Part shown: in pieces, positions 1 to 35,667 of the stretch
How the letters are laid out: each line of letters opens with the position of its first letter
Position numbering within the stretch: position 1 is the first letter of the stretch
DNA from: Deltaproteobacteria bacterium
GTDB lineage: Bacteria; Bdellovibrionota_F; JAHFAK01
Length of the DNA stretch: 35,667 nt
Direction of reading: 5' to 3'
NCBI GenBank assembly: GCA_023250585.1
Contig: JAHFAK010000009.1
Coordinates: 1 to 35,667 of the forward strand
Translations under genes and position numbers: made by a program
The notes under the pieces: generated by a model
What the model was told of the DNA's origin: nothing
What the model saw: only the letters and a program-made list of their open reading frames with translations
Databases searched by the model: none

Positions 1-1297
1 ACGCTCTTCCTTGTACTTGAGGGTGAAATTCATCTACATCATTTTTAAAGACATACCGAGGTTGTTTATTGTGAATAAAAAAGTCGTGATCAATGATACA
101 TTGACTGAGATTCTTCATTGTTGGAACTTCGTACATCAGTTCAAGCATTTTCTTTTCCATAATGGAACGAAGCCCACGAGCGCCTGATTTACGCTGTAGA
201 GCAAGATTTACAATTTCTACAAGAGATTCCTGTGTTAATGCCAATTCAATCCCTTCTTGTTTAAAGAGCTTTTGATATTGTTTAACCAACGCATCTTTTG
301 GTTCAGTAAGAATGCGGAGTAAAGCATCGTGCGTAAGTTCTTCTAGAGCAACAACAACTGGTACACGGCCGATAAACTCTGGAATCATTCCATAGCGTAA
401 AAGATCTTCCGGTTCAACCTCATGCAGAATGCGTGTTTTTTTATCAAGGACAGAATTAATTGGAGTTCCAAAGCCAAGGCTCTGTGCGCCAAGCCTTCGC
501 TCAATTAATTTTTCGAGCCCAACGAAAGCTCCACCACAGATAAAAAGAATATTTTTTGTATCAAGTTGAATAAATTCTTCATGCGGATGTTTCCGTCCTC
601 CCTTAGGAGGTACCGAAGCTTTTGTTCCTTCCATTAACTTAAGAAGAGCTTGTTGCACACCTTCACCAGAAACATCGCGAGTAATGGACATATTCTCAGT
701 TTTTTTTGCGATTTTATCTATTTCATCAATATAGACAATTGCTCTCTCAGCTTTCTTTACATCGTAATTACACGACCGTAATAAATTGAGTAAAATATGT
801 TCTACATCTTCCCCGACGTACCCTGCTTCAGTTAATGTCGTAGCATCAGCAATGGTAAAGGGAACATCTAAAAATTTAGCTAATGTTTCTGCAAGCAATG
901 TTTTACCAACTCCTGTTGGACCAATCAAAAGTACATTGCTTTTTTTAATTTCAACATCAGCAAATTCTGAAATCTGTTTTCCTTCGATCCGTTTATAGTG
1001 GTTGTATACCGCAACCGCGAGTACTTTCTTTGCTTCTTCTTGGCTAATGACAAAATGATCCAAATATTTTTTTATCTCATGAGGCGTTGGAACTCGTCGA
1101 TCGCCATTTTTGTCCACAAAACGCACCGATCGTTTATCCTGTTCAATCATGTCATTACAAACATTCACACACTCATCACAGATAAAAATACTTGGCCCTG
1201 CGATAAGTTTCCTCACATCTTTTTGGGTTCTTCCACAAAAAGAACAAAATAAACTCGCATTTCGCTGATTGATATCTTCTTTGGTAAATTCAGTCAT
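1..1297 (-). CDS. clpX: ATP-dependent Clp protease ATPase subunit ClpX (3' end cut by window edge)
   Basis: AAA+ unfoldase that recognises substrates and feeds them into the ClpP chamber in the cytoplasm. Seen in translation: an N-terminal four-cysteine zinc finger (CSFCGR, then CDECVNVC), Walker A GPTGVGKT, Walker B YIDEIDK, the conserved segment [11 protein letters not shown], and the ClpP-docking loop as LGFG where IGF is usual. The start is ATG at 1297, five bases after the clpP stop codon. About 432 codons are visible with no stop reached at base 1, so the family's usual length of about 420 is nearly complete and the open end is only the window border. It is the last of three co-directional genes tig-clpP-clpX, the classic order. 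Identity is near certain. Confidence 0.97.
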
Positions 1298-1302
1298 AGG
1301 TT

Positions 1303-1884
1303 TCAATTTTTAATATTTTTTACAACCTGATCAATAACACCATATTTTAATGCTTCCTCAGCGCCTAAAAAATAATCGCGATCTGTGTCAGCTGCAATTT
1401 TCTCAAATGATTGCTGGGTATGTTTTTCTAAAATACTATTTAATATATTACGAATTTTGAGAATTTCTTTAGCATGAATTTCAATATCAGTAGCCTGGCC
1501 TTGAAATCCACCCATTGGCTGATGCAGGAGAATACGACTATGCGGAAGTGCAAAACGTTTTCCTTGTGTTCCACAAGCCAAAAGCAACGCACCCATACTT
1601 GCCGCCTGTCCAATACAATAAGTAGCAACCTTACATGAAACATATTGAATTGTATCATAGATTGCAAGTCCTGCAGTCACGCTTCCACCGGGTGAATTAA
1701 TGTAAAAATGGATATCCTTCTCTGGATCTTCCGTTTGTAAAAAGAGCATTTGAGCAATAACAATATTAGCAGAATAGTCGTTAACTTCACTGCCTAAAAA
1801 AATTATACGATCTTTAAGAAGCCGCGAATAAATATCATATATACGCTCACCTTGGTGAGTTTGTTCAATAACATACGGAATCAT
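1303..1884 (-). CDS. clpP: ATP-dependent Clp protease proteolytic subunit ClpP
   Basis: Serine peptidase that forms the tetradecameric degradation chamber used by ClpX. The 193-residue protein has the usual length without a long propeptide. The catalytic triad is visible: Ser96 in GQAASMG, His121 in LLHQPMGG and Asp170 in DTDRDYF, matching Escherichia coli mature numbering with an offset of one. The oxyanion segment [10 protein letters not shown] is at 63-72. The gene lies five bases after tig and five before clpX. There is no Shine-Dalgarno sequence of its own in the short tig-clpP gap, so translational coupling to tig is likely (inference). Confidence 0.97.
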
Positions 1885-1889
1885 AAAAT

Positions 1890-3161
1890 TTATTTAGTAA
1901 GTGCTTTAGTATAGAGAAATGCAAAAGTTTTATCTTCAACAAGCTTACCACGCATAGATTCTAAAAGATTATTTTTTGTATAATATGCTTTGAGTCGCGA
2001 AACATCCATTTTAGTATTGTGTGCCATAGTTTCCAGTTTTTTATTGAGCTCATCATCTTCTACACGAACATTTTCTTTTTGAGCAATTGCTTCAATGAGA
2101 ATGAGTTTTTTGAGATTACGTACTGCGCGATTTTCTAATTCTTTTTCATCCTCATGTTGATGTTCGTGCTGATGATCATGTTCATGGTCGTGATCATGGT
2201 GATCATGGCCCTGATGTAAATGAGCAGCAGATTGTTTATAATAAGCTATTTCTTGTACAACTAATGCAGAGGGAACCATAAAGTTATTTTTTTCAATAAG
2301 CTGATCAGTAATATTTTCATACATTGTACTCATCTCTATTTCTTCTTTATGTTGTAAAAGATCTTTTTTAAGTGATTCCTTAAGCTCTAAAAAATTCTTA
2401 AATTCTCCTAAACCTTTTGCAAATTCATCATCGAGTTGAGGAAGTTCTTTATATTTTATAGCAATACAACGCACATTTCTGCCTTTGTCTAAGGCAAGTT
2501 TCACAACATCGCCTTTCTTAATATTGAGTAATTGCTCGAGAATATTTTTAGGCAAGCGTTCATTTATCTCGAATGACATAGGGGCTTTTGTCCAATCTTC
2601 TTTTTGTTCAAGATATTCAAGCTCAATGATATCACCTTTTTGCGTGCCTCGATCTTCAGTAATTTCTTTTAAAACTGCACAATTGTTAGCAAGAGCTTTA
2701 AGTTTTGCTTCAATTTCTTCTTCCTTAATTTCGACTTGAGACTTAGAAACAGTGAGACCATCATAATGAACCATATCGAGCCGAGGTTTTATTTCAAATG
2801 CACCGGAATAGGAAAACGGTTCTCCTTCGGTGAGTTTTGAAAAATTCGTATCATCTAGTTTTAATGGACTAATAGGGGTAATACTATTTTCAATACATGC
2901 TTTTTTATATGATTCTTCAATAAGACTCTGCGCTACACTTTCTGTAATAGGCTTTCTGAATTGTTCTTTAATAAGCGATTTTGGAACGTGCCCTTTACGA
3001 AAACCTTTTAAATGAGCATGCTTTTTGAACTCAGCATATGCGGATTCGAATTCCTTCATAACATGTGCTTGTGAGATTTCAACGAAAACTTTCTTTTCTA
3101 CACTTGAAATATCTTCAATATGAATTTTAAACCCGTTATTTTTTTCATTATTATCCGTCAT
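1890..3161 (-). CDS. tig: Trigger factor (ribosome-associated chaperone) with a His-rich insertion
   Basis: Ribosome-bound chaperone with peptidyl-prolyl isomerase activity that meets nascent chains. The ribosome-docking signature GFRKGHVP is at residues 53-60, the FKBP-like domain starts near GDIIELEY at 176, and the C-terminal helical chaperone region follows; 423 residues is close to the family norm. Start ATG at 3161 is preceded by AGAGG. The oddity is residues 314-336, an almost pure His/Asp/Glu stretch ([19 protein letters not shown]) inside the C-terminal arm region, which resembles the metal-binding tail of SlyD more than a standard trigger factor. It heads the tig-clpP-clpX unit. Confidence 0.95.
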
Positions 3162-3284
3162 ATATACCTCTTAATCTTACCCAATAGTAAAATCAGGCAT
3201 TTTTGTAAAGTATATTTTGATCTTCAGAGGGGCCCTTTAGTTGCAAATTTGATTTCCTTATTTCAATCTTGTATTCTATACACA

Positions 3285-3313
3285 ATGACAAAAGAAATTG
3301 CGTCGTGTATAAA
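3285..3313 (+). promoter_or_regulatory. Predicted sigma-70 type promoter for the 3344/3600 gene pair
   Basis: ATGACA (3285-3290) and TATAAA (3308-3313) are separated by exactly 17 nt, each one mismatch from consensus. The start at 3344 lies about 24 nt after the expected transcription start and is preceded by AGGA. Prediction only. Confidence 0.5.
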
Positions 3314-3343
3314 AATATAATTTAATGAATACATGAGGAAATA

Positions 3344-3622
3344 ATGCCTAATAAATATTCCCAATGGAAAGAGATAAAGCATGCGTATCCAAAACAATGG
3401 GTATCTATTATCGAACCTGAAACTAAAGATGGAAAAGGGGTTTCACGAGGAATTGTTATTGCGCATAATAAAGATAAAAATAAAGTTATTAGCAAAACAA
3501 AAAGCCTTATTGATGCCGGATTAAAATTTAATAAACATATGCTCGCATATACCGGTGACATCCCTTATATAGTTGGTTTAGCTACATTGGAAATTCAGAA
3601 TGTACAAGCTCGAACGTCTTAA
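3344..3622 (+). CDS. Small uncharacterised protein (DUF5678-like), paired with a retropepsin-like gene
   Basis: A 92-residue soluble protein with no signal peptide or membrane segment. It shares a clear pattern with the protein at 11381-11635: W-K-E-I, then YP-x-QWVS, an acidic D-G turn, G-V/I-V-V/I-AH, and YTG near the C-terminus. This resembles small DUF5678-type proteins as I remember them, but the family name is tentative. Start ATG has AGGA four bases upstream. Its last 23 bases overlap the start of the aspartic-protease-like gene in another frame, so the two are almost certainly co-translated. Function unknown; a substrate, adaptor or inhibitor of the neighbouring protease fold are all possible. 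Confidence 0.8.
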   Translation: MPNKYSQWKEIKHAYPKQWVSIIEPETKDGKGVSRGIVIAHNKDKNKVISKTKSLIDAGLKFNKHMLAYTGDIPYIVGLATLEIQNVQARTS

Positions 3623-3998
3623 AGAAATCTTTATTGTTCATGCCAAAATTCCTTTCAAAAATAGAATAAAAGAAGAAGAACTTCGTTTGGTCTTTGATCC
3701 TGGTTGTGCAGTTACTTTAGTAGATACATCAATTGTTGATTTATTAGGATATTCAGCACAAATTGATAGTATTCGGCTATCGCACCTCGAGGGTGCAGGT
3801 GGTAGGTCAAAAGGTTATATTATCGAGATGCCTCGTTTTAAATCTCTTAATCAAGAACTCCACAATTTTGAAATAGCTTGCCATGATTTAGATTCACATC
3901 TAGGAATTTCAGGTTTACTCGGAATGAACTTCTTTAAACATTTCAAAATGGACATAGATTTTTCAAAAGGACTTATTTGCTCAATTCATAAAGTGTAA
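3600..3998 (+). CDS. Retropepsin-like (clan AA) aspartyl protease family protein
   Basis: A 132-residue protein with the single-domain retropepsin layout: a beta-rich N-terminus, the flap-proximal motif VFDPGCAVTLVD around residues 31-42, and the C-terminal signature GLLGMNFF that in this family precedes the closing strand. The catalytic motif is normally D-[ST]-G; here it is D-P-G, so the aspartate is kept but the following hydroxyl residue is lost. No signal peptide is visible, so it is probably cytoplasmic. The start at 3600 lies inside the upstream gene, implying translational coupling. Activity would need a homodimer. Fold assignment is fairly confident, activity is not. Confidence 0.75.
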   Translation: MYKLERLKEIFIVHAKIPFKNRIKEEELRLVFDPGCAVTLVDTSIVDLLGYSAQIDSIRLSHLEGAGGRSKGYIIEMPRFKSLNQELHNFEIACHDLDSHLGISGLLGMNFFKHFKMDIDFSKGLICSIHKV

Positions 3999-4051
3999 AG
4001 TATATTTTCATTGACCCAATCTCTTTCTTTCGTTACGTTTTTCCTTCAATC

Positions 4052-4173
4052 AAAAGGCAATCAAAAGGTGGGGACCGACATGTGAGCTCATTTAGTAGGA
4101 GGCATTTTATTATCACATATTGATGCCTGCTCAATGCGTTCATATGTCGGTCCCCACCTTTTGATTGCCTTTT
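4052..4173. repeat. Long perfect inverted repeat, 30-bp arms, upstream of trxB
   Basis: Arms 4052-4081 and 4144-4173 are exact reverse complements over 30 bp and enclose 62 nt, within which GAGGCAT and ATGCCTGCTC can form a nested stem. The right arm ends in a T run followed directly by AAGGAG, the trxB ribosome-binding site. It could serve as a terminator for the retropepsin gene or a 5' structure controlling trxB. The left arm is preceded by a tandem duplication of CAATCAAAAGG (4047-4068). No flanking direct repeat was seen. Confidence 0.9.
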
Positions 4174-4187
4174 TAAGGAGAATAACG

Positions 4188-5126
4188 ATGGAAAATATAA
4201 TTATTATAGGCTCAGGTCCAGCAGCACACACGGCAGCAATTTATAGTGGAAGGGCAAAACTTACCCCACTTATATATGAGGGACTGCTTGCTGGTGGAGT
4301 TGCAGCGGGTGGACAACTCACCATAACAACAGAAGTCGAAAATTATCCTGGATTTCCTGAAGGAATTCAAGGTCCAGAATTAATGGATAAAATGCGTGCA
4401 CAATCAATAAAGTGTGGAGCACGGATTAAAACAATAACGGTTAATAAAGTTGATCTGTCAAAAAGGCCTTTCATCGTATCTGCGGAAGAAGAACGTGTAG
4501 AAGCCAAAGCACTCATTATTGCAACTGGTGCAACAGCAAAACGATTGTATATTACGGGAGAAGACCGTTTATGGCAAAAAGGAATGTCTGCGTGCGCAGT
4601 CTGTGATGGAGCACTTCCCCTGTATCGCAATAAAATTCTTATTGTCGTCGGTGGCGGTGATACAGCAGCAGAAGAAGCATCATTTCTTACAAAATATGCC
4701 AGTAAAGTTATAGTCATTCATAGACGAAACACATTACGCGCTTCTAAAGTTATGCAAGACCGACTCTTTCAAAATAAAAAAATCGAAATTATATGGGATA
4801 GTGTTGTCACAGAAGCTTTAGGAGATAATCTTTTGGATGGAGTAAAAATCAAAAATATAAAAACAAATCAAGAATCACGTATTGAAGCAGGCGGACTTTT
4901 TTACGCCATCGGACATATTCCCAATACCGCCTTTCTCGAAGGCCAAATAGAACTCGATGAAACCGGCTACATAAAAACAAAACCAGGAACAACCAAAACT
5001 AATATTCCAGGCGTCTTTGCTGCTGGCGATGTTCAAGATAAAATCTATCGTCAAGCCATTACCGCTGCCGGTACTGGGTGCATGGCAGCACTGGAAGCAG
5101 AAAAATTTCTTTCTGAAAGACATTAA
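4188..5126 (+). CDS. trxB: Thioredoxin reductase
   Basis: NADPH- and FAD-dependent flavoprotein that reduces thioredoxin in the cytoplasm. The 312-residue protein has the FAD-binding [10 protein letters not shown] at 8-17, the redox-active CAVC at 136-139 followed by DG, the NADPH-binding [10 protein letters not shown], and the C-terminal FAD motif [20 protein letters not shown]. Start ATG at 4188 is chosen because AAGGAG sits seven bases upstream and the flavin motif begins right after it; a start at 4134 would translate through the arm of an inverted repeat. The gene stands alone between two long hairpins (4052-4173 and 5128-5254). Confidence 0.96.
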
Positions 5127-5127
5127 C

Positions 5128-5254
5128 CCGAAACGTGCCCGGCAACTTTCGGTCCATTTTCCGACCAAATGGTACCCTCACTTTACCCCATCTTTTACAT
5201 ATGGGTGTACCTTTTGGTCGATTTTTCGACCGAAAGTTGCCGGGCACGTTTCGG
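5128..5254. repeat. Long perfect inverted repeat, 27-bp arms, between convergent genes
   Basis: Arms 5128-5154 and 5228-5254 are exact reverse complements over 27 bp. The enclosed 73 nt has a second, imperfect tier (CGACCAAA-GGTACCC against GGGT-TACC-TTTGGTCG). It starts one base after the trxB stop and ends two bases before the stop of the opposite-strand lipoprotein gene, so a two-way terminator is plausible. Its sequence is unrelated to the other hairpins here. Confidence 0.9.
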
Positions 5255-5256
5255 CC

Positions 5257-6015
5257 TTACTGAATATTATAACTTATGCTCGTGCTTTGCGGATTTTGCA
5301 TAATAAGGACAAGAGGAAGATTATCGATTGTATCACCAAGTGGTTCACGTAAGATAATAGTTAAAAATTCCGTATCATACCGAATGACTTCTTGAATAGT
5401 TACATCAAGAATTTCTATTTTTATTCCTTCAAAGAAATTTTTTCCACGCAACGTAAGCTCTGTGGTGTCTCGTGATAAACTCGTTTCGGGGTATGGATAA
5501 ACATATTCGAGAACTGGCACATCGCTCGTTTGTATTGTTTCTTCTGGCGTTTGTTCTCTGACAAATTTCACATGTTTACTTAAATACTTCAGATATCCCG
5601 AAAGCTCTGCGGGAACATATGACCCTGAGGAAAGAGTCGCATCATTTTTGAGTGATGTTTCTGAATAAAAACGTGGCTCAACAACAAATTCAGAACCGAA
5701 ATATTCAGTCGGAGATATTTCAAAAAGCTTTTTATCAGCAATATCTGTTTTAGCATAATAAAGAACCGTTACCATATACTCCGGAGGAATATCAGTATAG
5801 GACAAGTTAAATGTGTTTGCTTCAACTAATGATGTTGGTTCGGTATTTGTAATGACTCCATTTTTATCAGTAAGGAGTACTAAAACCATATAATTATCCG
5901 TATCATCTGGTCCTGAAATAAATAATTCTTTATTCCCTAAGGTACTATTGCCACATGATACAATAGAGATGAAGAGCCCCAAGGAAAACAACGTATGAGC
6001 TATCTTGCGTATCAT
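5257..6015 (-). CDS. Putative lipoprotein with a C-terminal IPT/TIG-like domain
   Basis: The 252-residue product begins with a positively charged, hydrophobic leader ending in a lipobox (IVSC, Cys21), so it is predicted to be an envelope lipoprotein. Residues from about 168 on (PVLEYVYPYPETSL, then ELTLRGKNFFEG) resemble an IPT/TIG immunoglobulin-like domain, which typically opens with a proline turn and the G-x-N-F motif. The middle is not recognised. The start codon overlaps the stop of the upstream gene by ATGA, so the two are coupled. Function unknown; a structural or binding role at the outer membrane is only inferred. Confidence 0.8.
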   Translation of the reverse strand: MIRKIAHTLFSLGLFISIVSCGNSTLGNKELFISGPDDTDNYMVLVLLTDKNGVITNTEPTSLVEANTFNLSYTDIPPEYMVTVLYYAKTDIADKKLFEISPTEYFGSEFVVEPRFYSETSLKNDATLSSGSYVPAELSGYLKYLSKHVKFVREQTPEETIQTSDVPVLEYVYPYPETSLSRDTTELTLRGKNFFEGIKIEILDVTIQEVIRYDTEFLTIILREPLGDTIDNLPLVLIMQNPQSTSISYNIQ

Positions 6016-6902
6016 GGTACCCCCTTGATGGTGACAGTTTCATAATGCTCTTGTTGATTATTGATATAGTAATACGCAGCATACGCTGAAATACTTCCGG
6101 TAACAATTGATCCCACAATAGTTAATGGCCAATATGATCTATCCCATACTGAACGTTGTTTTTTTTCGCTTTGAATTGACCTACTGGGGACCTGAGTATC
6201 GGCACGGAACTTTTCATCTAAACTCGTTGAAGCAACGACAACAGGAACAATAGATTTCTGAGATGGTTTTCTCAATTCTTTCGGTTCAATTTTTCCACTA
6301 TAAAGGGCTATTAAATTTTTTCCAAAGCCTGTTTCTTTTTCAATAACAGGCTCTTGTTTTACTTTAGCCACACCCTCATTACTTCTATCAATTGAGCCAA
6401 CCGGAATACCCGATGATCTCTTTGCAATAAGAATTTTTTGTAACATTGGTTTATAGAATATACCTTGTTGCAGTTCGTCCGCCTTAGTATATTCTATATA
6501 TTCAGGCGCTTTATCAAAATCTAGTTTTTCGATTTCGCTTTTATGAATATACTTGAGTTTAAAAATAATGTTCTCACCCATCTTTACTAGCTTGGCGACG
6601 ATGAGGCTATCTAAGCGAAGACGAGCAAAAATGCGGATGATAAATCGTTTCTCTCTAAAATTTGATTCAGGAAATTCATATTCATCATCGAATCGAAATG
6701 CAACTTCTTCAATGGGCACTAATTCATAACCTGCGCCTAATTCAGTCAATTCGCTATTAATAACTTTTTTTATATTCTCTGCATTCTCTTCCGAAAACAG
6801 TGAACGTTCAGTAAAAAATATTGCTATTTTGGGCATTGCCCATACACCGGTAGAAATCAAACAGAAGAAAATGAAAATAATTATGCGTGAAAGTTTCGTC
6901 AT
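6012..6902 (-). CDS. Exported protein with a C-terminal membrane segment, function unknown
   Basis: About 296 residues. The N-terminus is a clean signal peptide (KLSRIIIFIFFCLISTGVWA) with a likely cleavage after VWA. The region that follows has the alternating look of a small alpha/beta domain (MPKIAIFFTERS, then SLIVAKLVKMGENIIF), which recalls periplasmic proteins that assess copy or stress state, but I do not recognise a family. A basic, proline- and serine-rich linker leads to a second hydrophobic segment near the C-terminus (YWPLTIVGSIVTGSISAYAA). I chose ATG at 6902 because the leader begins there; ATG at 6911 is also possible. No Shine-Dalgarno site precedes either. It is coupled to the downstream lipoprotein gene. 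Confidence 0.75.
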   Translation of the reverse strand: MTKLSRIIIFIFFCLISTGVWAMPKIAIFFTERSLFSEENAENIKKVINSELTELGAGYELVPIEEVAFRFDDEYEFPESNFREKRFIIRIFARLRLDSLIVAKLVKMGENIIFKLKYIHKSEIEKLDFDKAPEYIEYTKADELQQGIFYKPMLQKILIAKRSSGIPVGSIDRSNEGVAKVKQEPVIEKETGFGKNLIALYSGKIEPKELRKPSQKSIVPVVVASTSLDEKFRADTQVPSRSIQSEKKQRSVWDRSYWPLTIVGSIVTGSISAYAAYYYINNQQEHYETVTIKGVP

Positions 6903-6916
6903 AGAGTACATAAATT

Positions 6917-6932
6917 ACAAGATTCGTGCCAA
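6917..6932 (-). promoter_or_regulatory. Possible sigma-54 promoter, near-leaderless
   Basis: Reading on the minus strand, TTGGCACGAATCTTGT has a perfect -24 element and correct spacing, but the -12 dinucleotide is GT instead of GC. Transcription would start close to 6905, only a few bases before ATG 6902. The -12 mismatch makes this weaker than the two other sigma-54 candidates in the window. Confidence 0.35.
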
Positions 6933-7065
6933 AAACTGAGAAAAGTCGAATGATTCTAACATATGATAATTACTAGGGTTATACTATTAATCGTTTTTCA
7001 AATACTTTACGTAACCAAAGAATGTACAAAAACTTTCCATTTAGTTTGCAAACTTTGCATATATC

Positions 7066-7440
7066 TTATGCTACATTAAAAAAATAGTATATAATTGCAG
7101 CGGTGATAAGAAAAATAATGATAATAAAAACAGGACCCCACGTACTCTTTTTATTTGGAGATGATAGGATTTCTTCTTTAGGATGTTTATGAGATTCAGG
7201 CATTTCAGCATTTTCGAAATCTAAATAACGAGTAATAACTTCTTCTTCATCCAGGCCAATATACGCCGCATAATTTTTTAAAAATCCCATTACAAATGCT
7301 TTGCCTGGAAGCAATTCAAATTGGTCAGCTTCAATCGCCTCTATATAACGGATATTAATTTTTGTTGCTTCTGCAAGATCGTTGAGTGATATATCGCGAA
7401 GTTCTCGTTCGCGTTTTAAATGTTGACCTAATGATTCCAT
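7066..7440 (-). CDS. Short RodZ-like membrane helix-turn-helix protein
   Basis: 124 residues. Residues 4-65 form the HTH_25/RodZ-type domain (LGQHLKRERELRDISLNDLA, then TKINIRYIEAIE and LLPGKAFVMGFLKNYA), which in RodZ contacts MreB instead of DNA. A single membrane helix follows at about 102-121 (GPVFIIIIFLITAAIIYYFF), and the chain stops three residues later. The periplasmic domain of full RodZ is therefore absent. It is 14 bases downstream of the PfkB kinase gene, the last gene of a probable mtnP-pfkB-HTH unit. Cell-shape or membrane-tethered regulatory roles are possible; the truncated form is common enough that it need not be a pseudogene. Confidence 0.8.
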   Translation of the reverse strand: MESLGQHLKRERELRDISLNDLAEATKINIRYIEAIEADQFELLPGKAFVMGFLKNYAAYIGLDEEEVITRYLDFENAEMPESHKHPKEEILSSPNKKSTWGPVFIIIIFLITAAIIYYFFNVA

Positions 7441-7454
7441 TTTATTTTTTTATT

Positions 7455-8357
7455 TTACTCCATTGAAATTAACTTTTCAAATGATTCTAATCTTTTGCTA
7501 ACATCCCTTTCAGTTAAGCTCATGAGACGTTCAACTCCAAAACTCTCAATAGCAAATGAAGCCATAATAGTTCCGTAGTGCACACCCTGTGTAATAGATT
7601 CCGCAGTTATGGTATCATTTTGTGATATCCACCCCACAAGCCCACCGGCAAATGAGTCCCCTGCTCCGGTTGTATCAAACACATCAATATCTTTATATGC
7701 AGGTATTGAAACAACCTGATTATTACATGACACAAGGGATCCTTGCGCGCCTTGTTTCAAAACAATATAACGAGGCCCCATTGCATGAATAAGCGGCAAA
7801 GCATCATGTGGATTTTTATGACCGGTGAGAAGATACGATTCATCATCATTGATTAAAAAAAGATCCGTCTTTTGAAGAAGCTGTTGAAGAGCAACTGACC
7901 GATCTTGTATAAAACATTCTCGAGTGTCGAGCACAACAAACTTAGGTTTTTTTATTTGATTGAGAACGCGCAATTGTAACTCAGGATGAATAGCCGCTAA
8001 AAACACATAATCTAATTCACGATATTCATGGGGTATTGTAGGATTAAATTCACTAAAGACATTGAAATGTGTTTCGAGATTTTTTGCCTGGCCATTATCG
8101 GTTAAATACGTTCCTTTCCAGCGGAAAGTCTTTCCTGACAATACTTCAAGGCCTTTGGTACAAATATTATTTTTTGTAAAAACTTCGAAATCTGTTTTTC
8201 TAAAGTCATCTCCAACACAAGCAACCACATGAACGGGAACAAAACAACTCGCACTCAACGAAAAGTAACTCGCCGATCCACCGAGCTGATCAGCACGATG
8301 ACCTTTGGATGTTTCCACATCATCGTATGCAATTGAACCAACGACTATAATGCTCAT
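7455..8357 (-). CDS. PfkB-family (ribokinase-like) sugar or nucleoside kinase
   Basis: About 300 residues with the ribokinase fold: an N-terminal glycine motif (DQLGGSASYFSLSA) and the C-terminal signature DTTGAGDSFAGG that holds the catalytic aspartate and anion hole. Substrate is not readable from sequence. It lies 21 bases after the mtnP stop, so it may act in salvage of the methylthioribose 1-phosphate or nucleoside made next door (inference from context). Two ATG codons are adjacent; the second (8357) is six bases after AGGAG, a better spacing than the first (8360). Confidence 0.88.
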   Translation of the reverse strand: MSIIVVGSIAYDDVETSKGHRADQLGGSASYFSLSASCFVPVHVVACVGDDFRKTDFEVFTKNNICTKGLEVLSGKTFRWKGTYLTDNGQAKNLETHFNVFSEFNPTIPHEYRELDYVFLAAIHPELQLRVLNQIKKPKFVVLDTRECFIQDRSVALQQLLQKTDLFLINDDESYLLTGHKNPHDALPLIHAMGPRYIVLKQGAQGSLVSCNNQVVSIPAYKDIDVFDTTGAGDSFAGGLVGWISQNDTITAESITQGVHYGTIMASFAIESFGVERLMSLTERDVSKRLESFEKLISME

Positions 8358-8378
8358 CATGTTCTCCTTATTAAAAAG

Positions 8379-9245
8379 TTAAACCGTATACTTTGCAATC
8401 AGTAATGTATATTTGTCTCTCAACTGAGCATCAATGCAATCAGGATGAGTCATAATTGCATATTTTAAACTTTCTTGGCAACTACAATGCGCATCTTCAT
8501 CAATCAGAGGAATCACGTGCTTGATAACTGTTTTTGCCTTTTTTATATTTTGTTTAAGGACTTCTACAATTTCTTCAACACTCACCCCTTCTTCAGATGT
8601 TCTCCAAGAATCATAATCTGTCGCAAGTGCAAGAGTACCATAGCATATCTCTGCTTCGCGCGCAAGTTTTGCTTCGGTAAGATTGGTCATGCCAATAACA
8701 TCTACTCCCCAACTTCTATAGAGATTTGATTCGGCTCGTGTAGAAAACTGTGGGCCTTCCATATTTAAATAGGTCCCATTTTTTTGTACGTCTTTCGTAA
8801 CTTTCGTAGATGCAGTATAAAGATACGTTATTATAGATTTGCATAAGGGATCAGCAAAAGGAATATGCGCAACAATTCCTTCATTAACAAAGAAACTCGA
8901 AATACGTTTTGTTGTTCGGTCGATAAATTGATCAGGAATTACGAGCATGCCCGGAGCAATATTTTCTTTCATACTGCCTACAGCACTGACCGAAATAATC
9001 TTTTGAACTCCAAGTTGCTTCATTCCCCATATATTTGCTCGATAATTAATACTCGAAGGATCCACACGGTGTCCCCGTCCATGACGAGATAAAAATGCAA
9101 TTTTTTTTCCAGAAAGAGTACCAATAATATATTTATCAGATGGCTTTCCAAAAGGTGTTTCCACCGCTACTTCTTCAGCGTGCTGAAAACCTTCAATTTC
9201 ATATAATCCACTCCCGCCAATAATTCCAATACGTGCTTTTTCCAT
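8379..9245 (-). CDS. mtnP: 5'-methylthioadenosine phosphorylase
   Basis: Purine nucleoside phosphorylase family enzyme that cleaves 5'-methylthioadenosine with phosphate to adenine and 5-methylthioribose 1-phosphate, recycling the by-product of polyamine and related synthesis. Visible motifs: GIIGGSGLYEI at the phosphate site, LSRHGRGHRVDPSSINYRAN, MEGPQFSTRAES, and VIGMTNLTEAKLAREAEICY followed by LATDYDSW, the last typical of methylthioadenosine enzymes instead of inosine/guanosine ones. Start: ATG 9245 is eight bases after AGGAG, while ATG 9251 would be only two bases away. First gene of a likely three-gene unit with the PfkB kinase and the HTH protein. Confidence 0.93.
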   Translation of the reverse strand: MEKARIGIIGGSGLYEIEGFQHAEEVAVETPFGKPSDKYIIGTLSGKKIAFLSRHGRGHRVDPSSINYRANIWGMKQLGVQKIISVSAVGSMKENIAPGMLVIPDQFIDRTTKRISSFFVNEGIVAHIPFADPLCKSIITYLYTASTKVTKDVQKNGTYLNMEGPQFSTRAESNLYRSWGVDVIGMTNLTEAKLAREAEICYGTLALATDYDSWRTSEEGVSVEEIVEVLKQNIKKAKTVIKHVIPLIDEDAHCSCQESLKYAIMTHPDCIDAQLRDKYTLLIAKYTV

Positions 9246-9391
9246 AACCATTTCTCCTTATCATCAAAAACTTCTCTTACGAACTTTTTGCATTCTAAGT
9301 CAAGTTACTCATATTTTATACGCAATGGTTAAAGGAGTAAAAATAAATTCCTTTGATTTCAAATAGTTATTTTCATAAAAAAAAGCTATGT

Positions 9392-9408
9392 TTGGCATGG
9401 ATCTTGCT
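9392..9408 (+). promoter_or_regulatory. Sigma-54 (-24/-12) promoter for the lipoprotein pair
   Basis: TTGGCATGGATCTTGCT has the invariant GG and GC exactly ten bases apart. Transcription would start near 9419, about 30 nt before ATG 9450. Requires RpoN and an enhancer-binding activator; no upstream activator sites were identified. Confidence 0.75.
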
Positions 9409-9449
9409 AATATTATGATTGGATACAGTAATGAATGTGGAGTTTTACA

Positions 9450-10391
9450 ATGCAAAAAAAATATAATGCTTTAATTTTATTGTTTATTTCTCTCTTTTTC
9501 CTCTCGTGTGGTGAGGACAAAGCGCCTACCCCGCCGGATGATAATGGGACAGATGATACGCAAACGGTCGCTTCGTATACGCGTAATTTTGAACTCATTG
9601 CAAATTATAACAACGATGAATGCTTCAATAAACTCTTTGATTCAGTATCATTTATCACGTGTTCAATAATCAGTGTGCCAACAGTTTCATTCGAAGAACC
9701 ACCTCCAGAAACTGCAGCCGTTTTAAAAAATATTGAAGACAAAACATTTTTCTTAAGTGGCCGGGAAGTTATTGGAGAAGTTCTTCACCTTAACCATGAA
9801 GAAAAAATTGATTCAAAACTCTATAACGATGCCCTTCCTCAATACGACCAAGATGCTATTAAATATATTAACGACTTAATTGGTTACACTATTATGAATA
9901 CTGCAGGAGATAATGTGCCACTTGATGATTTTATCTATGACCAACATATTGAATTCACCAATTATGATTCTCAGTTTCGTGATACACATGTGGTAAAAAC
10001 CGAAAGTTCTATTTCCCGAACATACGATGTGATTCCTAACTATAATAATGACGCTTGTTTTACGACTACTTTTACTGATCAAGATTTTTTATCCTGTACT
10101 TTTATTGCAATAAATTCAATTCGTATTCCACCAGTAGATGAAGAAGACTCAGTAAAATTTTTAAGCGGACGAGAAATGCTTGCTCAAACAATTGAGGGAA
10201 GCCTTGATCCAACAACGCTCACTGATAAAGAACTCTACGAACTCGCAAAGGATGCATTTGAGAATCACGGTTTGTTTTTACAAACATTTAAAGATTTAGG
10301 ATATGAGGTAATTACGAATGCAGAAAATTTTGATCTCTATGAAGTGTTGGTAAACCAAACCGAGGAATATAGATTATACCGAGAGGAGTAG
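9450..10391 (+). CDS. Lipoprotein with two copies of an undescribed cysteine-pair module
   Basis: 313 residues. The leader ends in FLSC (Cys20), followed by an acidic, Pro/Asp-rich linker. The rest is an internal duplication: residues 53-110 and 198-247 share NYNND-x-CF, then F-[IL]-[TS]-C-[ST] about nine residues on, then FLSGRE; each copy is followed by an acidic helical stretch with LY/EL repeats. The start is ATG 9450 because GGAG lies seven bases upstream; an earlier ATG (9435) has no such site. It is followed after three bases by a second lipoprotein carrying a third copy. I recognise no known family; the paired cysteines suggest one disulphide per module in the periplasm or outside. 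Confidence 0.85.
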   Translation: MQKKYNALILLFISLFFLSCGEDKAPTPPDDNGTDDTQTVASYTRNFELIANYNNDECFNKLFDSVSFITCSIISVPTVSFEEPPPETAAVLKNIEDKTFFLSGREVIGEVLHLNHEEKIDSKLYNDALPQYDQDAIKYINDLIGYTIMNTAGDNVPLDDFIYDQHIEFTNYDSQFRDTHVVKTESSISRTYDVIPNYNNDACFTTTFTDQDFLSCTFIAINSIRIPPVDEEDSVKFLSGREMLAQTIEGSLDPTTLTDKELYELAKDAFENHGLFLQTFKDLGYEVITNAENFDLYEVLVNQTEEYRLYREE

Positions 10392-10394
10392 TAT

Positions 10395-11291
10395 ATGAAA
10401 AAACGAATATTTATAATCAGTATTATCTGTTGTCTCGCTATTATTCGTTGTGGAGATGACATAGGCCAAGACACATCTGGGCAAAGCACAAAGACTGATA
10501 GTGATAAAGATGGAATAGTCGATGCTCAAGATAACTGTCCTAATACAGCTAATAAGGATCAAAAAGACACTGATAAGGATGGAACAGGAGATGAGTGCGA
10601 TGCTGCGCCGAGTGATGCTTCGAATGATACTACAATTCCAACGCCAACTCCGCCTTCTAATGAAGGAATTACTCCACAACGTGAACATCTGGTGTCACCT
10701 GCATGCGAGAATGATTCATGCTTTAATTTAACAAATAAACAAGATTTTTTGACGTGTTCTGTAATTTCCTGCGATTCAGTTCTCATTGCCGCCTATCTTG
10801 ATGAAGGATACTTCAGTACCTATGACAAAAAAAATGATGAGAAAAGAGACTTTGTATATCCGCATTATGCAGACGACAATAAAGAAACACGAAAATTTAT
10901 TACCGGCCTTGATGTGATTGAAGATGAATTACAAGAAAAAGATTCAAGTATTAAAGATGGAAGCTTACAAGAAATGAATAGCCAAGAAATTTATTCTCTC
11001 ATCAGAACATACTTCACCTCATATGATGAGTTTATTTCTGAGTTGAAAAATATTGACACCGTCGATGTTAAAGTAACCATAACTACTATTGCAGAAGATG
11101 GAACTGAAACAAAAGAAACAAAAGTCATAGACGAAACAGAAGATCTCGAACGACATCGAATCATCACCGCTGCATCAAGCGCTCAAGATGCCTATCCTGG
11201 AGCTGATGAAAGCGATCTCTATTGGACCCTTGATACCTATATGGAAGGCCAATTAGATGATTACGTGGTAACGCAGGGATTACCGAATTAA
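10395..11291 (+). CDS. TSP3-repeat lipoprotein with a third copy of the cysteine-pair module
   Basis: 298 residues. A hydrophobic leader ends at Cys19 (IIRC, an atypical lipobox with Arg at -1), then thrombospondin type 3 calcium-binding repeats at about 34-70 (DSDKDGIVDAQDNCP, DTDKDGTGDECD), a Pro/Thr linker, and from about 103 a copy of the module seen twice in the upstream protein (NDSCF, DFLTCSVIS, KFITGLDVI, then NSQEIYSLI). The start has GAGGAG six bases upstream and lies three bases after the previous stop, so they form one operon behind the promoter at 9392-9408. Predicted surface or periplasmic protein whose extended shape depends on calcium (inference). Confidence 0.85.
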   Translation: MKKRIFIISIICCLAIIRCGDDIGQDTSGQSTKTDSDKDGIVDAQDNCPNTANKDQKDTDKDGTGDECDAAPSDASNDTTIPTPTPPSNEGITPQREHLVSPACENDSCFNLTNKQDFLTCSVISCDSVLIAAYLDEGYFSTYDKKNDEKRDFVYPHYADDNKETRKFITGLDVIEDELQEKDSSIKDGSLQEMNSQEIYSLIRTYFTSYDEFISELKNIDTVDVKVTITTIAEDGTETKETKVIDETEDLERHRIITAASSAQDAYPGADESDLYWTLDTYMEGQLDDYVVTQGLPN

Positions 11292-11380
11292 AAATCTTTT
11301 ATTTTCACTGTACATACCTTCATTTCTTGAAAATAGACCCATTTTATGGTTTATTAATGAAAAATACTTTTGGAGAATCC

Positions 11381-11635
11381 ATGAAAAAAACAATTAATTG
11401 GAAAGAAATCAAAAAACAGTATCCTAATCAGTGGGTTTCGTTAGTAGAAGTAGAAAATAATGAAGATGGAACTGTTCGTTGTGGAGTAGTTGTGGCTCAT
11501 GGTCCCGACGTAGGTGAAGTAACAGCACAACTAAAAAAACAACACCGACTTGCTGATCGTTTAGAATACACAGGCACCATAAAGAATTTTCTTGGATTTG
11601 GAAAATGGGCTATCAATGATGTTCAAGCTAAATAA
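11381..11635 (+). CDS. Small uncharacterised protein, paralogue of 3344-3622
   Basis: 84 residues, soluble. It repeats the pattern of the protein at 3344: NWKEIKKQYPNQWVSLVEVE, D-G-T-V, GVVVAHGPD-x-GEV and YTG. Start ATG at 11381 is five bases after GGAG; the upstream in-frame ATG at 11327 lacks a ribosome site and adds an unrelated leader. Unlike the first copy it has no retropepsin-like partner downstream; the next 280 bases hold only hairpins and a palindromic repeat. Function unknown. Confidence 0.8.
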   Translation: MKKTINWKEIKKQYPNQWVSLVEVENNEDGTVRCGVVVAHGPDVGEVTAQLKKQHRLADRLEYTGTIKNFLGFGKWAINDVQAK

Positions 11636-11704
11636 ACAAGGAGAGCTCTTTTCGATGAAAGTTTCCGTGCCTTTTAAGGTCTCATCCGGGAGATTTTAAT
11701 TCCC

Positions 11705-11718
11705 TCGCCTTTAGGCGA
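11705..11718. terminator. Short hairpin after the 11381 gene
   Basis: TCGCCT and AGGCGA flank TT. It sits 70 bases after the stop at 11635 without a strong T run, so it is only a possible weak terminator. Confidence 0.3.
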
Positions 11719-11735
11719 AGACTTTAGTATTTATT

Positions 11736-11812
11736 TGTCATTCCGCGGCTTGACCGCGGAATCCAGTCGTAAATGGAATATGGACCCCGCGATCAAGTCG
11801 CGGGGTGACGCA
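11736..11812. repeat. REP-like pair (BIME) of GTCATTCCGCGG palindromes
   Basis: Two inverted units: TTCCGCGG-cttga-CCGCGGAA, and, in the opposite orientation, CCCCGCGA-tcaag-TCGCGGGG, each bounded by GTCAY or its complement. The same unit appears once at 35441-35470 with compensated base changes in the stem. This GTCATYCCG-GGCTTGACC class of palindrome is a common intergenic repeat in many bacterial genomes. Confidence 0.85.
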
Positions 11813-11869
11813 TAGATTCATCTATGATTAATCTATATTTGTTGTCAAACACATATCAGAATTTTTTAG

Positions 11870-11913
11870 CTGACTTTAGTCAGATTATAAATTCTGTGCG
11901 TTTTAGCGCACAG
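11870..11913. terminator. Two small hairpins at the 3' end of the aldehyde dehydrogenase gene
   Basis: CTGACT-tt-AGTCAG (11870-11883) and CTGTGCG-ttttag-CGCACAG (11894-11913). The second ends five bases before the stop of the minus-strand gene at 11918, the right place for its terminator; the downstream sequence is AT-rich. Confidence 0.45.
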
Positions 11914-11917
11914 TAGG

Positions 11918-13456
11918 TTAATGTCCTCTTAAGAAGCTTGTAAATTTTTCAAGCCATCCGCTTCGGATAAACAACTGCGCATATCGTTTAATTCGACTAT
12001 ACATTTTTTTCGAATACGGCGCCCAAAAGAATTGCGATACGGCAAAAGGAATTGCATCGTAATGAACATGATATGCATGTGAGAATTGGCGGAGATGTTC
12101 TTTTGTGTAGATTCTACCAATGCCGCTCTGTTTTTCTCCTCCCCATGGAAGATCGGGAAGTGCGTTGTTGATAAAGCTTTCATTTATAATCACATTGCCT
12201 GCGACAACTTGTTCAGCTATTTTTTTTGCTTTATGTGCGTCCTGTGAAAAAACATAGGCAGAAAGACCATATACTGAATCATTTGCATATGTAATTGCTT
12301 CATCAATATTTTTTACTTTGACAATCGGAAGTATCGGTCCAAAAAGTTCGTATGTAACCGCAATCATATTTTGTGTTGCATTCGTAATGACGGTTGGTTC
12401 AAAAAAATTGCCTCTGCCATCAATGGTTATGCGTTTTCCGCCTACAGCAATCTGAGCTCCTTTTTCTTGAGCATCTTTTATTGCACTTTCAAAAAGCTCA
12501 AAGCTTTTTGAATCAGTAATTGCTCCCATTGAAGTTGTGTAATCAAGCGGATTACCACAATGAATCTTATGCACACGATCAAAGAGACGCTCAACAAATA
12601 CATCATAAATTGCTTCTTCAACATATACACGGCCACAGGCAGCGCATGTTTGTCCAGCATTACCAAAAGCACTCATGGTAATTGCACCCGTAGCAAGTTC
12701 GATATCAGCATCTCGAGCAACAATGGCAGGATTATTTCCTCCTAATTCCATTGCACACGGAATAAGATTTCGTCCACATTCAGCGGCAACTTTTTTACCC
12801 ACTGCTGTTGATCCAATAAACGTAAGACTTTTTACCTCTTCCATACTAATCATATTAAATGCATTTTCTCCGCTCGTGGTAACAACGCTCAAAACATTTT
12901 CGGGAAATCCTGAAGTCACAAAAATCTTTTCAATATACTTTGCCGTGAGTGGCGTTAAACTGGATGGTTTTAAAATTACACTGTTGCCAGCAAGTAAAGG
13001 CGCAATAATCATGGACACCGGAAGAAAGAATGGATAATTCCACGGACTGATAGCACAATGAATTCCTAATGGTTTGTAGTGAACATAGCTTTTTCTATGT
13101 TTAAACAAGTGAATCGACAGAGATTGATTTTCTAACGCTCGTTGGGCTTCTCTACAAAAATAGTCGATAAAATAAGGAACAATGATTACTTCAAATGAAA
13201 GCGCTTCAAAAACCGTTTTGCCATTTTCTTGTGAAATAAGCTTACACAACTCATCGGTATTTTCTATAATAGTATTTTTTACTTTCTGTAGATAGACGAT
13301 TCTTTCTTTAATAGATAATGCTTGCCACATTTTTCCTGCTGTAGCCACTTTTTGAACTATTTCAGAGATAGTTTCACCTGTCATATTCGGTACTTCACCT
13401 AATAATTCACCTGTAGCTGGATTATAACTTTTTATGGTTCTTTCAAGATTATCCAT
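11918..13456 (-). CDS. NAD(P)-dependent aldehyde dehydrogenase
   Basis: About 512 residues, the normal size for the superfamily. It oxidises an aldehyde to the acid in the cytoplasm; the substrate cannot be told. Motifs in order: ISPWNYPFFLP (cofactor lid), KPSSLTPLTA, FIGSTAVGKKVA (Rossmann glycine), MELGGNNP with the general-base glutamate, GNAGQTCAACGRVYV with the catalytic cysteine in GQTC, and LFGPILPIVKV. A basic C-terminal tail after the usual end (SRIKRYAQLFIRSGW) may bind membrane. ATG 13456 is taken as start because GAGGA lies eight bases upstream; ATG 13471 would place that site inside the gene. Monocistronic on the minus strand. Confidence 0.92.
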   Translation of the reverse strand: MDNLERTIKSYNPATGELLGEVPNMTGETISEIVQKVATAGKMWQALSIKERIVYLQKVKNTIIENTDELCKLISQENGKTVFEALSFEVIIVPYFIDYFCREAQRALENQSLSIHLFKHRKSYVHYKPLGIHCAISPWNYPFFLPVSMIIAPLLAGNSVILKPSSLTPLTAKYIEKIFVTSGFPENVLSVVTTSGENAFNMISMEEVKSLTFIGSTAVGKKVAAECGRNLIPCAMELGGNNPAIVARDADIELATGAITMSAFGNAGQTCAACGRVYVEEAIYDVFVERLFDRVHKIHCGNPLDYTTSMGAITDSKSFELFESAIKDAQEKGAQIAVGGKRITIDGRGNFFEPTVITNATQNMIAVTYELFGPILPIVKVKNIDEAITYANDSVYGLSAYVFSQDAHKAKKIAEQVVAGNVIINESFINNALPDLPWGGEKQSGIGRIYTKEHLRQFSHAYHVHYDAIPFAVSQFFWAPYSKKMYSRIKRYAQLFIRSGWLEKFTSFLRGH

Positions 13457-13486
13457 ACGATGTATCCTCATTAAATCTTACCGTAC

Positions 13487-13644
13487 GTAACAGCTCAGTT
13501 AATGGGGGAGTAAGGGAGTAGGAATGTTCTCACAAAGAATTTCTATCGACGTCGCTTCCATAATACTATTAAGAACGGGGTAAGCGCGCTCGATAGAAAT
13601 TCTTTGTGAGAACATTCCTACTCCCTTATAACTGATGGATTACT
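13487..13644 (+). mobile_element. Foldback MITE-like element, family 1, copy 1
   Basis: Core arms 13512-13549 and 13590-13627 are exact 38-bp reverse complements around a 40-nt core (13550-13589). Outer tiers GTAA/TTAC and TCAGTTA/TAACTGA extend the pairing to the ends. Flanking 7-mers ACCGTAC (13480-13486) and ACAGTAC (13645-13651) match at six of seven bases, as expected of an aged target-site duplication. No coding capacity. Confidence 0.85.
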
Positions 13645-13661
13645 ACAGTACATACCGCCTC

Positions 13662-13692
13662 TTGACGGACTACCCATTCGGTATGATATACT
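13662..13692 (+). promoter_or_regulatory. Predicted promoter placing the glutamate dehydrogenase start at the mRNA 5' end
   Basis: TTGACG (13662-13667) and TATACT (13687-13692) with a 19-nt spacer, longer than ideal; an alternative -10 GATATA gives 17. Transcription would begin at about 13699, next to ATG 13700. Confidence 0.4.
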
Positions 13693-13699
13693 ATTTAAT

Positions 13700-16624
13700 A
13701 TGCAAGGTCCAAATATAAATACTCTACGAGAAAAAGCGATGAATTCTTATAATTTAAACCACAAAACAATCTTGACTCAAAAACAAATCGATTTCATTCT
13801 CGAATCCATTATCAAAAAAAATACTTTTTCAAAAGAAACTGTTATTGCAAATGCGGAATGGTTTTTTGATAACCTCCAATTTGCTGATTACTATTTTCAA
13901 ACAACAAGTATTGAAATGATTGCCAATCATCTTGAATGCATTATTGCATCACGTATTTTAGCTGAATCACATCCTGACAAAAAATTTCAAATCGATTTTA
14001 AAAATGAATTGCCGGATAAAGCCATCTATATTGTTAATGATTCGTATGATAAGACAGCGGAAACTGAACGCCTTATTGAAAAAAAATATAGTGCCTATCG
14101 ACTTGAGTCATACAGAACAACAGAAAATTCGCTCGCTTATCAAGAATGTTTGCGTATGTATTTTGTATCAATGCCAAAGTTTAAACATACGTCTTGGGAG
14201 TCACATTACCAATTTGATGATGCCTGTGAAGTTGAATTTAAAACAAAAACATTATCTGAAACCTATGAACGATACAAAAAAGTATGGACTGAATCGCAGG
14301 GTTATTACACACCATATATTTATGTATCAGAAAAAGAAGACACCAATGAAATGCGCATTATGATTGCGTTGAATAAAGATAATGTCAAAAACTTCACCTC
14401 TCGATTTTCTGACGTCATGACTTCGTATGATGTGTATACGCAACGAAAATATGTAGAACCTTTTCTTGATGGAAAAGTTATTTTTTCATTCTACTTACGT
14501 AAAACACTCGTAGAAAATATACTTGAACATCTGTTAGAAGATATATCTCTTATTTCGATTTTGCCCGAAACATCTCTCAATAACTTGATGCTCAAAAGAG
14601 AACTGAATGCAAAAGAAACACTCTATTGTGTAGCGGCACTTCACTTTGTTCATCAATTCATTTCTACATTTAATGAAGAATACATACGTGTTTCAAAATC
14701 CATTAAAGATAATCCAGAAGTGCTGGGAACATTACAAAATCTAAAAACACATCTCGTGAAAGACACCTATACATTTAATAAAATTAAAGACACGGTTGTT
14801 GATTATCGCGGCATTGTTAAAGAACTCTATGAGCATTTTCGTCTGCGGTTTCATCCTCATTTAGCGGAAAGAAAAATCAATGAATTAGAAGACAAAATCG
14901 GAAAACAGATAAAAAAAGAAGTAAGCTCAGATCTTGATCGTGAAATTCTTTCTACGTTTTTAATTTTTAATAATTCAATACTTAAAACTAATTTCTATAA
15001 ACACGATAAAAACGCATTGGCTTTTCGATTGGATTCTTCATTTTTAAATCAGAATGATTATTCCCTCAAACCTGTTGGCTTTTTCTTTATTTGTGGAACA
15101 GAATTCTTTGGCTTTCATATTCGCTTTCGTGAAATTGCTCGCGGTGGAGTCAGGATTGTTAGATCTCGGAATCTAGAAAGCTTTTACAGCAACGCTGATT
15201 CAATATTTGATGAAAATTATGATTTAGCACGAACCCAAGAAAGTAAAAATAAAGATATTCCTGAAGGTGGCGCAAAAGGAACAATTCTCTTGCGAGCCTT
15301 TGATCAAGATAAAGGCGAAATTGCATTTAAGAAGTATATCGATGGTTTACTCGATGTACTTTTACCATCAAAGACTATTGTTGATTACTACAAAAAAGAA
15401 GAGTTGATTTTTCTAGGCCCAGATGAAGGCACAGCTGGCTATATGGATTGGGCTGCCCTTCATGCGCGTGAGCGAGGTTATAAATTCTGGAAAGCGTTTA
15501 CAACGGGAAAATCAAAACTCTACGGAGGAATTCCACACGATGAATATGGAATGACGACACAAGGGGTGCATGAATATGTGCTCTGTATTTTGGATAAACT
15601 CAATCTTAAAGAAGAAAATACCACCAAATTTCAAACCGGTGGCCCTGATGGAGATCTTGGCAGTAACGAAATAAAAATTTCTAAAGACCGCACAATTGCC
15701 GTTGCAGATGGAAGTGGTGTACTTTGTGATCCACAAGGAATAAATCGCGAAGAATTAGTAAAGCTTGCCAATAAACGCATAATGATTAAAAATTTTGACC
15801 GGACAAAAATTTCAAAAAATGGTTTTTTGGTAACTGTTGAAGACCAAAATTTAAAACTTCCCGATGGAACACTTGTTGAAAACGGCGAGGACTTTAGAAA
15901 TAAATTTCCTCTTTTCTCTTATGCCCGGGCTGATCTTTTTGTTCCATGCGGTGGCAGACCGCGCTCAATTAATATTGGAAATTGGAGTTCTTTACTTAAC
16001 AAAGAAGGAAAACCGGCATTTAAATATATTGTCGAAGGCGCTAATTTATTTATTTCTCAACCAGCACGCTTAAGACTCGAAGAACATGGCGTAGTACTCA
16101 TTAAAGATTCTTCAGCAAATAAAGGAGGCGTTACCTCTTCATCATTTGAAGTTCTTCTATCGCTCTCTCTCAGTGATGCTGAGTATGATAAACTTGCCAC
16201 CGTAAACAAAGATGGAAATATTTCAGAGTTTAGAAAGAATTATATTAAAGATGTAATTGCAACCATTAAAAAAAATGCGCGGTTAGAATTTGAACTCATG
16301 TGGTCTGAACATACAAAAACAAAAATTCCTATGAGTATTCTTTCAGATACTATTAGTAACAAAATAAATGATATTGCTCATGCCCTTGAGAATTCTGCAC
16401 TGTTTGAGAATGAAAAAATCAGGAAGGCCCTTCTTACTCATTATCTTCCACCATCTCTTCTGGAAATTGCTCCATATGCAACGATCAGTAAACGTATACC
16501 ACAAGCCTATATACAGGCTATTTGTTCTTCGTTCCTGGCGCAATTGTATATTTACAAACATGGCCTTAATGCAAATGAAATTGATTTTTATCAATTTGTG
16601 AGTGATTTAGAAAATCGACTTTAA
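13700..16624 (+). CDS. NAD-specific glutamate dehydrogenase, large GDH2-type
   Basis: 974 residues, far larger than the common 420-450-residue hexameric enzymes and matching the roughly 1,000-residue class known from fungi, protists and some bacteria. It deaminates glutamate to 2-oxoglutarate and ammonia. A long N-terminal half of about 470 residues is typical of that class; the catalytic part shows FREIARGGVRIV, EGGAKGTIL near 521-530 (catalytic lysine), GPDEGTAGYMDW near 573, a glycine-rich coenzyme region QTGGPDGDLGSNE, and SANKGGVTSSSFEVL near 805. ATG 13700 has no ribosome site and coincides with the predicted transcription start; ATG 13739 is the alternative. It runs convergently into the alanine dehydrogenase gene, stop codons overlapping. 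Confidence 0.93.
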   Translation: MQGPNINTLREKAMNSYNLNHKTILTQKQIDFILESIIKKNTFSKETVIANAEWFFDNLQFADYYFQTTSIEMIANHLECIIASRILAESHPDKKFQIDFKNELPDKAIYIVNDSYDKTAETERLIEKKYSAYRLESYRTTENSLAYQECLRMYFVSMPKFKHTSWESHYQFDDACEVEFKTKTLSETYERYKKVWTESQGYYTPYIYVSEKEDTNEMRIMIALNKDNVKNFTSRFSDVMTSYDVYTQRKYVEPFLDGKVIFSFYLRKTLVENILEHLLEDISLISILPETSLNNLMLKRELNAKETLYCVAALHFVHQFISTFNEEYIRVSKSIKDNPEVLGTLQNLKTHLVKDTYTFNKIKDTVVDYRGIVKELYEHFRLRFHPHLAERKINELEDKIGKQIKKEVSSDLDREILSTFLIFNNSILKTNFYKHDKNALAFRLDSSFLNQNDYSLKPVGFFFICGTEFFGFHIRFREIARGGVRIVRSRNLESFYSNADSIFDENYDLARTQESKNKDIPEGGAKGTILLRAFDQDKGEIAFKKYIDGLLDVLLPSKTIVDYYKKEELIFLGPDEGTAGYMDWAALHARERGYKFWKAFTTGKSKLYGGIPHDEYGMTTQGVHEYVLCILDKLNLKEENTTKFQTGGPDGDLGSNEIKISKDRTIAVADGSGVLCDPQGINREELVKLANKRIMIKNFDRTKISKNGFLVTVEDQNLKLPDGTLVENGEDFRNKFPLFSYARADLFVPCGGRPRSINIGNWSSLLNKEGKPAFKYIVEGANLFISQPARLRLEEHGVVLIKDSSANKGGVTSSSFEVLLSLSLSDAEYDKLATVNKDGNISEFRKNYIKDVIATIKKNARLEFELMWSEHTKTKIPMSILSDTISNKINDIAHALENSALFENEKIRKALLTHYLPPSLLEIAPYATISKRIPQAYIQAICSSFLAQLYIYKHGLNANEIDFYQFVSDLENRL

Positions 16625-17727
16625 AAAACTAACGGTTCATATTTTTCGCCAAGAGCTTCGGCAACACGTTGGTAGGTAATCTTACCATTGTAGGTGTTGA
16701 CTCCCCAAAAAAGTGAGCGATCATTATCGATAGCTTTTTTAAAACCAAGATGAGCAAGTTTCAATGCATACGGCAGTGTAACATTCGTTAGTGCGTAGGT
16801 ACTCGTTTTTGCCACTGCACCTGGAATATTCGTTACACAATAGTGAATTATATTATTTACTTCATATATTGGCTCATCATGGGTCGTCGGCTTCGTTGTT
16901 TCAAAACATCCTCCTTGATCAACAGATACATCGACAACGACTGAACCTGGACTCATTTGTTCAATCATAGCACGTGTTACAAGCTTAGGAGCTTTTGCCC
17001 CAGGAATCAGTACTGCGCCAATCACCAAATCAGCTTCAGCTACGGAATGTTCGATGTTAATTGAATTAGACATAAGCGTGGTAATGTTGTTCTGAAAAAT
17101 ATCATCTAAATACGTAAGCTTTTTTAAATTAATATCCAGAACTTTCACTTGTGCACCAAGCCCAAGTGCCATTTTTGCTGCATTAATACCGACAATTCCT
17201 GCACCGACGATAGTCACCATCCCACGACGAACTCCGGGAACACCCCCAAGTAATATGCCCTTTCCACCATTTTCTCGCTGTAAATAAATTGCTCCAATTT
17301 GCACGGACATACGACCTGCAACCTCACTCATAGGTGTTAATAGAGGAAGTGAGCCATCCTGGATCTGGATTGTATCATATGCAATGGCAGTTATATTCTT
17401 ATGGATCAGCACCTTTGCAAGTTTTGGGACTACTGCAAGATGAAAAAAGGCATAAATAATTTGTCCTTTTTCAAATAATTCAAATTCTTCTTCTTGAGGT
17501 TCTTTGACCTTCATAATCATTTCAGCATTTTTATACACTTCGGCTTTTGTCGAAACAACTTTTGCTCCTTCATTCGCATAATCGTCATCACGAATCCAGC
17601 TTCCAAGCCCTGCTCCTTTTTCAATAATAACTTCATGTCCTGAAGCAACAAGGGCACGGACGCCGGAAGGCACAATACCGACACGGGATTCATTGTTTTT
17701 AATCTCTTTTGGAACGCCAATGATCAT
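16621..17727 (-). CDS. ald: Alanine dehydrogenase
   Basis: NAD-dependent interconversion of alanine with pyruvate and ammonia. 368 residues from ATG 17727, which has AAGGAG six bases upstream. With this start the substrate-binding Lys75 (VKEP) and catalytic His96 (FFHLA) fall at exactly the numbers known for the family, supporting the start over an upstream TTG. Other motifs: GVPKEIK near the N-terminus, [20 protein letters not shown] for NAD and [11 protein letters not shown]. Its start overlaps the cutA stop by ATGA, and its stop shares three bases with that of the glutamate dehydrogenase gene on the other strand. Together the two dehydrogenases link alanine, glutamate and ammonia. Confidence 0.95.
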
Positions 17728-18044
17728 AAAACACTCCTTACCCAATTTTTATATTGTCTCGAACTTTCAATAACCGGTAGAGCAATAATTTCTGGTACTT
17801 CATACGAATGCAACTTTTGTATCCTTTTTTCAAGTTTTTTAAAAAGACCATGCCGCGTCTTAAGTAAACTGAAGCATTCGGTGTCTTTAACAAATGCGTT
17901 ATTCCAAAAATAATATGACGATATATGCTGAATAATTTGAGCACAGGCAACGAGTTTTTCTTTGACAAGAATTTGGAGTGCTTTGTCCGCCTGCTTTTTA
18001 GTTGGCCATGTCACATACACGACAATAAGATCATTAGGTCTCAC
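17724..18044 (-). CDS. cutA: CutA1-family protein
   Basis: 106 residues, the usual size of this very stable trimeric PII-like protein, linked historically to divalent-metal tolerance but of unclear function. Visible: LVACAQI near residue 35, a central YYFWN, and the signature HSYEVPEIIALPV. The start is GTG at 18044; the upstream frame is closed by stops and there is no in-frame ATG nearby. Only 16 bases separate it from the divergent folE start. No Shine-Dalgarno site; a GATAAT box lies eight bases upstream, so a leaderless transcript is possible. The last bases overlap the ald start. Confidence 0.92.
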   Translation of the reverse strand: MRPNDLIVVYVTWPTKKQADKALQILVKEKLVACAQIIQHISSYYFWNNAFVKDTECFSLLKTRHGLFKKLEKRIQKLHSYEVPEIIALPVIESSRQYKNWVRSVL

Positions 18045-18052
18045 TGTTTGAA

Positions 18053-18080
18053 ATTATCATATGAAAAACGTGAAAGTAAA
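18053..18080 (-). promoter_or_regulatory. Possible cutA promoter inside the folE start region
   Basis: On the minus strand TTTACT (18075-18080), 16 nt, then GATAAT (18053-18058), ending eight bases before the GTG start. The -35 half lies in folE coding sequence. Tentative. Confidence 0.35.
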
Positions 18081-18660
18081 GTTTGACAAACAAACCATGG
18101 CTTTGTTAGGCATTGATTCAATGGAAACACTCTATAAACAATTACTTGAAGCAGTTGGCGAAAATGTAAATCGGCCGGGATTAAAAGGCACACCAAAACG
18201 GGCAGCAAAAGCTTTTGAGTATCTTACACATGGGTATAATCTTGATATAACAAAAATCATTAATGGAGCTGTTTTTCCTTCTGATAATGATGAGATGATT
18301 ATTGTAAAAAATATCGAGATGTATTCTTTGTGTGAACATCACCTGCTTCCTTTTTTTGGTAAATGTCATATCGGCTATCTTCCAAAAGGAAAGATTATAG
18401 GGCTTTCGAAACTTGCGCGCATTGTAGATGCATTTGCACGGCGACTGCAAATCCAAGAAAATCTTACCAAACAAATTGCTGAAACCATCATGAAACATAC
18501 CGGTGCAATCGGCGCAGGTGTCATTATTGAAGCACAACATTTGTGCATGATGATGCGAGGGGTTGAAAAACAAAATTCGCTCATGAAAACTTCCTGTATG
18601 CTCGGGTCATTCCGAGAACATAATGCAACAAGGACTGAGTTCTTAAGTCTCATTAAATAA
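18061..18660 (+). CDS. folE: GTP cyclohydrolase I
   Basis: Converts GTP to 7,8-dihydroneopterin triphosphate, the first step of folate or pterin synthesis. 199 residues; zinc ligands Cys91 and His94 in SLCEHH and Cys162 in HLCMMMRG are present, as are [21 protein letters not shown] and the N-terminal [19 protein letters not shown]. No Shine-Dalgarno site precedes ATG 18061; ATG 18121 ([13 protein letters not shown]) would also give a complete catalytic domain and is a credible alternative. It heads folE-folB-flavoprotein, with four bases between the first two. Confidence 0.96.
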
Positions 18661-18664
18661 CGTC

Positions 18665-19021
18665 ATGGCAACTATACGTATCAATGATCTCAGAACAGAA
18701 TCTATTATTGGTATTCATAAACATGAACGAAAGAAAAAGCAGCCGCTCATCATAAATATTACATGTACGTATAATTCAACAAAATCTGAAAGAACTGATA
18801 CTATTACCGATGCTGTTGATTACGATACACTCACAAAAAAAATTCTTGCCCATGTTTCAGCATCGCACTATTTTCTTATTGAACGTCTGGCTTCATCTAT
18901 TTTAGAAATTGTTATGGAAAATAAAAAAATAAAAGAAGCAACCGTCCATCTCCATAAACCCCAAGCAATTAAAGAGGCTCGATCAGTGTCAATTGAGCTT
19001 CATGCACAGAGATCACGATGA
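18665..19021 (+). CDS. folB: Dihydroneopterin aldolase family protein
   Basis: 118 residues. It should convert 7,8-dihydroneopterin to 6-hydroxymethyl-dihydropterin and glycolaldehyde. Family features seen: RINDLRTESIIGIHKHER with the active-site glutamate, the AVDYDTLTKKI motif, ERLASSILEIV and the C-terminal HKPQAIKEA holding the conserved lysine. Directly after folE and overlapping the next gene by ATGA, so it is in the middle of a tight operon. Confidence 0.93.
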   Translation: MATIRINDLRTESIIGIHKHERKKKQPLIINITCTYNSTKSERTDTITDAVDYDTLTKKILAHVSASHYFLIERLASSILEIVMENKKIKEATVHLHKPQAIKEARSVSIELHAQRSR

Positions 19022-19962
19022 AATCCTGTGATGTCGGTGTTATTGGAAGTGGGGTAGCAGGAATTTCTGCGCTTATCTGGCTTAAACGGCTCGGCTTGCA
19101 TGCAGTTATGTTCGAAAAAAATTCTTCAATTGGTGGGCAATTAATCAATGTTCATAATCGCATTATCGATTACCCTGCGTTGTATGGTCTTACGGGTAAT
19201 GAAATGATTACACAACTAACAAGCCATCTTGAAGCTTTACAATGTGAGTGGCAAACAAATGTGCATGTTCTTTCGCTTGATACTGAAAAAGAACACGTTA
19301 TACTCAAGCTTTCACGAAACTCAGGAACTACTGAAATGATTTCCTCGCGTTATGTAATTATAGCAACAGGAGCACAAGAACAAAAATTATCTATCCCCGG
19401 AGAAGATAAGCTCGATCTCTATCAGGGAAGCCTTTCAACATCTAAAGATATTTCGGTATTTAAGAATAAAAAAGTTATTATTATCGGCGGTGGAGATAGA
19501 GCATGTATTGGAGCCAATAGAATTAAAGACATTGCCCAAGAAGTTATTCTCATTCATCGACGAGCTAGTCTTACTGGACGCAAAGAATTGATAGATCCCC
19601 TCTTACAAAGTTCTCGTATAACCATTAAACCTCATTCAGTAGTGACTGAAATTATATGGAAAAATAAAAAAATTGAATTGGTAAAAATTAAAGATCTATC
19701 AAATCAAAAAGAAGTCATGATCCAAGCTGATATTGTATTAATTAGGATTGGAATAGAGCCAATTCTAGGCCTTCTAAAACAGTATCTTTCAAAAGAAGAT
19801 ACAATAATTCCCACGAATAATTATGGAAAGACACAATTCTCTGATAGGATTTATGCGATTGGAGATGCAAGCCATTCCCCTCACTATTCAAGCATTAGTG
19901 CTTCAGTTGGAGAAGGTATGCTTGCAGCAAAAGATATTTCACTGCACATCAGAAAAGAATGA
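19018..19962 (+). CDS. Thioredoxin-reductase-like flavoprotein without the redox cysteines
   Basis: 314 residues with both dinucleotide-binding sites of the TrxB fold: FAD at GVIGSGVAGISALIWL (8-22) and NAD(P) at IIIGGGDRACIGANRI, plus the C-terminal RIYAIGDAS. At the place where TrxB has CAVC this protein reads STSK (140-143), so it cannot exchange disulphides. Cysteine-less relatives include ferredoxin/flavodoxin-NADP reductases. Its tight coupling to folE-folB (start overlaps the folB stop) suggests a pterin- or folate-linked reductase, which is inference. Its TGA stop lies in the direct repeat flanking the next mobile element. Confidence 0.85.
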   Translation: MKSCDVGVIGSGVAGISALIWLKRLGLHAVMFEKNSSIGGQLINVHNRIIDYPALYGLTGNEMITQLTSHLEALQCEWQTNVHVLSLDTEKEHVILKLSRNSGTTEMISSRYVIIATGAQEQKLSIPGEDKLDLYQGSLSTSKDISVFKNKKVIIIGGGDRACIGANRIKDIAQEVILIHRRASLTGRKELIDPLLQSSRITIKPHSVVTEIIWKNKKIELVKIKDLSNQKEVMIQADIVLIRIGIEPILGLLKQYLSKEDTIIPTNNYGKTQFSDRIYAIGDASHSPHYSSISASVGEGMLAAKDISLHIRKE

Positions 19963-19967
19963 ATGTT

Positions 19968-20124
19968 GAATCCCTCAGTTATTAGGGAGTAGGAATGGTT
20001 CTCACAAAGAATTTCTATCGAGCGCGCTTTCGTGTTCTTAATAGTTTTATGGAAGCGACGTCGATAGAAATTCTTTGTGAGAACCATTCCTACTCCCTTA
20101 CTCCTCCATTAACTAAGCTGTTAC
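19968..20124 (-). mobile_element. Foldback MITE-like element, family 1, copy 2 (opposite orientation)
   Basis: Arms 19984-20021 and 20061-20098 are exact 38-bp reverse complements around a 39-nt core that is the reverse complement of the family core with a few changes. The whole unit is flanked by TGAATGTT on both sides (19960-19967 and 20125-20132), a clean 8-bp duplication. It lies between two convergent stop codons that would be about five bases apart without it. Confidence 0.9.
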
Positions 20125-20131
20125 TGAATGT

Positions 20132-20764
20132 TTATTTCTTTTTATTCATTCGTGTATAGGTCATTGCCATTGTCATGAACTCTTTACCAGCTTCGTCCTT
20201 GGCCCACATGGTATAGGTAAGTTCATCTTTGCCTATCTTAAATTCACTGCGGAACCATTTATCTTGTTCACCAGTCATTGGACAGCTAGCACTTCCACTC
20301 TCTTTTATTGTCTTTGTAGCTGCATCATATTGCCCTGTTGATTTAAAAATACCGGTCATCATGTCATCCATCCAAATTGAATTATACTCTTTCTTTACTT
20401 TATCATAACCACAAAATCCCATGCCTTCGAATTTCTGACCAGCCCAATTGCCTTTGAATTCTTGTTTGATAAAACGTCCACCCAAAACCCAAGACATGGT
20501 GCTTGTGCCTTCGGATTTTTCTTCTGGAGCGCCTGGCTTCATCCATGATTTACTGGTAACTTTCCATTTTCCTACTACATCATTAAATACTGCATGTTCA
20601 GCACCGGGTGTGCCCATTTCTTTCATTTTAGCCATTTGAGCTTGCATCTCGGGAGTCATTTCCATTTTTCCCATGGCTTTTTTGTCAGCTGCATTGACTG
20701 CTGTAGCTAAGAAAATTGCCAGAATTAATCCTTGCATAAGTGTCTGTAATCGTTGTGTCTTCAT
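20132..20764 (-). CDS. Secreted DUF1579-family protein
   Basis: 210 residues. A signal peptide (LQTLMQGLILAIFLATAVNA) is followed by a Met/Lys-rich linker and a beta-rich domain typical of DUF1579: VVGKWKVTSKSWMKPG, TSTMSWVLGGRFIKQEFKG, FEGMGFCGYDKVKKEY, and WFRSEFKIG. Proteins of this type are exported and of unknown biochemical function. GAGGATCAC precedes the ATG. Single gene on the minus strand, convergent to the flavoprotein gene across a mobile element. Confidence 0.88.
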   Translation of the reverse strand: MKTQRLQTLMQGLILAIFLATAVNAADKKAMGKMEMTPEMQAQMAKMKEMGTPGAEHAVFNDVVGKWKVTSKSWMKPGAPEEKSEGTSTMSWVLGGRFIKQEFKGNWAGQKFEGMGFCGYDKVKKEYNSIWMDDMMTGIFKSTGQYDAATKTIKESGSASCPMTGEQDKWFRSEFKIGKDELTYTMWAKDEAGKEFMTMAMTYTRMNKKK

Positions 20765-20894
20765 GTGATCCTCCTAATAAATTGTTAAAATTTTAAATTA
20801 CACCAACGTCGAATGAATTGGTTTAGACATAACTTTTTCGATATAAATAATTGTCTAACAATACCAAAAGGTCAAGACAAATCTCTGAATTGAC

Positions 20895-20987
20895 GTACCA
20901 TACTCAGTCGCATTCAAAATGATAACGAAGCGGCGAGGAGCTTCCGATGAAGCCAACGAAGTTAGCGTTTGAATGCGACTGCGTATC
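20895..20987 (-). mobile_element. Foldback MITE-like element, family 2, copy A
   Basis: 14-bp perfect arms CAGTCGCATTCAAA (20905-20918) and its complement (20968-20981), extended outward by ATAC/GTAT after one mismatch. Flanked by AATTGAC at 20888-20894 and 20988-20994, a perfect 7-bp direct repeat. Reverse complemented, the interior matches that of the element at 32982-33107. The right-hand repeat supplies a TTGACT that could be the -35 of ribD. Confidence 0.8.
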
Positions 20988-21029
20988 AATTGACTTCTCA
21001 TCTCACCTGTATTATCAGTTTTAGAAGCT

Positions 21030-22139
21030 ATGAATCAACATGAGACATACATGCAAAAAGCCTATGTATTAGCTCAAAAAGCTAAAGGTTTGACGAGTCC
21101 TAACCCGACTGTTGGGGCAGTTTTAGTAAAGAACGGGACTATTATTGGAGAAGGATTTCATCAAGGTGCAGGAAAAGATCATGCTGAAATTGAAGCCTTA
21201 AAAAATGTTCATGAATCGCTTGAAGGAGCAGTTCTTTATTCGACGTTGGAACCGTGTTCAATTCAAGGCAGAACACCCCCTTGTATTCATGCCATTAGGG
21301 AATCAGGAATCAAAGAGGTCATTATAGGCTCCCCTGATTTTAATCCTAAAATTAATGGACAAGGAATAGCTTTTTTACAAAACCATGGGATTACAGTGAC
21401 TCAAGACGTTTTAAAAGAACAATGTGTACAACTGAATGAAGATTTCTTTACCTATATAACGCAAGCGCGGCCTTTTGTTAATCTTAAAGTTGCAGCAACA
21501 CTCGATGGAAAAATCGCAGATGAGAATAAACATTCCAAATGGATCACCAATGAAAAGGCACGCAATCATGTTCATAAACTCCGCAAAGAAGCCGATGCAG
21601 TCATTACGGGTATTGGAACAATCCTTGCCGATGATCCGAAGCTCAATATTCGTAATCAAACAGGAGCGCTTAATAAAAAGTATCGAATTGTTGTTTTAGA
21701 TAGCAGCCTCCGCATTCCGCTGACTGCAAGTATTTTTACGTATAATTCCCCCTCTTCTATTTGTATTTTTACAACCAATAAAAAAGATAGTGATAAAGAA
21801 GAAAAACTTAAAGCTAAAGGGGTCGAAGTTATTTCATTCGGTGATGAGCTTAATTTGCGTAAGGTTTTGTATACCCTTGGAACAATGTCAGTTATGAATG
21901 TACTTGTCGAAGGCGGTCAAACTATCACCTCAGCTTTTTTACGAGAAAAATTCGTTGATAAAGCGTATCTTTTTTATGGTAATAAAATTCTGGGGGGACA
22001 GACAAGTTTGTCATTTGCTGAGCATTTAGGAATTAAGACTCTCGATGATTCTCTTACCTTAGACAAGATAGCTATTCAACAATTTGATGATACTATTTTA
22101 ATTGAAGGATATTTAAAAAATGTTTACCGGACTCATTGA
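21030..22139 (+). CDS. ribD: Bifunctional pyrimidine deaminase / reductase RibD
   Basis: Second and third steps of riboflavin synthesis: deamination of the pyrimidine made from GTP, then NADPH reduction of the ribose side chain. 369 residues. The deaminase half shows the zinc site His51-Ala-Glu53 and Cys76/Cys85 in EPCSIQGRTPPC; the reductase half starts near residue 148 with RPFVNLKVAATLDGKIA, and has VITGIGTILADDP and LVEGGQTITSAFL. First gene of ribD-ribE-ribBA-ribH; its end overlaps ribE by 20 bases. Ribosome site weak. A TTGACT-N17-TATCAG promoter (20990-21018) is possible. I see no FMN riboswitch upstream. Confidence 0.96.
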   Translation: MNQHETYMQKAYVLAQKAKGLTSPNPTVGAVLVKNGTIIGEGFHQGAGKDHAEIEALKNVHESLEGAVLYSTLEPCSIQGRTPPCIHAIRESGIKEVIIGSPDFNPKINGQGIAFLQNHGITVTQDVLKEQCVQLNEDFFTYITQARPFVNLKVAATLDGKIADENKHSKWITNEKARNHVHKLRKEADAVITGIGTILADDPKLNIRNQTGALNKKYRIVVLDSSLRIPLTASIFTYNSPSSICIFTTNKKDSDKEEKLKAKGVEVISFGDELNLRKVLYTLGTMSVMNVLVEGGQTITSAFLREKFVDKAYLFYGNKILGGQTSLSFAEHLGIKTLDDSLTLDKIAIQQFDDTILIEGYLKNVYRTH

Positions 22140-22746
22140 AACAATCGGTACAATTGAAAGTGTCAGCACGTTGTCTCATAATGAACGACAATTTTCTATT
22201 GTATCTCCATATAACAATGTAACTGAAGGCGAGAGTATTGCAATCAATGGTGTCTGTTTAACGGTCATGGAATTTTCTGACAAACATTTTAAAGTATATG
22301 CGTCGGAAGAAACATTGCAACGTACTAATCTTGCAATCTTGCAATCCCAGGATAAAGTAAACTTAGAGCGTTCATTACGTCTCGATTCTTTTGTCGGCGG
22401 ACATTTGGTAATGGGACATGTTGATGAAACAACAAACATCATCTCGCTTACTCCCCAAGGAGAATCTATCGACGCAGAATTTCTTTTGACGGAAAAGATA
22501 CGAAATATCGTTATAGAAAAAGGATCCATTTCGATTAACGGAGTCAGCCTAACTATTAATGCAGTTTCTTCGAAGAGCTTTCATGTTAATCTTATTCCAA
22601 CAACACGTAAAAAAACGACATTTAATTTTAGTAAAATTGGAGATGTCGTTAATATTGAAATAGATGTCATTACACGATATGTACATGGCATACTCAAAAG
22701 TTCTGTCATTCCTGCAAAGACTGGATCACCAACTTCGCGGGCATGA
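22120..22746 (+). CDS. ribE: Riboflavin synthase alpha subunit with a REP-derived tail
   Basis: Dismutates two 6,7-dimethyl-8-ribityllumazines to riboflavin. 208 residues with the two homologous barrels: N-terminal [26 protein letters not shown]-like [12 protein letters not shown], then the second copy [23 protein letters not shown]. The natural end is around [13 protein letters not shown]; the last residues [13 protein letters not shown] are the translation of a GTCATTCCTGC palindromic repeat (22704-22746). The gene begins inside ribD and its TGA forms ATGA with a possible ribBA start. Some genomes call this gene ribC. Confidence 0.95.
22704..22746 (+). repeat. REP-like palindrome forming the 3' end of ribE
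   Basis: TGTCATTCCTGC at 22704-22715 pairs imperfectly with GCGGGCATGA at 22737-22746. The translation VIPAKTG is very close to VIPAKAGI, the usual reading of GTCATTCCYGC repeats in many genomes, so this repeat has been taken into coding sequence. Confidence 0.65.
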
Positions 22747-22763
22747 GAGACAAAAAGGCAATT

Positions 22764-23969
22764 ATGAAAAAAATCACACACGCACTGGACGACTTAAAGA
22801 AAGGCAAACTCATAATTCTCGTCGATGATGAAGATCGAGAGAATGAAGGAGACTTTGTTGTCGCCGCTGAATTCGTTACACCTGAGATTATCAACTTCAT
22901 GGCTAAATATGGGCGAGGCCTTATTTGCCTTGCCATGGAAGGACATTTAATTGATCAACTCGACTTACCGATGATGTCTGAACATAATACCAGCCTCTTT
23001 ACTACTGCATTTACCGTATCGATTGATGCACACAAAAAGCATGGAGTAACAACTGGTATTTCTGCCTTTGATCGTGCAAAAACAATTCAAGTTGCTGTTG
23101 ATTCTGCGTCGACAAAATTTGACATTGTTACACCAGGTCATATTTTCCCGTTACGAGCAAAAGATGGTGGAGTGCTTGTTCGAACAGGACAGACCGAAGG
23201 TTCAGTTGATCTTGCAAAGCTTGCCGGCTTAAAAGGCGCGGCAGTTATTTGTGAAATTCTTAAAGACAATGGTGCAATGGCTCGGATGGCAGAATTAGAA
23301 AAAATAGCAAAAGAACATGATATTAAAATTGTATCAGTCGCAGATATTATTTCCTATCGTCTGAAAAATGAATCACTCATTACCTGCGAGGCAACAGCAA
23401 AACTTCCTACCGAAACGGCAGGTGATTTTACCATTCAAGTTTTTAAAAGCAAAGTTGATACCAAAGAACATGTGGCTTTAATTAAAGGAGATTTGACGAG
23501 CGTCGATGCTCCTCTTGTACGGATGCACTCTGAATGCCTAACAGGAGATACTTTTGGATCATTCCGTTGTGACTGCAGAGCACAACTCCATGATGCGATG
23601 AAAATCATCGAGCAAGCAAAAGTTGGAGCAATTATTTACATGCGCCAAGAAGGACGAGGTATTGGACTTGCTAATAAAATAAAAGCCTATGCATATCAAG
23701 ACCAAGGACTCGATACCATGGAAGCAAATATTCGGCTGGGATTTAAAGAAGACTTACGTGATTACGGAATTGGAGCACAAATCATAAAATATTTAGGCAT
23801 TTCAAAATTGCGCTTGCTTACGAACAATCCAAAGAAAATTAAAGGCCTTCAAGGTTATGGGCTCGAAATACTTGAACGCGTTCCTATTGAAATAGAACCA
23901 AATGGAACGAATAAAGAGTATCTCAAAACAAAGAAATCAAAAATGGGGCACCTTTTAAAAAGCATTTAA
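22764..23969 (+). CDS. ribBA: Bifunctional DHBP synthase / GTP cyclohydrolase II
   Basis: Makes both precursors of riboflavin: 3,4-dihydroxy-2-butanone 4-phosphate from ribulose 5-phosphate and the pyrimidine from GTP. About 401 residues. RibB half: [10 protein letters not shown] with the acidic metal ligands, [19 protein letters not shown] and [15 protein letters not shown]. RibA half from about 210: zinc cysteines in [20 protein letters not shown] and [12 protein letters not shown] chose ATG 22764 because AAAGG lies five bases upstream and other RibBA proteins begin about there; ATG 22743, overlapping the ribE stop, would add seven residues encoded by the edge of the REP. Eleven bases before ribH. 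Confidence 0.95.
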
Positions 23970-23979
23970 GGAGATTATC

Positions 23980-24450
23980 ATGATAAAAACATATGAGGGA
24001 ACGTACGAAGGTAAAGGTCACAAAATTGGTATCATCATGAGCCGCTTCAATGATTTTATTGGAAATCAATTACTCGAAGGAGCTGTAACTGAATTACATC
24101 GTCAGGGAGTAAATGAAGCTGATATAACAATTATAAAAGTCCCCGGCGCATTTGAAATTCCCGGGACACTTTCATTAGTTCTCAAACAAAACCGTTTTCA
24201 GGGAATCGTTTGCCTTGGTGTTCTTATCCGTGGAAACACACCCCACTTTGAATATATTTCAAGCGCTGTTACCAATGGTATTGGGCAGTGTACCATCGAA
24301 AGTAAAATTCCTGTTACCTACGGAATCCTGACAACTGATACCGTCGAGCAAGCCATCGAACGCGCAGGCACTAAAGCTGGCAATAAAGGAGCCGACGCCG
24401 CACGCACACTTGTTGAGATGATCAATCTGTATAAGAAGCTTGAAGGATAG
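23980..24450 (+). CDS. ribH: 6,7-dimethyl-8-ribityllumazine synthase
   Basis: Condenses the two branch products into lumazine, the substrate of RibE; forms icosahedral or pentameric assemblies. 156 residues with IIMSRFNDFIGNQLLEGA, VPGAFEIPGTLSLV, GVLIRGNTPHFEYIS containing the catalytic histidine, and AGNKGADAARTLVEM. AAGGAG lies six bases before ATG. Last gene of the riboflavin operon; all four enzymes of the pathway are present here except a phosphatase and the flavokinase. Confidence 0.97.
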   Translation: MIKTYEGTYEGKGHKIGIIMSRFNDFIGNQLLEGAVTELHRQGVNEADITIIKVPGAFEIPGTLSLVLKQNRFQGIVCLGVLIRGNTPHFEYISSAVTNGIGQCTIESKIPVTYGILTTDTVEQAIERAGTKAGNKGADAARTLVEMINLYKKLEG

Positions 24451-24482
24451 GAATAATATAACTTAAGAGTTGTATTGAGGTG

Positions 24483-25034
24483 TCATTCCTTTTTACCTTT
24501 ATTTGTAGCAACCAACTTCGCATCTTTTACACTAAGTCGAATAACTTCTTTACCATCTTTTGTTTCGATGACTATGGTAGTAAGCTCAACATTATTGATC
24601 TTTGAAGGAATGAGTGCATGACCTGATAACGTATCGTCACTCGGTATTTCCGTTTTTTGAGAATCATTTTTTGAACTATTTTCTGGATAGTGAATGGGAT
24701 CAATGATTGGCTTGGCAAGATTGAGATACGATTCATAGATGATATTTTGATTTAAATCATACCCTTTCAGATGATAATGATCTTCAGTAAGCGCTTCTGT
24801 ATACTGATTTACATATATTTTATATGCTTTAACATTCTTCGAGAAGTTTTTGTATTTAAGAGTCCCCGTTTTCTTATCAACCCAAAAATCAATAGAATAA
24901 AATTCAGCAGTCTCGATGAGTTTTATGCTCTCCTCACTATTCTTTGACTGTATAGATGACTTTTGTGCCTCGACGTCCTGTTGCCACACTAACAAAGAAA
25001 CAACAATCACTAAGAACCACACTATTTTATGCAT
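24483..25034 (-). CDS. Secreted single-domain protein, paralogue of a domain in the next protein
   Basis: 183 residues: signal peptide (IVWFLVIVVSLLVWQQDVEA) then one domain of about 130 residues that matches, in order, residues 429-564 of the large lipoprotein encoded next to it: SI-x-LIE, E-x-YS-x-D, YK-x-[YW]-VN-x-YT-x-ALT, GYD, SYL, IDP, IP-x-D-x-TL-x-G-x-ALIP and D-G-K/N-[EK]-V. The tail is basic. AAGGAG is five bases before ATG 25034. I know no named family for this domain. It probably acts in the periplasm or outside, perhaps with the larger protein. Confidence 0.82.
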   Translation of the reverse strand: MHKIVWFLVIVVSLLVWQQDVEAQKSSIQSKNSEESIKLIETAEFYSIDFWVDKKTGTLKYKNFSKNVKAYKIYVNQYTEALTEDHYHLKGYDLNQNIIYESYLNLAKPIIDPIHYPENSSKNDSQKTEIPSDDTLSGHALIPSKINNVELTTIVIETKDGKEVIRLSVKDAKLVATNKGKKE

Positions 25035-25145
25035 ACATACTCCTTACAATCAGTGTATCAACAATGAAAACTCAACAACATACTGATGCTACATCATCAT
25101 TTTGCCATGTAAAACAAAATTATTCATGCAATGAATTCTTCTCTT

Positions 25146-28100
25146 CTATTTCAGTTTCTGATTACATTGATCAGAAGGATAGTAGTAATCGTTTTCTTTC
25201 CCGCTGCTGGCTTCTGTTCGAGTAACGTTGATGGGATACTCCCAGTTACAAGTACACCAAGCGTCTCCTGGTTCGCCATTATCCCATATAACTCGTGCAT
25301 TTGCTTTTTGCAATTGGACGCCCGGATTCATAACAGAAAAGAAATTATCATGCTCAAGATCAATATGAATGTCATATTTTGCCGGAGATGAGCTGTCAGT
25401 CTGATAAGCGCAGGTTATTTTCCATTGCTTAAAATAATCGCAGGTTTTGTCGAGTTCTTCTGAAACACCAATATTTGCACGGTATAACTTTTCATTGATG
25501 TAAAGAAAAGCATTTATATTCCCACATTGAGGCTGACACCAATACATCGCATTGTCTGGAGTTCGTTCAACGTGAAGTTGTGTGCACATCATATTTCCGA
25601 CAAGATCTCTTGCCGAACCATCACTAACTTCAGGGTCATAGAGAGGGTCATAGAATATTTTTAAGCTATTTCCAAGATTTCCTTTTTGTTTATTACAGGT
25701 ATTCTCACATTGTTCTCTTCCTTCAACCGTTGAAGATCCAGAAGCCACCTTTGGAGCAGGAATAGGCCCAGGAATACTAACACTCCATTTTCCTAATAAT
25801 GGACAGCGCTGGCTTGCATATGTTTCGGTAGTAATCTGATTTGCATCATGATCAGCTGCCTCTGCTTGTTTCTTACAAGAAGACCACTTAAGTGATCCCA
25901 CTAAGGATTTATAAGCATTGTCATTAATAACTTTCGTTTTCCACATCATACGAAGTTTTTCTAGGGCAGCAGACGTACGGCACCCTGCTGCAGGCATAGC
26001 AGCCCAACCTTCATAATTAAACAATCCATAAGATAGGTCACAATAATAACTTTGTTCTTGCTGAGGATTTAAATACTTTGAAAAATCATTTTGTACATTA
26101 GAAAAACTTTCAGGAATAAGAAAACTTGTAAAATATTCTGCCGCATCCTCTCCCGATCCTCCGTTTAGTTTCCACATACAAGTACCATACTCGCTTATCC
26201 CGGGCCCATGTGCATTATTAGCTTCATTCCATGGCCCGTATACATAGGATCCAGCAGCATTCCATGCATATGGAATAAGTCTCGTATGAAAATGCCATCC
26301 ATGCCCAAATTCATGAATAACTGTATGCTCGGCCGGCCATAGCATTGTAAAGGTACAGGATGTTTCTTCTAAAAAGACACGCAGCTCTATAGTATCGGGA
26401 TACTTATACCATCCAGAGACTCCGCCAGCCATATCAGAAGTGAAGATAATGACTTGTACCCATTTATGTAAGACAGCTTTATCTAAATTTGTTCTAGAAT
26501 GATTCGTCATACTCAGATAAGCAGTATGAATAGTACAATAGGTGTAGGGATGAACCTCATATTGTTTATCAAGATTTTTTCTTAATAATTCTACACCCCA
26601 ATTCTTTTCCACGCATGCTTCTGTTTGAATCTGACAGCAATCTTCCATCCCCTCTTCTGCTTGCGCTTCCTTCTCCACAGGAAATGCTTTCATCCATTGA
26701 GACCATTTACTATTACGAGGTCCTTGTTCATTCATTGCAGTCTCTATCTCTGCATCACTGGCCTTGAACTCGAACACTTTATTGCCGTTTGTATCACTGA
26801 TATGGATTGTTTCTAATACTTTTGAATCCATAGCAGCAGGAATAAGAGCTGTACCGTATAAAGTAGAATCTGTTGGTATGGTTGTCGGTTGACAATTATC
26901 GGGAGAGTCACATTCTTGATACACTGGATCTATGGTCGCCGCAGCAAAAGATAGGTATGAGGTATACATCTCCTCTCCTTCAGCATCATAGCCATGGAGG
27001 ATGTAAGAACGATCAGTCAATGCTTTCGTATATTTATTTACCCATACCTTATAATCAGGATGTGAATGTTTAATAAAGTCTTCACACTGTATTTGTTCAT
27101 TTTCATCGAGTTTACAATCGAGCGAATACAATTCATTTGCTTCAATAAGCTCTATGCTATCATCGTCATTGTCACTGCTTTCTCCTTGATCTTGGGTACA
27201 AAGACTAACAATAGCGTTAAACTCTTCATCACAACCACTGAGGTTTATATCTTCTAAACTACTGAGGCTACATGTCACATTCTTAACATAGGTATCAACA
27301 CACGAATTTAGTTCTGCTTCTATAGCATTCATCGTTGCTTCATCAGTTGGACAATCATCGGGATATGACTCAGCACAACTCACCGTACAGCTTTGGATAG
27401 AAGCAGTCTTTACTGAATCGGGAAGTGCAAGATTACATTTCTCTATCGTCTTATTCCATAAATCCTCACAGAAATCCTGGCACATTTTTGATTCATTCGA
27501 AGTATCAGGTGTATCACAAACATCACCTATTCCATCATTATCAATATCAGATTGCTGTGGATTTCCTATGTCAGGACAATTATCTTTTGAGTCTTCTATT
27601 CCATCATTATCTGAATCCTTTGGCTTACTCGTATCTGTTCCGTCACATACATTTCCTAGACCATCACTATCTATATCCTGCTGATCTGCATTCGCCGTAT
27701 ATTTGCAGTTATCCTTCTCATTCTCGATTTCATCTCCATCGACATCATTATCACATTCATCACCGAGCCCATCTCCATCAATATCAGATTGACCATTGTT
27801 AGATACTTGAGGACAATTATCTTCGCTATCTTTCTTCCCATCTCCATCGGTATCTGGAATATTCACCTCAGCAGTATCACTTTCTTTCGTTTCTTCCTCT
27901 GTGGCTTGAGTATGAATACGTGCATCGTAGTCAGCTCTGTCCTTATCGTCATTAATGCCATCATTGTCATCATCAGGATCACAGGCATCACCTATTCCAT
28001 CCTTATCAAAATCATCCTGGCTATGATTCTCTACTGTAGGGCAATTATCCACTAAATCATATATTTCATCGCGATCATTATCATCGCAGGCATCACCGAT

Positions 28101-28442
28101 TCCATCTCCATCGCTATCTTTCTGATCCGCATTTACTATTGTTGGACAATTATCCTTACTATCATTTATTCCATCATTATCATCGTCCGGATCGCAGGTA
28201 TTTTTGATCCCATCATTATCGTTGTCTCCATCACTTTGAGAAGATACACATTCCTCAGAAACAACATTCCCTTCAGCCGTTACTTGCGCTTCTGTCTCTT
28301 TTTCGCTGTCTGAATCCCCACCTCCTCCACACGGAAACCCAAATGAAAAGATAATAACAATAAGACCTACGATAATAAAGATGAGCGCTATCGGAAGATT
28401 CTTTCGATGACTTAAAAGATATTTACGACAAAGTAATAGAAT
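25146..28442 (-). CDS. TSP3-repeat lipoprotein with a gluzincin-like zinc site, apparent ATT start
   Basis: 1,098 residues. From ATT 28442 the leader runs through a long hydrophobic helix to a lipobox-like GFPC (Cys38) and a Gly/Asp linker. Thrombospondin type 3 calcium-binding repeats follow at about 65-315 (DNDGIGDVCD, DSDGDGIGDACD and similar), then a cysteine-rich segment, then the domain shared with the neighbouring 183-residue protein (429-564). The C-terminal half carries HEFGH at 710-714 followed by GWHFH, and EDAAEYF at 765-771, the arrangement of a gluzincin metallopeptidase, with many cysteines. No ATG, GTG or TTG precedes the leader in frame, while AGGAGG lies seven bases before the ATT. 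GTG 28052 would start in the repeats and lose the leader. Likely a secreted surface peptidase; activity is inferred. Confidence 0.82.
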   Translation of the reverse strand: MLLLCRKYLLSHRKNLPIALIFIIVGLIVIIFSFGFPCGGGGDSDSEKETEAQVTAEGNVVSEECVSSQSDGDNDNDGIKNTCDPDDDNDGINDSKDNCPTIVNADQKDSDGDGIGDACDDNDRDEIYDLVDNCPTVENHSQDDFDKDGIGDACDPDDDNDGINDDKDRADYDARIHTQATEEETKESDTAEVNIPDTDGDGKKDSEDNCPQVSNNGQSDIDGDGLGDECDNDVDGDEIENEKDNCKYTANADQQDIDSDGLGNVCDGTDTSKPKDSDNDGIEDSKDNCPDIGNPQQSDIDNDGIGDVCDTPDTSNESKMCQDFCEDLWNKTIEKCNLALPDSVKTASIQSCTVSCAESYPDDCPTDEATMNAIEAELNSCVDTYVKNVTCSLSSLEDINLSGCDEEFNAIVSLCTQDQGESSDNDDDSIELIEANELYSLDCKLDENEQIQCEDFIKHSHPDYKVWVNKYTKALTDRSYILHGYDAEGEEMYTSYLSFAAATIDPVYQECDSPDNCQPTTIPTDSTLYGTALIPAAMDSKVLETIHISDTNGNKVFEFKASDAEIETAMNEQGPRNSKWSQWMKAFPVEKEAQAEEGMEDCCQIQTEACVEKNWGVELLRKNLDKQYEVHPYTYCTIHTAYLSMTNHSRTNLDKAVLHKWVQVIIFTSDMAGGVSGWYKYPDTIELRVFLEETSCTFTMLWPAEHTVIHEFGHGWHFHTRLIPYAWNAAGSYVYGPWNEANNAHGPGISEYGTCMWKLNGGSGEDAAEYFTSFLIPESFSNVQNDFSKYLNPQQEQSYYCDLSYGLFNYEGWAAMPAAGCRTSAALEKLRMMWKTKVINDNAYKSLVGSLKWSSCKKQAEAADHDANQITTETYASQRCPLLGKWSVSIPGPIPAPKVASGSSTVEGREQCENTCNKQKGNLGNSLKIFYDPLYDPEVSDGSARDLVGNMMCTQLHVERTPDNAMYWCQPQCGNINAFLYINEKLYRANIGVSEELDKTCDYFKQWKITCAYQTDSSSPAKYDIHIDLEHDNFFSVMNPGVQLQKANARVIWDNGEPGDAWCTCNWEYPINVTRTEASSGKENDYYYPSDQCNQKLK

Positions 28443-28701
28443 ATTCTCTCCTCCTCGTTTTATTCCCTATTTCTATTGTACATCATTTTTAGTGAAAATA
28501 CTAGCTTTTTACTGGAAGCTAAGATGTAACAGAAGCATGACACTGACTTATAAAGATGGATTTAAAAAAAGATGAATAATAACAAATAATTATATTTACT
28601 TAGAGAACTCATTCTCTCGTAATGATTTCTCTGGGAACCAACTCTTTGAAGGCTTAATTACAGTAGTTACTGACAGACACCTCTAATAACTATGTTTTTT
28701 T
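28443..28701. other. Intergenic region upstream of the TSP3 lipoprotein
   Basis: About 260 AT-rich bases. It holds the AGGAGG site for the ATT start (28451-28456), a possible TACAAT -10 on the minus strand around 28480, and a short inverted repeat (TAGCTT/GAAGCTA-like, 28502-28521). I see no gene or RNA in it. Confidence 0.5.
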
Positions 28702-28826
28702 GGGAACCTCTAAAAAGTCTTCAGATACGAGGCGTCCACACATGAACAACCGGAGCGTATATGCCAATACGTGAGGATTGCGAATGTGTGGACAACGAAG
28801 TAGATGGATACTTTTTAGAGGTTCCC
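28702..28826. repeat. Inverted repeat with 17-bp perfect arms and a nested stem
   Basis: GGGAACCTCTAAAAAGT (28702-28718) and its exact complement (28810-28826), with an inner stem GTCCACACAT/ATGTGTGGAC and a short CTTC/GAAG pair. It begins five bases after the RelE stop codon in the direction of transcription, so it may end that transcript. Unrelated in sequence to the other hairpins; no flanking direct repeat seen. Confidence 0.85.
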
Positions 28827-28831
28827 TTGTC

Positions 28832-29083
28832 TCATCTATACACATCTTTGCGATGCTCAACATACACAATATCCACATAATGAGAATCAAAGCGATATAT
28901 AATACGATACGGCCAAACTTTTAATGATCTTAATTTTTCTTTTCCAAAATCGCCTTTTAATTTTTTGCCTAAAAGCGGATCGCCAGTAATTTCAAGAATT
29001 GCTTCTTCCAATCGTTCTTTAGTTTTGGAATTAAATTTGAGCAGTGCCCTCGCTGCGACTTTAGAATATCGTATGGTCTTCAT
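28832..29083 (-). CDS. RelE/ParE-family toxin
   Basis: 83 residues with the compact RelE fold pattern: basic N-terminus KTIRYSKVAARALLKF, a helix KTKERLEEAILEI, then LKGDFGKEKLRSLKVWPYRIIYRF and the closing strand VDIVYVEHRKDVYR, whose arginine and histidine are typical of ribosome-dependent mRNA interferases. Whether it cleaves mRNA or targets gyrase like ParE is not settled by sequence. Its ATG overlaps the antitoxin stop by four bases. Confidence 0.9.
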   Translation of the reverse strand: MKTIRYSKVAARALLKFNSKTKERLEEAILEITGDPLLGKKLKGDFGKEKLRSLKVWPYRIIYRFDSHYVDIVYVEHRKDVYR

Positions 29084-29349
29084 GAACGCTTTTTAAAAAT
29101 TTCGCTATGGCTGACATGCTTACCCGATTTCAATTCTTTTAAACCCTTTTTAATTCCTTTAGCTGTCTTTTGATGTGCCATAATTTCTAAAGTTTCAGCC
29201 CATTCTTCAAATTCATCAGCACTCATTATAACAGCTGTTGCAGTCCCTTTTTTGGTTATAGTGAAAACTTGCCGTAACTTTGAAACTTTGTCTAAGATTT
29301 CAAAAAATATTGAACGTGCATTTGCCGCCGTTACTACACGTGTAGTCAT
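29080..29349 (-). CDS. Phd/YefM-family antitoxin
   Basis: 89 residues. The N-terminal DNA-binding Phd/YefM domain is seen in TTRVVTAANARSIFFEILDKV and TITKKGTATAVIMSADEFEEW; a basic C-terminal tail would wrap the toxin. Start ATG 29349 is five bases after AAGGAG; a longer frame from 29391 has no ribosome site. Overlaps the toxin start by ATGA. Such antitoxins usually repress their own operon, and the promoter would lie between 29349 and the mobile element that starts at 29416. Confidence 0.9.
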   Translation of the reverse strand: MTTRVVTAANARSIFFEILDKVSKLRQVFTITKKGTATAVIMSADEFEEWAETLEIMAHQKTAKGIKKGLKELKSGKHVSHSEIFKKRS

Positions 29350-29415
29350 ATGATCTCCTTTATCTATAATGTACATAATTACGTACATCAAGTCAAGACG
29401 AGTATTTACTCATAT

Positions 29416-29573
29416 GTAATGGCTCAGTTAATGGGAGAGTTAGGGGATAAGCATGTTCCCAAAAAGAATTTCTATCGACGTCGCTTCCATAATACTATTA
29501 AGAACGGGGTAAGCGCGCTCGATAGAAATTCTTTTTGGGAACATGCTTATCCCCTAATAACGGAGGGATTACT
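29416..29573 (+). mobile_element. Foldback MITE-like element, family 1, copy 3
   Basis: Arms 29440-29478 and 29519-29557 are exact 39-bp reverse complements around a 40-nt core (29479-29518) identical to that of copy 1. Ends GTAAT/ATTAC. Flanked by CTCATAT at 29409-29415 and 29574-29580, a perfect 7-bp direct repeat. About seven arm positions differ from copy 1, each matched in the opposite arm. Confidence 0.9.
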
Positions 29574-29589
29574 CTCATATTAAATACGT

Positions 29590-29618
29590 TTGACTGACTT
29601 TTGGTAACCGAATATAGT
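29590..29618 (+). promoter_or_regulatory. Sigma-70 type promoter giving a leaderless mRNA
   Basis: TTGACT (29590-29595), 17 nt, TATAGT (29613-29618): near consensus in both boxes and spacing. The expected transcription start (about 29625) is one or two bases before ATG 29627, and there is no Shine-Dalgarno site. Confidence 0.7.
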
Positions 29619-29626
29619 CAAACAAC

Positions 29627-31093
29627 ATGGATGTCTTTAAAAAAATATACGATTGCATCGTTATTGGCGACAATCTCGGGGGAATTGCACTTGCAACGCT
29701 TCTTGAAAAAAGAGGTGCCAATGTACTTCTTTTAATGAATAAAAATGACAACCATACGTTTTATTACAAAGACTATGAATTAGACATTGATACTCCTTTT
29801 ATTGCGGGTATTGAGCGTGGAGATTTTTTCAAAAAAATTCTTTGTGAAATCAATTATGATATCACTCATGAGTTCAATGATACAAACCCATTATATCAAT
29901 TCATAACACCCGATGTTCGGCTGAATCTGTTTACCGATTTAAAAATGCAGCGAGCTGAGTTTCGACGCGAATTTCATACCTCACTTGACCAGATTTTTAA
30001 AACACAAACGATAGCAAATGAAGTGAATAAAATTTATTGTCTTTTTCTTGAAGCCAATAGCAACATTCTTTGTACGCGAAATATTTTTAAAATTAAATAT
30101 CTCGAGCATAAACTCAAAAAATTACTCGTCGATTTCAAAGAAGTATTACATAAAGAATCTATTCCCGATCAGATGAGTAGCGAATTTTTTGTTCCTATGT
30201 CTAATGCTTTTACATATCTTGCTGACCAGACCGCTAATAATCTTCATTTTTATTCGAATGTATCGTGTAACTATAAAAAAATTACTGAGCGTTTTTTGAA
30301 TTTCTCCATGTTAAAAAACTTTTTTATTGATCACTTTAAAAATTTTCGTGGGGATATTGAAAATATCAATGAATTAGATGGATTCAATTTTAAAGGTACC
30401 TCCTTAAAAGGAATTACTTTAAATAAAGGGGCAAAAGAATTTTTTTGTCGGTATATAGTTTTCAATGGTTCATTTTCTGCTATTGCGAATAAATTGAATG
30501 GAGGGCTCTGGGTTAAAGGTCTTAAAAAAATACTTGCCAGCACTATTAATAAGAATTTCTTCTTCCGCGTTCATTATATTGTTGATCAGACTGTACTACC
30601 AGTTGGGCTGCACAAACGTGGAATTATTATTCCTGATGAAACCAAAAGGCCAATTCATTTTTGTATCACCAATAATACGCATACTCATCAAAAAGCGACG
30701 ATAACAGCTTCTATCGAAATGCCCTTAGACAAAAAATATACTGATGAAGATTACAAACAAGTAATGGCATATATGAGGCAGTCTATACAAAACCTTATCC
30801 CATTTTTTGAGGATTATATCGTTGATGAATTTCCTCGAGAAAATGTTTTTGAAACTGAAGAAAAAGAATTATTTAATAAATATCTCCGGTTTCTTTTAGC
30901 CAGCGATTATAATTACACGGTAGTCAATAAAAGAAATCCAATCTCTCTCTTACAAGGCAGATCAATTTCAACGCCGTTTAGTAATGTTTTCATTCAAGGA
31001 CGATCCATACTTCCCGGATTTGGCGCCACCGGTGAAATTATAGCAGCCCATACAATCGCGGATCATATTACAAATAAAGTGCGGTTTTATTAA
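29627..31093 (+). CDS. FAD-dependent oxidoreductase, phytoene-desaturase/amine-oxidase-like
   Basis: 488 residues. The N-terminal dinucleotide fold DCIVIGDNLGGIALATLLEK has G-x-x-x-G-G with Asp-Asn in place of the commoner Gly-Ala, followed by the second strand NVLLLM. The C-terminal FAD motif NVFIQGRSILPGFGATGEII and AAHTIADHI is typical of the phytoene dehydrogenase, carotenoid isomerase and protoporphyrinogen oxidase group. The middle 300 residues are divergent and I cannot assign a substrate. Monocistronic; appears to be translated from a leaderless transcript. Confidence 0.8.
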   Translation: MDVFKKIYDCIVIGDNLGGIALATLLEKRGANVLLLMNKNDNHTFYYKDYELDIDTPFIAGIERGDFFKKILCEINYDITHEFNDTNPLYQFITPDVRLNLFTDLKMQRAEFRREFHTSLDQIFKTQTIANEVNKIYCLFLEANSNILCTRNIFKIKYLEHKLKKLLVDFKEVLHKESIPDQMSSEFFVPMSNAFTYLADQTANNLHFYSNVSCNYKKITERFLNFSMLKNFFIDHFKNFRGDIENINELDGFNFKGTSLKGITLNKGAKEFFCRYIVFNGSFSAIANKLNGGLWVKGLKKILASTINKNFFFRVHYIVDQTVLPVGLHKRGIIIPDETKRPIHFCITNNTHTHQKATITASIEMPLDKKYTDEDYKQVMAYMRQSIQNLIPFFEDYIVDEFPRENVFETEEKELFNKYLRFLLASDYNYTVVNKRNPISLLQGRSISTPFSNVFIQGRSILPGFGATGEIIAAHTIADHITNKVRFY

Positions 31094-31112
31094 CTCTTCT
31101 TAGAAATTTTCC

Positions 31113-31141
31113 TTGCTATATACACATATTATACATATTAT
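31113..31141 (+). promoter_or_regulatory. Possible promoter giving a near-leaderless mRNA
   Basis: TTGCTA (31113-31118), 17 nt, TATTAT (31136-31141), ending nine bases before ATG 31151. The region is so AT-rich that other -10 boxes fit too. Confidence 0.4.
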
Positions 31142-31150
31142 ATCATTATA

Positions 31151-31390
31151 ATGCCAATTCTCTTTCGAATTAAAAATATTGTTTTCTATTTCTATAGCTC
31201 TGAACATCTTCCCATACATTTACATATAAGAGCTGGAGAGAAAAGAGCAAAAATAGAAGTTGAAACAGGTAAGGTAAATTATAATAAAGGATTTAATGCA
31301 AAAGATATTAAATTATTTCAAATGTTTATAAAAAAAGAACAACCATTTATTAAGGAGTCTTGGAATGAGTACTTTAAAACAACACGCTAG
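31151..31390 (+). CDS. DUF4160-family protein (candidate toxin component)
   Basis: 79 residues with the DUF4160 pattern: MPILFRIKNIVFYFYSSEH at the start, then PIHLHIRAGEKRAKIEVETG and a C-terminal helical part ending KESWNEYFKTTR. Genes of this family usually precede a DUF2442 gene in what are thought to be toxin-antitoxin pairs. Here the partner is instead a ribbon-helix-helix protein, whose start lies 26 bases inside this gene. No ribosome site precedes ATG. Confidence 0.85.
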   Translation: MPILFRIKNIVFYFYSSEHLPIHLHIRAGEKRAKIEVETGKVNYNKGFNAKDIKLFQMFIKKEQPFIKESWNEYFKTTR

Positions 31391-31613
31391 ACCGCTACTT
31401 CGAGAAGAAGATTTTAAAGATCATAATATCAAAGTTCGTGTAAATATTTATATCGATCTTGATATTATCAAAGCTTTAAAACAAGACGCTCACCAAAAAA
31501 AAATTGGTTATCAAACTTTACTTAATCAAAAATTACGAGAAGTAGTATTAGGCCAAGAAAATTTAGAAAACCGAGTTGTACGTATTGAAAAACATCTGAG
31601 GCTTGTTAAATAA
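31365..31613 (+). CDS. Ribbon-helix-helix (BrnA/CopG-like) antitoxin-type protein
   Basis: 82 residues. The core KVRVNIYIDLDIIKALKQDA-HQKKIGYQTLLNQKLRE matches the BrnA/CopG antitoxin DNA-binding domain: a strand, helix A, then the typical GYQTLLNQ turn. The C-terminus is a short charged helix. AAGGAG is seven bases upstream of ATG, within the preceding gene, so both are produced together. Probably represses the pair's promoter and neutralises the DUF4160 protein (inference). Confidence 0.83.
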   Translation: MSTLKQHARPLLREEDFKDHNIKVRVNIYIDLDIIKALKQDAHQKKIGYQTLLNQKLREVVLGQENLENRVVRIEKHLRLVK

Positions 31614-31663
31614 TCACTGGAACCTATACACAACGACATAAATAATTGCGTATACACGACGCC

Positions 31664-32971
31664 CTAACTCTTCTTAAAAATCACATGCAATGGCACACCA
31701 CTGAACTCGAATGATTTTCGTAATAAGTTTAGAATATATCGCTTATAGCTCTCGGTAATTAAATCCGGATAATTACTCATGATTTGAAAAATGGGCGGAT
31801 CAGCTTTAATTTGAGAAATATATTTCAGCTGTATATTTTTGCCTTGAATAGCTGGATGATGTTTGCGTCTCGTGATTGATTGAAGAAAGTCATTGAGAGC
31901 TGATGTCTTTAGCTTCTGTTTTCTATTCTCGGCTACTTTTTCAATTGCATCAAATATTTTATATACTCGTTGACCGGTCTCTGCCGAAATAAATAAAATC
32001 GGCGCATACTCAACAAAGGTATAGTTTTCTGCAATTTTATCACTGAATACTCGATACGTATTAGTTTCTCGCTCAACTAAATCCCACTTGTTAAAAAGTA
32101 TGATGAGCCCCTTCCCTGCCTGATCGATATAATGGAGTATTTTAGCATCTTCAGTGCTTGGCGTAGTTGATGAATCAAAAACAAAAAGTACAATCGATGC
32201 ATTATCAATAGCTTTTAAGGTCCGCACAGCGCTGTAGATGTCAATAGCTTCCTTTGTTTTTCCTCTCTTGCGTAACCCTGCAGTGTCAACAAGTTGATAC
32301 TGCTTTTTATTATACGTAAAAAAACTCGATGTTGAATCTCTTGTTGTTCCCGGCTTTTCATGCACAATGTGCCGCTCTTTTTTAATAATTTTATTTATAA
32401 GTGAAGATTTCCCAACATTTGGTTTCCCAATAAACGCAATCGGAGTTGCTTCTTTTATTTCTGCAACAGCTTTATTGCGTGGATAATCTTTGAAGATGGC
32501 TTCAAAGAGCTCATCGATATTCTTATTATGCTCTGCTGAAATGCTGTAAAATTCTTGAGTTCCTAAGGAAAAAAAATCACTTTCATGAATCTTATACTCT
32601 TTAACATCTATTTTATTAATGACAAAAAAAATCTTCTTATTATGTTTTTTAAGATACACCGCAATTTCTTGATCAAGAGGATGCAGGCCATTTTTGCCAT
32701 CTAGAAGGAATATAAGAATATCTGCCTCTTCAATTGCAAAACGTGTTTGATCAAAAACATTTTTTCGTATTTCGTCAGCTTCATGAAATACTATACCGCC
32801 CGTATCAATGACCGTAAATGCGATTTCATCGAAGGTGCCTTCTCCATATATTCTATCACGGGTAAGCCCGGGAAAATCATATACAATTGCTTGCTTCTCA
32901 CGAACGAATCTATTAAAGAGCGTTGATTTTCCTACATTCGGTCTTCCTACAATGGCAATTATTGGCTTCAT
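31664..32971 (-). CDS. der: Ribosome-assembly GTPase Der (EngA)
   Basis: Essential GTPase with two G domains, needed for 50S maturation. 435 residues. First domain: GRPNVGKST at 9-17, DTGG, NKID; second: GKPNVGKSS near 180, DTAG, NKWD; then a KH-like C-terminal domain from about 350. The start ATG 32971 has no Shine-Dalgarno site, and a family 2 foldback element ends about ten bases upstream. The other ribosome-linked GTPase gene, era, lies just upstream on the same strand, separated by two hairpin elements. Confidence 0.96.
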   Translation of the reverse strand: MKPIIAIVGRPNVGKSTLFNRFVREKQAIVYDFPGLTRDRIYGEGTFDEIAFTVIDTGGIVFHEADEIRKNVFDQTRFAIEEADILIFLLDGKNGLHPLDQEIAVYLKKHNKKIFFVINKIDVKEYKIHESDFFSLGTQEFYSISAEHNKNIDELFEAIFKDYPRNKAVAEIKEATPIAFIGKPNVGKSSLINKIIKKERHIVHEKPGTTRDSTSSFFTYNKKQYQLVDTAGLRKRGKTKEAIDIYSAVRTLKAIDNASIVLFVFDSSTTPSTEDAKILHYIDQAGKGLIILFNKWDLVERETNTYRVFSDKIAENYTFVEYAPILFISAETGQRVYKIFDAIEKVAENRKQKLKTSALNDFLQSITRRKHHPAIQGKNIQLKYISQIKADPPIFQIMSNYPDLITESYKRYILNLLRKSFEFSGVPLHVIFKKS

Positions 32972-32981
32972 ATAAACTATT

Positions 32982-33107
32982 GATACTAAGTTGCATTCAA
33001 ACGCTAACTGCGTTGGCTTCGTCGTCGGCTCCTCAACGTACTCATTACGTACGTTTGCGTCGCCTTCTCCTTGCCGACGTTTATCATTTTGAATGCAACT
33101 TAGTATG
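32982..33107 (+). mobile_element. Foldback MITE-like element, family 2, copy B
   Basis: 19-bp perfect arms, ATACTAAGTTGCATTCAAA (32983-33001) and complement (33088-33106). The inner GCTAACTGCGTTGGCTTCGT and TTATCATTTTGAATGC match the reverse complement of copy A, but the middle is longer and holds its own palindrome around ACGTAC. No clear direct repeat flanks it. It lies directly upstream of der. Confidence 0.75.
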
Positions 33108-33113
33108 AAAACC

Positions 33114-33233
33114 GTAGAGAGGATGTATATGTTCTGTTTTTATTTTGTATCGAGCGCGCTTACCCCGTTCTTAATAGTATTATGGAAGCGACGTCGATAG
33201 AAAATAAAAACAGAACATATACATCCTCTCTAC
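33114..33233 (-). repeat. Family 1 core in a hairpin with unrelated arms (variant element)
   Basis: 40-nt arms 33114-33153 and 33194-33233 pair with a single mismatch. The loop (33154-33193) is the exact reverse complement of the 40-nt core of copies 1 and 3. Beyond the shared TATCGA next to the core, and a short ATGTTCT, the arms do not resemble those of the other copies. No flanking duplication found. It lies seven bases from copy B of family 2, between era and der. Confidence 0.9.
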
Positions 33234-33258
33234 ACTATCCTAATTAATTGTTTCTTTA

Positions 33259-34149
33259 CTAGTATCCAAACTCCTGTAAACTCGCTATATTATCAGTCCA
33301 ATTTTTTTTCAATTTTACATGAAGATCCAAATATACATGAATATTCAGTTGTGATTCTATATCCTTTCGTGCCGCAATTCCAATCTGTTTCAATTTCTCG
33401 CCACCTTTTCCTATTATAATTTTTTTATGCGATTCTTTTTCTATAAAAATAGTAGCATAAATTTTGAGTAATTTTTTTGTAGTATCTTCAGTGTACTGAT
33501 CAATAATAACACATACTCCGTAGGGAATTTCGTTATGCGTATAATCGAGGATTTTTTCGCGTACAATTTCGCTGATAAAAAACTTTTCTGATTGAGCAGT
33601 CACCATATCTTCTTCATAAATTCTCACACCTTCGGGAAGTCGTTTTATAATTTCATCGAGTACAAGATTTAATCCATCATTGTGCTTTACCGAAATAGGA
33701 ACAATAGTTTCCGTTACATTATATTTTTTTAGTTCATCTATTCGAGAAAGAATTATGCCATGTGGAATAAGATCAATTTTATTGATGACAATGATATGGG
33801 GAAGATGCGCTAGTTTTTTCAGCACCGTTATTTCATCTTCACTTAAGTTCTGGTGAGCTGCAATAAAAAATACAATAAGATCTGCTTCTCGTAATCCTAT
33901 TTTATGAACCTTTTGCATTGACTGATTGAGAAGAGTTTTTGGAATTCCAATACCAGGTGTGTCACAAAAAATGATTTGTGCTCCAGAAACATTTTTAATA
34001 CCAATAATTTTATTTCGCGTGGTCTCACGTTTTCGTGAGGTAATGGAAACCTTCTCATTCAGGATCGCATTTAAAAAAGAAGACTTCCCCAGGTTTGTTT
34101 TTCCAATAAGCCACACGTAACCACATTTGAAAGTATTATTGATTTCCAT
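33259..34149 (-). CDS. era: Ribosome-assembly GTPase Era
   Basis: Membrane- and 16S rRNA-associated GTPase for 30S maturation. 296 residues from ATG 34149, where the sequence matches the usual Era start (MEINNTFKCGYVWLIG). G1 is GKTNLGKSS instead of the common GRPNVGKST, G3 is DTPG and G4 NKID; the KH domain follows with IIIGKGGEKLKQIGIAARKD. The open frame continues upstream to 34245 but has no homology there. No close Shine-Dalgarno site; a TTGCCA-N17-TAAAGA promoter would begin transcription about four bases before the ATG. Confidence 0.94.
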   Translation of the reverse strand: MEINNTFKCGYVWLIGKTNLGKSSFLNAILNEKVSITSRKRETTRNKIIGIKNVSGAQIIFCDTPGIGIPKTLLNQSMQKVHKIGLREADLIVFFIAAHQNLSEDEITVLKKLAHLPHIIVINKIDLIPHGIILSRIDELKKYNVTETIVPISVKHNDGLNLVLDEIIKRLPEGVRIYEEDMVTAQSEKFFISEIVREKILDYTHNEIPYGVCVIIDQYTEDTTKKLLKIYATIFIEKESHKKIIIGKGGEKLKQIGIAARKDIESQLNIHVYLDLHVKLKKNWTDNIASLQEFGY

Positions 34150-34160
34150 ACTTATGGCGA

Positions 34161-34189
34161 TCTTTATCCTCTTTAGTGATTTTTGGCAA
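34161..34189 (-). promoter_or_regulatory. Possible era promoter
   Basis: Minus strand TTGCCA (34184-34189), 17 nt, TAAAGA (34161-34166). The expected start is close to ATG 34149, so the leader would be only a few bases long. Confidence 0.35.
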
Positions 34190-34210
34190 GAAGCTTTCAG
34201 ATGTGAAAAT

Positions 34211-34248
34211 AACAGCTCAGTAAATGGGGGAGTTAGGGAGTACATATG
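34211..34248 (+). repeat. Remnant left end of a family 1 foldback element
   Basis: AACAGCTCAGTAAATGGGGG and the following AGTTAGGGAGTACATATG closely match the left end and outer arm of copy 1 (AACAGCTCAGTTAATGGGGG, AGTAAGGGAGTAGGAATG). The core and right arm are missing, so this is a truncated copy. Confidence 0.7.
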
Positions 34249-34370
34249 AAATTTTTTCTAAAAGATAGAGTGAATGGGGATAGAGTGTCGCAATATTAGG
34301 AATACATCAGAAACAGATAAAATAAAATGCAATTATTTCAATTAGTTAGAATTAATAAAAAAACTGGATT

Positions 34371-34387
34371 TTGGCATAGCTTTTGCT
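34371..34387 (+). promoter_or_regulatory. Sigma-54 (-24/-12) promoter for the haem lipoprotein
   Basis: TTGGCATAGCTTTTGCT with GG and GC exactly ten bases apart, the same -24 sequence as the promoter at 9392. Transcription would start near 34397, 18 bases before ATG 34415, leaving room for the AGGAG site. Confidence 0.75.
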
Positions 34388-34414
34388 TTATTTCTTATAG
34401 TGAGGAGAAATTCC

Positions 34415-35371
34415 ATGAAAAAACACATCTACTATACGGCTATTAGTTTAATAATGAGTATACTTTTATGGGGCTGCACGAGTTCTACAACACAGACTCA
34501 ACCAGAGCCTCAAACTACTGACAGCAATTCAAAAATTACCGTCGAAGGTACGTTCACCTCAATTGCATTTACTGATGAAACCGCAATTGATACGTTTGGC
34601 ATTATTGAAAATGTAACGGTAAAAGACGTAGATAAAAAGGTGATTGAAACACACACAAGTTTTCCTGCCTCTAAAGCACTCTTTAATGTAGGCGGAGATT
34701 ATTTTACTATGGAACTTTCTGCTCTCGACTCTTTTGAAAATGAACAATTTAGTTTCACTTTTACGAATGTCTATGATGTACAAAATGACTTAAAATACGG
34801 ATATCATAATCCACCAAGTTTTCTTACCGAAGCAACGTATATAACAAGCACGGGACAACGCTTTAAGGCAAACCCAACGATTAGTGGATCAAGCGGATTT
34901 CTTGTACTCGAAACATTTCCATCGAATACTCTAATTGCAACCTTTGATGATGAGGGCGAGCAACCATACGCTGAAATTAATGGATCATTTGCACTTGAAA
35001 TGGTCTTTCAAGATACGGTTGAACAGGAAAATCCAAGCGACAAAGAAGATCCCGCATATAAAATCAGCTTTTCTAAGGATGTATCACCATCATTTCAAAC
35101 AATGAAATGTACGGACTGCCATAATGCTAAAGATAAATTTGGTAATTTGGTTTTGGAAGGATCAGAAGTTTACAACAACGTTTTAAAAGTCATCGACAAA
35201 AGCTCTCCTGAAGACAGTCTATTGCTTACAAAACCTTTAGTTGAGTCAGAGCTTACCGATGAACAACTCGAAGAATCACGTCAACATCCATACAAACCTT
35301 TCGATTCAATTGAACACAGTATATATAACATGTGGAAACGTTGGATTGAACAAGGCGCAAAAAATAATTAA
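34415..35371 (+). CDS. Lipoprotein with a C-terminal c-type haem (CxxCH) domain
   Basis: 318 residues. Leader ends in LWGC (Cys21); a Thr/Gln-rich linker and a beta-rich domain of about 190 residues follow, not recognised. From about 225 the sequence ISFSKDVSPSFQTMKCTDCH carries one CxxCH haem-binding motif, followed by GNLVLEG and a segment YNNVLKVIDKSSPEDSLLL and MWKRWIEQGA that resembles the small cytochrome domains seen in outer-membrane lipoproteins of Planctomycetes and Deltaproteobacteria. Probably a one-haem electron carrier at the outer membrane. ATG 34415 is seven bases after AGGAG. Transcribed from the sigma-54 promoter above. Confidence 0.85.
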   Translation: MKKHIYYTAISLIMSILLWGCTSSTTQTQPEPQTTDSNSKITVEGTFTSIAFTDETAIDTFGIIENVTVKDVDKKVIETHTSFPASKALFNVGGDYFTMELSALDSFENEQFSFTFTNVYDVQNDLKYGYHNPPSFLTEATYITSTGQRFKANPTISGSSGFLVLETFPSNTLIATFDDEGEQPYAEINGSFALEMVFQDTVEQENPSDKEDPAYKISFSKDVSPSFQTMKCTDCHNAKDKFGNLVLEGSEVYNNVLKVIDKSSPEDSLLLTKPLVESELTDEQLEESRQHPYKPFDSIEHSIYNMWKRWIEQGAKNN

Positions 35372-35440
35372 TCCGATTTCTATTCGCCTTCGCAGAGTAC
35401 CATTAACTGCGAGATGACAATTTGAGAGTGTTTCCCGTTT

Positions 35441-35470
35441 GTCATCCCGTGGCTTGACCACGGGATCCAT
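35441..35470. repeat. REP-like palindrome
   Basis: GTCATCCCGTGG-cttga-CCACGGGATCCAT. Same unit as the left half of 11736-11812, with two stem positions changed on both sides so pairing is kept. Confidence 0.8.
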
Positions 35471-35567
35471 CTTCATTTTTCCCAATAGCTCAGAAGGTGT
35501 GAAAGAATCAAGAGAGAGCTCCATTTTCTGAAAAAGAGCGATAGGAAACTGAAATGTCCAAATCGAC

Positions 35568-35667
35568 TGTCATTGCGAAAACCTGAAGGGTTTGAAGCAA
35601 TCTCTTCTTACATATCCACGATTGCGGAGTTTATCCCGAACCTGCTTGAGATTGCTTCGTCGGACAA
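35568..35667. repeat. Second REP-type repeat running into the window edge
   Basis: TGTCATTGCG and GAAGCAATCTC on the left, GAGATTGCTTCGTC on the right; 11-bp arms (GAAGCAATCTC and complement) about 45 bases apart. Resembles the ATTGCGA-GAAGCAATCTC intergenic repeat common in bacterial genomes. The right end is cut by the window. Confidence 0.7.

Follow-up and report, generated by a model that had tools for sequence, protein, structure and literature searches.

GTAA ends together with 8-bp target duplications are hallmarks of IS66 elements, and MITEs can outlive their transposase. Matched changes on the two sides of a stem are routinely taken as proof of a functional RNA. REPINs are REP doublets mobilised by RAYT transposases, and compensatory changes are common in their paired regions (PMC3116915). 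Template switching between inverted repeats leads to homogenisation of the arms and to inversion of the spacer (PMC8604942, PMC8794818). In a window of 35,667 nucleotides (the whole stretch of DNA that was analysed), an initial annotation had described three palindromes as a MITE family with an 'invariant' 40-nt core and drifting yet matched arms, and had stated that no named family is known to behave in this way. The latter statement needs qualification, since REPINs also have co-varying paired spacers, but with constant ends (PMC3116915).

All three palindromes are present where they had been annotated, and their limits were refined to 157 bp each. Coordinates are given on the forward strand unless stated otherwise. 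Copy 1 (13487-13643) belongs to the MITE-borne class I and has its long shoulder on the left. It is flanked by the target duplications TACCGTAC (13479-13486) and TACAGTAC (13644-13651), which match at 7/8 positions. Its exact arms of 39 bp (13511-13549 and 13590-13628) enclose the constant core of 40 nt (13550-13589), which contains an unpaired T (13552), a CGCTT/AAGCG stem, the loop and an unpaired C (13589). Folding almost end to end, as annotated, was borne out by a single-stranded DNA fold of -53.6 kcal/mol for this copy (z = -15.0), with 0 of 200 shuffles equally good. Copy 2 (19968-20124, class I, 157 bp, core on the reverse strand) is inserted 6 bp past a stop codon between two copies of TGAATGTT (19960-19967 and 20125-20132; 8/8). 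Copy 3 (29416-29572, class I, 157 bp) lies between ACTCATAT (29408-29415) and TCTCATAT (29573-29580; 7/8). Beyond the two unpaired bases, the exact arms of copies 1, 2 and 3 measure 39, 38 and 39 bp, in agreement with the 38-39 bp annotated. The core of copy 3 (29479-29518) is identical to that of copy 1, again as reported; several loop positions differ in copy 2. Across the roughly 80 copies described below, the core is conserved but not strictly invariant. Two features of the window had been overlooked. Copy 4 (33114-33233, core on the reverse strand) is a bare hairpin of class II, with a core as in copies 1-3, unrelated outer arms and one mismatch; inspection of its flanks revealed neither MITE ends nor a target duplication. 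A lone left MITE shoulder, TAACAGCTCAGTAAATGGGGGAGTTAGGGAGTA, is found at about 34210-34242 as a decayed remnant that lacks a core.

The host genome is a single fragmented draft (2.24 Mb, 164 contigs, 97% complete). When the genome search proposed in the annotation was run, the pattern scan found 67 exact cores, and the family proved far larger than the window. A covariance model built on 47 copies gave 96 strand-wise matches in the host genome and none in 40 other genomes. After both-strand duplicates had been dropped and diverged copies added, 79 copies were resolved in the whole draft, plus one partly masked by Ns. The family was absent from one other genome of the phylum and from 57 further genomes searched, and the plasmids and phages searched held no relatives; the six matches obtained from GTDB contigs and the single one from IMG/VR are at chance level, both by expectation and by their unrelated context. 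The flanks are unrelated among copies, except for the chimeric pair L001/L004 and three copies next to a different palindromic repeat. The intergenic regions that contain copies are of all three kinds, convergent, divergent and tandem, with no orientation bias. Six mosaic copies (L001, L004, L020, L031, L038 and L163), in which the two arms carry different known variants, could be recombinants with an arm swapped from another copy or assembly chimeras and were excluded from the mismatch counts.

Class I comprises 43 copies, including copies 1-3. Their modal length is 157 bp, consistent with the fixed length that the annotation had suggested looking for, and GTAAYVSCTCAGTTA is found at both ends in 37 of the 43 (up to 4 mismatches); ends of this type number 119 in the genome. 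The flanking duplications suggested along with it are present in class I at exactly 8 bp, where identity reaches 80% as compared to 28-37% at k = 6, 7, 9 and 10, and 27 of 37 copies match at 7/8 positions or more versus 0.08% in re-paired controls. From the GTAA...TTAC ends and the 8-bp duplications we take class I to be an IS66-type MITE, and it is filed as such by these two features, the transposase not having been found: the 97%-complete draft has no match to PF03050, while the controls were positive. An IS66 copy might have been collapsed in the assembly or be missing from the draft. Class II consists of 36 bare hairpins of about 118 bp, including copy 4, in none of which MITE ends are present and whose flanking direct repeats are at control level. 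The label 'MITE' hence applies to class I and not to class II, which makes up half of the family and is a hairpin repeat outside any assigned class, with neither MITE ends nor duplication. MITE and hairpin are separable, because the same MITE ends also enclose other cargo, either a different hairpin, GGATCCCG...TGACA, or an interior that is very short. Where this GTAA-ended MITE carries the unrelated hairpin GGATCCCG.GGTCAAGCC.CGGGATGACA (L108-L117 and L124), most elements again measure 156-161 bp in total, and the shorter ones 71-107 bp.

All copies share the tip, in which a loop of ~26 nt sits on a 5-bp stem and is accompanied by two unpaired bases that are offset from each other. Counted from the tip, the order is loop, CGCTT/AAGCG, an unpaired 5'-side T, CG/CG, an unpaired 3'-side base (C in 43, A in 18 and T in 3 copies) and ~38 pairs. 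The loop carries the motif TTCCATAANANNNTTAAGAAC(A/G)GG.. and ends in one of two ways, ..ACAGGAA or ..ACGGGGTAA, each of which occurs in both classes. In class I, the arms (diversity 0.235) are as diverse as the unpaired shoulders (0.28 and 0.21), and the loop is less so (0.11), which indicates that the stem drifts like the MITE whereas the tip does not. Most likely, the tip is recognised by something, as this is the simplest reading of loop conservation. Loop types and bulge bases reassort between class I and class II, and core exchange between copies may add to the uniformity of the tip. The outer arms of class II are the most variable part of the family (diversity 0.54). They are constrained in length (46.4 +/- 2.2 bp), and the 5' arm contains 42% G and 7% C in its outermost 13 nt, versus about 15% and 13% in the flanks. 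This G bias is confined to one strand, for example at 33221-33233 on the reverse strand, and the G-rich stretch, after which comes ATG or ATC, looks like ribosome-binding sites. A coding peptide behind the start-like motif GGAG...ATGTTC that precedes many cores was rejected, as the ATG is not kept, the distance between motif and core varies by non-multiples of three and the frames differ between the classes. Transcription terminators were discarded on account of the missing orientation bias and the many divergent gene pairs included, and integron attC sites because constant R boxes would be expected at the base of the hairpin, which here is variable.

The drift with matched arms that had been noted for three copies was seen on about 80 copies genome-wide. 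Over the arm columns of 72 copies, 2783 positions are paired, as compared to 8 G.T, 14 A.C and 4 other mismatches and 8 gaps, and the arms are 99% paired despite wide differences between copies. Arms that mutate independently, which would have contradicted the annotation, were looked for throughout the genome and not encountered. The covariance-model alignment, likewise proposed there, allowed compensatory changes to be counted: 97.8% of cells pair, two-sided changes occur at 29 of 37 pairs, 411 cells are changed on both sides, and the covariation score is 0.634 versus 0.158 for shuffled and at most 0.21 for slid alignments. Sequential change by way of viable intermediates should leave mostly one-sided differences between copies at short distance. 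Among nine pairs of class I copies differing at a single stem position, eight differ on both sides (0.89, versus 0.11 one-sided), and nearest-neighbour pairs overall show 218 two-sided versus 21 one-sided differences. The two-sided arm changes comprise 52 transitions and 51 transversions, similar to the 27:35 seen in the unpaired shoulders. Surviving one-sided changes are transitions in 22 of 26 cases, which suggests that distorting mismatches are lost faster than mild ones, removed by copying or by selection.

Our best explanation, which we consider probable, is that these repeats form an intergenic family of one lineage with a conserved tip, that their arms are kept matched by template switching and that class I has spread as an IS66-type MITE. 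The hairpin has its conserved tip on a ~38-bp stem of nearly free sequence. One sublineage, class I, sits inside the MITE and has spread by that route, presumably with an IS66-type transposase acting in trans, and the other, class II, is the bare hairpin. A mutation in one arm would be copied into the other arm, or erased from it, by template switching in a hairpin or cruciform during replication. The tip would have no partner to be copied onto and would be held constant by purifying selection, most likely for the reason that something must recognise it, with core exchange between copies helping.

Both known outcomes of template switching were found as pattern evidence. Arm homogenisation appears to occur in one step and in both directions: in L007-, L066, L067 and L160 the unpaired bases have become paired, through copying that went one way or the other, and in L008, L013, L028 and L081 the MITE shoulders, which are normally unequal, have become identical beside the stem. 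Spacer inversion is seen in the core, whose two orientations relative to the MITE shoulders occur at 18:14; each orientation is found with both loop types. The one-step mirrored changes and the collateral homogenisation therefore suggest template switching between the arms. The annotation had left selection of the hairpin and copying between arms as alternatives. These are partly separable, and the data favour copying, because homogenised bulges, homogenised shoulders and inverted cores are not predicted by hairpin selection. Strong selection against mismatched stems would likewise keep intermediates rare and is to that extent a partial rival. Points against our best explanation are that no IS66 transposase was found in the draft, that no enzyme was linked to class II when the Y1-like genes were checked for adjacency, and that some of the mosaic copies could be chimeras of the fragmented assembly. 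Conservation of the tip, together with the unexplained spread of bare hairpins, points to an undescribed recognition event. We hold it possible, if only tentatively, that the family represents an undescribed mobile hairpin of which the mobilising machinery reads the tip alone (loop and two extrahelical bases), with almost any stem tolerated as long as it pairs, and that this hairpin inserts without target duplication and has also hitch-hiked in an IS66-type MITE.

Structure-recognising recombinases and transposases read features similar to the extrahelical bases and conserved tip seen here. The hairpin could thus be selected as DNA by an enzyme of this kind (HUH/RAYT-like or integron-like), such that only matched copies with a bulged tip move and matching arms are thereby inherited. 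This would agree with the recognition-like appearance of tip and extrahelical bases, with the lack of target duplications in class II and with four Y1-transposase-like proteins encoded in the genome, two of them RAYT-like by eye. However, none of the four genes adjoins a copy, the ends of class II lack the conservation that recognition by an HUH enzyme would need, and class I copies that have lost the unpaired bases keep intact 8-bp duplications. We therefore consider such selection unlikely. A specific linkage to RAYT was rejected, since the RAYT-like genes are not beside copies and the palindromes in the vicinity of two of these genes are members of different families. The single class I copy on contig C47 (L163, C47:164-267) is more than 4 kb away from the RAYT-like gene.

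If instead the copies were transcribed and compensatory mutations preserved an RNA hairpin with a functional loop, the very strong covariation, the conserved loop and the G-rich outer 5' arm of class II, an asymmetry on one strand tied to the orientation of the core, would all be accounted for. Selection at the RNA level predicts an excess of G.U pairs and double changes rich in transitions, and neither was seen: G.U is not in excess on either strand (8 G.T, 14 A.C), and about half of the two-sided changes are transversions (52:51), for which wobble pairs offer no intermediate step. Moreover, the copies show no orientation bias toward neighbouring genes, and nothing in Rfam exceeded the gathering threshold, the weak matches to viral CRE and microRNA precursors being generic for long hairpins. 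RNA-level selection is thus not indicated, and we judge a structured RNA improbable. With its extreme covariation and no sign of RNA selection, the family is a natural counter-example to the customary reading of matched stem changes, as well as a multi-copy data set and natural test case for measuring template switching.

Copying could also be coupled to transposition, with a single strand that folds back and is primed at its tip serving as template for each new copy, so that one arm would be freshly copied from the other every time. This route predicts perfect arms and mirrored changes equally well, and the absence of duplications in class II is compatible with it. Class I, however, moves in double-stranded form, as a MITE with 8-bp duplications, and yet has the same mirrored changes, and the G-rich outer arms of 46.4 +/- 2.2 bp were not copied from AT-rich insertion sites, which makes this route quite improbable and, given their constrained length, also rules out that target DNA was copied into the arms. 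An assembly artefact or a single recent segmental duplication, the latter named in the annotation as a possible refutation, is hardly credible, since although the genome is a draft with some copies near contig ends and a few mosaics, the roughly 80 copies differ in their arms, have unrelated flanks and in many cases lie well within long contigs.

Other repeats occur in the same window. Positions 5128-5254 belong to a REPIN-like family of about 25 genome sites, with CCGAAACGTGCCCGGCAAC ends inverted around a variable centre, and at one site, on contig C32, a match to a RAYT-like gene is ~300 bp away. A second REPIN-like family (4052-4173) has AAAAGGTGGGGACCGAC at its ends, and its variable centre is paired in part; a perfect palindrome of this family that lacks the core is found at C47:2737-2786. 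The palindromic repeat at 32979-33107 has TACTAAGTTGCATTCAAA ends, one end lies 7-8 bp from the class II hairpins L010 and L068, and in the half copy L017 the loop is joined to sequence related to this repeat. At 27513-28181, several imperfect DNA repeats of ~100 bp seemingly encode calcium-binding thrombospondin type 3 repeats.

ERIC, RPE, BOX and other stem-loop repeats are likewise palindromic and intergenic, many of them 100-160 bp long, a likeness at family level only (PMC2267715, PMC10969869). Template switching in quasi-palindromes shares the homogenised arms and inverted spacers (PMC8794818, PMC8604942, PMC7202029), but here ~80 paralogous copies of one element are involved and the tip escapes. 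Class I resembles IS66-type MITEs in its GTAA...TTAC ends, target duplications that are exactly 8 bp long, fixed length of ~157 bp and non-coding, intergenic nature, and differs in its near-perfect palindromic interior, in its conserved, invertible tip and in that no IS66 transposase was detected in the draft. With REPINs the family has in common that its members are short, dispersed intergenic hairpins with no obvious cargo and with compensatory changes in the paired regions. REPINs, however, have constant ends and a variable centre, and the present family a constant tip and variable outer arms. Neither two inverted REP sequences as constant ends (the class II arm diversity is 0.54) nor a linked RAYT gene was found, the Y1_Tnp matches lying on contigs C13, C32, C47 and C69. 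A literature search of papers outside subscription journals returned no palindromic family with a constant centre. Among known systems, MITEs and REPINs come closest; the present family differs from them in keeping its centre constant and not its ends.

Follow-up and report, generated by a model that had tools for sequence, protein, structure and literature searches.

The foldback elements in the 35,667-nucleotide stretch of DNA analyzed here (the window; contig JAHFAK010000009.1 of a Deltaproteobacteria bacterium, assembly GCA_023250585.1) carry flanking duplications that are real and far beyond chance, and the evidence supports their identification as non-autonomous MITEs whose transposase is supplied in trans. 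Taken as a whole, the observations are very probably best explained by a MITE family that is moved by a trans-acting DDE transposase and has a hairpin as its cargo, with template switching between the hairpin arms and with remnants left by slippage.

The elements, mostly 156 to 158 bp long (about 157 bp), have no coding capacity. Their two inverted ends, TIR-A (GTAAYRGCTCAGTTAATGGGGGAGTTAGGG) and TIR-B (GTAATSCYTCAGTTATTAGGG), are unlike but related, with GTAAY..TCAGTTA common to both, and the hairpin between them measures ~117 nt. The hairpin center is almost invariant (GACGTCGCTTCCATAATACTATTAAGAACrGG(n)AAGCGCGCTC), and so is the 3-nt internal mismatch that it contains. With GTAA...TTAC taken as the ends, an 8-bp duplication is seen at all three window copies (Table 1). 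Copy 2 sits in the 8-bp word at the junction of two convergent genes, and both genes are intact because it lies between their stop codons. The DNA fold of the complete copy 3 has a free energy of -54.4 kcal/mol (z -14.4). A gene for a Phd/YefM-type antitoxin (29080-29391) and the left duplication of this copy are 16 bp apart, and a likely partner toxin gene lies downstream.

Table 1. Elements, hairpins, and flanking duplications in the window
Feature	Position	Strand	Remarks
Copy 1, 157-bp MITE	13487..13643	+	TIR-A left, TIR-B right; hairpin 13511-13628
Copy 1, left 8-bp target duplication, TACCGTAC	13479..13486		
Copy 1, right 8-bp target duplication, TACAGTAC	13644..13651		7/8 vs left word
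Copy 2, 157-bp MITE	19968..20124	- (core strand)	Left GTAAT end one base short
Copy 2, left target duplication, TGAATGTT	19960..19967		8/8; holds TGA stop of ORF 19018-19962
Copy 2, right target duplication, TGAATGTT	20125..20132		Last base is first base of convergent stop TTA
Copy 3, 157-bp MITE	29416..29572	+	TIR-A GTAATGGCTCAGTTAATGGGAGAGTTAGGG, TIR-B (reverse) GTAATCCCTCCGTTATTAGGG
Copy 3, left target duplication, ACTCATAT	29408..29415		
Copy 3, right target duplication, TCTCATAT	29573..29580		7/8 vs left word
Copy 3, hairpin cargo	29440..29557	+	47-nt arms, 24-nt loop, asymmetric core GACGTCGCTTCC...AAGCGCGCTC
TIR-less hairpin, group II	33114..33233	-	Same core, different arms, no target duplication
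Remnant, 35 bp	34209..34243	+	TIR-A plus terminal TAC, hairpin lost
Remnant, left duplication, ATGTGAAA	34201..34208		
Remnant, right duplication, ATATGAAA	34244..34251		7/8

Copies were gathered across the host assembly (2.24 Mb in 164 contigs, 96.7% complete) by BLAST, end patterns, and a covariance model; the fetched loci are referred to by L-numbers. The fetched stretches contain at least 78 hairpins with the common core, at least 43 of which are of the TIR type. All 43 TIR-type copies lie outside long open frames, compared with 67% of random window positions falling inside one. For the duplication test, we used the 45 elements in which both ends are recognizable. Perfectly matching 8-mer flanks are found in 19 of the 45 and flanks with no more than one mismatch in 32, whereas pairing each left flank with the right flanks of other copies gives no perfect match and only 0.05% with one mismatch or fewer. 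Only 3 of the 45 match over a 9-mer and none over a 10-mer, and because the matches fall off at these lengths, the duplicated word is 8 bp long, rather than the 7 to 8 bp of the original prediction, which had placed the flanking words of copies 1 to 3 correctly. Its claim that they are the mark of transposase-mediated insertion is borne out statistically, as is the genome-wide excess of flanking repeats that it proposed as a check. The TIR-less hairpin at 33114-33233 and the 35-bp remnant with its own duplication were not among its observations. A local BLAST search of the fetched loci with the joined flanks, looking for empty sites inside other repeats, gave no match spanning a junction elsewhere.

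The elements are thus short and non-coding, end in terminal inverted repeats, and occur in many copies at different sites with a duplication of fixed length, as MITEs do. Like bacterial MITEs moved by IS transposases, they are non-coding, bounded by inverted ends, uniform in length, present in dozens of copies, located between genes, and flanked by 8-bp duplications; what sets the present family apart is that its two ends are unlike, that its long hairpin cargo gives way to an unrelated hairpin in some elements, and that a hairpin body is found in both orientations. Insertion would be the work of a DDE-type transposase acting in trans, which would recognize the ends, make a cut in the target staggered by 8 bp, and insert the element there; repair of the resulting gaps would then produce the observed 8-bp duplication.

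Ends and hairpin are separable in both directions, which shows the hairpin to be a cargo. On the one hand, approximately 35 core hairpins lack these ends (34 in the fetched loci and one in the window), and 33 of 35 are intergenic. These TIR-less hairpins (group II, as opposed to the TIR-type hairpins of group I) show no duplications beyond chance, save for one 10-bp near-repeat at L078. Mobility as judged from duplications, which had been claimed for the foldback elements generally, therefore holds for copies with GTAA ends and not for TIR-less core hairpins, such as the one in the window. On the other hand, the same GTAA ends occur with a GGATCCCG(T/C)GG(T/C)CAAGCC hairpin pair in place of the core in L042, L054, L056, L057, L060, and L062. 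With this unrelated GGATCCCG...GTCAAG hairpin, the elements in L054, L056, L060, and L062 are again 156 to 158 bp long. The one in L056 has a perfect duplication (ATATTTTA, present twice), the flanks agree in 7 of 8 positions in L062 and in only 6 of 8 in L060, and the element in L054 reaches the contig end.

Several other repeats lie close to these elements. A second palindromic family (ATTCAAACGCTAAC...) is represented in the window at 20899-20990 and at 32979-33107, the latter directly beside the TIR-less hairpin, and the region around position 1000 of L052 is a chimera of this ATTCAAACGCTAAC family with the MITE core. A repeat of the form GAGCTC...TTCACACCTTC is found at 35500-35583 of the window and in L010, L019, L024, and L048; in L019 and L024, it abuts damaged MITE ends.

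The absence of a transposase from the window, noted in the original prediction, was confirmed: none of the 29 predicted proteins of about 100 aa or more that were scanned matches a transposase family. A full-length transposon with the same ends, which it had suggested looking for, did not turn up in the 164-contig assembly; every match to both end patterns with up to 3 mismatches was examined in the host genome, and none encloses a transposase gene, which leaves the elements, among bacterial MITEs, with no partner found. An autonomous partner with the same ends is usual for a MITE but not required, and because the assembly is in 164 contigs, a collapsed partner copy may be missing from it.

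Two traits of the family, its GTAA termini and its 8-bp duplication, are also those of the IS66 elements, which have GTAA ends (PMC12888890) and generate 8-bp duplications (PMC3281130). Because of these two traits, we favor an IS66-like enzyme as the likeliest driver, a proposal with about an even chance of being right; the assembly or the lineage would now lack that enzyme. The present elements differ from the IS66 family in having no tnpA, tnpB, or tnpC, and their internal end sequence, CTCAGTTAATGGG (in GTAAY..CTCAGTTAATGGG), was matched here to no IS66 element. The 96.7% complete assembly contains no member of the IS66 TnpC (PF03050), IS66 TnpB (PF05717), or IS256 (PF00872) transposase families; this is weak evidence, because multi-copy insertion sequences often fail to assemble. 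The only other genome of the same class has an IS66 gene, located at a contig end that cuts it off, at which no matching ends were seen. The lack of IS66 genes in the host assembly leaves a smaller, though appreciable, chance that the driver belongs to another family with 8-bp duplications (ISL3, IS1595, IS6, or ISAs1), likewise absent or unassembled. Remains of an IS4-like transposase do adjoin one TIR-A, in L044 (a weak match, E value of 0.0065), but the piece is truncated and is preceded by a different repeat of its own; moreover, the families that make 8-bp duplications, IS66 aside, are mostly not known to have GTAA at their start, which counts against such a driver. The window itself contains two more long inverted repeats that differ in sequence from the elements, with arms of ~50 nt, at 4052-4173 and 5128-5254, and it is a sequence like the latter (GAAACGTGCCCGGC) that precedes the IS4-like remnant in L044.

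A second line of explanation concerns the core hairpin itself, which might be a mobile REP-like element that is moved by a REP-associated tyrosine transposase with no target duplication; the TIR-less hairpin would then be the normal form, and the MITEs would have captured it. The 35 TIR-less copies have no duplications, 33 of them are intergenic, and their stem mismatch is conserved, all of which is shared with REP/BIME palindromes and their RAYTs, and the host genome encodes Y1 transposases, which could move the TIR-less hairpins. One of these (L072, positions 1210-1863; C32, in the host genome) is REP-associated tyrosine transposase-like (RAYT-like), with an E value of 2.4e-19, below the curated cut-off. 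RAYT genes usually sit between their repeats, whereas for 3 of the 4 Y1 matches, the contig yielded no core hairpin. The stems, at ~45 bp, are also far longer than REP stems, and their arms are hypervariable, which makes this origin of the core rather unlikely.

The arms of the hairpin are both variable and paired. Within a copy, 98.6% of the arm pairs are Watson-Crick pairs in both groups, while the outer 17 nt of the arms agree between copies at only 61% in the TIR type and 42% in the TIR-less type. In an alignment of 45 hairpins, 98.1% of the cells pair and 220 cells have changed on both sides, where shuffles give 44 and slid controls 24 to 49. The non-Watson-Crick pairs comprise 2 G-U and 6 A-C pairs in group I and 6 G-U and 5 A-C pairs in group II; since G-U is not enriched over A-C, selection at the RNA level is argued against as the main keeper of the arms. 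Bodies are found in both orientations between the two ends (21 AB and 17 BA), and the hairpin body of L015 is identical over 106 nt to that of one L025 hairpin but is turned the other way around with respect to TIR-A and TIR-B.

Both the paired yet variable arms and the two orientations are best explained by arm copying through template switching. At inverted repeats, this process has two published outcomes, homogenization of the arms and inversion of the spacer, as in the correction of quasipalindromes (PMC8604942); here, they would extend across dozens of repeats and to an inverted body of more than 100 bp. After insertion, a switch of template between the arms during DNA replication would copy one arm onto the other, and it may also invert the hairpin between its ends, an outcome that is seen in the elements. 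The same process should erase mismatches, yet the 3-nt internal mismatch is kept in nearly all copies. Because it survives, template switching alone is incomplete as an explanation, and one has to assume that the core is under selection; retention of the mismatch shows that something protects the core, either selection or its inheritance from masters that depend on it. Arms that were perfect from the birth of each copy, through hairpin-primed synthesis of the second arm and with no repeated correction, would also account for outer arms of TIR-less hairpins that are 42% alike between copies and 98.6% matched within one. We consider this unlikely, as the TIR-type copies are products of transposition, the two unlike arms in L019 and L024 show that arms can differ within one copy, and the published template switching suffices.

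It is very improbable that the flanking words match by chance and that the elements are static palindromes maintained by selection as terminators or RNA structures, in spite of the very stable stems, the strong stem covariation, and the intergenic location, given the 19 perfect matches where the swapped flanks lead one to expect none, the sharp cut-off at 8 bp, the lack of the G-U excess that RNA selection would give, and the absence of any match to Rfam covariance models at gathering scores in the window; for copies with GTAA ends, this reading is refuted.

Five remnants of 30 to 36 bp, one in the window and the others in L027, L043, L046, and L053, retain a single end and are flanked by a duplication with no more than one mismatch. 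The simplest reading is loss of the hairpin by replication slippage, which would delete the hairpin and leave a remnant of this size with the insertion scar. Alternatively, the remnants may stem from insertion of a mini-element.

Outside the host genome, the core pattern had no match in 84,980 genomes or viral contigs or in plasmid and phage records, and the element had none in 97 other genomes; the only other genome of the same class lacks it, also in a search with the RNA model.

The TIR-bearing repeats can be regarded as settled: they are ordinary MITEs of an uncultured lineage. Their useful part is the natural series that they form within one genome, comprising dozens of hairpins whose two arms have changed in concert, bodies that occur either way around, and remnants in which the scar is still intact. 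Such a series provides material to tell the correction of arms by template switching from selection for structure, a distinction that is usually argued from single RNA hairpins. It is improbable that the TIR-less hairpins are independent mobile or functional DNA palindromes in which conservation is limited to the 45-nt asymmetric core with its fixed 3-nt mismatch and the arms, perfectly paired, are rewritten in step, and that transposon ends repeatedly pick these palindromes up as exchangeable cargo. An independent hairpin with rewritten arms would be the most worthwhile part of the finding.
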